From contig JAHHHH010000074.1 in the NCBI GenBank assembly GCA_019359415.1, forward strand, positions 1 through 38,702: DNA of 38,702 nt. Reading direction: 5' to 3'. Within the stretch, counting starts at the first letter, position 1. Each line of letters begins with the position of its first letter. The notes beneath the pieces were generated by a model. It was not told where the DNA came from. It worked only from the letters and a program-made list of their open reading frames with translations, and ran no database searches. A program made the translations under genes and the position numbers. This document shows positions 1-38,702 of the stretch, piece by piece. The stretch is from Iphinoe sp. HA4291-MV1 (GTDB lineage: Bacteria; Cyanobacteriota; Cyanobacteriia; Cyanobacteriales; Nostocaceae).

Positions 1-139
1 ACTTCTCGCTCAAAGCTTGTTAGAGAGACAATGTATTTCTTTTTCGCCATGACACAATTGCGTATTCGGGGATTACTCAAATTATTAACCGAGTCACCCC
101 TCAATTCAAGGCTGACAGACTACTAGTACCGCAAGGCGG

Positions 140-191
140 AATTCAAAATTCAAAATGGACTGCGTCCAGCTGCGCTAACAAAATTCAAAAT
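140..191. repeat. dispersed ~52-bp repeat, copy 1
   Basis: AT-rich arms (attcaaaattcaaaat) surround a GC-rich core with ggactgcgtcc and gcgctaac. The same block occurs in the opposite orientation at 1801-1851 and 18800-18851. It lies just upstream of the DUF29 remnant and has no coding content of its own. Confidence 0.8.
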
Positions 192-222
192 GAAGACAGC
201 GTAAGCGTTTCATCGATTTGGA

Positions 223-441
223 ATGGGTGGTTTATTTACGCCGACCTGTACTAGTTTAAAACCATATTTCCAGGAAGTTTTGCCACAGTGTTATCAAGAC
301 GCAAGAAAGCAAGCCAGTGATGAAACTGGTTTATCGCTTGATGCTTTTCCAGTAGACTCTCCGTTTACGGCGGATGAAAGCCTCACCGTAGGCGATCGCA
401 CTCTACACTCTGCCATGAAGAGCGATCAAAGTCGCAATTGA
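223..441 (+). pseudogene. DUF29-family C-terminal remnant
   Basis: The segment from about 253 to 384 reads like the end of a cyanobacterial DUF29 protein: SLKPYFQEVLPQCYQDAR followed by ETGL.LDAFP and PFT.E. DUF29 proteins are about 140-150 residues, and here only about 45 family-like residues are present. They are preceded by unrelated codons and followed by a diverged tail to a stop at 441. No matching N-terminal part is readable in 1-222. I infer a 5'-truncated, non-functional remnant next to a dispersed repeat. The function of DUF29 is unknown. Confidence 0.6.
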
Positions 442-627
442 TTCTTTTATTTTGTATGTAACGCAAACAAAACTTGAACTTACATAAATTTTGGCTGTGC
501 AAAAAATGTAACTTGCAATCATCTAGCATAGCTTAAGCGCAGCACTATATGACGCTTAATGGCGCTTGCGCTGTTGCGATTAATTTGTTAACGACGACAA
601 ATAATGTGTTGTTCGACATCTATACAA

Positions 628-701
628 TCGGAGCGGCGGGATTTGAACCCACGACCTCCACTACCCCAAAGTGGCACGCTACCAAGCTGCGCTACGCCCC
701 G
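628..701 (-). tRNA. tRNA-Pro (anticodon GGG)
   Basis: The reverse strand folds into a complete cloverleaf. The acceptor stem is CGGGGCG/CGCTCCG, with C1-G72 as expected for tRNA-Pro. There is a four-pair D stem, an anticodon stem CCACT/AGTGG with loop TTGGGGT, a five-base variable loop and a T arm GTGGG-TTCAAAT-CCCGC. The discriminator base is A and CCA is not encoded. Anticodon GGG reads CCC and CCU proline codons. Confidence 0.95.
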
Positions 702-765
702 TAGTCAACTTTCCTATTATAACTTCAACAAGTAGAATTATCAAGGTCTTTTCAAGGTTTCAGTT

Positions 766-1131
766 TTAAAAAACCTTGAGTATCTCACAGGCTTGCAACA
801 AACCAGGAACAGCGGAATCATTGAATTGACCTTCTGCACAACGCCCTATTTTTAAGATAAAGCGCAGGCTGTAGGCATGAGGATAACCTTCAACTTCCAT
901 CCAGATTAAATCACTCTCAGCTTCAGTTGCAATCTTTTCTTCATCCATCAATTCAGTAGCAATTTGCCTCATAGTATCTGCTAATTGCACCAGCAGCCGA
1001 CAAAAATCATTCAATTCAGCTTTAGTTAACTCGATCGCCCACTCATCTGTACCCACTAAACCTTTAAACTCTGGCGCTGTTGGGTTCCAACCGAGACGCC
1101 AACCAAGCCCACTTTTGACAACACGTTCCAT
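766..1131 (-). CDS. DUF1818 family protein
   Basis: A 121-residue soluble protein beginning MERVVKSGLGWRLGWNP, which matches my memory of the cyanobacterial DUF1818 family (small proteins with a GWRLGWDP-type N-terminus). The open frame continues 20 codons further upstream, but that extension reads like low-complexity leader sequence, so I chose the internal ATG at 1131. Acidic and aromatic residues dominate; there is no signal peptide or membrane segment. It ends 65 bp from the tRNA-Pro gene and is followed upstream by a secreted hypothetical on the same strand (77-bp gap). Its biochemical role is unknown. Confidence 0.75.
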   Translation of the reverse strand: MERVVKSGLGWRLGWNPTAPEFKGLVGTDEWAIELTKAELNDFCRLLVQLADTMRQIATELMDEEKIATEAESDLIWMEVEGYPHAYSLRFILKIGRCAEGQFNDSAVPGLLQACEILKVF

Positions 1132-1208
1132 AAAAAAGTTTGGAGTTCTCAGTTGTAAGTTTTGAGTTGAAAATCTTTTTGAGATCATCACTCATCATTC
1201 ACAACTCA

Positions 1209-1748
1209 TTACTTAAGTAACTGTGCGCCTCCTCCTTGTTTAGGTACTTGTCTAGGAGTTGGGGTTGTTTCCTCTGGCTGGGAAGAAGGAGTGGGAGTGA
1301 ATCGTGGTGTATTTTGCGATTTAGGGCTGAAAACGTTTACTAGAGCTTGCGCCAACGCATCTCGTTGGCGGTGGTTTAGGCGTGCTACAGCAGCGCGATC
1401 GCCATCAAAAGGATTTTTTCGCAGAGTATCTTTCCCAGGATAAGTCGTTTCATACATCACTTCATTGGCACCTAGATAATCAGCCAGAGTCAGCTTCCAA
1501 TCCAGTCGATAGTTTGGCGCACGTCCCTTTAAATAGGAGTGGTATTGTATCATACGACTAACCAAGGTGTTATTTTCCGCAACTTTCCCGGTTTCTTTGC
1601 TAATGTATTGATTTTCTCGCGGTAAGTCGGGTAATTGTTGATAAACTTGCTGCCAAGCTTCGCCGGAACTGACTCTTTGAGCGTCAGCAGGCTGAAAATA
1701 GCTGAAAAGAAGTACACTAACCAGTAATATTCCAACTCCCCTTGTCAT
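1209..1748 (-). CDS. secreted hypothetical protein
   Basis: A 179-residue protein starting MTRGVGILLVSVLLFSYFQ, a clear signal peptide with probable cleavage after ADA (about residue 24). The mature part has a Trp/Tyr-rich region (residues 30-110) and then a Pro/Thr-rich low-complexity tail ending in GGGAQLLK. The frame is open upstream to 1964, but those codons come from a dispersed repeat (1801-1851) and a GGGGACAA-type octamer array. The start is therefore the ATG at 1748 that begins the signal peptide. It follows rpoZ on the same strand, 178 bp away. I do not recognise a functional domain; a periplasmic or envelope location is inferred. Confidence 0.7.
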   Translation of the reverse strand: MTRGVGILLVSVLLFSYFQPADAQRVSSGEAWQQVYQQLPDLPRENQYISKETGKVAENNTLVSRMIQYHSYLKGRAPNYRLDWKLTLADYLGANEVMYETTYPGKDTLRKNPFDGDRAAVARLNHRQRDALAQALVNVFSPKSQNTPRFTPTPSSQPEETTPTPRQVPKQGGGAQLLK

Positions 1749-1800
1749 GTTCTGGAACAGAAGATAAGGAGCAAAAGGGGGATGAGGAAGAGACTTCCAA

Positions 1801-1851
1801 TTTTGAATTTTGAATTTTGTTAGCGCAGCGGGACGCAGTCCATTTTGAATT
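1801..1851. repeat. dispersed ~52-bp repeat, copy 2
   Basis: Contains tgaattttgttagcgcagcg and ggacgcagtccattttgaat. It is the same block as at 18800-18851 and the reverse of 140-191. It sits between rpoZ and the secreted hypothetical and artificially extends the latter's open frame. Confidence 0.85.
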
Positions 1852-1854
1852 GTC

Positions 1855-1911
1855 TTGTCCCCTTGTCCTCTTGTCCCCTGGTTCTCTTGTCCCCTTGTCC
1901 TCTGCTTCTTT
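1855..1911. repeat. octanucleotide tandem repeat (TTGTCCCC/TTGTCCTC)
   Basis: About seven consecutive 8-bp units, TTGTCCCC, TTGTCCTC and a diverged TGGTTCTC. The same octamer family recurs inside coding sequence at 36330-36395 and, in diverged form, at 32815-32848. Confidence 0.85.
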
Positions 1912-1926
1912 CCGGTTAGCATTACT

Positions 1927-2163
1927 CTAGACTTCACCAATAATTTCTGGTTGAGTGAGTTCATCAGACATTTCGATAATTGCCCTCAGCACTGGTTTCA
2001 TCATTACATCATCTGCACTGTCAAAGTCTTCATAACGCCGACGCTTAGCACGATTTGCCACTTGAACTGTAATGCGATAGCGATTTGAGGCTGCATGAAT
2101 CAGATCCTCAGCACGGTGCATAATTTGCGATTGAGTCGTCTCAAACTTAGAATGCTTTAGCAT
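1927..2163 (-). CDS. rpoZ: DNA-directed RNA polymerase omega subunit
   Basis: A 78-residue protein whose sequence ([20 protein letters not shown], then [19 protein letters not shown]) is the highly conserved cyanobacterial omega subunit. The C-terminus [14 protein letters not shown] is typical. Omega helps assemble and stabilise the RNA polymerase core and, in cyanobacteria, affects association of the principal sigma factor (family knowledge). The length is normal and the start is unambiguous. It stands alone on its strand, 178 bp upstream of the secreted hypothetical, with repeats in both flanks. Confidence 0.95.
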
Positions 2164-2207
2164 AATTACTGGTTCTATAAGTCATTCTCTCCAGTTTAGC
2201 AGCACTG

Positions 2208-2311
2208 ACATGGTTACTGCCGCTTTTTAAATCCCAGCAATTCTTTCTTTTGCCTTTTAACTTTTAACTTTTAACCTAACATGGTTACTGCCACTTTTTA
2301 AATCCCAGCAA
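2208..2311. repeat. 33-bp direct repeat pair flanking a TTTTAAC heptamer array
   Basis: Copies of acatggttactgcc.ctttttaaatcccagcaa lie at 2208-2240 and 2279-2311 with one mismatch (period 71 bp). Between them, 2255-2275 holds three tandem ttttaac heptamers, a short tandem repeat type known from cyanobacteria. The block lies in the divergent region between rpoZ and the fasciclin gene. Confidence 0.85.
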
Positions 2312-2388
2312 CCTCTCTGTTGATAGAGGCTAATAGTTTTTTGTCACTCTATAAGTATTTTGTAGCATTACCTTGATAACATCATCTC

Positions 2389-2808
2389 ATGCCTGATCTT
2401 GTTGAAACTGCTATCAACGCCGGAAACTTCAACACCCTGGTAAAGGCTGTTAAAGTTGCTGAACTTGTGGAAATTTTGAAAAATCCTGGTCCCTATACAG
2501 TCTTTGCACCCACAGATGAGGCATTTGCCAAGCTACCACCAGGAACTTTAGATTCATTGCTGCAAGACATCCCCAAATTGAAGAAGATTCTCATGTATCA
2601 TATTGCTTACGGGGATGCTATGTCTGAAGATTTGATCCAAATTGACCATGCAGAAACTCTAGAGGGATCAATTGTGGCAATTGATTCTGATAATGGCAAA
2701 GTGAAAGTGAATGACGCCAATGTCCTTAAAACCGACATTATTACCGATAATGGCGTTATCCATATTATTGATGCAGTGTTGATGCCTGCAATAGTTGCTG
2801 GAAAGTAG
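2389..2808 (+). CDS. fasciclin (FAS1) domain protein
   Basis: A 139-residue single-domain FAS1 (beta-Ig-H3/fasciclin) protein. The H1 motif TVFAPTDEAFAKLP is at about residues 38-51, the central YHIAYGD motif at about 71-77, and the closing GVIHIIDAVLMP at about 122-133. FAS1 domains mediate adhesion or protein-protein contacts. Many cyanobacteria carry such single-domain forms without a signal peptide, as here, so a cytoplasmic or non-classically exported location is possible. The length fits one complete domain. It is transcribed away from rpoZ and no operon partner is visible. Confidence 0.9.
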   Translation: MPDLVETAINAGNFNTLVKAVKVAELVEILKNPGPYTVFAPTDEAFAKLPPGTLDSLLQDIPKLKKILMYHIAYGDAMSEDLIQIDHAETLEGSIVAIDSDNGKVKVNDANVLKTDIITDNGVIHIIDAVLMPAIVAGK

Positions 2809-2966
2809 GTGTTGTACATTCAAATTTTGGCGTTGCTCAATTCAGCAACGTCCAAATTTTTGTGCGGCAGACAGAATGTCTGCCTTACAATATTAAGGAC
2901 GGGCAGGACAGCCTACCCCACAAAACAAGTTCAATTATCCCTTAAATGTGCAATGCCATTATTGGC

Positions 2967-4430
2967 TTACCCTACACCCAGAATGCAGCCAGTACGTGGA
3001 GGAATACTTAAAGTCAAATGCTCAGACTCTCCCTCAACACTCCACTCCACCTGTGCAGCGCCATATAAAAGCTTACTTGGTTGAGTGTTCAAACTTGCGA
3101 TATCAACATTCCCTTTTGCTTCAGCAGTACCAACGTTAACCGCAACTATCAATTCTTCTGTTCCCAAAACTCGCGCAAAGAGATAGAGTCCTCCTTGAGC
3201 ATATAAGACTTTGTAATCACCCGTACGCAAACATGGATAAGAGTGGCGTAGAGCAATTAATTCGCGGTGAGTCTTGAGAATATCTCTATCCCAACTAGCT
3301 TCTAGTGGAAAACCGCGACGAGAATCTGGATCTATAGCTCCTGGTAAACCAACTTCATCACCATAATAGACACTAGGGGCACCAGGAAAAGTCAGAAGCA
3401 GTAAAGTTGCCAATTCCACACTCGCTTTATCACCACCAGCAATGGTAAGCAACCGTGCTGTATCGTGACTAGCAAGTAGATTTAATTGAGTCAGCTGAAT
3501 CTCCCAAGGGTAAAGTTGCAGGAGTTCTTGAATTTTCTGTGCATACTCAGCAGCGAATAATGGTGGATAGGGTGTGTAGTCGCGGCTTTGCACTTGATCC
3601 ATAACCACGCGATCGCCTGCAGTAAAAGCAACGGTTGATCCCGCAAACAGATAATTCATCACCCCATCAAATTGAGTTCCATCCAACCATTCACGGGAAT
3701 CTCCCCAAACTTCGCCGACAATATATGCTTCGGGATTAATCGCTTTGACTCGCTGACGGAACTCTTGCCAAAAACCAGGAGTTTTAATTTCAAAGGGCAC
3801 ATCTAATCGCCAACCGTCAATGCCGAATTTAATCCAATATTCGGCAATTTCCATGATATATTCTCGAACTTCTGGATTGTCATGATTAAACGCTGGCAGT
3901 GCTCGATTATCAGCCCAACCCTCATAATTAGCAGGAAAATTACCATTGTAAGCAGAAAGGGGCCAATCATGAATTCTAAACCAATCCACCCAAGGTGAAT
4001 GAGGACCATTTTCCAAAACATCGTGGAAAAAGAAAAATCCCCGACTAGAATGGTTAAACACCCCATCCAGAACGACTTTGATATCCCGCTCGTGAGCAGC
4101 GTCTAGCAATTCCTTAAAAGCTGGGTTCCCTCCCAGCATTGGATCAACTTGATAATAGTCGTGAGTGTGGTAGCGGTGATTGCTCGCCGATTGAAAGATA
4201 GGCGTAAAGTAAATAGCATTAATTCCCAGATCCTGTATATAATCTAACTGCTCTAGAACGCCCCACAAATCTCCGCCCTTGTAACCTTGGAATGTAGGCA
4301 TAATTTCCCAATCTTCCCAACGAGCATCGCGTAAAAGCCGTTTGCGAGGTTGTTTGCATCTAGCAAATCGATCTGGAAAGATTTGGTAGAAAACAGCATG
4401 TTTAACCCAATCTGGTGTTTGAATCTGCAT
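2967..4430 (-). CDS. GH13 alpha-amylase family glycosidase (neopullulanase/cyclomaltodextrinase-like)
   Basis: A 487-residue GH13 enzyme predicted to hydrolyse alpha-glucans or maltodextrins in the cytoplasm. Conserved regions are visible: DGVFNH (122-127), GWRLDVP with nucleophile Asp210, IVGEVWG with acid/base Glu240, and LLASHDT with transition-state Asp323. The FQGYKGGDLWGV motif near residue 47 and HRYHTHDYYQVDP near 85 resemble the neopullulanase/cyclomaltodextrinase group. However, the N-terminal CBM34-type domain of that group is absent, since the catalytic barrel begins almost at residue 1. There is no signal peptide. It is monocistronic, convergent with the fasciclin gene. The exact substrate (starch, pullulan, cyclodextrin) cannot be decided from sequence alone. 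Confidence 0.9.
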   Translation of the reverse strand: MQIQTPDWVKHAVFYQIFPDRFARCKQPRKRLLRDARWEDWEIMPTFQGYKGGDLWGVLEQLDYIQDLGINAIYFTPIFQSASNHRYHTHDYYQVDPMLGGNPAFKELLDAAHERDIKVVLDGVFNHSSRGFFFFHDVLENGPHSPWVDWFRIHDWPLSAYNGNFPANYEGWADNRALPAFNHDNPEVREYIMEIAEYWIKFGIDGWRLDVPFEIKTPGFWQEFRQRVKAINPEAYIVGEVWGDSREWLDGTQFDGVMNYLFAGSTVAFTAGDRVVMDQVQSRDYTPYPPLFAAEYAQKIQELLQLYPWEIQLTQLNLLASHDTARLLTIAGGDKASVELATLLLLTFPGAPSVYYGDEVGLPGAIDPDSRRGFPLEASWDRDILKTHRELIALRHSYPCLRTGDYKVLYAQGGLYLFARVLGTEELIVAVNVGTAEAKGNVDIASLNTQPSKLLYGAAQVEWSVEGESEHLTLSIPPRTGCILGVG

Positions 4431-4759
4431 ACCTGGTACTTGCTTTGTAACTATTACTTTTAATTACAGCTATTTTCAAGTAAATAAACCACACTTTTTT
4501 ACCTCATGCATTCGGCGTTCGCGTAGAGTAGGTGAGCCAGCGCGTTGTGGGGCTTATTCTTGAAGTAGGTTCGTTTTGATTGAGCTTTCTTGGAGCCTTG
4601 TGGATGAGGGTGAAAAGCTTTTAGTCTGACTTGACTCGGTAGAAACTTGATGTTCCTGTGTTAACAATTCACGCATTCGCTTATTCAAAATTCAAAAATA
4701 ACTCGTCTCATATCCTGAAAAATACGCAATATCATATTTGGTGTGAGTTAAAATACAGC
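4431..4759. other. intergenic region, no gene
   Basis: This 329-bp stretch lies between the divergent amylase and PIN genes. It carries a short GC-rich segment around 4510-4560 (ggcgttcgcg, gagccagcgcg) resembling repeat debris found elsewhere in the window, and an attcaaaattcaaaa motif at 4683-4698. I see no gene or recognisable RNA. Confidence 0.6.
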
Positions 4760-5224
4760 ATGAGTAAAGTGTACAAGATTTATCTTGATGTTTGTTGTCT
4801 GAATCGAACTCTAGACGATTTAGAACAATTTCGGATTCGTATGGAGGCTGAAGCTGTAACGGAGATTATTCAAAATTGCGAAGATGGCAAGTGGATATTG
4901 ATAAATAGCGATATTATTGAATTTGAGGTTAGTCAACATTCAGACTCATTTAAACAAGAACAGGTCAAGTCAATTCTAGATGTAGCAAATATTTATATCC
5001 AATCAACTAAAAGTATTGACTTGAGAGCAGAAGAACTAATGAAGTTGAGCTTCAAGTTCCATGATGCTTTACATTTAGCATTTGCAGAAGCGGGAGATGC
5101 AGATGTATTTTTAACAACTGATGATCGACTTTTCAGGAAAGCAAAGCAATCTCAAAATATTTTCAAAATAGAAGTCGAAAATCCCACGATTTGGTTAATG
5201 AATGTTTTGCAAACCGAGGAATAA
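4760..5224 (+). CDS. PIN-domain protein, putative toxin/RNase
   Basis: A 154-residue PIN-fold protein. The acidic positions of the family are present: Asp10 in IYLDVCCLNR, Glu54/Glu56 in SDIIEFEV, Asp102 in KFHDALHLAFAE and Asp121/122 in TTDDRLF. VapC-type PIN proteins are Mg-dependent RNases, usually toxins. The open frame extends 34 codons further upstream but is uncharacteristic there, so the ATG at 4760 is chosen. The next gene begins one base after this stop codon, and its ribosome-binding site (GAGG) lies inside this gene's last codons, implying translational coupling. A VapBC-like role is inferred; the order (PIN gene first) is reversed from classical vapBC. Confidence 0.75.
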   Translation: MSKVYKIYLDVCCLNRTLDDLEQFRIRMEAEAVTEIIQNCEDGKWILINSDIIEFEVSQHSDSFKQEQVKSILDVANIYIQSTKSIDLRAEELMKLSFKFHDALHLAFAEAGDADVFLTTDDRLFRKAKQSQNIFKIEVENPTIWLMNVLQTEE

Positions 5225-5225
5225 A

Positions 5226-5417
5226 ATGATGAAACTGACTGAAATTAGACAGCAAGGATATAAAGCCCTAATTGATGCTTTAGGAGTAGCAGGAACGCTG
5301 AGGTTTTTACAGCAGTTAGAAGTAGGCTATGGTAACTATACTAAAGAACGTCATCAATGGCTCGATCAACTCACAATAGATGACTTTCGTAATTATATTA
5401 AACAAAAAAATCAATAA
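5226..5417 (+). CDS. small partner protein of PIN gene (possible antitoxin)
   Basis: A 63-residue protein beginning MMKLTEIRQQGYKALIDALG, with a middle TLRFLQQLEVGYGNYTKERHQ and a basic tail. It resembles a small cyanobacterial family I remember as usually accompanying PIN-domain genes. I see no standard MazE/AbrB/RHH DNA-binding motif. The start at 5226 follows GAGGAATAAA with good spacing and is one base from the PIN stop codon, so the two are surely co-translated. The antitoxin role is inferred from context only. Confidence 0.7.
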   Translation: MMKLTEIRQQGYKALIDALGVAGTLRFLQQLEVGYGNYTKERHQWLDQLTIDDFRNYIKQKNQ

Positions 5418-5478
5418 CTTTGAAGAAAGAAGAAGGAAGAAGAAACAAGGAATGTTCTTAGTTGCGAGATTCTGACCG

Positions 5479-5516
5479 AAACTCAAAAGAATTGCTATAG
5501 CAATTCTTTTGAGTTT
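5479..5516. repeat. 38-bp perfect palindrome
   Basis: The left half aaactcaaaagaattgcta is followed immediately by its exact reverse complement, with no spacer. It lies in the 223-bp gap between the PIN pair and endonuclease V. As RNA it would form a long hairpin on either strand and might act as a bidirectional terminator, but there is no clear U-tract. Confidence 0.9.
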
Positions 5517-5640
5517 GCCATAATCCTCTCATCTCACTCCTGCTTTAACAAATGTAGAGATATCATTATTAAAAACCTTAAAAATTAAAAACCTTAAAAA
5601 CAATTTCGGCAACAACAAAATTTAAACGAAAGCTTTAGAC

Positions 5641-6306
5641 ATGAAAATTTCTCAACGTCATACTTGGTCCCTAACAGTAGATGAAGCTATAAAAATTCAA
5701 GAAACATTAAGAGATGAGGTCATTACTGAAGATAAACTCAAAGAACCAGTGCAGTATGTGGCTGGGGTAGACATGGGTTTTGAAGCGGATGGTACTATTA
5801 GTCGTGCAGCTGTCGCAGTGCTCAGTTTTCCTGATTTGCAGATTCAAGAAACAAGCTTAGCACACCGTCCGACAACATTTCCTTATATTCCTGGATTTCT
5901 CTCATTTCGGGAAATACCCGCTGTATTAGATGCATTAGAAAAAATAAAAACAATACCAGATCTGATTTTGTGTGATGGACAGGGAATTGCTCATCCTCGA
6001 AGATTTGGTATAGCTTGCCACTTGGGTATAATTGTGGATATACCGACAATTGGTGTTGCTAAATCGTTGCTTGTTGGTAAACATGAAAATGTACCAGAAA
6101 CACGTGGTAGCGATCAACCACTGATATATAAAGGAGAAACAATTGGAGTCGTTTTACGAACGCGTACAGAAGTAAAGCCTCTCTATATCTCTAGCGGTCA
6201 TAGAATTAGTTTACCTACAGCAGTTGAGTATGTATTGCGTTGTACAACAAAATATCGGTTACCAGAAACAACACGCATTGCTGATAAATTAGCGTCCGCA
6301 AAATAA
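5641..6306 (+). CDS. nfi: endonuclease V
   Basis: A 221-residue deoxyinosine 3' endonuclease, which starts repair of deaminated adenine (inosine) in DNA. Catalytic acidic residues are visible at family positions: Asp44 in YVAGVDMGF, Glu91 in the YIPGFLSFRE signature, and Asp112 in CDGQGIAHPRRFG. The KSLL motif and the GVVLRTR segment follow. Length and start are standard. The downstream FHA gene starts 18 bp after the stop codon, so the two may be co-transcribed. That is unusual for nfi and may simply reflect insertion of the signalling island next to it. Confidence 0.95.
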   Translation: MKISQRHTWSLTVDEAIKIQETLRDEVITEDKLKEPVQYVAGVDMGFEADGTISRAAVAVLSFPDLQIQETSLAHRPTTFPYIPGFLSFREIPAVLDALEKIKTIPDLILCDGQGIAHPRRFGIACHLGIIVDIPTIGVAKSLLVGKHENVPETRGSDQPLIYKGETIGVVLRTRTEVKPLYISSGHRISLPTAVEYVLRCTTKYRLPETTRIADKLASAK

Positions 6307-6323
6307 GTAAAGCCGAGTATTTT

Positions 6324-6803
6324 ATGAGCGAACTCACTTTAGAATGGAAAGAAGCGCTTAAGAGCAGAACTGAAAAAATTCTCGACCAACAGCCCAGTAA
6401 AAACCCTGGAACAGTTAGACTTGGTCGTCATCCAGATTTGTGCGATATTCTTTTTCCTGAGGATGAGAAAATCTCTAGGTTACACGCTGAGATATTTTTT
6501 CATCGTGAGCAAAACAGCTTTTATTTACGGAAACTACCAGAAGGAAAACGTCCCCTCATCGTAGATGGGAAAATTATCACTCATGGTGAAGTACCTTTAA
6601 GACAAGGTAGCACGATTCTTTTAGGAGAAACAGAAATCAAAGTTGTAGCAGTTTCTGTAGATCTCGCATATGGTCTAATTTGTCCTAACACTAAATGTCG
6701 TAATCCAGATAAGCGTCGTATAGTAGATCCGAAATATCTACTTGAAAGTTGTCCTTGGTGTGGAACATCTTTAGCTGCAGCTCAGAGCTTTCATAGACTA
6801 TAG
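6324..6803 (+). CDS. FHA domain-zinc ribbon protein
   Basis: A 159-residue protein. Residues 25-110 form an FHA domain: GR at 34-35 and the S-x-x-H motif ISRLHAEI (Ser51, His54), which contact phosphothreonine in the family. The NGT element of the phosphate-binding loops is replaced by RPLIVDGK, so binding may be altered. The C-terminus has four cysteines (C120, C125, C143, C146) ending CPWCGTSLAAA, a zinc ribbon. It is closely related to the protein at 14080-14742, with the same opening layout and the same tail, but lacks that protein's Pro/His-rich linker. It probably reads a Thr-phosphorylated partner made by the neighbouring kinases (inference). Confidence 0.8.
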   Translation: MSELTLEWKEALKSRTEKILDQQPSKNPGTVRLGRHPDLCDILFPEDEKISRLHAEIFFHREQNSFYLRKLPEGKRPLIVDGKIITHGEVPLRQGSTILLGETEIKVVAVSVDLAYGLICPNTKCRNPDKRRIVDPKYLLESCPWCGTSLAAAQSFHRL

Positions 6804-6837
6804 CAGTCCTATTTGAGTTGTAAACTTACTCATGGAG

Positions 6838-6864
6838 GCAAGGGAACAGGGAACAGGGAACAGT
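6838..6864. repeat. GGGAACA heptamer array
   Basis: Three to four tandem gggaaca heptamers directly abut the break point of the truncated Rpn-like gene. Similar units form the stem of the hairpin at 38412-38458. Confidence 0.75.
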
Positions 6865-6871
6865 ACACAGT

Positions 6872-7675
6872 TATCGTCAGGGTGGTAAAGAAGCTTGGAT
6901 CTTGATTCATATTGAAGTTCAAAGTCAGCAAGAAACTAACTTTGCTGAGAGAATGTTTGTCTACAACTACCGAATCTATGACCGTTACAGACGCTCTGTA
7001 GCCAGTTTAGCTGTGTTGGGTGATGAAAATCATAAATGGCGACCAAATCAATTTGACTATGAGTTATTTGGTTGTGATATGAGATTTAGATTTCCAGTCG
7101 TGAAATTGCTAGACTATCAACAGGAATGGTCAGCGTTAGAAGCGAGCCGTAATCCTTTTACCACTGTAGTCATGGCTCATTTAAAAGCTTTAGAGACTCG
7201 TCAAAACAGGAATCAGCGCTTGCAGTGGAAGCTGGCTTTGACTAGAAGATTGTATGAGCAAGGCTATGAGCGACAAGATGTGATCAACTTGTTTCAGTTT
7301 ATAGATTGGATGATGACTTTGCCCAAAGAATTGGAACAGGAGTTTAAGCAACAAATCAGTCGATATGAGGAGGAATTACGGATGCCATACATTACCAGTA
7401 TTGAGCGCATGGGAATTGAGCGCGGAATGCAGCAGGGAATTGAGCAGGGAATGCAGCAGGGAATTGAGCGCGGAACTAAGCGAGGTTTGTTAAAAGGTAT
7501 TGAGTTGGGGTTGAAACTCAAATTTGGCACTGAGGGCTTAGACTTATTATCTGAAATCAGCGATATTCAAGATTTGAATCTTTTGGAAACTATTCTTAAT
7601 CAGATAAAGACAGCGAATACACTTGATCAACTTCGCACTGTCTATCAGTCGCCTTCACAACAGGAAGAAAATTAG
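6872..7675 (+). pseudogene. Rpn-family nuclease/transposase, 5'-truncated
   Basis: Family-like sequence starts abruptly as YRQGGKEAW-ILIHIEVQSQQE at 6872 and runs to 7675. It includes FAERMFVYNYRIYDRYRRSV, WRPNQF, NPFTTVVMAHL, LPKELEQEFKQQI and an ERG/EQG-MQQGIE repeat region. This matches cyanobacterial Rpn (PD-(D/E)XK, recombination-promoting nuclease) proteins. Those normally have about 70 more N-terminal residues carrying the first catalytic acid. Here that part is missing and the upstream sequence is a GGGAACA heptamer array, with an in-frame stop at 6821. The E-x-Q of the nuclease core (HIEVQ) survives. Translation from a TTG at 6902 is possible but would give a core-less protein. I call it a decayed gene. 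Confidence 0.75.
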
Positions 7676-7776
7676 GGTTTTGCAACCTATCCGGGTGCGC
7701 GCCACTCAAAGCGATGGTGCAAATTGTCGTTCAAGCGCGTTCGCCTGCACCGTTATCTGAACTGTATTGCTTGTGG

Positions 7777-8104
7777 ATGAGCATCAAACACACAAGCGCG
7801 AGCATCAAACACACAAGCGCGAGCATCAAACACACAAGCGCGAGCATCAAACACACAAGCGCGAGCATCAAACACACAAGCGCGAGTATCAAACACTCAA
7901 GCACGAGCATCAAACACACAAGCGCGAGCATCAAACACACAAGCGCGAGTATCAAACACACAAGCGCGAGTATCAAACACACAAGCACGAGCATCAAACA
8001 CACAAGCACGAGCATCAAACACACAAGCACGAGCATCAAACACACAAGCACGAGTATCAAACACTCAAGCACGAGTATCAAACACTCAAGCACGAGTATC
8101 AATT
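7777..8104. repeat. 21-bp minisatellite, 15 full copies
   Basis: Fifteen complete 21-bp units plus a partial one. Early units read catcaaacacacaagcgcgag and later ones tatcaaacactcaagcacgag, with substitutions spreading in blocks, as in unequal exchange. Because 21 is a multiple of 3, open frames appear on both strands (for example SIKHTSA repeats); these have no start context or homology and are not genes. A related 21-bp array lies at 38469-38702. Confidence 0.95.
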
Positions 8105-8122
8105 TGAATGGAGACAGGTTTT

Positions 8123-8476
8123 ATGAGAAAAATGATTCAGAATAAATTAGAGATGAAATTTGAATATCTCTACGAAATGCTGCAAAGCATTAAGCAGTAT
8201 CCTGGTATGTACTTAGGGAAAAGTTCAATCACCTGTTTGAAGTCATTTTTAGATGGCTACACAGCAGCAAGGCAAGACCTTGGTTTATCTTTAACTGAAC
8301 AAGAACGTCAATTTGAGAAGTTTCAAGAGTGGATTCAGGAAAGATTTGAGATGAAATCATCTCACGGATGGGATAGCATTATTCTTTTCTATTCTGCTGA
8401 TGAAAAAGATGCTCTCAATAACTTTTTTGAATTGTTTGAAAGATTTTGCAATGGTGAGAAGGCTGCAAGGGGTTAA
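8123..8476 (+). CDS. small conserved-looking hypothetical protein
   Basis: A 117-residue acidic, soluble protein. The motif QSIKQYPGMYLGKSSITCL, then SFLDGYTAARQDLG, the segment FEKFQEWIQERF and a closing NNFFELFERF look like a real protein family that I have seen in cyanobacterial genomes but cannot name. Some polymorphic-toxin immunity proteins have a similar size and Trp/Phe-rich composition, but that is speculation. Start choice: ATG at 8123 has GGAG about 8 bp upstream. ATGs at 8108 (inside the repeat edge) and 8153 are alternatives. The gene sits between the minisatellite and an Rpn C-terminal fragment. Confidence 0.55.
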   Translation: MRKMIQNKLEMKFEYLYEMLQSIKQYPGMYLGKSSITCLKSFLDGYTAARQDLGLSLTEQERQFEKFQEWIQERFEMKSSHGWDSIILFYSADEKDALNNFFELFERFCNGEKAARG

Positions 8477-8629
8477 ATTCTGCTCTCATTATCGCTGGCT
8501 GAGGTGAACACTGTGGAAGAGTTACGGTGGATTTATCAACACAAAACTGAGAACTCTGTTGAGCTTAAGCTCAACCCAGCAATTTCACCAACAGTGCTTG
8601 AAATGAACAGTATAACCAAGAACGGCTAA
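8477..8629 (+). pseudogene. C-terminal fragment of a second Rpn-family gene
   Basis: The frame reads ILLSLSLAEVNTVEELRWIY and about 30 further residues to a stop at 8629. The VNTVEELRWIYQ part parallels ANTLDQLRTVYQ, the end of the truncated Rpn gene at 7675. No start codon or upstream nuclease domain is present. It appears to be the leftover tail of a related copy, separated from the first by the minisatellite and the small hypothetical gene. Confidence 0.6.
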
Positions 8630-8640
8630 AGGATTTGATG

Positions 8641-10569
8641 CTACTGCTGAAGCTCAGCGATACGCTTGAGTGCATCTTGGTAATCATCGTTCTCTCCTCG
8701 TTTCTGATAAAACTCTGCCGCTTTTTGATAATCTGCGATCGCTGCTTTTTTATCTCCTAAGTCATCGCGGGCAAAACCACGGTTATAGTAGGCATCAGCA
8801 TAGTTGGGATTGAGGCGAATTGCCTGGTTGTAATCTTCTATCGCTGCTTTTTTATCTCCTATGGCAGAGCGGGCAATACCACGGTTCTTGTAGGCATCAG
8901 CATAGTTGGGATTGAGGCGAATTGCCTGGTTGTAATCTTCTATCGCTGCTTTTTGATCTCCTATGGCAGAGTGGGCAATACCACGGTTATAGTAGGCAAC
9001 AGCATTGTTGGGATTGAGGCGAATTGCCTGGTTGTAATCTTCTATCGCTGCTTTTTGATCTCCTATGGCAGAGTGGGCAATACCACGGCAAATGTAGGCA
9101 ACAGCAAAGTTGGGATTGAGGCGAATTGCCTGGTTGTAATCTTCTATCGCTGCTTTTTTATCCCCTGAGATGTAGCGGGAAATACCACGGTTATTGTAGG
9201 CATCAGCATAGTTGGGATTGAGGCGAATTGCCTGGTTGTAATCTTCTATCGCTGCTTTTTGATCTCCTATGGCAGAGCGGGCATTACCACGGTTATTGTA
9301 GGCATCAGCATAGTTGGGATTGAGGCGAATTGCCTGGTTGTAATCTTCTATCGCTGCTTTTTGATCTCCTATGGCAGAGCGGGCATTACCACGGTTATTG
9401 TAGGCATCAGCATAGTTGGGATTGAGGCGAATTGCCTGGTTGTAATCTTCTATCGCTGCTTTTTGATCTCCTATGGCAGAGTGGGCAATACCACGGCAAA
9501 TGTAGGCAACAGCATAGTTGGGATTGAGGCGAATTGCCTGGTTGAAATCTTCTATCGCTCCTTTGAAGTTGCCTTCGTCCGCCTTTTCTAATCCTTGAGC
9601 ATTGTAAAAATCATACGAAGGGCAAGGTTCATGTTGTACTGCTTCCCACCAACCTTGTACACTCTTTGGTCGATTTTCAGGCTTAATTTGCAATGCAGCC
9701 GTTATCATACCCTGCCAAGGTTCATCTAAATCTTGAGGAATCCAGTTGTCATTAAACAACGCCCGATTTAATGCTGATGGTGGTAACTTTCCAGTCAGCA
9801 TCTCATGCAGCATCATGCCCAATTCAAATAAATCACTTTCTGCTCCCACTTGTTCACCTGAAATTACCTCTGGAGCAGCATATCCTTCCGTGAAAGCGCG
9901 GGTACTTTGACGGCTAGAACTCCTAGTACTAAGGTTCTGTCGAGATGCACCAAAATCTACTAAAACAATCCGCCCTTCTGGTGTTACCATCACATTGTCT
10001 GGTTTAAGGTCAAGATGGTATATCCCTTGTTGATGAACTACTGTCAAAGCATCAACCAAAGCTGTCATCACTGTCTTGACTCGTTTTACTGATAATTTTT
10101 TCCCAGGTTGGGAGTCTAACTCATCTTTTAAGGTATTGCCTGCAAGTAGTTCCATAACCAAGTAGGCGGTACCTCGCTCTTTGAACAGATCTACAACCTG
10201 AACAACGTTAGGATGATTGAGTTTTGCTAAAGTGCGCCCTTCCCTTTCAAACCTTTGCAGTCCCCGCTGGTAAGATTCTTCTTGAGATGTTGGCACAGTC
10301 AAGCGCCCAGTCTCCCCCTCCCGGTGAGCTTGTTCTTGAGGATAAAATTCTTTGATGGCGACTACCTTTTCCAAAAATGTATGTGCAGCACGATAGGTGA
10401 TACCAAAACCTCCGCGTCCGAGAGCATAGTCAATCTGGTAGTCACCACCCCGTAACAAAGTTCCTGGAATTAGCACATCTCGCAACAACGTGGGTAAATG
10501 TACACTGCATCTTGGGCAGATTTCTGTTGATTGCGAAATGCCATCTAGCCGACAATGGAGACACCGCAT
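8641..10569 (-). CDS. serine/threonine protein kinase with TPR repeats
   Basis: A 642-residue kinase. The N-terminal zinc ribbon MRCLHC...CPRC (residues 1-22) is followed by a complete Hanks-type kinase domain (about 42-310): GRGGFGITY loop, VAIKEFYP lysine, YHLDLKPDNVM catalytic loop, DFGAS and a GYAAPE activation-segment end. The catalytic loop has HLD in place of HRD, so it is a non-RD type. Residues about 325-640 are nine TPR motifs; eight carry AIRLNPN at near-identical spacing (34 residues, 102 bp). There is no membrane segment, so it is cytosolic. TPRs usually recruit substrates. The DNA repeats are almost identical, suggesting recent copy-number change. It is encoded in the same direction as the TA pair, kinase 2 and PP2C. 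Confidence 0.92.
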   Translation of the reverse strand: MRCLHCRLDGISQSTEICPRCSVHLPTLLRDVLIPGTLLRGGDYQIDYALGRGGFGITYRAAHTFLEKVVAIKEFYPQEQAHREGETGRLTVPTSQEESYQRGLQRFEREGRTLAKLNHPNVVQVVDLFKERGTAYLVMELLAGNTLKDELDSQPGKKLSVKRVKTVMTALVDALTVVHQQGIYHLDLKPDNVMVTPEGRIVLVDFGASRQNLSTRSSSRQSTRAFTEGYAAPEVISGEQVGAESDLFELGMMLHEMLTGKLPPSALNRALFNDNWIPQDLDEPWQGMITAALQIKPENRPKSVQGWWEAVQHEPCPSYDFYNAQGLEKADEGNFKGAIEDFNQAIRLNPNYAVAYICRGIAHSAIGDQKAAIEDYNQAIRLNPNYADAYNNRGNARSAIGDQKAAIEDYNQAIRLNPNYADAYNNRGNARSAIGDQKAAIEDYNQAIRLNPNYADAYNNRGISRYISGDKKAAIEDYNQAIRLNPNFAVAYICRGIAHSAIGDQKAAIEDYNQAIRLNPNNAVAYYNRGIAHSAIGDQKAAIEDYNQAIRLNPNYADAYKNRGIARSAIGDKKAAIEDYNQAIRLNPNYADAYYNRGFARDDLGDKKAAIADYQKAAEFYQKRGENDDYQDALKRIAELQQ

Positions 10570-10668
10570 AACTTTTTATATTATCGAGTTGTATTATCGA
10601 GTTGCTTGAGAAATAGTTTTACCCAACGCCATCAAAGTGCGCTTAAAGTCTTCCGCAAGGCTAGTGTC

Positions 10669-10986
10669 TCACGAAATTGCATCAAGCCCTTTTTTCTGGA
10701 CAATCATCAGCAGCTTCAACGCGGGACCACCAGGTTTTTTTTTCCCTCGCTCCCAATCCGAAATAAGGTTTTTTGAAACATTGAGGTAACGCGCAAAAAC
10801 TGGTTGCGATACTTGCTCGCGTTCCCGAATTTCCTTAATCTGCTCCGGCGTCAACGTTTCAACAGGAGAAAGACACGCCTCATCAAACTCACGCATAGTT
10901 TGCTTACTAATAGCCCCTACCTCATGTAATGCTTCCATCGTTTCATGAATGGCGGCAAACGCCTCACTGCGATATTTCTTGTTCAT
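10669..10986 (-). CDS. HigA/NadS-type antitoxin with XRE HTH
   Basis: A 105-residue DNA-binding antitoxin. The C-terminal half holds a Cro/cI helix-turn-helix (about residues 48-95: QIKEIREREQVSQPVFARYL, then VSKNLISDWERGKKKPGG). This is typical of antitoxins paired with RelE/HigB-like toxins in toxin-first operons. The gene overlaps the end of the toxin gene by 23 bp, so the pair is translationally coupled. Antitoxins of this type repress their own promoter (family knowledge). Confidence 0.85.
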   Translation of the reverse strand: MNKKYRSEAFAAIHETMEALHEVGAISKQTMREFDEACLSPVETLTPEQIKEIREREQVSQPVFARYLNVSKNLISDWERGKKKPGGPALKLLMIVQKKGLDAIS

Positions 10987-11353
10987 CCTGCTTAACCTCC
11001 GTCAAATGTCCTTTCTCGATAAGTTCCGCAATTTGCTCATCGGATAATTCCAGCATCTCTTTTGCCGCTTTCTTGAAGGCTTGCACTTCATCCTCCCGAA
11101 GGTTATCGCGTTCACTCTTGGCAAAGGCGTACATGAAGAAAGCCTTATCTCCGCAGCGAAATATAATGATACTTCGGTATCCTCCTGATTTTCCCTGTCC
11201 TTGTCGTGCTATCCGCTGTTTGATAACGCCACTGCCTAAATCGGCATCTACGAGTCCCTTTTCTGCTCTGCTAACTGCTGCGCAAAGAGCCTTATCCTCT
11301 AGCCGCTCTTTGCGGGCAAAGCGTTCAAACCAAGCGTTTTTAAAGATGCGCAT
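10964..11353 (-). CDS. RelE/HigB-like toxin
   Basis: A 129-residue basic protein. IFKNAWFERFARKERL at the start, the GSGVIKQRIARQGQGKSGGYRSI core and the IIFRCGDKAFFMYAFAKSERDN strand match the RelE-type toxin family often labelled phage-derived Gp49-like/HigB. Family members cleave mRNA at the ribosome. The downstream HTH gene overlaps by 23 bp, the standard toxin-antitoxin layout. It sits between the two kinase genes and is likely a mobile addition to the island. The length is complete with a normal ATG start. Confidence 0.85.
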   Translation of the reverse strand: MRIFKNAWFERFARKERLEDKALCAAVSRAEKGLVDADLGSGVIKQRIARQGQGKSGGYRSIIIFRCGDKAFFMYAFAKSERDNLREDEVQAFKKAAKEMLELSDEQIAELIEKGHLTEVKQDEQEISQ

Positions 11354-11395
11354 TTTTTTGTGGTACGTTTTTATAGTATCACACTATGTATTATG

Positions 11396-11472
11396 TTTTA
11401 ACTTCTTCGTCGTAAGTCCCCCGCTATAGTGGTACTCCACTTAGCGCTGGGATATAAGACGGGTAACGACGA
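11396..11472. repeat. covarying hairpin element, copy A
   Basis: After ttaacttcttcg, a two-part stem CGCTA-T-AGTGG / CCACT-TAGCG closes the tetraloop TACT with one bulged T, followed by gggatataag. Copy B at 38235-38310 has the same layout, bulge and loop, but both stem segments differ by compensating changes. This supports a conserved RNA or ssDNA hairpin. It lies upstream of the toxin gene on the opposite side from its coding region. Confidence 0.75.
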
Positions 11473-11575
11473 TTGCATATTTGCTTTATTTTTACCGAAG
11501 GTAAAAGAAAGAAAATATGTATGAGAAGTTGCCAATCTCTCCGGAATCTAACAAGCCTATGTTGTATCATATTAT

Positions 11576-11787
11576 CAGTAGACCGAAAAGATTTCTAGAA
11601 GGCTTACCATTGGGGCATTCTGGCGGATTGTATACAATCCGCCAGAATGCCCGTATCATCTGCGTTTTGAGCAATAGGGTTGTAGATGAGTTCTCCTGCT
11701 AAGGTAAGCGATCGCTCGACCCTGTGCCCAAAACATCGCCCCAAACCCTCATTCTTGCGTTGACTGACAAAAGTTTTCGGTCTACTG
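11576..11787. mobile_element. MITE-like element with 14-bp terminal inverted repeats
   Basis: The ends cagtagaccgaaaa (11576-11589) and its exact reverse complement (11774-11787) bound a 212-bp segment with no gene. Inside is a perfect 40-bp palindrome (11613-11652). The right end provides the last codons and the TAG stop of the kinase gene at 11782, so the element probably inserted into that gene. No target duplication is obvious. Confidence 0.65.
11613..11652. repeat. 40-bp perfect palindrome
   Basis: gggcattctggcggattgta is followed directly by its exact reverse complement, with no spacer. It lies within the MITE-like element 11576-11787. Such a structure can extrude as a cruciform or form a long RNA hairpin on either strand. 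Confidence 0.92.
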
Positions 11788-12540
11788 AAAATCACTAAAG
11801 TCAATTCCTTCAGTTGGTTGTGGAGTTTGGTTGAGATAATCTGCAAAATCTTCCAACTGTCGCCAGCGTCTGCGTACCCAAAAATGCTGTCCCGTTGCTA
11901 ATTGGTAAAGAATATGACCAAGGGCGTAAATATCTGCTCGTGCATCTGCAACTTTTGCCCCGTATACCAGTAACTCTGGTGCAATATAACGCAGAGTTCC
12001 CATCACTTCATTATCCTGCGTTAAGCGGTGTTCTTTGAATTTGGATATTCCAAAATCAATCAACTTGACTTGTCCATTTTCACCCAGCAAGATATTAGCA
12101 GGTTTCAGGTCACGGTGAATCACATTGCAACGGTGAGCATCCCCAACACCAACTAAAATTTGATAGAAAATATCTCGTTTTTGTTCACTACTAAGCACAT
12201 GAGGAGCTAAAAAATTATCTAAAGATTTGCCAGGAAAATACTCAAATAACAGCAAATAAGTATTAGGGTTCCATTGTCGCAGTCCAATCACAGGGATGAC
12301 GTATTCTGAAGGAATAGAGACTTCTGCTTCCAAGCGCACTCGTTCAGCCATCCGACTGTCAGGTTCGATGTTTTGAATTACCTTAAGAACATAAATTTTG
12401 TTTGTAGTCGTGTCAGCAACCTTCCACACTGAACCGAACCCACCGACTCCCAATAATTCTAATAGTTTAACCTCAGCTACGGGTGGAATTTCTGTTGGTA
12501 CCCGTCCACCGACCATAATTTCTAAAGTACGTTCTGGCAT
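11782..12540 (-). CDS. serine/threonine protein kinase, probably C-terminally truncated
   Basis: A 252-residue kinase starting MPERTLEIMVGGRVP. It has the glycine loop LLGVGGFGSVW, the lysine in YVLKVI, the catalytic loop VIHRDLKPANILL, DFGIS and the activation-segment end RYIAPEL. Sequence stops at IDFSDFQ, before the last alpha-helical subdomain (XI) with its conserved Arg, so about 45 residues seem missing. The final Gln and the stop codon come from the inverted repeat of the element at 11576-11787. The frame also extends 15 codons upstream through repeat-like sequence; ATG at 12540 is preferred. The PP2C gene is upstream on the same strand, making a kinase/phosphatase pair. Activity after truncation is uncertain. 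Confidence 0.85.
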   Translation of the reverse strand: MPERTLEIMVGGRVPTEIPPVAEVKLLELLGVGGFGSVWKVADTTTNKIYVLKVIQNIEPDSRMAERVRLEAEVSIPSEYVIPVIGLRQWNPNTYLLLFEYFPGKSLDNFLAPHVLSSEQKRDIFYQILVGVGDAHRCNVIHRDLKPANILLGENGQVKLIDFGISKFKEHRLTQDNEVMGTLRYIAPELLVYGAKVADARADIYALGHILYQLATGQHFWVRRRWRQLEDFADYLNQTPQPTEGIDFSDFQ

Positions 12541-12597
12541 TTGGTTTTTTATTTTAGATTTTGGATAGCTCAGATCTTGCACCATACTTTTCGTCCG

Positions 12598-12709
12598 CCA
12601 AGAAATTTATTTCTTGGCTCAAAGTCTAAGTCCGTTAAAACGGACTGGGTAAGTTTTTCAGTCCATTTTAACGGACTTGGGTTATTAGCCTTGAACTGAA
12701 GTTCAAGGC
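12598..12709. repeat. three consecutive hairpin repeats
   Basis: CCAAGAAA-ttta-TTTCTTGG (12598-12617) comes first. Next is a 20-bp inverted repeat with one mismatch (12628-12647 with 12659-12678, core tccgttaaaacgga). Last is GCCTTGAACT-ga-AGTTCAAGGC (12688-12709). They lie upstream of the kinase start on the same transcript side as PP2C. They look like a composite intergenic repeat rather than a terminator, as no T-tract follows. Confidence 0.85.
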
Positions 12710-12750
12710 GTACTCAACCGGAGGAGCAAGATCTGAGATAGGAGATAAAG

Positions 12751-12842
12751 CAATACTGCTCGGTTAAGAATAGTTGAGGTGCCAGAAACCCGGTTTCTTA
12801 AAGAAACCGGGTTTCTAATTTTTGCTTATCCGAGCAGTATTG
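12751..12842. mobile_element. 92-bp MITE with 13-bp TIRs and 10-bp target duplication
   Basis: The termini caatactgctcgg and ccgagcagtattg are exact inverted repeats. Inside is a second strong hairpin, AGAAACCCGGTTTCTT with its exact complement after one base. Both sides carry the direct repeat ggagataaag (12741-12750 and 12843-12852), the footprint of transposition. It encodes nothing and must have been moved by a transposase elsewhere. It sits between the PP2C and kinase genes, where its hairpin could affect a joint transcript. Confidence 0.85.
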
Positions 12843-12876
12843 GGAGATAAAGCTTGTAGCTATGATAGACGCGCAA

Positions 12877-13725
12877 CTATGAAACATTCTCTCTAATTGA
12901 CCATAAAATCAGTGTTTGATTATCAGTTTCTCCTGCTGTTTGTGCTGCTTGAATTAAATTTTCTGCCCTTGCTGTCAAACTCTGGCTAGAGTCTGCCAAA
13001 ATAGATTCAATTTCTTCTACAAGCAGAGAACCACTAATTCCATCAGTGCATAAAAGCAATAAATCTCCAGATGCTAATTGCACCTGGTAAACAGGAGGAA
13101 TCTGGGGTAATTGCGGGCAACCTACGTAAAATTCTAAACGGCTACGTCCTTCGTGGTGACGCGCCATTTCTTCTGTAATCATACCTGCCTTTAGCAATAC
13201 ATTTGCTACTGTATGATCTTGGGTAACTTTAGTTAATTTTCCACTGCTTGCTTGGTAATGAAATAAAGGACTATCTCCTAAGTTGATGGCAACAGCAATG
13301 TTATCCAAAATTGCTGTTACTAATACTGTTGAACCAGCAACTCCCCATTTATTTGCCTCTATCATTCTCCGCACATAGGCATTTGCCTGTTCTACAGCAT
13401 TGAGTAGAACTTGCGAAAGATTATTCGATGTTATTGGTGTAACTGAAGTTACATAGCGATTGAGAGATGACTCAATAGTGAGTTGCTCAAATAAGGATAA
13501 ACTCAGCTTACGTAGAGTCTGTTGGCTGACATCTTCGCCATAAGCATGACCACCCATTCCATCAGCAACTGCCATAATGATAATTGGCTTTTGCCCCAAA
13601 GCAGGAGTCAGAGTAAAGATTTGAAAACTATCTTCGTTTTGCTGGCGCTGGTTGGTTTGACTGTATACAACATAGCTTGGATAATTCGATTTAATATCAC
13701 CGTCAGAGGTTATTTGATTTGTCAT
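12877..13725 (-). CDS. PP2C-family protein serine/threonine phosphatase
   Basis: A 282-residue metal-dependent (Mg/Mn) phosphatase. Conserved motifs are QNEDSFQI (first metal Asp), VADGMGGHAYGE, AINLGDSPLFHY, LLLCTDGISG and a closing ETDNQTLILW, together giving all expected metal ligands. It has no membrane segment. The frame begins at 13743, but the ATG at 13725 is preceded by AGAGAA and better fits a ribosome-binding site. The kinase gene follows on the same strand after a 336-bp gap holding repeats and a MITE. The FHA-zinc ribbon gene diverges from its promoter side. It should reverse the phosphorylation made by the neighbouring kinases (inference). Confidence 0.92.
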   Translation of the reverse strand: MTNQITSDGDIKSNYPSYVVYSQTNQRQQNEDSFQIFTLTPALGQKPIIIMAVADGMGGHAYGEDVSQQTLRKLSLSLFEQLTIESSLNRYVTSVTPITSNNLSQVLLNAVEQANAYVRRMIEANKWGVAGSTVLVTAILDNIAVAINLGDSPLFHYQASSGKLTKVTQDHTVANVLLKAGMITEEMARHHEGRSRLEFYVGCPQLPQIPPVYQVQLASGDLLLLCTDGISGSLLVEEIESILADSSQSLTARAENLIQAAQTAGETDNQTLILWSIRENVS

Positions 13726-14079
13726 AAAATATTCTCTTTGCACTTATTCTCTTTTGTTACTTTAGTGAGTGGACAAAATTAAATTAATGGTGGGCATTGC
13801 CTAAAACAGTTTTTCTGCAAAGGTTACAAGCTTTGAGTAGGCAATGCCCATCCTACTGATATGTTTCATTTATTTATGTCCATCTACTTATTATCGAATG
13901 ACTGATTATCGAAACTGATGACTCAAGTGATTGTTGCATTGTATTGAGAGATTTTACATCTGCTTAATATAAGTTTCTTTTGAATTTTTTCTAAATAGTT
14001 GCTTCCTCTACCCGACTCATGTTAGGAATCTCACAGGAAGGAACTGAAATTATTTGTATAGAGTTACCGAGTTTAGAAC
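13726..14079. promoter_or_regulatory. divergent intergenic region between PP2C and FHA genes
   Basis: This 354-bp region must hold both outward promoters of the divergent PP2C-kinase and FHA-oxidoreductase transcripts. It contains a perfect 13-bp inverted repeat tgggcattgccta (13791-13803 with 13838-13850), a dispersed-repeat-like hairpin. I could not pick a convincing -35/-10 pair. Shared control of both arms is inferred from geometry only. Confidence 0.5.
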
Positions 14080-14742
14080 ATGAATGCACTAACTTTACAG
14101 TGGTATGATGCAGGTCAGCAAAAAACTCAGAAAATTCATGAACACGGTCCAAGTAAAAATCATGGCACTGTCCGTATCGGTCGCGATCCACTCCGGTGCG
14201 ATATTGTTCTAAGTCATGAGACTGTATCGGGTCTACACGTTGAAATCTATTTTCACACTCAACAGCAGCGCTTTTTTATTCGGAATTTGCGAGAGCCAAA
14301 TCCTCCTCTTGTAGATGGACAGCGACTCGTTCAAGGTGAGGTGGCTTTATATGAGGGCAGTATTATCTATTTGGGACAACAGGAACTCAAAGTGATTGCT
14401 GTTTCCATCCCTGCTGCAACCAGCAGTGTCCCAGTAACAGTTTTGTCACCACCACAGCCACAAGTGAGAAATCCTCACCGTGTAATACCAGTTGTACAGC
14501 CTCAGGTTTCTTTAGGAAATAACCCCCATCCACCGACACCTCCTGTACAACAACAACCAGTAGTCGTGCAAGGACATCATCATCACCATCCACCAACACC
14601 TCCTGTACAGCAAGGAATTTATGGCTTAGAGTGTCCCAAATGTCATAGAGTTTCTCCTCCTGAAAATCTGCAAATCTGCTGTCCTTGGTGTGGTACTTCT
14701 TTGGCTGCAGCTATCAGTGTTTTGGTAGCACCCAGTCATTGA
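14080..14742 (+). CDS. FHA domain-zinc ribbon protein with Pro/His-rich linker
   Basis: A 220-residue paralogue of the protein at 6324-6803. The FHA domain spans about residues 25-110, with GR 34-35 and S-x-x-H Ser50/His53 (VSGLHVEI). The usual NGT loop is NPPLVDGQ. Residues 115-180 form a flexible linker with repeated HPPTPPVQQ segments and five consecutive histidines (166-170). The tail is a zinc ribbon: C185-PK-C188 and C201-PW-C204, ending GTSLAAA as in the paralogue. The histidine run could bind metal. It is the first gene of the rightward arm; the FHA-oxidoreductase follows 274 bp on. A phospho-Thr adaptor role is inferred. Confidence 0.85.
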   Translation: MNALTLQWYDAGQQKTQKIHEHGPSKNHGTVRIGRDPLRCDIVLSHETVSGLHVEIYFHTQQQRFFIRNLREPNPPLVDGQRLVQGEVALYEGSIIYLGQQELKVIAVSIPAATSSVPVTVLSPPQPQVRNPHRVIPVVQPQVSLGNNPHPPTPPVQQQPVVVQGHHHHHPPTPPVQQGIYGLECPKCHRVSPPENLQICCPWCGTSLAAAISVLVAPSH

Positions 14743-15016
14743 TTAGAACCTATATCGCGATCGCACCAACTCAACAAACAGCAAGCAGCTTGCAAGAACA
14801 GGTGTCCAGATTTCAAGTAAACGCTTGATAGTGGTTATGTTGCAAAACTAATACAGCAGAATTCAGCAATTCCTGAGTCAGGAGTTAGATCGCGTAGCGT
14901 CTCCCTTTGGGAGAAGTAAAACAGGCTTTATATCTAGCTTTTAAACTTAGACACTGTACTTCATTTACTTGCAAACTGCTGTAACTATTAACTATATATT
15001 CATAACTCATTTACTT
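14743..15016. other. intergenic region with hairpin repeat
   Basis: The gap holds one HIP1-like site near 14758 and a small GC hairpin repeat around 14893-14916 (gcgtctcccttt-gggaga). Otherwise I see nothing. Confidence 0.5.
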
Positions 15017-17002
15017 ATGACCAATAACATACAAATTCAATTAAGATGGGATGAGCCAACAACGGGAGATAGGCGAGAACCACGTCTAAGTGCACCTATC
15101 GCCTTTGGTCGAGATTTGACCGTGCTACCTCCTGAAATAGAAGGACAGCGCGTTGCCCGAATGTTGCTGAATAGTCATCAAGTCTCTCGATATCACGCGC
15201 TGATTGACTGGGAACAAAACCAGTTGGTAGTGACTGACCAAAAAAGTACTAACGGTACTTTTGTCAACGGTAAGCCTCAAACACGTAGTGTTCTAACTAA
15301 CGGCGATACTTTACAAATAGGTCCGTACATCATTACGATTACCTTTGCCGCTGCTAGCACACCTCCACCTACCCCTAACATCAACTCCACCATTCACTTC
15401 AATCCCAACACCAATGTACCAGACCCCAACCTACCTCCTCCTCAAAGAGCAACACCTCTAGGAAGCAATTTTCCACCATCTGAGTTTCAGAAGGAAAAAG
15501 TTTCAGTACAAGCGCTGCACGCAACTGGTTTATCTGTGGGTGAAAGTGATTATCTTGCAATTGGAGCAGGATTGGGTAGCTATACGTGGGTAGATTTGCT
15601 GAGAGTATGTGGTGCTAATAGAGACAAGATAGTGACTTTGGGATTGGACGAAAAACCATATGCACGATACAAGCGCCTCTGCATGAACTCACAAATCCCT
15701 TTGCATGAACGACTACGTTCTAATTCTGACTCTTGTCCTGATAATATTTGGGGTTGGCCTAGTTACGCTTTGCGGGAGTCTTGGCGTGATTTTACGAAGG
15801 GAAACCTGAATCGGTCATTTAAGTATTTGTGGCAGGTGTTTAATGAACCAACCTTTGCTGAAACTTATACCCCTCGTTCGGGAAATGTGTTTGATTCTAT
15901 AGATAGAGAGGTAAAACGTATAGGCTGGGATAGGATTTATCGTTACGGACGAGTACAGACAATTCGTAAGACTGATGATGACAGATATTGTGTAGCCTAC
16001 TCCCGTGGACAAGGAAATCATGCCTTCCATGTTGCTCGTTATTTACACTTAGCAATTGGTTATCCCGCAATTCAGTTTCTCCCAGATTTGCAAGCTTACA
16101 GGGAGAAGTATCCAAACCCAGACCCTAAGTCTGGGGTCAATAAGTCTGTAGTCAATGCCTACGAAGACCACAATCATGTTTATGAGCAACTAGAGCGACA
16201 AGGTGGTAAAGTACTGATTCGGGGACGGGGGATTGTTGCTTCCCGCATTTTGCAGCGTATCTATGAAGCAAGAAAACGGAATCGGAATATTACAGTATTG
16301 CATTTGATGCGATCGCCTAAACCCATGGGCAACAAGTTTGAAAAAGCACAGCGCCTAGTGAAGAATCATTACGAATTCCAACCCTTCAACTGGCCCAAAG
16401 CTTGTTGGGGTGGGGAACTGCGAGTGATAATGGAAAAAGCTAGCCCTGATGAACGTAAGCGCTTGCTCACGGACTGGGGTGGTACCACCACTGCTGACCG
16501 CCGCGATTGGCAGCGTATTATTGAGGAGGGGTTAAGAGAAGGTTGGTATAAAATTGAGTTTGGTGAAGTGCAAAAGGTGGAACGCAATGCCCAAAACCGA
16601 CCTATTACATATATCCAAGAAAAAGATTTTGGGCAAGTGACCCTAGATGCTGATTTTATTATTGATGCCACCGGACTTGATGCCAAGGTACAAACCACTC
16701 CACTACTGGACGACTTAGTGAAACACTACAACCTGCCATTGAATTATCTGGAGCGCTTACCTGTTGCAAATAATTTTGAATTGGTTGAGATGCGTAATGG
16801 CAAAGGTCAGATGTACGCAGCTGGAGCAATTACTCTAGGTGGTCCCCATGCAGCTGTTGATAGCTTCCTCGGTTTGCAATACGCTGCTCTGTATGCAGTG
16901 GATGGTCTTGCTGCTGCTCGTGCGCCCGGAGTACATCGCTTAAATTTTATGAGTTCGTTTGGGCAATGGTTGAAGTGGGTGTTCAATCAGTCACCTTCAT
17001 AG
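15017..17002 (+). CDS. FHA domain fused to FAD/NAD(P)-binding oxidoreductase
   Basis: A 661-residue two-part protein. Residues 1-112 are a complete FHA domain (FGRD 30-33, VSRYHALI with Ser57/His60, STNGTFVNG 77-85), with all phospho-Thr contacts present. Residues 113-160 are a Pro-rich linker. The remainder is a flavoprotein-like oxidoreductase: dinucleotide loop AIGAGLGS (about 181-188), a second Rossmann-like loop KVLIRGRGIVAS (about 380), DFIIDATGLDA (about 565) and a C-terminal FAD-contact region QMYAAGAITLGGPHAAVDSF. It resembles the lysine/ornithine monooxygenase and pyridine-nucleotide oxidoreductase superfamily, but the substrate is unknown. The open frame extends 16 codons upstream; the ATG at 15017 starts the conserved FHA strand. 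The CPBP gene follows after 7 bp. Confidence 0.88.
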   Translation: MTNNIQIQLRWDEPTTGDRREPRLSAPIAFGRDLTVLPPEIEGQRVARMLLNSHQVSRYHALIDWEQNQLVVTDQKSTNGTFVNGKPQTRSVLTNGDTLQIGPYIITITFAAASTPPPTPNINSTIHFNPNTNVPDPNLPPPQRATPLGSNFPPSEFQKEKVSVQALHATGLSVGESDYLAIGAGLGSYTWVDLLRVCGANRDKIVTLGLDEKPYARYKRLCMNSQIPLHERLRSNSDSCPDNIWGWPSYALRESWRDFTKGNLNRSFKYLWQVFNEPTFAETYTPRSGNVFDSIDREVKRIGWDRIYRYGRVQTIRKTDDDRYCVAYSRGQGNHAFHVARYLHLAIGYPAIQFLPDLQAYREKYPNPDPKSGVNKSVVNAYEDHNHVYEQLERQGGKVLIRGRGIVASRILQRIYEARKRNRNITVLHLMRSPKPMGNKFEKAQRLVKNHYEFQPFNWPKACWGGELRVIMEKASPDERKRLLTDWGGTTTADRRDWQRIIEEGLREGWYKIEFGEVQKVERNAQNRPITYIQEKDFGQVTLDADFIIDATGLDAKVQTTPLLDDLVKHYNLPLNYLERLPVANNFELVEMRNGKGQMYAAGAITLGGPHAAVDSFLGLQYAALYAVDGLAAARAPGVHRLNFMSSFGQWLKWVFNQSPS

Positions 17003-17009
17003 ATAATTT

Positions 17010-17897
17010 ATGACTCCTGAAAATATCAATAATCCATTTCTCCATCTCAAAGTTCGCTCTTTGCTGCTGCGGCTTCTACTGATATCCTTCGTTCTTGGCT
17101 TAGGATTGGGGCTAATCCAAGCGACAAGAGAGTTGAATTTCAACCCTCAAGTCTTGAATCTCATCCTCTACATTTTTGTGTTCGGGTTACTTTGCCTTTG
17201 GACACTGGCAGACTTTAAGCGCTTAGGAGTTCACCTTAACTACATCGTTGGTCAGCTACCAAATAATCATAGGTGGTTGCCGATGGTAGGCTTAGTCATT
17301 CTGATGATACTATTTTCCATTGGTTCCTACCTAGTGTTGTTTTATATACTGTCATTAGTGGCTCCATCTTTTGTAGATGCAATCCTAAACGACGTTGCCA
17401 AAAGCCCAACACCTCAAAGGACTGCACCATTGTTGTTCAACCTGCTGGGAGCGATCGTGTTAGTGGTTGTTGCCCCAATTACTGAAGAATTCCTCTTTAG
17501 AGGGATTATTTTGCAGCGCTGGGCAAGTAAGTGGGGTATTCGAGCAGGATTGTTGGGTTCATCGCTATTATTCGGCATCGGGCACGCGAATATTGTGGGA
17601 TTGTCTATGGTAGGAGTGATTTTGGGGGTGTTATACATCAGGACGCGATCGCTCATCGTACCCATTGCCTGCCATGCGATGAATAATTCTTTTGTAGTGG
17701 TCATGATGCTGTTACCCAGTGCGTCGAAGACTACCTCAGCCGTGCACAGATTAGAACAATTACGTTATAGCTTGTGGTTCGGTATCCTGTTTATAGTTCT
17801 CTCACTACCTCTGTTAGTAAGCTTTCTCTCCCAAAACTGGCCACGCAAAGATGCAGTCATCCCCTACTTCATCAACTCTTTTCAAAAAGAGTCATGA
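17010..17897 (+). CDS. CPBP (CAAX/Abi) family intramembrane metalloprotease
   Basis: A 295-residue membrane protein with about seven hydrophobic segments. The three CPBP motifs are intact: EEFLFRG (Glu159, Glu160, Arg164), FGIGHAN (His192) and HAMNNS (His222, Asn226). Family members are glutamate-type intramembrane proteases, as in CAAX processing and bacteriocin self-immunity. It starts 7 bp after the FHA-oxidoreductase stop codon, so the two are almost certainly co-transcribed. A functional link, such as membrane cleavage of a partner, is inferred. The substrate is unknown. Confidence 0.88.
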   Translation: MTPENINNPFLHLKVRSLLLRLLLISFVLGLGLGLIQATRELNFNPQVLNLILYIFVFGLLCLWTLADFKRLGVHLNYIVGQLPNNHRWLPMVGLVILMILFSIGSYLVLFYILSLVAPSFVDAILNDVAKSPTPQRTAPLLFNLLGAIVLVVVAPITEEFLFRGIILQRWASKWGIRAGLLGSSLLFGIGHANIVGLSMVGVILGVLYIRTRSLIVPIACHAMNNSFVVVMMLLPSASKTTSAVHRLEQLRYSLWFGILFIVLSLPLLVSFLSQNWPRKDAVIPYFINSFQKES

Positions 17898-17974
17898 AAA
17901 AATAAGAAACACAATGTTCTATAGTATAGAAATGTATAAAATTCTATAAAGTATTTAAAATATATCTTTTTAAG

Positions 17975-18700
17975 ATGCAGACATTTGAAGCAAATTCCTT
18001 AATGCATCTGTCAGTTGTACCAAAACGTTGCCAGCCTCTAAAGATTGTCGCGCTAGGAGATAGTTTAGTATATGGATTTGGTGATCCAGAAGGAGGCGGC
18101 TGGGTCGAGCGACTACGACGGTGTTGGATGTTACCAGATAGCCCAGGTCATGTGATTTATAATTTGGGAGTGCGGGGCGATCGCATTCAGCAAGTAGCGC
18201 AAAGGCTAGAAGTTGAATTTCGCCACCGGGGTGAACTGCGAAATCAGGTTCCCGACTTGATTGTTCTTTCAGTAGGAGTCAATGATTCCGCACGGTTAAG
18301 TCGTCTCAATGGACGAAACTATACAGATTTTGCCATTTTTGAATCACAAATTGCATCCTTACTTGACCGGGCACAGTTGCTTTGCCCGGTTTTATTTGTA
18401 GGCATGGTACCAGTTGACGAAGCCAAGATGCCATTTATGGATTGCTTGTACTACAATCATACCGACCAATACCGCTACAAAGAAGCTATGAGAGTCGCTT
18501 GCACCGCAAGGAGAATTCCCTATCTCGACATTTTCCAGAAATGGATGGATAGCACTGAAGCGTGGAGACTCAAACGCTTGAGCAAAGATGGTCTTCATCC
18601 CAATACGTTAGGGTATCAAACTCTGTTGGAGGATGTTATGAATTGGGAAGCGTTTGCTGCCTACAATAGTAGTTCCTCCTACCAACTCACTTCGTCATAG
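17975..18700 (+). CDS. SGNH/GDSL hydrolase
   Basis: A 241-residue esterase/lipase-like SGNH hydrolase. Block I VALGDSLVYG has nucleophile Ser30, block III is SVGVND (Asn103), and block V DGLHPN has Asp205 and His208, completing the triad. Gly66 in YNLGVRGD serves block II. No signal peptide is visible, so it is probably cytosolic. It starts at the first ATG (17975); the ATG nine codons downstream is an alternative, since family similarity starts only near residue 20. It is in the same direction as the FHA-CPBP genes, 77 bp downstream. The substrate is unknown. Confidence 0.88.
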   Translation: MQTFEANSLMHLSVVPKRCQPLKIVALGDSLVYGFGDPEGGGWVERLRRCWMLPDSPGHVIYNLGVRGDRIQQVAQRLEVEFRHRGELRNQVPDLIVLSVGVNDSARLSRLNGRNYTDFAIFESQIASLLDRAQLLCPVLFVGMVPVDEAKMPFMDCLYYNHTDQYRYKEAMRVACTARRIPYLDIFQKWMDSTEAWRLKRLSKDGLHPNTLGYQTLLEDVMNWEAFAAYNSSSSYQLTSS

Positions 18701-18799
18701 GAATATCACTGCTTTAGAGTTGTCTATTTTGTTTTATTTCGGGTTATTGCGTTTTCCGCAATGACCCTGGTAATTTTTCATATAGATAGGAGATATCAT

Positions 18800-18851
18800 T
18801 TTTGAATTTTGTTAGCGCAGCGGGACGCAGTCCATTTTGAATTTTGAATTG
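18800..18851. repeat. dispersed ~52-bp repeat, copy 3
   Basis: Same sequence as copy 2 at 1801-1851, here ending four bases before the ATG of the membrane protein gene. Its AT-rich arm supplies an in-frame TTG that would add six false residues to that protein. Confidence 0.88.
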
Positions 18852-18854
18852 TTT

Positions 18855-19280
18855 ATGACTCCTACTTTATTTGGTCGTTGGCAAACTCGACTCTTACTAT
18901 TTTTTACTGTAGGTGTATTGGTATCTATACCTTTTGCAATTGGTTTGGTAGGCTCCCCTCCTAACACCGTTTATTTTTGGATAGTTGGCTATGTTGCCAT
19001 CTTTGGCTTAGTCTGGGATGTGGTTTATATTCAAATCCAAAAATATCGCTGGGATAGAGATTGGCCTGCAGCTTATCAACTGTTTGCTGGTCTTTGGGAG
19101 ATGGTATTTGTCTGGTGTGGGGTAAAATTTATCGGTTTACCAGCGGTAGCAAAAGAACTGCCAATTTTCTGGTTTTTGGTGCATTACAGTGTCGTGTGGC
19201 TGGCAGTTTTTATTGTTTCGCAAAGTTTGATGAGGATTCTATTTGTCCGCTGGCGCTTCCGGGGCGGACAGTGGTTGTAG
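18855..19280 (+). CDS. small four-TM membrane protein
   Basis: A 141-residue integral membrane protein starting MTPTLFGRWQTRLLL, with hydrophobic stretches near residues 12-32, 40-58, 75-92 and 100-122 and a basic C-terminus. The true start is the ATG at 18855; an upstream TTG lies within the dispersed repeat. I recognise no catalytic motif. Conserved-looking Trp and Tyr residues (WDVVYIQIQKYRWDRDWP between helices 2 and 3) suggest a real cyanobacterial family of unknown role. It is the last rightward gene of the island. Confidence 0.75.
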   Translation: MTPTLFGRWQTRLLLFFTVGVLVSIPFAIGLVGSPPNTVYFWIVGYVAIFGLVWDVVYIQIQKYRWDRDWPAAYQLFAGLWEMVFVWCGVKFIGLPAVAKELPIFWFLVHYSVVWLAVFIVSQSLMRILFVRWRFRGGQWL

Positions 19281-19311
19281 ACCTAGGGAATTCAAGCTTT
19301 TTACGGACTGG

Positions 19312-19495
19312 GAGTTAATCAATCCCAATCATGCCAATGCTTACTATTACCGGGGTATGTCCACTCTCAGCTAAAAGACGAACAAAGCGCGATCGCAGAT
19401 TTTCAAAAAGCAGCAGATCTTTATCAGCAGCAAGGAAAGAACACAGATTCTCAAAATGCACTGAACCCATCAGCCAGCTTGAGCAGTAGCCCCGA
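19312..19495 (+). pseudogene. frameshifted TPR-protein C-terminal remnant
   Basis: One frame reads LINPNHANAYYYRGMS and then a stop. A +1 shift near 19370 restores LKDEQSAIADFQKAADLYQQ and QGKNTDSQNAL. This parallels the end of the TPR kinase at 8641 (LNPNYADAYYNRG, DKKAAIADYQKAAEFYQKRG). It is clearly a decayed fragment of a related TPR protein, without a start codon. The kinase domain portion is not seen nearby. Confidence 0.75.
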
Positions 19496-19508
19496 ACACC
19501 GATGAACA

Positions 19509-19528
19509 CCCAACCCGTGAGGGTTGGG
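19509..19528. terminator. hairpin CCCAACCC-gtga-GGGTTGGG
   Basis: An eight-pair perfect GC-rich stem with a four-base loop lies about 75 bp downstream of the ndhB stop codon on the reverse strand. The T-tract is weak, so it may instead be the end of an IS200/IS605-type element. Confidence 0.45.
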
Positions 19529-19600
19529 GAGTAGATGCTATAATCTCACTGCTTTATGCAGGAATGAGCGCAAGCGTTATTCACAACAGCCGTGGGAGTG

Positions 19601-21148
19601 TTAATTGTTGTTCATTGCACTTACCTGAGTGGTCACAACTGTTGTCGGTTGCAAAATCGAGGTATGAGCAATGGAATTGTTAGCCAGAGTAAATAACGGA
19701 TTTGACAAAATCCCAGCGATGGAAGTGGCGATTAATGTCATAACCAACCCCACCTGTAAAGGTCTATACCCAGGCAAATTCCAACGCACTTGTGGGTAAT
19801 TCTTCACAACGTCAGACATTTCATGAGGTTCTTTAACCACCATCATCCTGACAACGCGGATGTAGTAGTAGATGGAGACAACAGTAGTCACTAGCCCCAG
19901 CAACACTAACCAGTATTCTCCAGCCTGCCAACCAGCCCAGAACAAGTAAATCTTACCGAAGAATCCGGCGAGTGGTGGAATACCACCCAAGGACAACAGG
20001 GAAATGCTCAACCCTAAAGTCAGAAGTGGATCTTTCTGGTACAAACCAGAGTATTCGGTAATTTGGTCAGTTCCTGTCCGCAGGGAGAACAGAATCACGC
20101 AGGTAAAGCCGCATAGGTTCATGAACAGGTAGATCAGCAGATAAAATACCATGCTGGCATATCCTGCTTGTGTTCCTGCAACTAAGCCAATCATGACAAA
20201 CCCAGCTTGACCGATGGAAGAATAAGCCAGCATCCGTTTCATGCTGGTTTGGGCGAGGGCGACGACATTACCCAATATCATACTCAAGACGGCAAGGGCG
20301 GTGAAAACAAACTTCCATTCGTTAGCAACGAGAGGGAAGGTTGTTGTCAGCAAGCGAATAGCTAGGGCAAATCCAGCTGCTTTGGAACCGACAGATAAAA
20401 AGGCAATTACTGGAGTGGGTGCGCCTTCATAAACGTCTGGTGTCCACTGGTGGAAAGGCACAGCGGAGATTTTGAAGCCAATACCTGCAACCACAAAAAC
20501 CAGAGCAATCACTAAACCCAGAGATTGACCAAAACCAGATGTGGCAATTCCACTGGCGATCGCACTCAGTTCAGTCGCACCACCCGATAAACCGTACAAC
20601 AGCGAAACTCCATACAAAAATACTGCTGTACTCGAAGCCCCAATCAACAGGTATTTCAGCGCTGCTTCGTTAGAGCGGGGGTCACGCTTGGTGTAACCTG
20701 TGAGCAAATAAGAGGAAATACTCAAGGTTTCTAGGGAGATGAAAATCATCACCAACTCACTAGCCCCTGATAGAAACATTCCTCCCAAGGTAGCAGTTAG
20801 CAAAATCGCTATGAATTCGGCTAATGCGGTACCACTTTGTTCAACGTAGCGAATCGACATCAAAATGGTGACTGCAGCAGATAATGCTACAATACCACGA
20901 AAAACAATACTTAGGTCGTCGCTATTAAAGGCACCGGCAAAAGAGATGGGATTTGTACTATCCCATTCAAAGAACAGGGCGACAATAGAAGCAAGTAAAC
21001 CTGCAATTGCTAGATATCCAATCCAGCGCGAGGATGTCCGCCCTAAAATCAAATCAACAATCAAAACTCCCAAGAGGGTGATAATCACAATCCCCTCTGG
21101 CAGAATTGTTCCAGCATTCAACGCTGATGCAAGATTAGCAAAATCCAT
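19601..21148 (-). CDS. ndhB: NAD(P)H-quinone oxidoreductase subunit 2 (NDH-1)
   Basis: A 515-residue polytopic protein with about 14 transmembrane helices: [19 protein letters not shown] at the start, [22 protein letters not shown], the proton-channel region [20 protein letters not shown] and [12 protein letters not shown]. This is the cyanobacterial NdhB of the thylakoid NDH-1 complex, used in respiration, cyclic electron flow and CO2 uptake. Key Lys/Glu residues of the antiporter-like subunit are in place (for example the Glu in FISLETLS and the Lys in VGSKAAGF). The length is normal. It is a single gene, convergent with the TPR remnant. Confidence 0.97.
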
Positions 21149-21674
21149 GAGCTGTATAGGTTTCGGCTATCAGACATTTAGGTCTAACTGTGTTCATTCT
21201 ATTGTCTTTTACTCGCGTTGCATTAAATTATGTTTCATTTCCGGCGGTTTGGTTAAGTTTAGTCAGTGCGATGGAAAAGCCAAAATAAAACGTAAGAATT
21301 CAGGTGGGGGAGTAGTTGACAGGAGTTATATGCATAGGGGAACATTAACCGTCGTCCAAACTTGCCGAACTCAGCAGAGGTCTGTTATCCACTTCTTTGC
21401 TGAGGCATTGCGCGTACACGTTGCTCATGAGATTGCGTATCCTTCGCTTATTCCTTTTTCTGCCACCTGAATCCTTACAATAAAACTAACTAATAATGTT
21501 GTTCTCATATAATGAAGCAGATCGGTCTACTACCGATCTGCTTATGTACAAAAACACATAAACAGTTCTTTTATGAACTGCTATTTCTGTTGCATATTAA
21601 GTCTCGCCTTGCGAATGCTTTTTGTGCTTCTTGGCAACAGCAAAGGAAGCTTGATTCATCAATAACTTCAAGTC
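21149..21674. other. 526-bp intergenic region
   Basis: It contains two adjacent hairpins: AGCAGATCGGT-ctact-ACCGATCTGCT (21516-21542), and an AACAGTTC...GAACTGCT pair around 21560-21582. A short frame on the plus strand is the reverse of the ndhB upstream region and has no family features. I see no gene. Confidence 0.6.
21516..21542. terminator. 11-bp hairpin between ndhB and RRM gene
   Basis: A perfect 11-bp inverted repeat with a five-base loop and a second, weaker hairpin just beyond. It is positioned downstream of the RRM gene on the reverse strand (about 130 bp away) and could terminate it, though the U-tract is poor. Confidence 0.45.
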
Positions 21675-21992
21675 TTAATAGCGTCTAGAATATCCACCAG
21701 TGTTGCTGCTTTTGTCCCAGCTACCGCTGCTAGAGCGGCCATTTTTCTCCTCCCGTGGTCTTGCTTTATTTACCTTCATGACACGACCCATCCACTCAGC
21801 ACCATCTAGTGCTTGAATGGCTTTACTTTCTACCGCTTCTGATTCCATTTCTACGAAACCAAAACCACGCGAGCGACCAGTTTCCCGATCAGTAGGTAGT
21901 TGAACTCGCGTTACGGTACCATATTCAGAAAATACCTTAGTGAGGTCGTCTTGTGTGACACTGTAGGATAGGTTACCTACGTAAATTGACAT
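21675..21992 (-). CDS. RRM-domain RNA-binding protein (cyanobacterial Rbp)
   Basis: A 105-residue single-RRM protein. RNP2 is IYVGNLSY (residues 3-10) and RNP1 RGFGFVEM (about 44-51); the Gly/Ser/Arg-rich tail ends SNTGGYSRRY. Cyanobacterial Rbp proteins of this form bind RNA, are often cold-induced, and have been linked to mRNA localisation at thylakoid membranes (family knowledge). The frame extends 12 codons upstream, but the conserved start MSIYVGNL is at 21992. The long upstream region (964 bp to topA) leaves room for a regulated 5' leader. It is monocistronic. Confidence 0.93.
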   Translation of the reverse strand: MSIYVGNLSYSVTQDDLTKVFSEYGTVTRVQLPTDRETGRSRGFGFVEMESEAVESKAIQALDGAEWMGRVMKVNKARPREEKNGRSSSGSWDKSSNTGGYSRRY

Positions 21993-22956
21993 GAAACTCT
22001 CCAGAATCCAACACAAAGAAATGCTCATCCGGAGAGTCGCTTACAGTTATCGATAATAACAAGTTCAGAATCGCCGAATTTACTTCTCCAAGCTTATCCT
22101 AACACAACTTTTCTGAAATCAAGGTGAAATCTATCTTTAGGTATTGATTTTCCAAAAAAGTATCACCTTTTGCTCTACCTATGCAATATATATATGCCTT
22201 ACTTAAATACTTCCTAGGAAAGACGACTTTCCCAAAATATTTTATAAATAATTTTTGAGTTAAATTTGTAACTATAAGGAATATTGCGAACACAGTGGTA
22301 GGAATCAGACAGATGTATTATGAGAATTAGTACGTAGTCTAAGACGGCGACTAAAGTCGCAACGCATTCATGAGCCAGCGCCGTGCGATGAGACCAGTGT
22401 TGTAGGAGGGTCTCCCTCTCAAGAGCTTCGATAGGAAGGATTCACCCGGAGGGGGGTTCTCCCCCGTTGTTGCAAGAGCGGAGACGCTCTTGAGAGGCAT
22501 CTGGCGTCCCCACCCCTTGAAGGAGTGCGGCTCTGTGCTCTCAAACCTGTAACGATGCAGGATAGTTGAGTACTTTCAAAAATGAAGAGCTAGGAGCACA
22601 AGTTCCCCTTGTCGCCTTTTGTTTCCCATCACAACACATTCTAAAATAGTCAGCCAAACCGGAATCATACAAGAAATTTTTGTATTCACTTTGAGGAGGA
22701 TTTTGAAAACTGTAGTCGCCAATTCTGCCTTAGATAAGCTAAAGATTGAAATAACTGGAAACTCACACGCCCACGGTCACTACCTCCCATTACCGGAGGA
22801 AGTTGCGCTAAGCATAGTAGACTTTCGCCATTGTGGGCGGTTTGTGTCAGGATGAAATCACAGATTCTTTAGCGTGAGGTTTTAGCTTGACCGATGCGCT
22901 CTTAATGATTTCAATTGACTGTTTAGCTTAGCAGCTATTCTTTTTTTGGAATTTCC
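21993..22956. other. 964-bp intergenic region between RRM gene and topA
   Basis: The left 300 bp is AT-rich (probably the promoter/5' leader of the RRM gene). 22340-22550 is a GC-rich repeat mosaic with hairpins such as aagagcggagacgctctt near 22477-22494 and gggggttctccccc near 22451-22465. The right part holds a possible small ORF (22703-22855) and the topA upstream region. No RNA gene is recognised. Confidence 0.55.
22703..22855 (+). CDS. possible 50-residue ORF with strong ribosome-binding site
   Basis: A TTG start lies four bases after the strong Shine-Dalgarno sequence GAGGAGGA. The protein would begin MKTVVANSALDKLKIEITGN and end in HCGRFVSG, with a His-rich middle (HAHGHYLPLP). I recognise no family. 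Support is only the ribosome-binding site and an open frame upstream of topA on the same strand. It may be a leader peptide, a gene remnant, or chance. Confidence 0.3.
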   Translation: MKTVVANSALDKLKIEITGNSHAHGHYLPLPEEVALSIVDFRHCGRFVSG

Positions 22957-25620
22957 ATGTCAACTCTCGTCATCGTCGAATCTCCAACCAAAGCTCGTAC
23001 CATTCGCAACTACCTGCCAAGAGACTACCGGGTAGAAGCGTCTATGGGTCATGTGCGTGATCTTCCCCAATCAGCTACTGAAATTCCCGCCAATGTCAAG
23101 GGGGAGAAATGGGCGCAGCTTGGGGTAAATGTAGATGCCGACTTTGAACCGCTGTATGTCGTCCCTAAAGATAAGAAGAAAGTTGTCACTCAACTCAAAG
23201 ATGCCCTTAAAGAAGCAGATGAACTGATTCTGGCGACGGACGAAGACCGGGAAGGTGAAAGCATCAGTTGGCATTTACACCAGTTGCTCAAGCCAAAAGT
23301 TCCTACAAAGCGGATGGTGTTTCACGAAATTACCTCTGACGCCATAAAAAAAGCCTTGAAAAACTGCCGCAATATAGATGAACAGTTAGTTCGTGCCCAA
23401 GAAACGCGGCGGATTTTGGATAGACTTGTGGGCTATACCCTATCTCCCCTGCTGTGGAAAAAAATTGCCTGGGGATTATCTGCTGGACGTGTACAGTCTG
23501 TTGCGGTAAGGCTCTTAGTCAACCGTGAACGCCAACGTCGTGCTTTCCGCCAAGGTTCATACTGGGATTTGAAAGCAACGTTAACCCCCCCTGATTCTCC
23601 TAAAGGACAATCATTTATTTCTCAATTGGTCGCACTGGGAGGAACAAGACTAGCGAATGGTGGCGATTTTGACCCCGCCACAGGGAAAATTCCCCCAGAA
23701 CGCAATCTCGTCTTGCTCAATCAGGAGCAAGCAGAAGCCCTCAAAGAACGCTTAACAGGGAAAACTTGGAATGTTACAGACATAGAGGAACGCCCTGTCA
23801 CGCGTAAACCCGCAGCACCTTTTACCACCTCGACCCTACAGCAAGAATCCAACCGTAAACTGCGCCTTTCTGCACGGGACACGATGCGGATTGCCCAGAA
23901 TTTGTACGAACAGGGATACATTACCTATATGCGTACAGATTCGGTGCATTTGTCAGATCAGGCGATCGCCGCCGCCCGTGACTGTGTAGAAAAACTTTAC
24001 GGTAAAGATTACCTCAGCCCTCAAAGGCGGCAATACACCACCAAATCGAAAGGCGCACAAGAAGCACATGAAGCAATTCGCCCCGCAGGTAACACCTTCC
24101 GCACCCCCCAAGAAACTGGTTTAAGCGGTCGGGAGTTCCAACTGTACGACTTAATTTGGAAGCGTACCGTCGCTACCCAAATGGCTGACTCTCGCCAAAC
24201 TCAAATCAACGTACAACTGCAAGTAGAAGATGCTGGTTTTCGCTCCTCTGGCAAACGCATTGATTTTCCGGGATTTTTGCGTGCTTATGTGGAAGGTTCT
24301 GATGACCCAGAGGCGGCGTTGGAAGACCAAGAAATTATCTTGCCTAACCTAAAAGTGGGAGATAGTCCCAACTGCACTGATTTAGAAGCTGTTGGTCACG
24401 AAACCCAACCTCCAGCAAGATACACCGAAGCGACCTTAGTGAAAACTTTGGAAAGCGAAGGTATTGGACGTCCCAGCACTTATGCTAGCATCATTGGCAC
24501 CATTATTGATAAAGGTTATGCGCAATTGGTGAGTAACGCCCTTATACCCACTTTCACCGCTTTTGCCGTCACAGAACTGTTAGCAAAACACTTTCCTGAG
24601 GTCGTTGATCTCAGCTTTACCTCTAAGATGGAGCAAACTCTAGATGATATTGCGACCGGTGAAGCTGCATGGCTACCTTACCTCAAGGAATTCTATCTGG
24701 GAGACAAAGGTCTAGAAACCCTAGTCAAAGAACAGGAAAATCAAATAGATGCAAATGTTGCTCGGACGGTGGAACTAGAAAACTTAGATGCCAAAGTCCG
24801 CATTGGTAAGTATGGTGCTTATCTGGAAAAAGAAAATGGTGATGATATTGTCACCGTTTCCATTCCCAAAGACCTGACTCCTGCTGACCTTGACCCGCAA
24901 AAGGTAGAAACGCTGCTGCGGCAAAAAACCGTAGGTCCTGACCAACTAGGTATTCACCCTGAAACTGGCGAACCAATTTACATCAAAATTGGTCCTTACG
25001 GTCCCTACGTGCAATTAGGTGACAAGACCGACGAAAACCCCAAACCTAAACAAGCTTCCTTACCCAAAGGAATAACGCCGGAAAACGTCACCCTTGAGCA
25101 AGCTGTTGGTCTTTTGTCTCTACCTCGAACACTAGGGGTTCATCCAGAAACAGGCGCTGGAATCCAAGCAAATTTAGGACGCTTTGGACCTTACGTCGTT
25201 CATAACCAAAGTGGGGAAAAAGACTACCGCTCCCTCAAAGCTGGTGATGATATATTGACAATTTCCTTGGAACGTGCATTAGAGTTGTTGTCTGAACCGA
25301 AAAAAGGACGCAGTACCACTAACAGCAAGTCTAAAGCGGCTTTGCGGGAATTAGGTTCTCACCCAGAGGATAACGAACCAGTCAATATCTATAACGGTCC
25401 CTACGGACCTTACATTAAGCACGGTAAAACGAATGCCAGAATTCCAGAAGGTGTATCGGTGGATGATGTAACTCTTGCTTCAGCGCTAGAGTGGTTAGCA
25501 TCCAAAGCATCAACAGCAAAATCTACTCGTAAAACAACAAGTAAACCGAGGAGTTCTAACTCTAAATCAACGACCAAGTCGTCAACCACCACTACAAAAA
25601 AAAATGACAAAAAAGGCTAG
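22957..25620 (+). CDS. topA: DNA topoisomerase I (type IA)
   Basis: An 887-residue enzyme that relaxes negatively supercoiled DNA. The Toprim domain has [10 protein letters not shown] (Glu8) and ATDEDREGE (Asp95, Asp97, Glu99). The active-site tyrosine is Tyr324 in [13 protein letters not shown]. The C-terminus lacks E. coli-type four-Cys zinc fingers. It carries three or more topoisomerase C-terminal repeats with HPETG...GPYGPYV motifs (about 667-820) and then a Lys/Ser/Thr-rich basic tail. This architecture is typical of cyanobacterial TopA. The start at MSTLVIVES is unambiguous. A long near-perfect hairpin follows its stop codon at 25629. Confidence 0.97.
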
Positions 25621-25628
25621 TTAAGCTC

Positions 25629-25686
25629 AAAAGTCCACAGTCAATAGTCTATGGTTATCTCGATAGACTATTAACTATGGACTTTT
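25629..25686. terminator. long hairpin downstream of topA
   Basis: aaaagtccacagtcaatagt begins a 24-base arm that pairs with the arm ending tatggactttt with only two wobble positions, around a ten-base loop. It starts nine bases after the topA stop codon and ends in a T-run, so termination is plausible. The sequence also resembles a common cyanobacterial interspersed repeat. Confidence 0.65.
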
Positions 25687-25697
25687 AACATCAACAG

Positions 25698-25725
25698 GAC
25701 TTACGCAACTGGCGTTGCGTAAGTC
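25698..25725. repeat. gacttacgcaa/ttgcgtaagtc inverted repeat
   Basis: An 11-bp perfect inverted repeat with a six-base loop. This motif is a common intergenic or IS-end repeat in cyanobacteria. It abuts the LysR fragment, marking its break point. Confidence 0.75.
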
Positions 25726-25919
25726 GTGAAGACATTCGAGCCGGACGGTTGCAAGCGGTGCTAACTGATTTCCAGGTGCATCCCCAAGCTGAGATGGACA
25801 TGGGCATTTACGCGCTTTATCTGCCAAATCGCAGGTATTCGCTGCAGGTCAAAACGTTTATCGATTTCCTGATACAACGATTTGGGAACCCGCCCTATTG
25901 GGAGGAAACCACAATTTGA
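25725..25919 (+). pseudogene. LysR-family regulator, C-terminal fragment
   Basis: The frame reads REDIRAGRLQAVLTDFQVHP, then MGIYALYLPNRRYSLQVKTF and IDFLIQRFGN. This is the typical end of a LysR substrate-binding domain (EDLRAGRL...IYAVYP..R....KVRAFVDFL). About 64 of roughly 300 residues remain, with no start codon. It begins at an inverted repeat, suggesting loss of the 5' part by insertion or deletion. Confidence 0.85.
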
Positions 25920-26361
25920 GGACATTTGGTGATAGTGCAACCTAATTCCAGGAACACTTCAAACTGGAAATACCATTATTTTGAGATCACATTAACCTGA
26001 AGTTCCCCTTTGTATAGATTCTTCTGTAGAGCTATTCTATATTCTGCATTTTAAGTTTTTCTCAAAGACTAACTAAGATTTTGGAACCTAAGTGTCAGAG
26101 AATGAGAGAAAATTGAAAGAATTTATAAAAATGAAGAACACCTTTGACTCCCTTAACTCCTAAAAACCCCCCTTAGTAGGATGCGGTTTGATAGGGTGGT
26201 GATGTGATACTCTAAAATGTAGAAGAGAAAAGAACACCGAATTTTAAAAAGTTCACCGAGTGTAAACTATCATAGTTTTAAGCTAGAGACGCAAAAAAAC
26301 TTTGGTTTCTCCGTGAATGATAGTAAACATAATTGGTAGTATCTCAGGAGCGGTCAGTTCA
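25920..26361. other. intergenic region, no gene
   Basis: An AT-rich stretch containing short direct and C-rich runs (aaaaacccccc near 26163). I see no gene, no convincing promoter and no RNA. Confidence 0.5.
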
Positions 26362-26499
26362 ATGGACTATATAGAAAAGGTGCTAGAAAAGCTTAAGGAA
26401 TTGGCACGTAAGCTGATAGAAGCCCTTTTGGGGCCAGAGGCTGAACAGGAACCGGAACTCATCCCAATTCCTGTGGAAGACCGTTCACGCCGTCACTAA
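26362..26499 (+). CDS. small conserved-looking protein upstream of aroQ
   Basis: A 45-residue protein: an amphipathic helix (MDYIEKVLEKLKELARKLIE) and then ALLGPEAEQEPELIPIPVED and a basic end. I recall similar short proteins with LLGPEA..EPELIPIPV next to aroQ in other cyanobacteria, which supports a real gene. The ATG at 26362 follows AGGAG at about 11 bases; an upstream in-frame ATG at 26317 would give 60 residues. aroQ begins 12 bases after this stop codon, so the genes are probably co-transcribed. Function unknown. Confidence 0.6.
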   Translation: MDYIEKVLEKLKELARKLIEALLGPEAEQEPELIPIPVEDRSRRH

Positions 26500-26511
26500 G
26501 AAGCAACACCC

Positions 26512-26970
26512 GTGTTAGACTCAGTTTTGCGCCCCATAAGCGTTCTGGTACTGCATGGACCAAACCTGAATTTACTGGGACAGCGAGAACCAGGAATATA
26601 TGGTTCGCTGACATTGGCTGAAATTGACCGCTTGTTAGAAGAAGAAGGAAAAAAGCTACAAGCGAAAGTAATTTGCTTACAGTCAAATCATGAGGGCGCT
26701 TTGGTAGATGCTATTCATGAAGCACTAAGGCAACATCAGGGAATTTTAATCAATGCAGGGGCATACACTCATACAAGTGTAGCTTTGCGGGATGCGATCG
26801 CTGCTGTTAACTTACCTACAGTCGAGGTGCACCTAAGCAATATCTACCGCCGGGAAGATTTTCGCCATCATTCATACATAGCTCCAGTAGCAATTGGGCA
26901 GATTAGCGGTTTTGGGGTACAAAGTTATTTATTAGGCTTGCAGGCATTGGTGCATCATATAAGAAAGTAA
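26512..26970 (+). CDS. aroQ: type II 3-dehydroquinate dehydratase
   Basis: A 152-residue enzyme of the shikimate pathway converting 3-dehydroquinate to 3-dehydroshikimate. The conserved [18 protein letters not shown] holds Arg25 and catalytic Tyr30. [10 protein letters not shown] (Asn81) and [17 protein letters not shown] (His107) complete the active site. The length is normal for the dodecameric type II family. It starts at GTG, 12 bp after the small upstream gene. No other aromatic-pathway genes are nearby. Confidence 0.95.
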
Positions 26971-27273
26971 AAAGTGAGCCAGTGCGGGGGTGTTAGCAAG
27001 GGCGTTAGCGACGTAGGAGCGTCAGCAGCGCTCTTGGGAGGGTTTCCCTCTCCTAAGGGAGACTCTACTTTGAACCGCAGGCGACTGCTGAAAGGGTTCG
27101 CTCAGGCTACAGCAACTGGCGTTGGCGTAGCCTCTGTTGGAGGAGACACCCGTAAGGGTAAAAAGGCAAAAAGCAAAAGATAAAACTCCATAACAAGTCA
27201 AAAAAATCAAGTAAAAACAAAAAATTCTCTTTCTTTTGACTTTTAACTTTTGACTTTTAACTTATTTTGTGAT
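26971..27273. repeat. GC-rich hairpin repeats and TTTTGAC/TTTTAAC heptamers
   Basis: 26980-27160 is a mosaic of GC-rich repeats (gggagggtttccctctcc, ggcgttggcgtagcc). 27233-27263 carries alternating cttttgac/cttttaac units of a short tandem repeat. The heptamer array runs to within 11 bases of the next gene and creates a false upstream TTG start. Confidence 0.7.
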
Positions 27274-28227
27274 ATGCGCTACTCTCTTGTAAGTCGGTTC
27301 AAAAGCACAATATTCGGGGCAATTCTTGGGGAAAAAGTAGCTTCTAGTTGTAGGAAGCAGTTACAGGGTGCAGAGACGTTACAAATAAGATCTTTGCACT
27401 GGAGTGACATGGCTATTTCATATGCTGAAAGTTTGATTTCTTTAGGTAGATTTGATACAGAAGATTGGCGTAGGCGTCAGCAACAAGATCAGCAGCAAGA
27501 ATTTACGAACTTAGAAAATAGCTATTGGGCTATTCTTGCCACATTGCCAGTGGCATTATTTTTTCATGAAAATACGACGAAACTACGACATAACTTACTG
27601 CTGGCGACGGAAAATTGGCAGAATGATCCAGTCGTGCGGGATGGAATACTAGCAGTGGGTTATGCGATCGCTCAATCTCTTACCCAAAAGCTTGCTCCAA
27701 AGACGCTCATTTCTCAAACTATCTCTTTTATTGGAGAAACGCAGACAAGCTTGCCACAACAATTATTAAAAGTTAATTATTTGTTAGAACATGGTGCAGG
27801 GTTAGAAAGAGTACAAGCCGAATTCAGTAAAGAAGAAAAGTTAAGTAACGTTATTGCCCTGGCTTTTTACTGCTTTGTTAGTACCATAGAAGACTTTCGA
27901 CTTTCAGTTTTGCGAGCTATTCAAAATAGTTATCGTTCTCCAGCAATAGGTGCGATAACTGGTGCTTTATCAGGAGCATATAATAGCACAGTAGGTATTC
28001 CTGTAACTTGGCAGGTCATGCTTGTACAAGAAAAGTCAACACAAGACTGGAAACTGGCTAGCTGTTCTAGGATGCTGGAATTAACTGATGCACTTGTGGC
28101 TGTATGGTCAGGAGTGTATAATTTTGCTGTGCATCCCGATGAAGTTAGAAAAGAAAGCGGTGTAATGACACCGCATCTAATGTCCATACAGGCAATAGCA
28201 GCTCCTCGCATCATTCAGTCACGCTAA
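27274..28227 (+). CDS. ADP-ribosylglycohydrolase-like protein, probably inactive
   Basis: A 317-residue protein starting MRYSLVSRFKSTIFGAILGE, matching the RF.G.l.GaalGe opening of the DraG/ADP-ribosylglycohydrolase fold. It ends with the fold's AITGALSGAYNSTVGIPVTW helix region. The Asp pairs that bind the two Mg ions in active enzymes (the GDALG and DDT motifs) are not seen, so catalysis is doubtful. A cyanobacterial subfamily with this decay seems to exist. The ATG at 27274 is chosen over a TTG eight codons upstream, which is repeat-derived. It lies between aroQ and the PgpH-like gene; role unknown. Confidence 0.7.
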   Translation: MRYSLVSRFKSTIFGAILGEKVASSCRKQLQGAETLQIRSLHWSDMAISYAESLISLGRFDTEDWRRRQQQDQQQEFTNLENSYWAILATLPVALFFHENTTKLRHNLLLATENWQNDPVVRDGILAVGYAIAQSLTQKLAPKTLISQTISFIGETQTSLPQQLLKVNYLLEHGAGLERVQAEFSKEEKLSNVIALAFYCFVSTIEDFRLSVLRAIQNSYRSPAIGAITGALSGAYNSTVGIPVTWQVMLVQEKSTQDWKLASCSRMLELTDALVAVWSGVYNFAVHPDEVRKESGVMTPHLMSIQAIAAPRIIQSR

Positions 28228-28409
28228 TATTTTTTCATCGGTCAACGTGACTAAGTGTCAGTATTGAAGTCAATTTTAATACTAGTATAAGAAAAGAAAC
28301 CTCAATTCAAATCTGTAGGTAGCTATTGTGGCAAATCAGCTTCAAGTATGTTTTCGCTCCAGATTGTCTTGTTTTAAGCTATCAGAGTAAATAACTGCGG
28401 TCACAGGTG

Positions 28410-31055
28410 ATGAAAACACAGCAATTTTTTCAGTCCTTGACCCAAAAATTGATTTTCTGGCGGCAACAGTACAAAGTGCGACGCTATCATACTGCATTAT
28501 CAAAAACAAATGGGAAAGATAGATACCCAACAACAAGAGCGTCAAGCTCAATGACACAATCTCTCAAAGATAAAAATGGTATTTACGCAGTAGGTTCGTG
28601 CTGGGTGAAAGCAAAGCGTTCCTCCGTTGTTTTCGCGATCACGGTTGTCTGTCTAACAGGGGTTATGGGGCAGAAGTTATACAACCAACCTCAGTTGCAG
28701 GTAGGAAGTGTTGCGCCACAGACAATGAGAGCACCAGCCACTGCGAAAATTGAGAATAAGAAAAAAACAGCCCAAAAGCGCGAAGCTGTAACGAAAAGTT
28801 CCTTACCAGTACTTATGGTTGATGCGCGCATCAATGCAGAAATTGAGCAAAATTTACAACAGATTCTGGAAGAGGGAAATGAAATTCGTGCCTCTTTGGG
28901 GTCTTTTCCTTTTTTTAACACCTTCGTTTTATCTGTCTCTACGCAGCGTTACCTGCGTTCCTGTTCCGATTGGGAATGGCAAGCACTGTTGTTAGCAACA
29001 GAAAGTACTCACAAGCAAAATTCAAGAGTGTTGACTCAAAAACAGAGGAATCAAAGAAGACACAAGGATGCAAGAACACGAAGAAACGAGGATGCTGGAA
29101 TAGTTTCTACCTTTGTGTCACCGTATGGCATTGTTTCCACATCACCAGAGGTGTTTCCTCCTGACTTGCTTGTCTCGTTAGGAACTGATTTGTTCCAAAA
29201 CACAGACTTTAAACAAGCAGTGGCGGAATTAGAAGTTTATCGCTTCACAACTTCCAAGCAAAATTTATCTTCAATGCTCGCTCAAATTGCAAAAATACGG
29301 CAGGGATACGCTCAAGCAAAGACTAAACTGACAGAACTGGTGAGTGTCAAACCAGATACAGTATACGATGAAGCCTCTCTCTTCAACTTGTTAGATGAGG
29401 ATTGGACGAAAACAAAAATGGGAATCCAGCAAAGTTTGAAGCGGATTCTCACCCAAGGCATCTCACTTGGATTACCACCAAAAATCCTACAAGATGCAGT
29501 CAGTATACAAGTACAGACCTTGGTACCAAAAGACGCCGAACCCTTGGCAACCAAACTTTTGTTAGCCATACTTAAGCCAAATCTCAAGAACGATGAATTA
29601 CAAATGCAACTCATGGCTGCAAAAGCAGCTCGTGAGGTAAAACCTGTCATTGTCACTGTGCATAAGGATGAGGTGATTGTGCGTCAAGGACAGAAGATGA
29701 CTGCATGGAACTTTGACGTACTAGAACATTACCGCCTGATTCAGCGCGAGATTCATTGGCTGAGGTTGATACAGTTAGGGGGCATTGTCACTGGATCTGT
29801 TGGTATTTTTGCAATAGTAGAACGGCGGCTGAAGTACCGACTGCGGCAAAGCGATCGCCTATTGGTATTGCTGTTGACCCTAAGTGTACCATTAGTACTG
29901 ACGATGGGTACACCGTATACTACCTGGAGTGCCGTTGGGTTGTTGTTGGGTAGCTTCTACGGACCGACTTTGGGCATGACTGTTATAGGACTGCTGTCAC
30001 TACTGCTACCTATGAGTCTAGAAATGAGTAAAATTGCTCTTCTTGCAGGCGTATCAGGGGGAGTCTTGGGTAGTTGCGTTGCACAACGCTTGCGATCGCG
30101 TGAAGAACTCGCACTTCTTAGTATTGCGATCGCTTTAACACAAGGCGGTGTTTACCTGATCATCAAGCTCCTGCTGTGCGGTGTATTGGGAACTTTTTCG
30201 TACTACATAGTACTACAAAAAGCCGCATTATTTGCTTTATCCGGCTTAGTGTGGAGTATCGTAGGGATGGGGTTGAGTCCTTATTTAGAAAAACTATTTG
30301 ATTTAGTGACTCCAATCCGATTAGCAGAACTGGCGAACCCTAACCGTTCTCTATTGAAAAGACTTGCTACTGAAACTCCTGGCACCTTTCAGCACACTCT
30401 GTTTGTCGCTACCCTTGCCGAAGCAGCTGCCAAACAGCTAGGATGCAATGTCGAACTTGTCAGAGCGGGGACATTATACCATGATATCGGGAAAATGCAC
30501 GACCCGATGGCATTTATTGAAAATCAAATGGGAGGACCGAATAAGCATGACACAGAAATTAAAGACCCTTGGATAAGTGCGGACATCATCAAAAAGCATG
30601 TCAGTGAAGGATTAGTGATGGCGCGGAAGCACAGTTTGCCTTCCTCAATTCAAGCTTTTATTCCTGAGCATCAGGGAACCATGCAAATTGCCTATTTCTA
30701 TCACCAAGCACAGCAAATGGCGCTCTTAGATCCAAGTTTAAAAGTGGACGAGGCAGATTTTCGCTACGATGGTCCAATTCCCCAATCACGAGAAACAGGA
30801 ATCGTCATGTTAGCAGATTCCTGCGAAGCAGCGCTGCGATCGCTCAGAGACGCCACACCAGAACAATCTCTAGCAATGTTGAATAACATCCTCCGCGCTA
30901 GATGGCAAGACAATCAACTGGCAGATTCTGGGTTAACACGAGAAGAAATGACCCAAATTGCCGAAATTTTTGTGCAAGTTTGGCAGCAATTCCATCACAA
31001 GCGCATTGCTTACCCGAAGTTGAAAGTAGCAAAAGAAGGAACAGGGGACTCTTAA
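28410..31055 (+). CDS. PgpH-type 7TM-HD phosphohydrolase (c-di-AMP phosphodiesterase family)
   Basis: An 881-residue membrane protein: one N-terminal transmembrane helix (about 68-90), a large periplasmic 7TMR-HDED region (about 95-440), a seven-helix block (about 450-630) and a C-terminal HD domain. The HD domain shows GTFQHTLFVATLAEAAA (His about 662), LYHDIGKM (His/Asp about 691-692), PNKHD and a later PEHQGT. PgpH homologues degrade c-di-AMP, and this is the likely role. Around residues 205-235 the periplasmic region carries an odd low-complexity insert (QRNQRRHKDARTRRNEDAG) that looks repeat-derived. The frame opens at a GTG directly before the ATG at 28410. Confidence 0.9.
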   Translation: MKTQQFFQSLTQKLIFWRQQYKVRRYHTALSKTNGKDRYPTTRASSSMTQSLKDKNGIYAVGSCWVKAKRSSVVFAITVVCLTGVMGQKLYNQPQLQVGSVAPQTMRAPATAKIENKKKTAQKREAVTKSSLPVLMVDARINAEIEQNLQQILEEGNEIRASLGSFPFFNTFVLSVSTQRYLRSCSDWEWQALLLATESTHKQNSRVLTQKQRNQRRHKDARTRRNEDAGIVSTFVSPYGIVSTSPEVFPPDLLVSLGTDLFQNTDFKQAVAELEVYRFTTSKQNLSSMLAQIAKIRQGYAQAKTKLTELVSVKPDTVYDEASLFNLLDEDWTKTKMGIQQSLKRILTQGISLGLPPKILQDAVSIQVQTLVPKDAEPLATKLLLAILKPNLKNDELQMQLMAAKAAREVKPVIVTVHKDEVIVRQGQKMTAWNFDVLEHYRLIQREIHWLRLIQLGGIVTGSVGIFAIVERRLKYRLRQSDRLLVLLLTLSVPLVLTMGTPYTTWSAVGLLLGSFYGPTLGMTVIGLLSLLLPMSLEMSKIALLAGVSGGVLGSCVAQRLRSREELALLSIAIALTQGGVYLIIKLLLCGVLGTFSYYIVLQKAALFALSGLVWSIVGMGLSPYLEKLFDLVTPIRLAELANPNRSLLKRLATETPGTFQHTLFVATLAEAAAKQLGCNVELVRAGTLYHDIGKMHDPMAFIENQMGGPNKHDTEIKDPWISADIIKKHVSEGLVMARKHSLPSSIQAFIPEHQGTMQIAYFYHQAQQMALLDPSLKVDEADFRYDGPIPQSRETGIVMLADSCEAALRSLRDATPEQSLAMLNNILRARWQDNQLADSGLTREEMTQIAEIFVQVWQQFHHKRIAYPKLKVAKEGTGDS

Positions 31056-31083
31056 CAGGAGACAGTGTAAGGAATAGTGTATT

Positions 31084-32085
31084 TTAATGTTTCAGCACGA
31101 GCCGATACCTTGCTTTCCCACTATGTAGCCGTTCTAATGCCTCGTTGACTTGATCGAATTCAAAAGTTTCAATAACTGGTTCAATCTCATGACGAGCAGC
31201 AAAATCGAGCATTGTGGCGATAGTCGCAGGACTACCAAGCGGACTACCAGAGATTGACTTTTGAGCCGTTATTAATGGCCAAACATGGCTAGAAACGGGG
31301 TTAGGAACCACACCAACAAAATGTAGTCGTCCTTTCGGACGTAAGCAGGTAATATAAGTGCTCCAATCTAAATCGGCGTTGACAGTTGAGAGAATTAAAT
31401 CGAAGGAATTTTCCACTGACTTGAGTGCATTTGGATCGCGGGAATTGATAAAGTGATTAGCACCAAGTTCTCTTGCTTCCGCTTCCTTAGCAGGACTAGT
31501 GGAGAATGCAGTCACATCACAGCCCCAAGCATGAAGAAACTTCAATGCCATATGACCTAATCCACCAATACCAATCACACCAACACGATCTGTTGGCTTG
31601 ACATCAAACTGCACTATTGGATTAAAAACTGTGATACCACCACAGAATAATGGTCCAGCACTCACAGGGTCAATTGCCTCAGGTAGAGGTATAACCCAAG
31701 CCTCATGGGCGCGTACTTTGTCAGCAAAGCCACCATGTCGATTAACAATAGTACCCTCAGCTGTCAAGCAGAGGTTATGGTTACCGGACATACACCACTC
31801 GCAAGTCATACACGATCGCGAAGTCCAACCCAGACCAACCCTTTGCCCTACTTGAAGTTTCTTCACTGCATCGCCAGTGTTTGCGATCATACCAACGACT
31901 TCATGTCCGGGAACCAACGGGTACTGACTCATTCCCCAATCATTCTTGAGCATACTGAGGTCGCTATGGCAAACCCCGCAGTATTCCACATCAATTTCTA
32001 CATCCTCACTACCAAGTGGTCCTGGATCGTACTCAAAGGGTTTCAGTTCTTCACCTCGTTGAAAAGCTGCGTAGGCGCGGATCAT
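31084..32085 (-). CDS. zinc-dependent NAD(P) alcohol dehydrogenase (YahK/CAD-type)
   Basis: A 333-residue medium-chain dehydrogenase. The catalytic zinc site is CGVCHSD with GHEVVG. The structural zinc cysteines are in SCMTCEWCMSGNHNLC (four Cys). The Rossmann motif is GVIGIGGLGHMALKF, followed by AFSTSPAKEAEA. It resembles the YahK/cinnamyl-alcohol-dehydrogenase group that reduces aldehydes with NADPH; the Ser-Thr-Ser after the second strand fits NADPH preference. It converges with the PgpH-like gene, 28 bp between stop codons. The physiological substrate is unknown. Confidence 0.93.
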   Translation of the reverse strand: MIRAYAAFQRGEELKPFEYDPGPLGSEDVEIDVEYCGVCHSDLSMLKNDWGMSQYPLVPGHEVVGMIANTGDAVKKLQVGQRVGLGWTSRSCMTCEWCMSGNHNLCLTAEGTIVNRHGGFADKVRAHEAWVIPLPEAIDPVSAGPLFCGGITVFNPIVQFDVKPTDRVGVIGIGGLGHMALKFLHAWGCDVTAFSTSPAKEAEARELGANHFINSRDPNALKSVENSFDLILSTVNADLDWSTYITCLRPKGRLHFVGVVPNPVSSHVWPLITAQKSISGSPLGSPATIATMLDFAARHEIEPVIETFEFDQVNEALERLHSGKARYRLVLKH

Positions 32086-32311
32086 AGACTTGACCTCAGG
32101 TGATGATGTTAAGTTTTTTCAGTAGTTATTGTAAACTTTGCTCTTCCTTTTCTAGTGCCAGATGTCAAATTGAAAAGAAATCTTAGTATTCGTTATGCAA
32201 AGTTCATAAAATGTTGTAAAACTTTAGTGAGGAATATCAAGATCGCATTGTTTATCTACCTTTGCCATAAAGCTTCTTTGATAGTAAATGTTTCTGCAAT
32301 GCTTATCAACA

Positions 32312-34006
32312 TTATCCATCTTGACAGGCTAGTAGTTCTTGGTAATATTGCTCAGATTCACCAGGCAAAAATGTCATCTGTTGCAACGCTTGCTCACTCA
32401 ATTTGTAAGTGTGAGTGATATTAATCCGGCTTAAGAAATCCAAATCGTGGGAAATAATCCAAAGCGCACCTTGGTACTCATTGATACCCTCAACCATTTG
32501 GTCCACCGTTTCAATATCCAGATTATTCGTCGGCTCATCAAGAATCAACAGGTCGATTTGTGAAATACTAATAATAGCGATCGCTAACCTTGCCAATTCA
32601 CCTCCACTCAACACTGATGCGCTTTTGTTGACATCATCCTCTTTAAAAAGGAAGTGTCCCAACTGCTGGCGCAAAAGCTGATAATTGAGATTGGGATTAG
32701 CAGCTTGCATATTCTCCAGAATCGTCTGCTTTCGATTCACCAGTTCATAAGTTTGGTCAAGATACACAGCTTTCATCCCAGGAGCAAGTAAAATCTCACC
32801 TGACTCCAGAAAGGATAAGGAGACAAGGGGTAGGGTAGACAAGGGGAAATTTCCTCCCTGTTTATTTGCTAATTCTAAAAAATGTAAATTTGTCTCAGGC
32901 TGCAACCTTCCTAAAATTGCCTTTGCCAAACTAGATTTACCTGAACCATTAGCACCAGCAATAGTTATTCTGTCACCAGAACAGATGTGAAGCTGGATAT
33001 TCGAAATCAGTAGGTGTTCTCCTACCTTGAGATTTGCACCCTGAATATCAATGAGATTTTTCCGTTTTTGACTTCTTTCTTCTAGTTGAAGACTTGTCGC
33101 CTTTGTTGTTTTCACCTTGGTTTCTACAAATTTCTGAGTTGCTTTTTCTACAGCTGCTTCATGTTTTTGTTTAGCAATTCCTGCTGTCACCTCTGCTTTT
33201 CGTTTCATTGCTCCAGCCACAATTTTAGGAATGTCACCCGCTAGTTGCCGACGGCGACCATTTTTGCTAGACTGGGCTGCTCTTTGTTGTTCCTGCAACG
33301 CTGAAGCTTTGGCACGTTTGAGTTCTTTTCTCGCAACTTCGTGCGATCGCACTCTCGCCTCTAATTCTATTTCCTTTTGCTCTCGATATAGAGAAAAATT
33401 GCCTCCGTAAACCTTGACATCATTTGGTGATAGTTCCCAAGTTATTTCTGTTACCTGATCTAGAAAAAACGGCTTGTGAGAGACAACAACAAACGCTCCA
33501 TCGAAATCATGAAGAAAATTTCTCAAACTTTCTAACGCCATCAAGTCCATATGGTTCGTTGGCTCATCCAGCAGCAACACCTTTGGTTCACCAGACAAAC
33601 CAATAGCCAGAAATAGCTTTGTGAGTTCCCCACCACTCAGATTGAAAAGCGGTAAGGATAAGTCAATTGTTGTACTGAATTTTGCTTCTAAAATCTCTTC
33701 GATTTTCCACCATTCTTCAGAGATAGAACTCAAAAAACTGAGTACTGTATGCGCTTTGATCTCCTGTTTGATGGTACTGATTTGAGGCAAATAGTAAATG
33801 GTTCCATGACGTACAACAGAACCTCTTGTAGGGCTAAGTTGACCTGCAAGAATCTTTAACAGAGTGGATTTACCAACACCATTGAAACCAACTAAAGCAA
33901 TGCGCTCATCTTCTCCAATGCTGACTTGGACGCCTTTAAATAAAGTCCTGGTTGAACTGAGTTCGTAAGCTAAATTCTCAGCTAAAACTATTGATTTTTT
34001 CTGCAT
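32312..34006 (-). CDS. ABC-F family ATP-binding protein
   Basis: A 564-residue soluble protein with two ABC domains and no membrane segments. Walker A is GFNGVGKST and GANGSGKSS, the signatures FNLSGGELTK and VLSGGELAR, and Walker B LLLDEPTNHMD and LILDEPTNNLD. The linker between them (about 205-320) is long, Lys/Arg-rich and coiled-coil-like. ABC-F proteins act on ribosomes; those with this linker type include antibiotic-resistance (ribosome-protection) factors, so a resistance or translation role is possible. In domain 2, about residues 388-400 (32815-32848) derive from GACAAGGGG-like octamer sequence, an in-frame repeat insertion. Start ATG at 34006 with GAGG upstream. Confidence 0.9.
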   Translation of the reverse strand: MQKKSIVLAENLAYELSSTRTLFKGVQVSIGEDERIALVGFNGVGKSTLLKILAGQLSPTRGSVVRHGTIYYLPQISTIKQEIKAHTVLSFLSSISEEWWKIEEILEAKFSTTIDLSLPLFNLSGGELTKLFLAIGLSGEPKVLLLDEPTNHMDLMALESLRNFLHDFDGAFVVVSHKPFFLDQVTEITWELSPNDVKVYGGNFSLYREQKEIELEARVRSHEVARKELKRAKASALQEQQRAAQSSKNGRRRQLAGDIPKIVAGAMKRKAEVTAGIAKQKHEAAVEKATQKFVETKVKTTKATSLQLEERSQKRKNLIDIQGANLKVGEHLLISNIQLHICSGDRITIAGANGSGKSSLAKAILGRLQPETNLHFLELANKQGGNFPLSTLPLVSLSFLESGEILLAPGMKAVYLDQTYELVNRKQTILENMQAANPNLNYQLLRQQLGHFLFKEDDVNKSASVLSGGELARLAIAIISISQIDLLILDEPTNNLDIETVDQMVEGINEYQGALWIISHDLDFLSRINITHTYKLSEQALQQMTFLPGESEQYYQELLACQDG

Positions 34007-34928
34007 ACTCAAACCTCAATATAACTCAATTGCGCCCACCTATTAAACGCGCATAATAGGAGCGAACAAACAGAGCTAGCCACAGACATATCTAGGGCTG
34101 CTCTTTGTAGAGATAAGTTTTGACAAAGTTTCTAGCGCATGGCTGCTTTTGACCAAACCTGCTGACTTTTTAGTGATTTTTCTTTGTTGGTACTCGTTGC
34201 TTTCTAGCAACAGTTTTTTACTACTATTTTTCTCTACTACGACTTCATGTCAGTTCTGTAAGCTTACCCCCGGAGTCGCGCGCGGGGGCTTTCGCCACTT
34301 ACCACGATTCAGAACGAAGATTTGTAGTAGCCCTAAGAAACTAACGATGTTGAAGAAGAACTTCAAGAAGCATATTAGCTCTTGAGCCTCAAGGACGGCT
34401 TACTCAATATTGACCGTTCAATATTGCTTCTACAACCGGGAACTCCCGGACGCCCCTATTAGTTACGGTTTGCGTACTATCTCCAGTACTAGCTTACTGC
34501 GTTGCCTTTTTCTGCGTAACCGCAGTCACCACAACGCGGGGAACCCGCGCAAGGTGCTGCTCACTATTACAGTGCCTTTCGCAATTTCAGCATATAATCA
34601 TTGTAGTATATTTACCGAAAACATGACGCGCCAAAGGCGATCGCGTCATGTTTCCTCCCCGGTCTAAAGAACGGAATACAGCACTACGTGCTTGTTCCTC
34701 CGGGGCTTCCACACTCCCGCGAAGTTTACGTGATACGGCAGGATAAATCCTGCGTCGGCGCAAAGTCTTCCGGGGGAAGCTTCCCCCGGAGAGCTTTGCG
34801 GCTTTCAACCCAAGCGCCTGTTCGCGCAGCGTCTCCGATAGGAGAAGGACGAAGTACGGCACTACGTGCTTGCTTCTCAGGGGTTTTCAGCCAGCCGCCC
34901 TTATAAGGATGGCAAAACTGTACCCTTC
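34007..34928. repeat. 0.9-kb non-coding stretch rich in hairpin repeats
   Basis: There is no convincing gene. Visible structures are a GC hairpin around 34266-34290 (acccccggagt / gcgggggct); AACATGACGCG...CGCGTCATGTT (34620-34652, 11-bp stem); and the perfect 22-bp palindrome tccgggggaagcttcccccg at 34769-34790 with an outer cgcaaag/ctttgcg stem (34759-34800). Two diverged copies of a gcactacgtgcttg motif lie near 34682 and 34860. The segment next to the ABC-F start may contain its promoter/leader. On the reverse strand, 34385-34480 looks like a possible TnpB tail, but I am not sure. Confidence 0.6.
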
Positions 34929-37697
34929 TTACTTTTTACTTGTGAAAGACTTCCTCCAACGAGGATAATATTTTGCTAAAAACTCCTCTGCCTCAGCGCG
35001 ATCGCGAATCACCCCATCTAACGTTGCTGCTAGCACATCATCAAGCATTTGCCGATACTGCGGACCAGGTTTGTATCCCAATTTCCTCAAATCATTACCA
35101 TTCAAAATGGGCTGAACGTTACGCCAAATAGTCAAATATAGCCAAATTTTACGCCTAATTGCTCTTGGACTCCGCACAGCTATTAAAATCAGCATTGGCA
35201 CGTCGTACTGGCGCAATAACTGTTCAATTTGACTAGGACGCACCTCATTCTCCTCAAGCGGAGAAGAGCAAGGGATAATTTTGTTGACACTCGTTTGAGC
35301 TTGTGCTATGAATTCTAACCTGTTGATATTATCTTCGGGTAATTGCAGATTCCTTGCCACACGCCCTCGGTGTTCTGCAGCTAAGTGGGCAATGAGAGCT
35401 TCCAAGCGCATTTGCCAGTGGATAAGGGTTTGCTGGGAGTCAAACCGCCGTAAACAACGTTCTAATAAACGCAATTGCCCCAGAAGTTCTTCATCTAGCT
35501 TGAGGGTGGGATGAATGCACTGCAAAGCTCCCAAATCTCCTAGTAACTGCAAAGCCCGCTTCCAATAAGGAGCTTCTAGAATATGTTTCAATTCTGCTTT
35601 GAGTCGAGTTTGCAGAGCCGGAGCCTTGCTATTTTCTCGGGTGGTGCGATCATAAACGCCGCTCGTGATAGCATAGCGGATATACTCTTCTGTTTGAGAC
35701 TCTAAGTGAAATCCTAGTCGCACAGCAAAACGCACACCACGATAGATGCGGGTAGGGTCTTCGATAAAGCTGTTAGCGTGCAACACCCGAATTTGCTTTG
35801 CCTGTAAATCTAACAACCCACCAAAAAAATCAAGTAATTCACCAGCGCGAGGAGGCGTTAGTCGCAGCGCCATTGCGTTTATGGTAAAATCTCGACGATA
35901 CAGGTCTTGACGAATCGAACTCGCCTCAACTTCAGGATTTGCCGCTGGATAAGGATAGAATTCTGTTCTAGCGGTAGCAATATCAACCCACAGTGAATTT
36001 AATTCTGGATCGTTATGCCACAGCAAAGCCGCAGTTTGAAAAGCGCCGTGGATTTCTAAACGTGCATTTGGGTAAAGTTGCTGTAGTGCTTTTGCCAGTT
36101 CCACACCAGCACCCACATCTGCAGCTTTGTCAAACCCATCAACAACTAAGTCAATATCTTTAATCATCAAAGTGCCAGAAGCTTCTTCCGCGAGTAGCAA
36201 GTCGCGTACTGCTCCGCCAACAAGGTAAAGATGCCAACCACGTTTTTCTGCTTCGAGTGATGCTTGAGTCAACAATTGCCACAACTGCGGTGCAAGTCGC
36301 GAATGCAATTCAACCAAGCTAGGAAACTTAACATTCTTTTCTCCCCCTATCTCCTTGTTCCTTTGTCCCCTTGTCCCCTTGTCCTCCTCTCTCTCTTGAT
36401 GCAATTCCCGCAAAACATCAGTACGAGTGACAATTCCTACCAATTGTCCGTTCTCCAATACTGGCAAACGTCCGATATCGTATGTCACCATCACTGATTC
36501 GATTTCTGGCAATGTAGTCTCTGGGGTAATTGTCTTCATATTGACTGTCATGTAGCCTTTGACGGGAGCATGACTAAAGCCGTGATGCAAGGCAATATCT
36601 AAATCTCTTCGGGAAATAATACCTAGTAGTTGTCCTTGGGCATCAGCGACACATAAACCAGAGTGTCCATAGCGCAGCAAAGTACGCTGTGCTTCCGCAA
36701 TTGTGGTTTCTGGACGAATGGTGCGGACTGGAGAAGACATTAAATTTCGGGCGGTAGGCGGATGGGGAATTGTCGTTTTTATCTCCTCAAGAAGTTGGTT
36801 TAAAATTTCTTCTGAGTCTACGCCTCTTAAGTTCAGCGATGCTGCTTGGGAATGACCACCACCACCTAGTGGTTGGAATAACTCATTGAGATTAATACCT
36901 TGAATTTGCGATCGCCCAATTACTATTAAGCGTGATTCATCTTCTGCCAAAGGATACTCATTGAAAACCAGTAAGGAATCTATTTCCGTTAACTCTACCA
37001 ACTGCGAGGCAAGACTTGATAATCCTGGTACGAAATGATCTGTTTTCAAATTCACCCAGGCAATCTTATATCCCCTTACATATATATGTTGTAGTTTTTC
37101 CAGCGCCACCTTCAACAGTTGCTGCAACTGGGGAGAAAGACCTGGGTCAATGTACTGACTCACGACTGACAAACTTGCCCCTTGTTGCATCAACCAAGCT
37201 AAAGCTAGGGCATCCTGTGGTGTAGCATAGTCAAATGTCAGAGAGCCAGTATCCGCATGGATACCCAATGCCATCACGGTTGCTTCTGCGGTTGTCAGGG
37301 AAATTTGTTGTTTTTGCAATTGCTCGACAATCAGAGTTGTTGTTGCTCCAACAGGGGAAATGTGTATTTCTGTAGCAGGAATATCCCCTTGTTGTTCTTG
37401 GTGATGGTCATAAATGATAATTTTATTAATATGGGGGAGATCTAACCATTCAGCAGTTTTGCCGATGCGATCGCGCTGTTGCGTATCCACCACAATTAAG
37501 GAACGAATTTCCTTTGGATTGACCGAACGCCGTTCAATCAGCTGATACTCATCCCGATGCAGTGCCAAAAAATCTCGTACGGGTGGATGAGCTCCGCCAC
37601 TCAGCACAATCTTGCTTCCAGGCAACAGGCGTGACAGCCCCACCGCGGCTCCTAGCGAGTCAAAATCAGCTGTTGTATGGCACAGAATTAAATCCAT
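34929..37697 (-). CDS. DHH-CBS-CBS-tRNA nucleotidyltransferase fusion (A-adding type)
   Basis: A 922-residue multidomain enzyme. A DHH phosphoesterase domain comes first (ADFDSLGA 10-17, YDHHQ 96-100, GGGGHSQAA 278-286), then two CBS domains (about 315-432). Last is a class II nucleotidyltransferase/poly(A) polymerase-type core: YLVGGAVRD 491-499, metal Asp pair DIDLVV 514-519, RRDFTINAMAL 601-611. In cyanobacteria and Aquifex such long forms are A-adding enzymes that complete the CCA end of tRNA (family knowledge). Residues about 435-456 (REEDKGTRGQRNKEIGGEK) derive from octamer repeats, inserted in frame between CBS2 and the catalytic core. It is alone on its strand. Confidence 0.92.
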   Translation of the reverse strand: MDLILCHTTADFDSLGAAVGLSRLLPGSKIVLSGGAHPPVRDFLALHRDEYQLIERRSVNPKEIRSLIVVDTQQRDRIGKTAEWLDLPHINKIIIYDHHQEQQGDIPATEIHISPVGATTTLIVEQLQKQQISLTTAEATVMALGIHADTGSLTFDYATPQDALALAWLMQQGASLSVVSQYIDPGLSPQLQQLLKVALEKLQHIYVRGYKIAWVNLKTDHFVPGLSSLASQLVELTEIDSLLVFNEYPLAEDESRLIVIGRSQIQGINLNELFQPLGGGGHSQAASLNLRGVDSEEILNQLLEEIKTTIPHPPTARNLMSSPVRTIRPETTIAEAQRTLLRYGHSGLCVADAQGQLLGIISRRDLDIALHHGFSHAPVKGYMTVNMKTITPETTLPEIESVMVTYDIGRLPVLENGQLVGIVTRTDVLRELHQEREEDKGTRGQRNKEIGGEKNVKFPSLVELHSRLAPQLWQLLTQASLEAEKRGWHLYLVGGAVRDLLLAEEASGTLMIKDIDLVVDGFDKAADVGAGVELAKALQQLYPNARLEIHGAFQTAALLWHNDPELNSLWVDIATARTEFYPYPAANPEVEASSIRQDLYRRDFTINAMALRLTPPRAGELLDFFGGLLDLQAKQIRVLHANSFIEDPTRIYRGVRFAVRLGFHLESQTEEYIRYAITSGVYDRTTRENSKAPALQTRLKAELKHILEAPYWKRALQLLGDLGALQCIHPTLKLDEELLGQLRLLERCLRRFDSQQTLIHWQMRLEALIAHLAAEHRGRVARNLQLPEDNINRLEFIAQAQTSVNKIIPCSSPLEENEVRPSQIEQLLRQYDVPMLILIAVRSPRAIRRKIWLYLTIWRNVQPILNGNDLRKLGYKPGPQYRQMLDDVLAATLDGVIRDRAEAEEFLAKYYPRWRKSFTSKK
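36330..36395. repeat. octamer repeat (TTGTCCCC) inside coding sequence
   Basis: Four tandem 8-bp units (TTGTTCCT, TTGTCCCC twice, TTGTCCTC) plus a CT-rich edge lie within the tRNA nucleotidyltransferase fusion, encoding a charged linker without a stop codon. The same family as 1855-1911. Confidence 0.8.
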
Positions 37698-37700
37698 AGT

Positions 37701-37734
37701 TATTGGTCATTGGTCATTGGTCATTAGTCATTAG
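37701..37734. repeat. GGTCATT heptamer array
   Basis: Four to five tandem ggtcatt/agtcatt heptamers lie directly upstream of the nucleotidyltransferase start. It is a cyanobacterial short tandem repeat. Confidence 0.85.
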
Positions 37735-37839
37735 CATTCGGACAAAAGACAAATGACTAAAGTGTGTCGATTTTCTGTTAGCTTAACAAATAAGGAAAAA
37801 CTGCCAGTGTTGACCTGTAGAATATCCTATCCTAAGTCG

Positions 37840-38015
37840 TCTGCGTGGGGACACTTCGTGGACGTTAAATGAAAATGCCTGCTGACTCGGTCTGACAGAG
37901 GCAAGGTAGCGTACCGTTTTCCTTGTCTAGTTAAGAGGGAATGAAGCAGGAAGTTCTAGGGGGCGACTCTTGGAATCCCCACCAAGAGTCCTTGGCAGGT
38001 TGGGGAGAATGTCAA
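37840..38015 (+). mobile_element. IS200/IS605 right-end remnant (TnpB tail and RE)
   Basis: The segment ending ttggggagaatgtcaac has the layout I know from cyanobacterial IS200/IS605 right ends: gaatgaagcaggaag, aatcccca, a hairpin, then a GGGG-AGAATGTCA end. Upstream, aaaatgcctgctgactcggt recalls the tail of tnpB, but stop codons interrupt it. GACTCTTGG and CCAAGAGTC (9 bp) pair perfectly around aatcccca, which could itself pair with the terminal ttgggg. No tnpB or tnpA remains. In intact elements this region encodes the omega RNA end, so an orphan guide-RNA scaffold is possible. It lies directly upstream of psbZ. Confidence 0.6.
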
Positions 38016-38052
38016 CTTTAGAAACTCATTTGCTATTTTGGGAGAAGGGAAA

Positions 38053-38241
38053 ATGGCCTTTATATTCCAAGTTGCTTTATTAGCTCTAGTTGCGCTGTCT
38101 TTTGTTTTGGTGATTGGTGTTCCTGTTGCCTATGCCACTCCACAGAACTGGAATGAATCTAGAAGATTACTGTGGATTGGTTCAGGAGTTTGGATTGCTT
38201 TAGTGCTTTTAGTTGCTGCATTAAACTTTTTCGTAGTTTAA
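38053..38241 (+). CDS. psbZ: photosystem II protein PsbZ (Ycf9)
   Basis: A 62-residue membrane protein with two transmembrane helices: [20 protein letters not shown] and then [20 protein letters not shown], separated by the loop [14 protein letters not shown]. This is the classic PsbZ sequence. It is a small subunit on the periphery of photosystem II that stabilises PSII-antenna contacts (family knowledge). The ATG at 38053 follows GGGAGAAGGG, a strong ribosome-binding site. An IS right-end remnant lies upstream and a covarying hairpin begins immediately at its stop codon. Confidence 0.97.
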
Positions 38242-38310
38242 CTTCTTCGCGCCGTCGTCCCGCACTATAACGGTACTCCGTTTAGTGCCGGGATATAAGG
38301 CGGAAGTTAA
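38235..38310. repeat. covarying hairpin element, copy B
   Basis: GCACTA-T-AACGG / CCGTT-TAGTGC closes the tetraloop TACT. It is preceded by ttaacttcttcg and followed by cgggatataag, exactly as in copy A (11396-11472). It overlaps the psbZ stop codon and may act as its terminator. Confidence 0.75.
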
Positions 38311-38329
38311 AGAGGGAACAGGCAAAACA

Positions 38330-38465
38330 GGCAACAGACTGTTTCAAATGGGGATTTAGACCCCACTTGAAACGTACCACTTATAGAAGTCGGGGTCTCC
38401 GGCTCCCAGAGGGAATAGGGAACAGGAAAACTGTTAAGAGTTCCCTGTTCCCTATTCCTTTCTTC
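38330..38465. repeat. two hairpin repeats downstream of psbZ
   Basis: gtttcaa...ttgaaac with an inner tgggg/cccca stem (about 38340-38373) is followed by the perfect 15-bp inverted repeat ggaatagggaacagg (38412-38426) with its complement (38444-38458). No gene lies here. Confidence 0.8.
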
Positions 38466-38468
38466 GAT

Positions 38469-38702
38469 GAGTATCAAACACTCATCCACGAGTATCAAAC
38501 ACTCATCCACGAGTATCAAACACTCATCCACGAGTATCAAACACTCATCCACGAGTATCAAACACTCATCCACAGGTATCAAACACTCATCCACAGGTAT
38601 CAAACACTCATCCACAGGTATCAAACACTCATCCACAGGTATCAAACACTCATCCACAGGTATCAAACACTCATCCACAGGTATCAAACACTCATCCACA
38701 GG
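38469..38702. repeat. 21-bp minisatellite, about 11 copies, cut by window end
   Basis: Five units gagtatcaaacactcatccac are followed by six units beginning agg instead of gag. The core tatcaaacactca is shared with the array at 7777-8104, which has the same period. The window ends within it. The reverse-strand frame (DECLIPV repeats) is an artefact of the 21-bp period. Confidence 0.95.

Follow-up and report, generated by a model that had tools for sequence, protein, structure and literature searches.

A candidate FHA-fused flavoprotein co-inherited with a small membrane protein in cyanobacteria, and its separation from a neighbouring kinase–phosphatase island

Bacterial genes for phosphothreonine signalling can lie side by side, raising the question of which neighbours belong to one system. 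Such a case is found in Iphinoe sp. HA4291-MV1, where the window (the whole 38,702-nucleotide stretch of contig JAHHHH010000074.1 analysed here) carries five genes diverging from one intergenic region. A sequence-only reading had joined these five into a single module, and open reading frames and domain searches confirmed them at the positions and on the strands it gave. The divergent PP2C and FHA starts are indeed 354 bp apart, and the last two genes are separated by 7 bp. On the minus strand are a PP2C phosphatase (12877–13725, counted from the ATG; PF13672, 1.1e-8) and a C-terminally truncated Ser/Thr kinase (11782–12585; PF00069, 3e-43). On the plus strand, FHAZ (14080–14742; 220 aa) joins an FHA domain (PF00498, 3.6e-13) through a proline-rich linker to a Cys4 zinc-ribbon-like C-terminus; FHAOX (15017–17002; 661 aa) combines an FHA domain (PF00498, 6.3e-15) with a predicted two-dinucleotide-domain flavoprotein; and a CPBP/Rce1-like intramembrane protease follows (17010–17897; PF02517, 3.7e-20). 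The FHA matches of FHAZ and FHAOX score 50.2 and 55.8 bits against a Pfam cut-off of 20.7. The CPBP match scores 72.4 bits against 22.4, and the EEFLFR of this frame fits EExxxR, which we take to be the motif of CPBP/Rce1 intramembrane proteases.

Further plus-strand genes flank this set. Downstream lie a GDSL/SGNH hydrolase (17975–18700; PF13472, 4.1e-23) and U147 (18855–19280), a 141-aa membrane protein (counted from MTPTLFGRWQTR) for which four helices are predicted, so that CPBP stands between FHAOX and U147. Upstream are endonuclease V (5641–6306; PF04493, 4.1e-80), the usual upstream neighbour of FHAZ, and, 17 bp behind it, a second, diverged FHA-zinc ribbon gene lacking the proline linker (6324–6803). 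Positions 11735–11819 of region L160 were noted together with this second gene.

The surroundings of FHAOX were compared in 81 regions (the best 80 of 255 loci found, plus the window; L006 and L007, identical in sequence, are both counted) and in 40 divergent regions. The pairing of FHAZ with FHAOX proved to be conserved, with FHAZ upstream on the same strand and within 4.5 kb in 80/81 and 31/40 regions. Endonuclease V was found within the same distance, on the same strand upstream of FHAZ, in 75/81 and 14/40 regions despite its differing phyletic pattern. The GDSL hydrolase was present in 39/81 and 5/40 regions. CPBP, assigned by the sequence-only reading to the module, is a real neighbour but a lineage-restricted one (17/81 and 1/40). 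U147 was located within 4.5 kb in 38/81 and 32/40 regions (downstream on the same strand in 36/81 and 29/40) and was absent from this range in 43/81 (25 of the 60 whose flanks are complete) and 8/40. Among the named loci, regions that hold FHAZ, FHAOX and U147 together include those of Fischerella thermalis PCC 7521, Calothrix brevissima NIES-22 and Sphaerospermopsis kisseleviana NIES-73. Where 4.5 kb of sequence was available on both sides (60/81 and 37/40 regions), the counts were 60 and 29 for FHAZ, 55 and 13 for endonuclease V, 35 and 29 for U147, and 14 and 1 for CPBP.

U147, which lies beyond the five genes and was overlooked in the earlier grouping, turned out to be the tightest co-inherited partner of FHAOX. 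Full-length FHAOX occurs in 61 of 386 cyanobacterial genomes (69 matched, minus 8 dropped as FHA-only) and U147 likewise in 61, with 60 in common (Jaccard 0.968); three FHAOX and up to ten U147 first-look candidates were scored per genome, and extra copies may be missed. Endonuclease V, used as a control, is present in 88/386 genomes, sharing 47 with the 61 of FHAOX (Jaccard 0.461) and occurring in 41 that lack FHAOX. This overlap exceeds chance (Fisher p 1e-23, with no correction for relatedness). Although a conserved neighbour, endonuclease V was rejected as a functional partner, since it overlaps far less with FHAOX in phyletic pattern. FHAZ was found in 54/386 genomes, all of them among the 61 that encode FHAOX; seven FHAOX genomes lack it, and thus FHAZ is not essential. 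From this count G085, G241 and G087 were set aside, as their matches are confined to the FHA portion of larger frames, while G056 was kept, since its match, though spanning only 1–111, lies in a 169-aa frame directly before FHAOX (L128).

Two genomes depart from the joint pattern of FHAOX and U147. G278 encodes FHAOX, with no U147 match even at E<=10. In G385 no FHAOX was matched at E<=1e-15, and the U147 copy next to endonuclease V (C1:3657581-3658877) is interrupted by stops, an apparent case of joint loss in progress. Among 31 relatives, FHAOX and U147 are both present in the same 18 and both missing from the same 13, five of the latter being among the eight members of the window's own genus, although relatedness makes such counts non-independent. 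The joint absences span seven of the family's genera (g1, g5, g6, g16, g22, g24 and g147), and in g24 a relic of U147 persists despite the absence of FHAOX. Copy number is matched as well: two copies of FHAOX were seen in three genomes (G174, G284 and G255, the second copy of the last being truncated), each of which also holds two U147 genes. Moreover, both genes are retained where they are unlinked, as in G068 (1.56 Mb apart), G125, G167 and G376.

Trees of the two proteins, built from 74 matched regions, are correlated (Mantel r 0.805; 0/999 permutations) and hold the same 8-member and 14-member splits, with support of 1.0/0.98 and 1.0/0.993. A first clade test failed in that L124 did not join the other type-2 copies, and these splits were chosen after seeing that result. 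Shared ancestry by itself can be enough to make such trees correlate highly, and can account for much of the agreement in phyletic pattern. A possible, if less probable, explanation is that the genes of one operon are acquired and lost together, FHAOX and U147 serving one pathway without touching and the FHA domain having nothing to do with U147. Indeed, the proximity of U147 to FHAOX in 32 of the 40 divergent regions means that block loss accounts for part of the pattern. It fits less well with the co-presence of unlinked genes, the matched copy number and the decay of the U147 left behind in G385. Together, these observations favour a dependence between FHAOX and U147, short of proving contact between them.

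In L119, L122 and L147, the final base matched to FHAOX is also the first of U147. In G255, FHAOX without its last part and U147 share a single 735-aa frame (L134 8682-10805, G255:C1), which looks like decay; given this truncation of FHAOX, and since the genome has another, full-length FHAOX and another U147 elsewhere, the frame was not counted toward contact.

No convincing family was found for U147 in Pfam or NCBIfam, the weak matches being led by UbiA (0.0062, in 2/23 rows), and a fold search with its model (pLDDT 64.7) returned no match, the best E being 4.9. At its N-terminus, Thr2 is invariant (23/23 rows) and Thr4 is kept in 21/23, with Ile and Ser in the others. Charge pattern and membrane topology are linked by the positive-inside rule. 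The distribution of charges in U147 suggests that both termini are cytoplasmic, in which case the N-terminal MTPTL could be within reach of kinases.

What kind of protein FHAOX is was addressed through its motifs and a structural model. Alignments drew on 31 (A1) and 77 (A2) of the 81 sequences, the latter leaving out L047, missed by the selection motif, as well as L007, L025 and L029. Over 31/31 FHAOX rows, the FHA residues G31, R32, S57, H60 and N79 are invariant; the conserved GR, SxxH and N residues presumably form the phosphothreonine pocket. Searches of Pfam, NCBIfam and PDB sequences with the catalytic half (~500 residues) found nothing significant, the best sub-threshold matches being DUF6718 (0.064), LodB (0.11) and, in PDB sequences, barstar (E 0.85). 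This half does carry the dinucleotide motifs GxGxG, GxGxxxS and DATGL, and its predicted fold resembles, over most of its length, that of SidA, YpdA and FMO, with FAD and NADPH Rossmann domains. The model is of middling confidence (pLDDT 68.6) and poor in parts, and the Foldseek superposition is loose (rmsd ~11). The earlier designation as an oxidoreductase stands as a flavoprotein assignment by motifs and predicted fold, whereas a family match in those three databases is absent. We infer that FHAOX is an enzyme using NAD(P)H and FAD, with a fold like that of SidA, YpdA and FMO; this fold family is broad and does not point to a substrate.

It is also conceivable, though unlikely, that FHAOX is a pseudo-enzyme whose flavoprotein fold serves as a structural or sensory scaffold, leaving the FHA domain as the working part. 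This would agree with the lack of an enzyme family match, with the Ser that replaces the third Gly of many FAD motifs, and with the spacing of the conserved cysteines (222, 240 in 30/31 rows, 325 and 463), which include no close pair and thus no redox CxxC or CxxxxC of the thioredoxin reductase type. Against it stand the nucleotide motifs and many further residues that are invariant across 31 sequences; besides, Ser variants of the FAD motif occur in active monooxygenases.

The kinase and phosphatase of the window appear to have a different history. The Pkinase match ends at 199/263 in the window kinase, and the end of the kinase domain and an FHA domain are missing by comparison with longer homologues from L002 (421 aa) and G402 (403 aa); the latter has a Pfam FHA domain, and the former, by eye, a similar C-terminal extension. 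The match to the L002 kinase stops at 11788, at a ~220-bp element (11571–11792) with 24-nt inverted ends (88% complementary) that abuts the kinase break. Of the 354-bp intergenic region, 138 bp (13763–13900) are missing from L002; they hold a perfect 13-bp inverted repeat, the small element at 13791–13850. Together with 12751–12842, three elements with inverted ends are thus present in or beside the island.

Further genes of the island extend to the left. A kinase gene with TPR repeats and a Cys-rich N-terminus (8641–10569, minus strand) shows 102-bp-period repeats of its TPR part at 8729–9564, and its L002 homologue has a charged stretch followed by a shorter TPR part. No vWA gene was detected among the island ORFs scanned in the window; HTH and RelE-like genes of toxin-antitoxin type (10669–10986 and 10964–11353, minus strand) are found where L002 has its vWA region, itself spread over two frames. 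An ORF of a repeated heptad (IKHTSAS) at 7714–8145, open in three frames, is probably a DNA repeat rather than a gene.

A relative of the same genus offers a view of the locus in another state. In G392, endonuclease V, FHAZ, FHAOX, CPBP, GDSL and U147 stand together, the ~7-kb stretch with kinase and PP2C is absent, and the endonuclease V and FHAZ matches are about 170 bp apart, versus about 7.6 kb in the window; the inserted stretch thus explains why endonuclease V lies 8.7 kb from FHAOX here. Behind endonuclease V, only window 6709–6793, the 3' end of the second FHA-zinc ribbon gene, was matched in G392. At thresholds of E<=1e-40 for PP2C and E<=1e-60 for the kinase, both genes were matched in 3/31 relatives, namely the window's genome, G391 (the source of L002) and G402, and were adjacent in each. 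On a contig other than that of FHAOX, G402 carries PP2C, a kinase-FHA protein (403 aa), a zinc ribbon-vWA protein (239 aa) and a GUN4-kinase; a kinase related to the window's kinase-TPR protein is encoded beside the vWA gene. Kinase and PP2C seem to have arrived recently between endonuclease V and FHAZ, as an insertion that is now partly broken. Since the kinase is truncated, a vWA gene was not found and G392 lacks the stretch, the phospho-writer proposed earlier is best read as the remnant of an independent island. An anti-phage role was considered and rejected, the PADLOC matches falling on the generic kinase domain, with none for PP2C, FHAZ or CPBP; the sole match of the FHAOX catalytic half, to ThsA, was weak (E 0.057).

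Region counts agree with this picture. PP2C lies within 4.5 kb of FHAOX in 2/81 and 0/40 regions, the two cases being the window and L002, and any kinase in 5/81 and 8/40, on varying sides and strands; with full flanks, the corresponding numbers are 2 and 0 for PP2C and 5 and 7 for kinases. At 4.5–9 kb, kinases were seen in 2/81 and 6/40 regions (8/121 in all, L115 having kinases at both distances) and PP2C in 0/81 and 2/40, where only 7 and 6 of the 40 divergent regions are long enough to cover 9 kb on the left and on the right side, respectively. The sequence-only reading held that the grouping would be coincidental if homologues of FHAOX rarely neighboured these genes; they do so rarely (PP2C in 2/121 and a kinase in 13/121 regions), and for PP2C and kinase we regard it as such. 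As the core of a module, the set of kinase, PP2C and CPBP was rejected on the region counts. FHA domains, kinases and PP2C phosphatases are biochemically compatible, these genes do stand together in the window and L002, and CPBP is nearby in 17/81 regions, but a module in which PP2C and kinase set a phosphorylation state for FHAZ and FHAOX to read, and CPBP provides the membrane output, is largely refuted by the counts and very improbable given kinases with no fixed place, the truncated window kinase, the separate contigs in G402 and the lack of a match to PP2C or kinase in 28/31 relatives, 15 of which carry FHAOX.

The explanation that we favour, at roughly even odds, is a module of FHAZ, FHAOX and U147, separate from the kinase/PP2C island, in which an FHA-steered flavoenzyme works with U147. 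FHAOX would use FAD and NAD(P)H and, together with U147, act on a membrane-associated substrate. FHAZ, whose four C-terminal Cys (CPKC...CPWC) match the Pfam double zinc ribbon at no better than E 0.034, would assist as a second FHA reader, probably as an adaptor or regulator. The FHA domains may position or switch the enzyme in response to threonine phosphorylation by kinases encoded elsewhere. Co-inheritance, matched copy number, the deep tree splits, FHAZ–FHAOX adjacency, the FHA and dinucleotide motifs and the match of the predicted fold are observations; the cofactors, membrane topology, FHAOX–U147 contact, phospho-control and substrate of this module are inferred. A more specific and speculative form, to which we assign only a small chance, is a phosphothreonine-gated membrane redox system in which the FHA domain of FHAOX docks on the phosphorylated, cytoplasmic N-terminus of U147 (M-T-P-T-L). 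Docking would bring an active site like that of SidA or YpdA to a substrate embedded in the membrane, and the FHA-zinc ribbon protein might compete for, or bridge, the same phospho-mark.

Parallels to known systems are partial. A TerY-P triad, as described in PMC11090510, consists of VWA, PP2C and kinase-zinc ribbon proteins. The G402 relatives of the PP2C–kinase pair similarly stand with a vWA protein bearing an N-terminal zinc ribbon; however, the kinase carries the zinc ribbon in the described triad, whereas in G402 FHA is on the kinase and the zinc ribbon on the vWA protein. The window differs further, having PP2C but a truncated kinase without a zinc ribbon and no vWA gene found. This TerY-P-like island is no part of the FHAZ–FHAOX–U147 module.

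Enzymes under FHA control are already known, as are flavoproteins that have membrane partners. By its predicted fold and its three motifs, FHAOX resembles SidA/PvdA, YpdA, FMO and thioredoxin reductase, but it differs from SidA/PvdA and the wider flavoproteins in its fused FHA domain, its lack of a redox CxxC and its tight pairing with a membrane protein, and its catalytic half has no Pfam match to the families of these proteins. PF13434, which we take to be the family of N-hydroxylating monooxygenases, was not among the Pfam matches at E<=10 for its catalytic half. OdhI and GarA likewise join an FHA domain to the control of a metabolic enzyme, and the NCBIfam OdhI match is weak and below cut-off; yet they act in trans, on oxoglutarate dehydrogenase, whereas FHAOX has its FHA domain fused to what is presumed to be the enzyme itself, and involves a membrane partner. 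No description of the FHAZ–FHAOX–U147 module was found in the literature searched (open-licence papers).

To the best of our knowledge, cyanobacteria encode many Ser/Thr kinases and few known readers. The comparison presented here tells a tightly co-inherited signalling-redox unit apart from a chance neighbourhood, and it provides a lead to function, through a membrane partner and phospho-reading, for U147 and the putative flavoprotein domain of FHAOX, neither of which could be given a name here from Pfam or NCBIfam.
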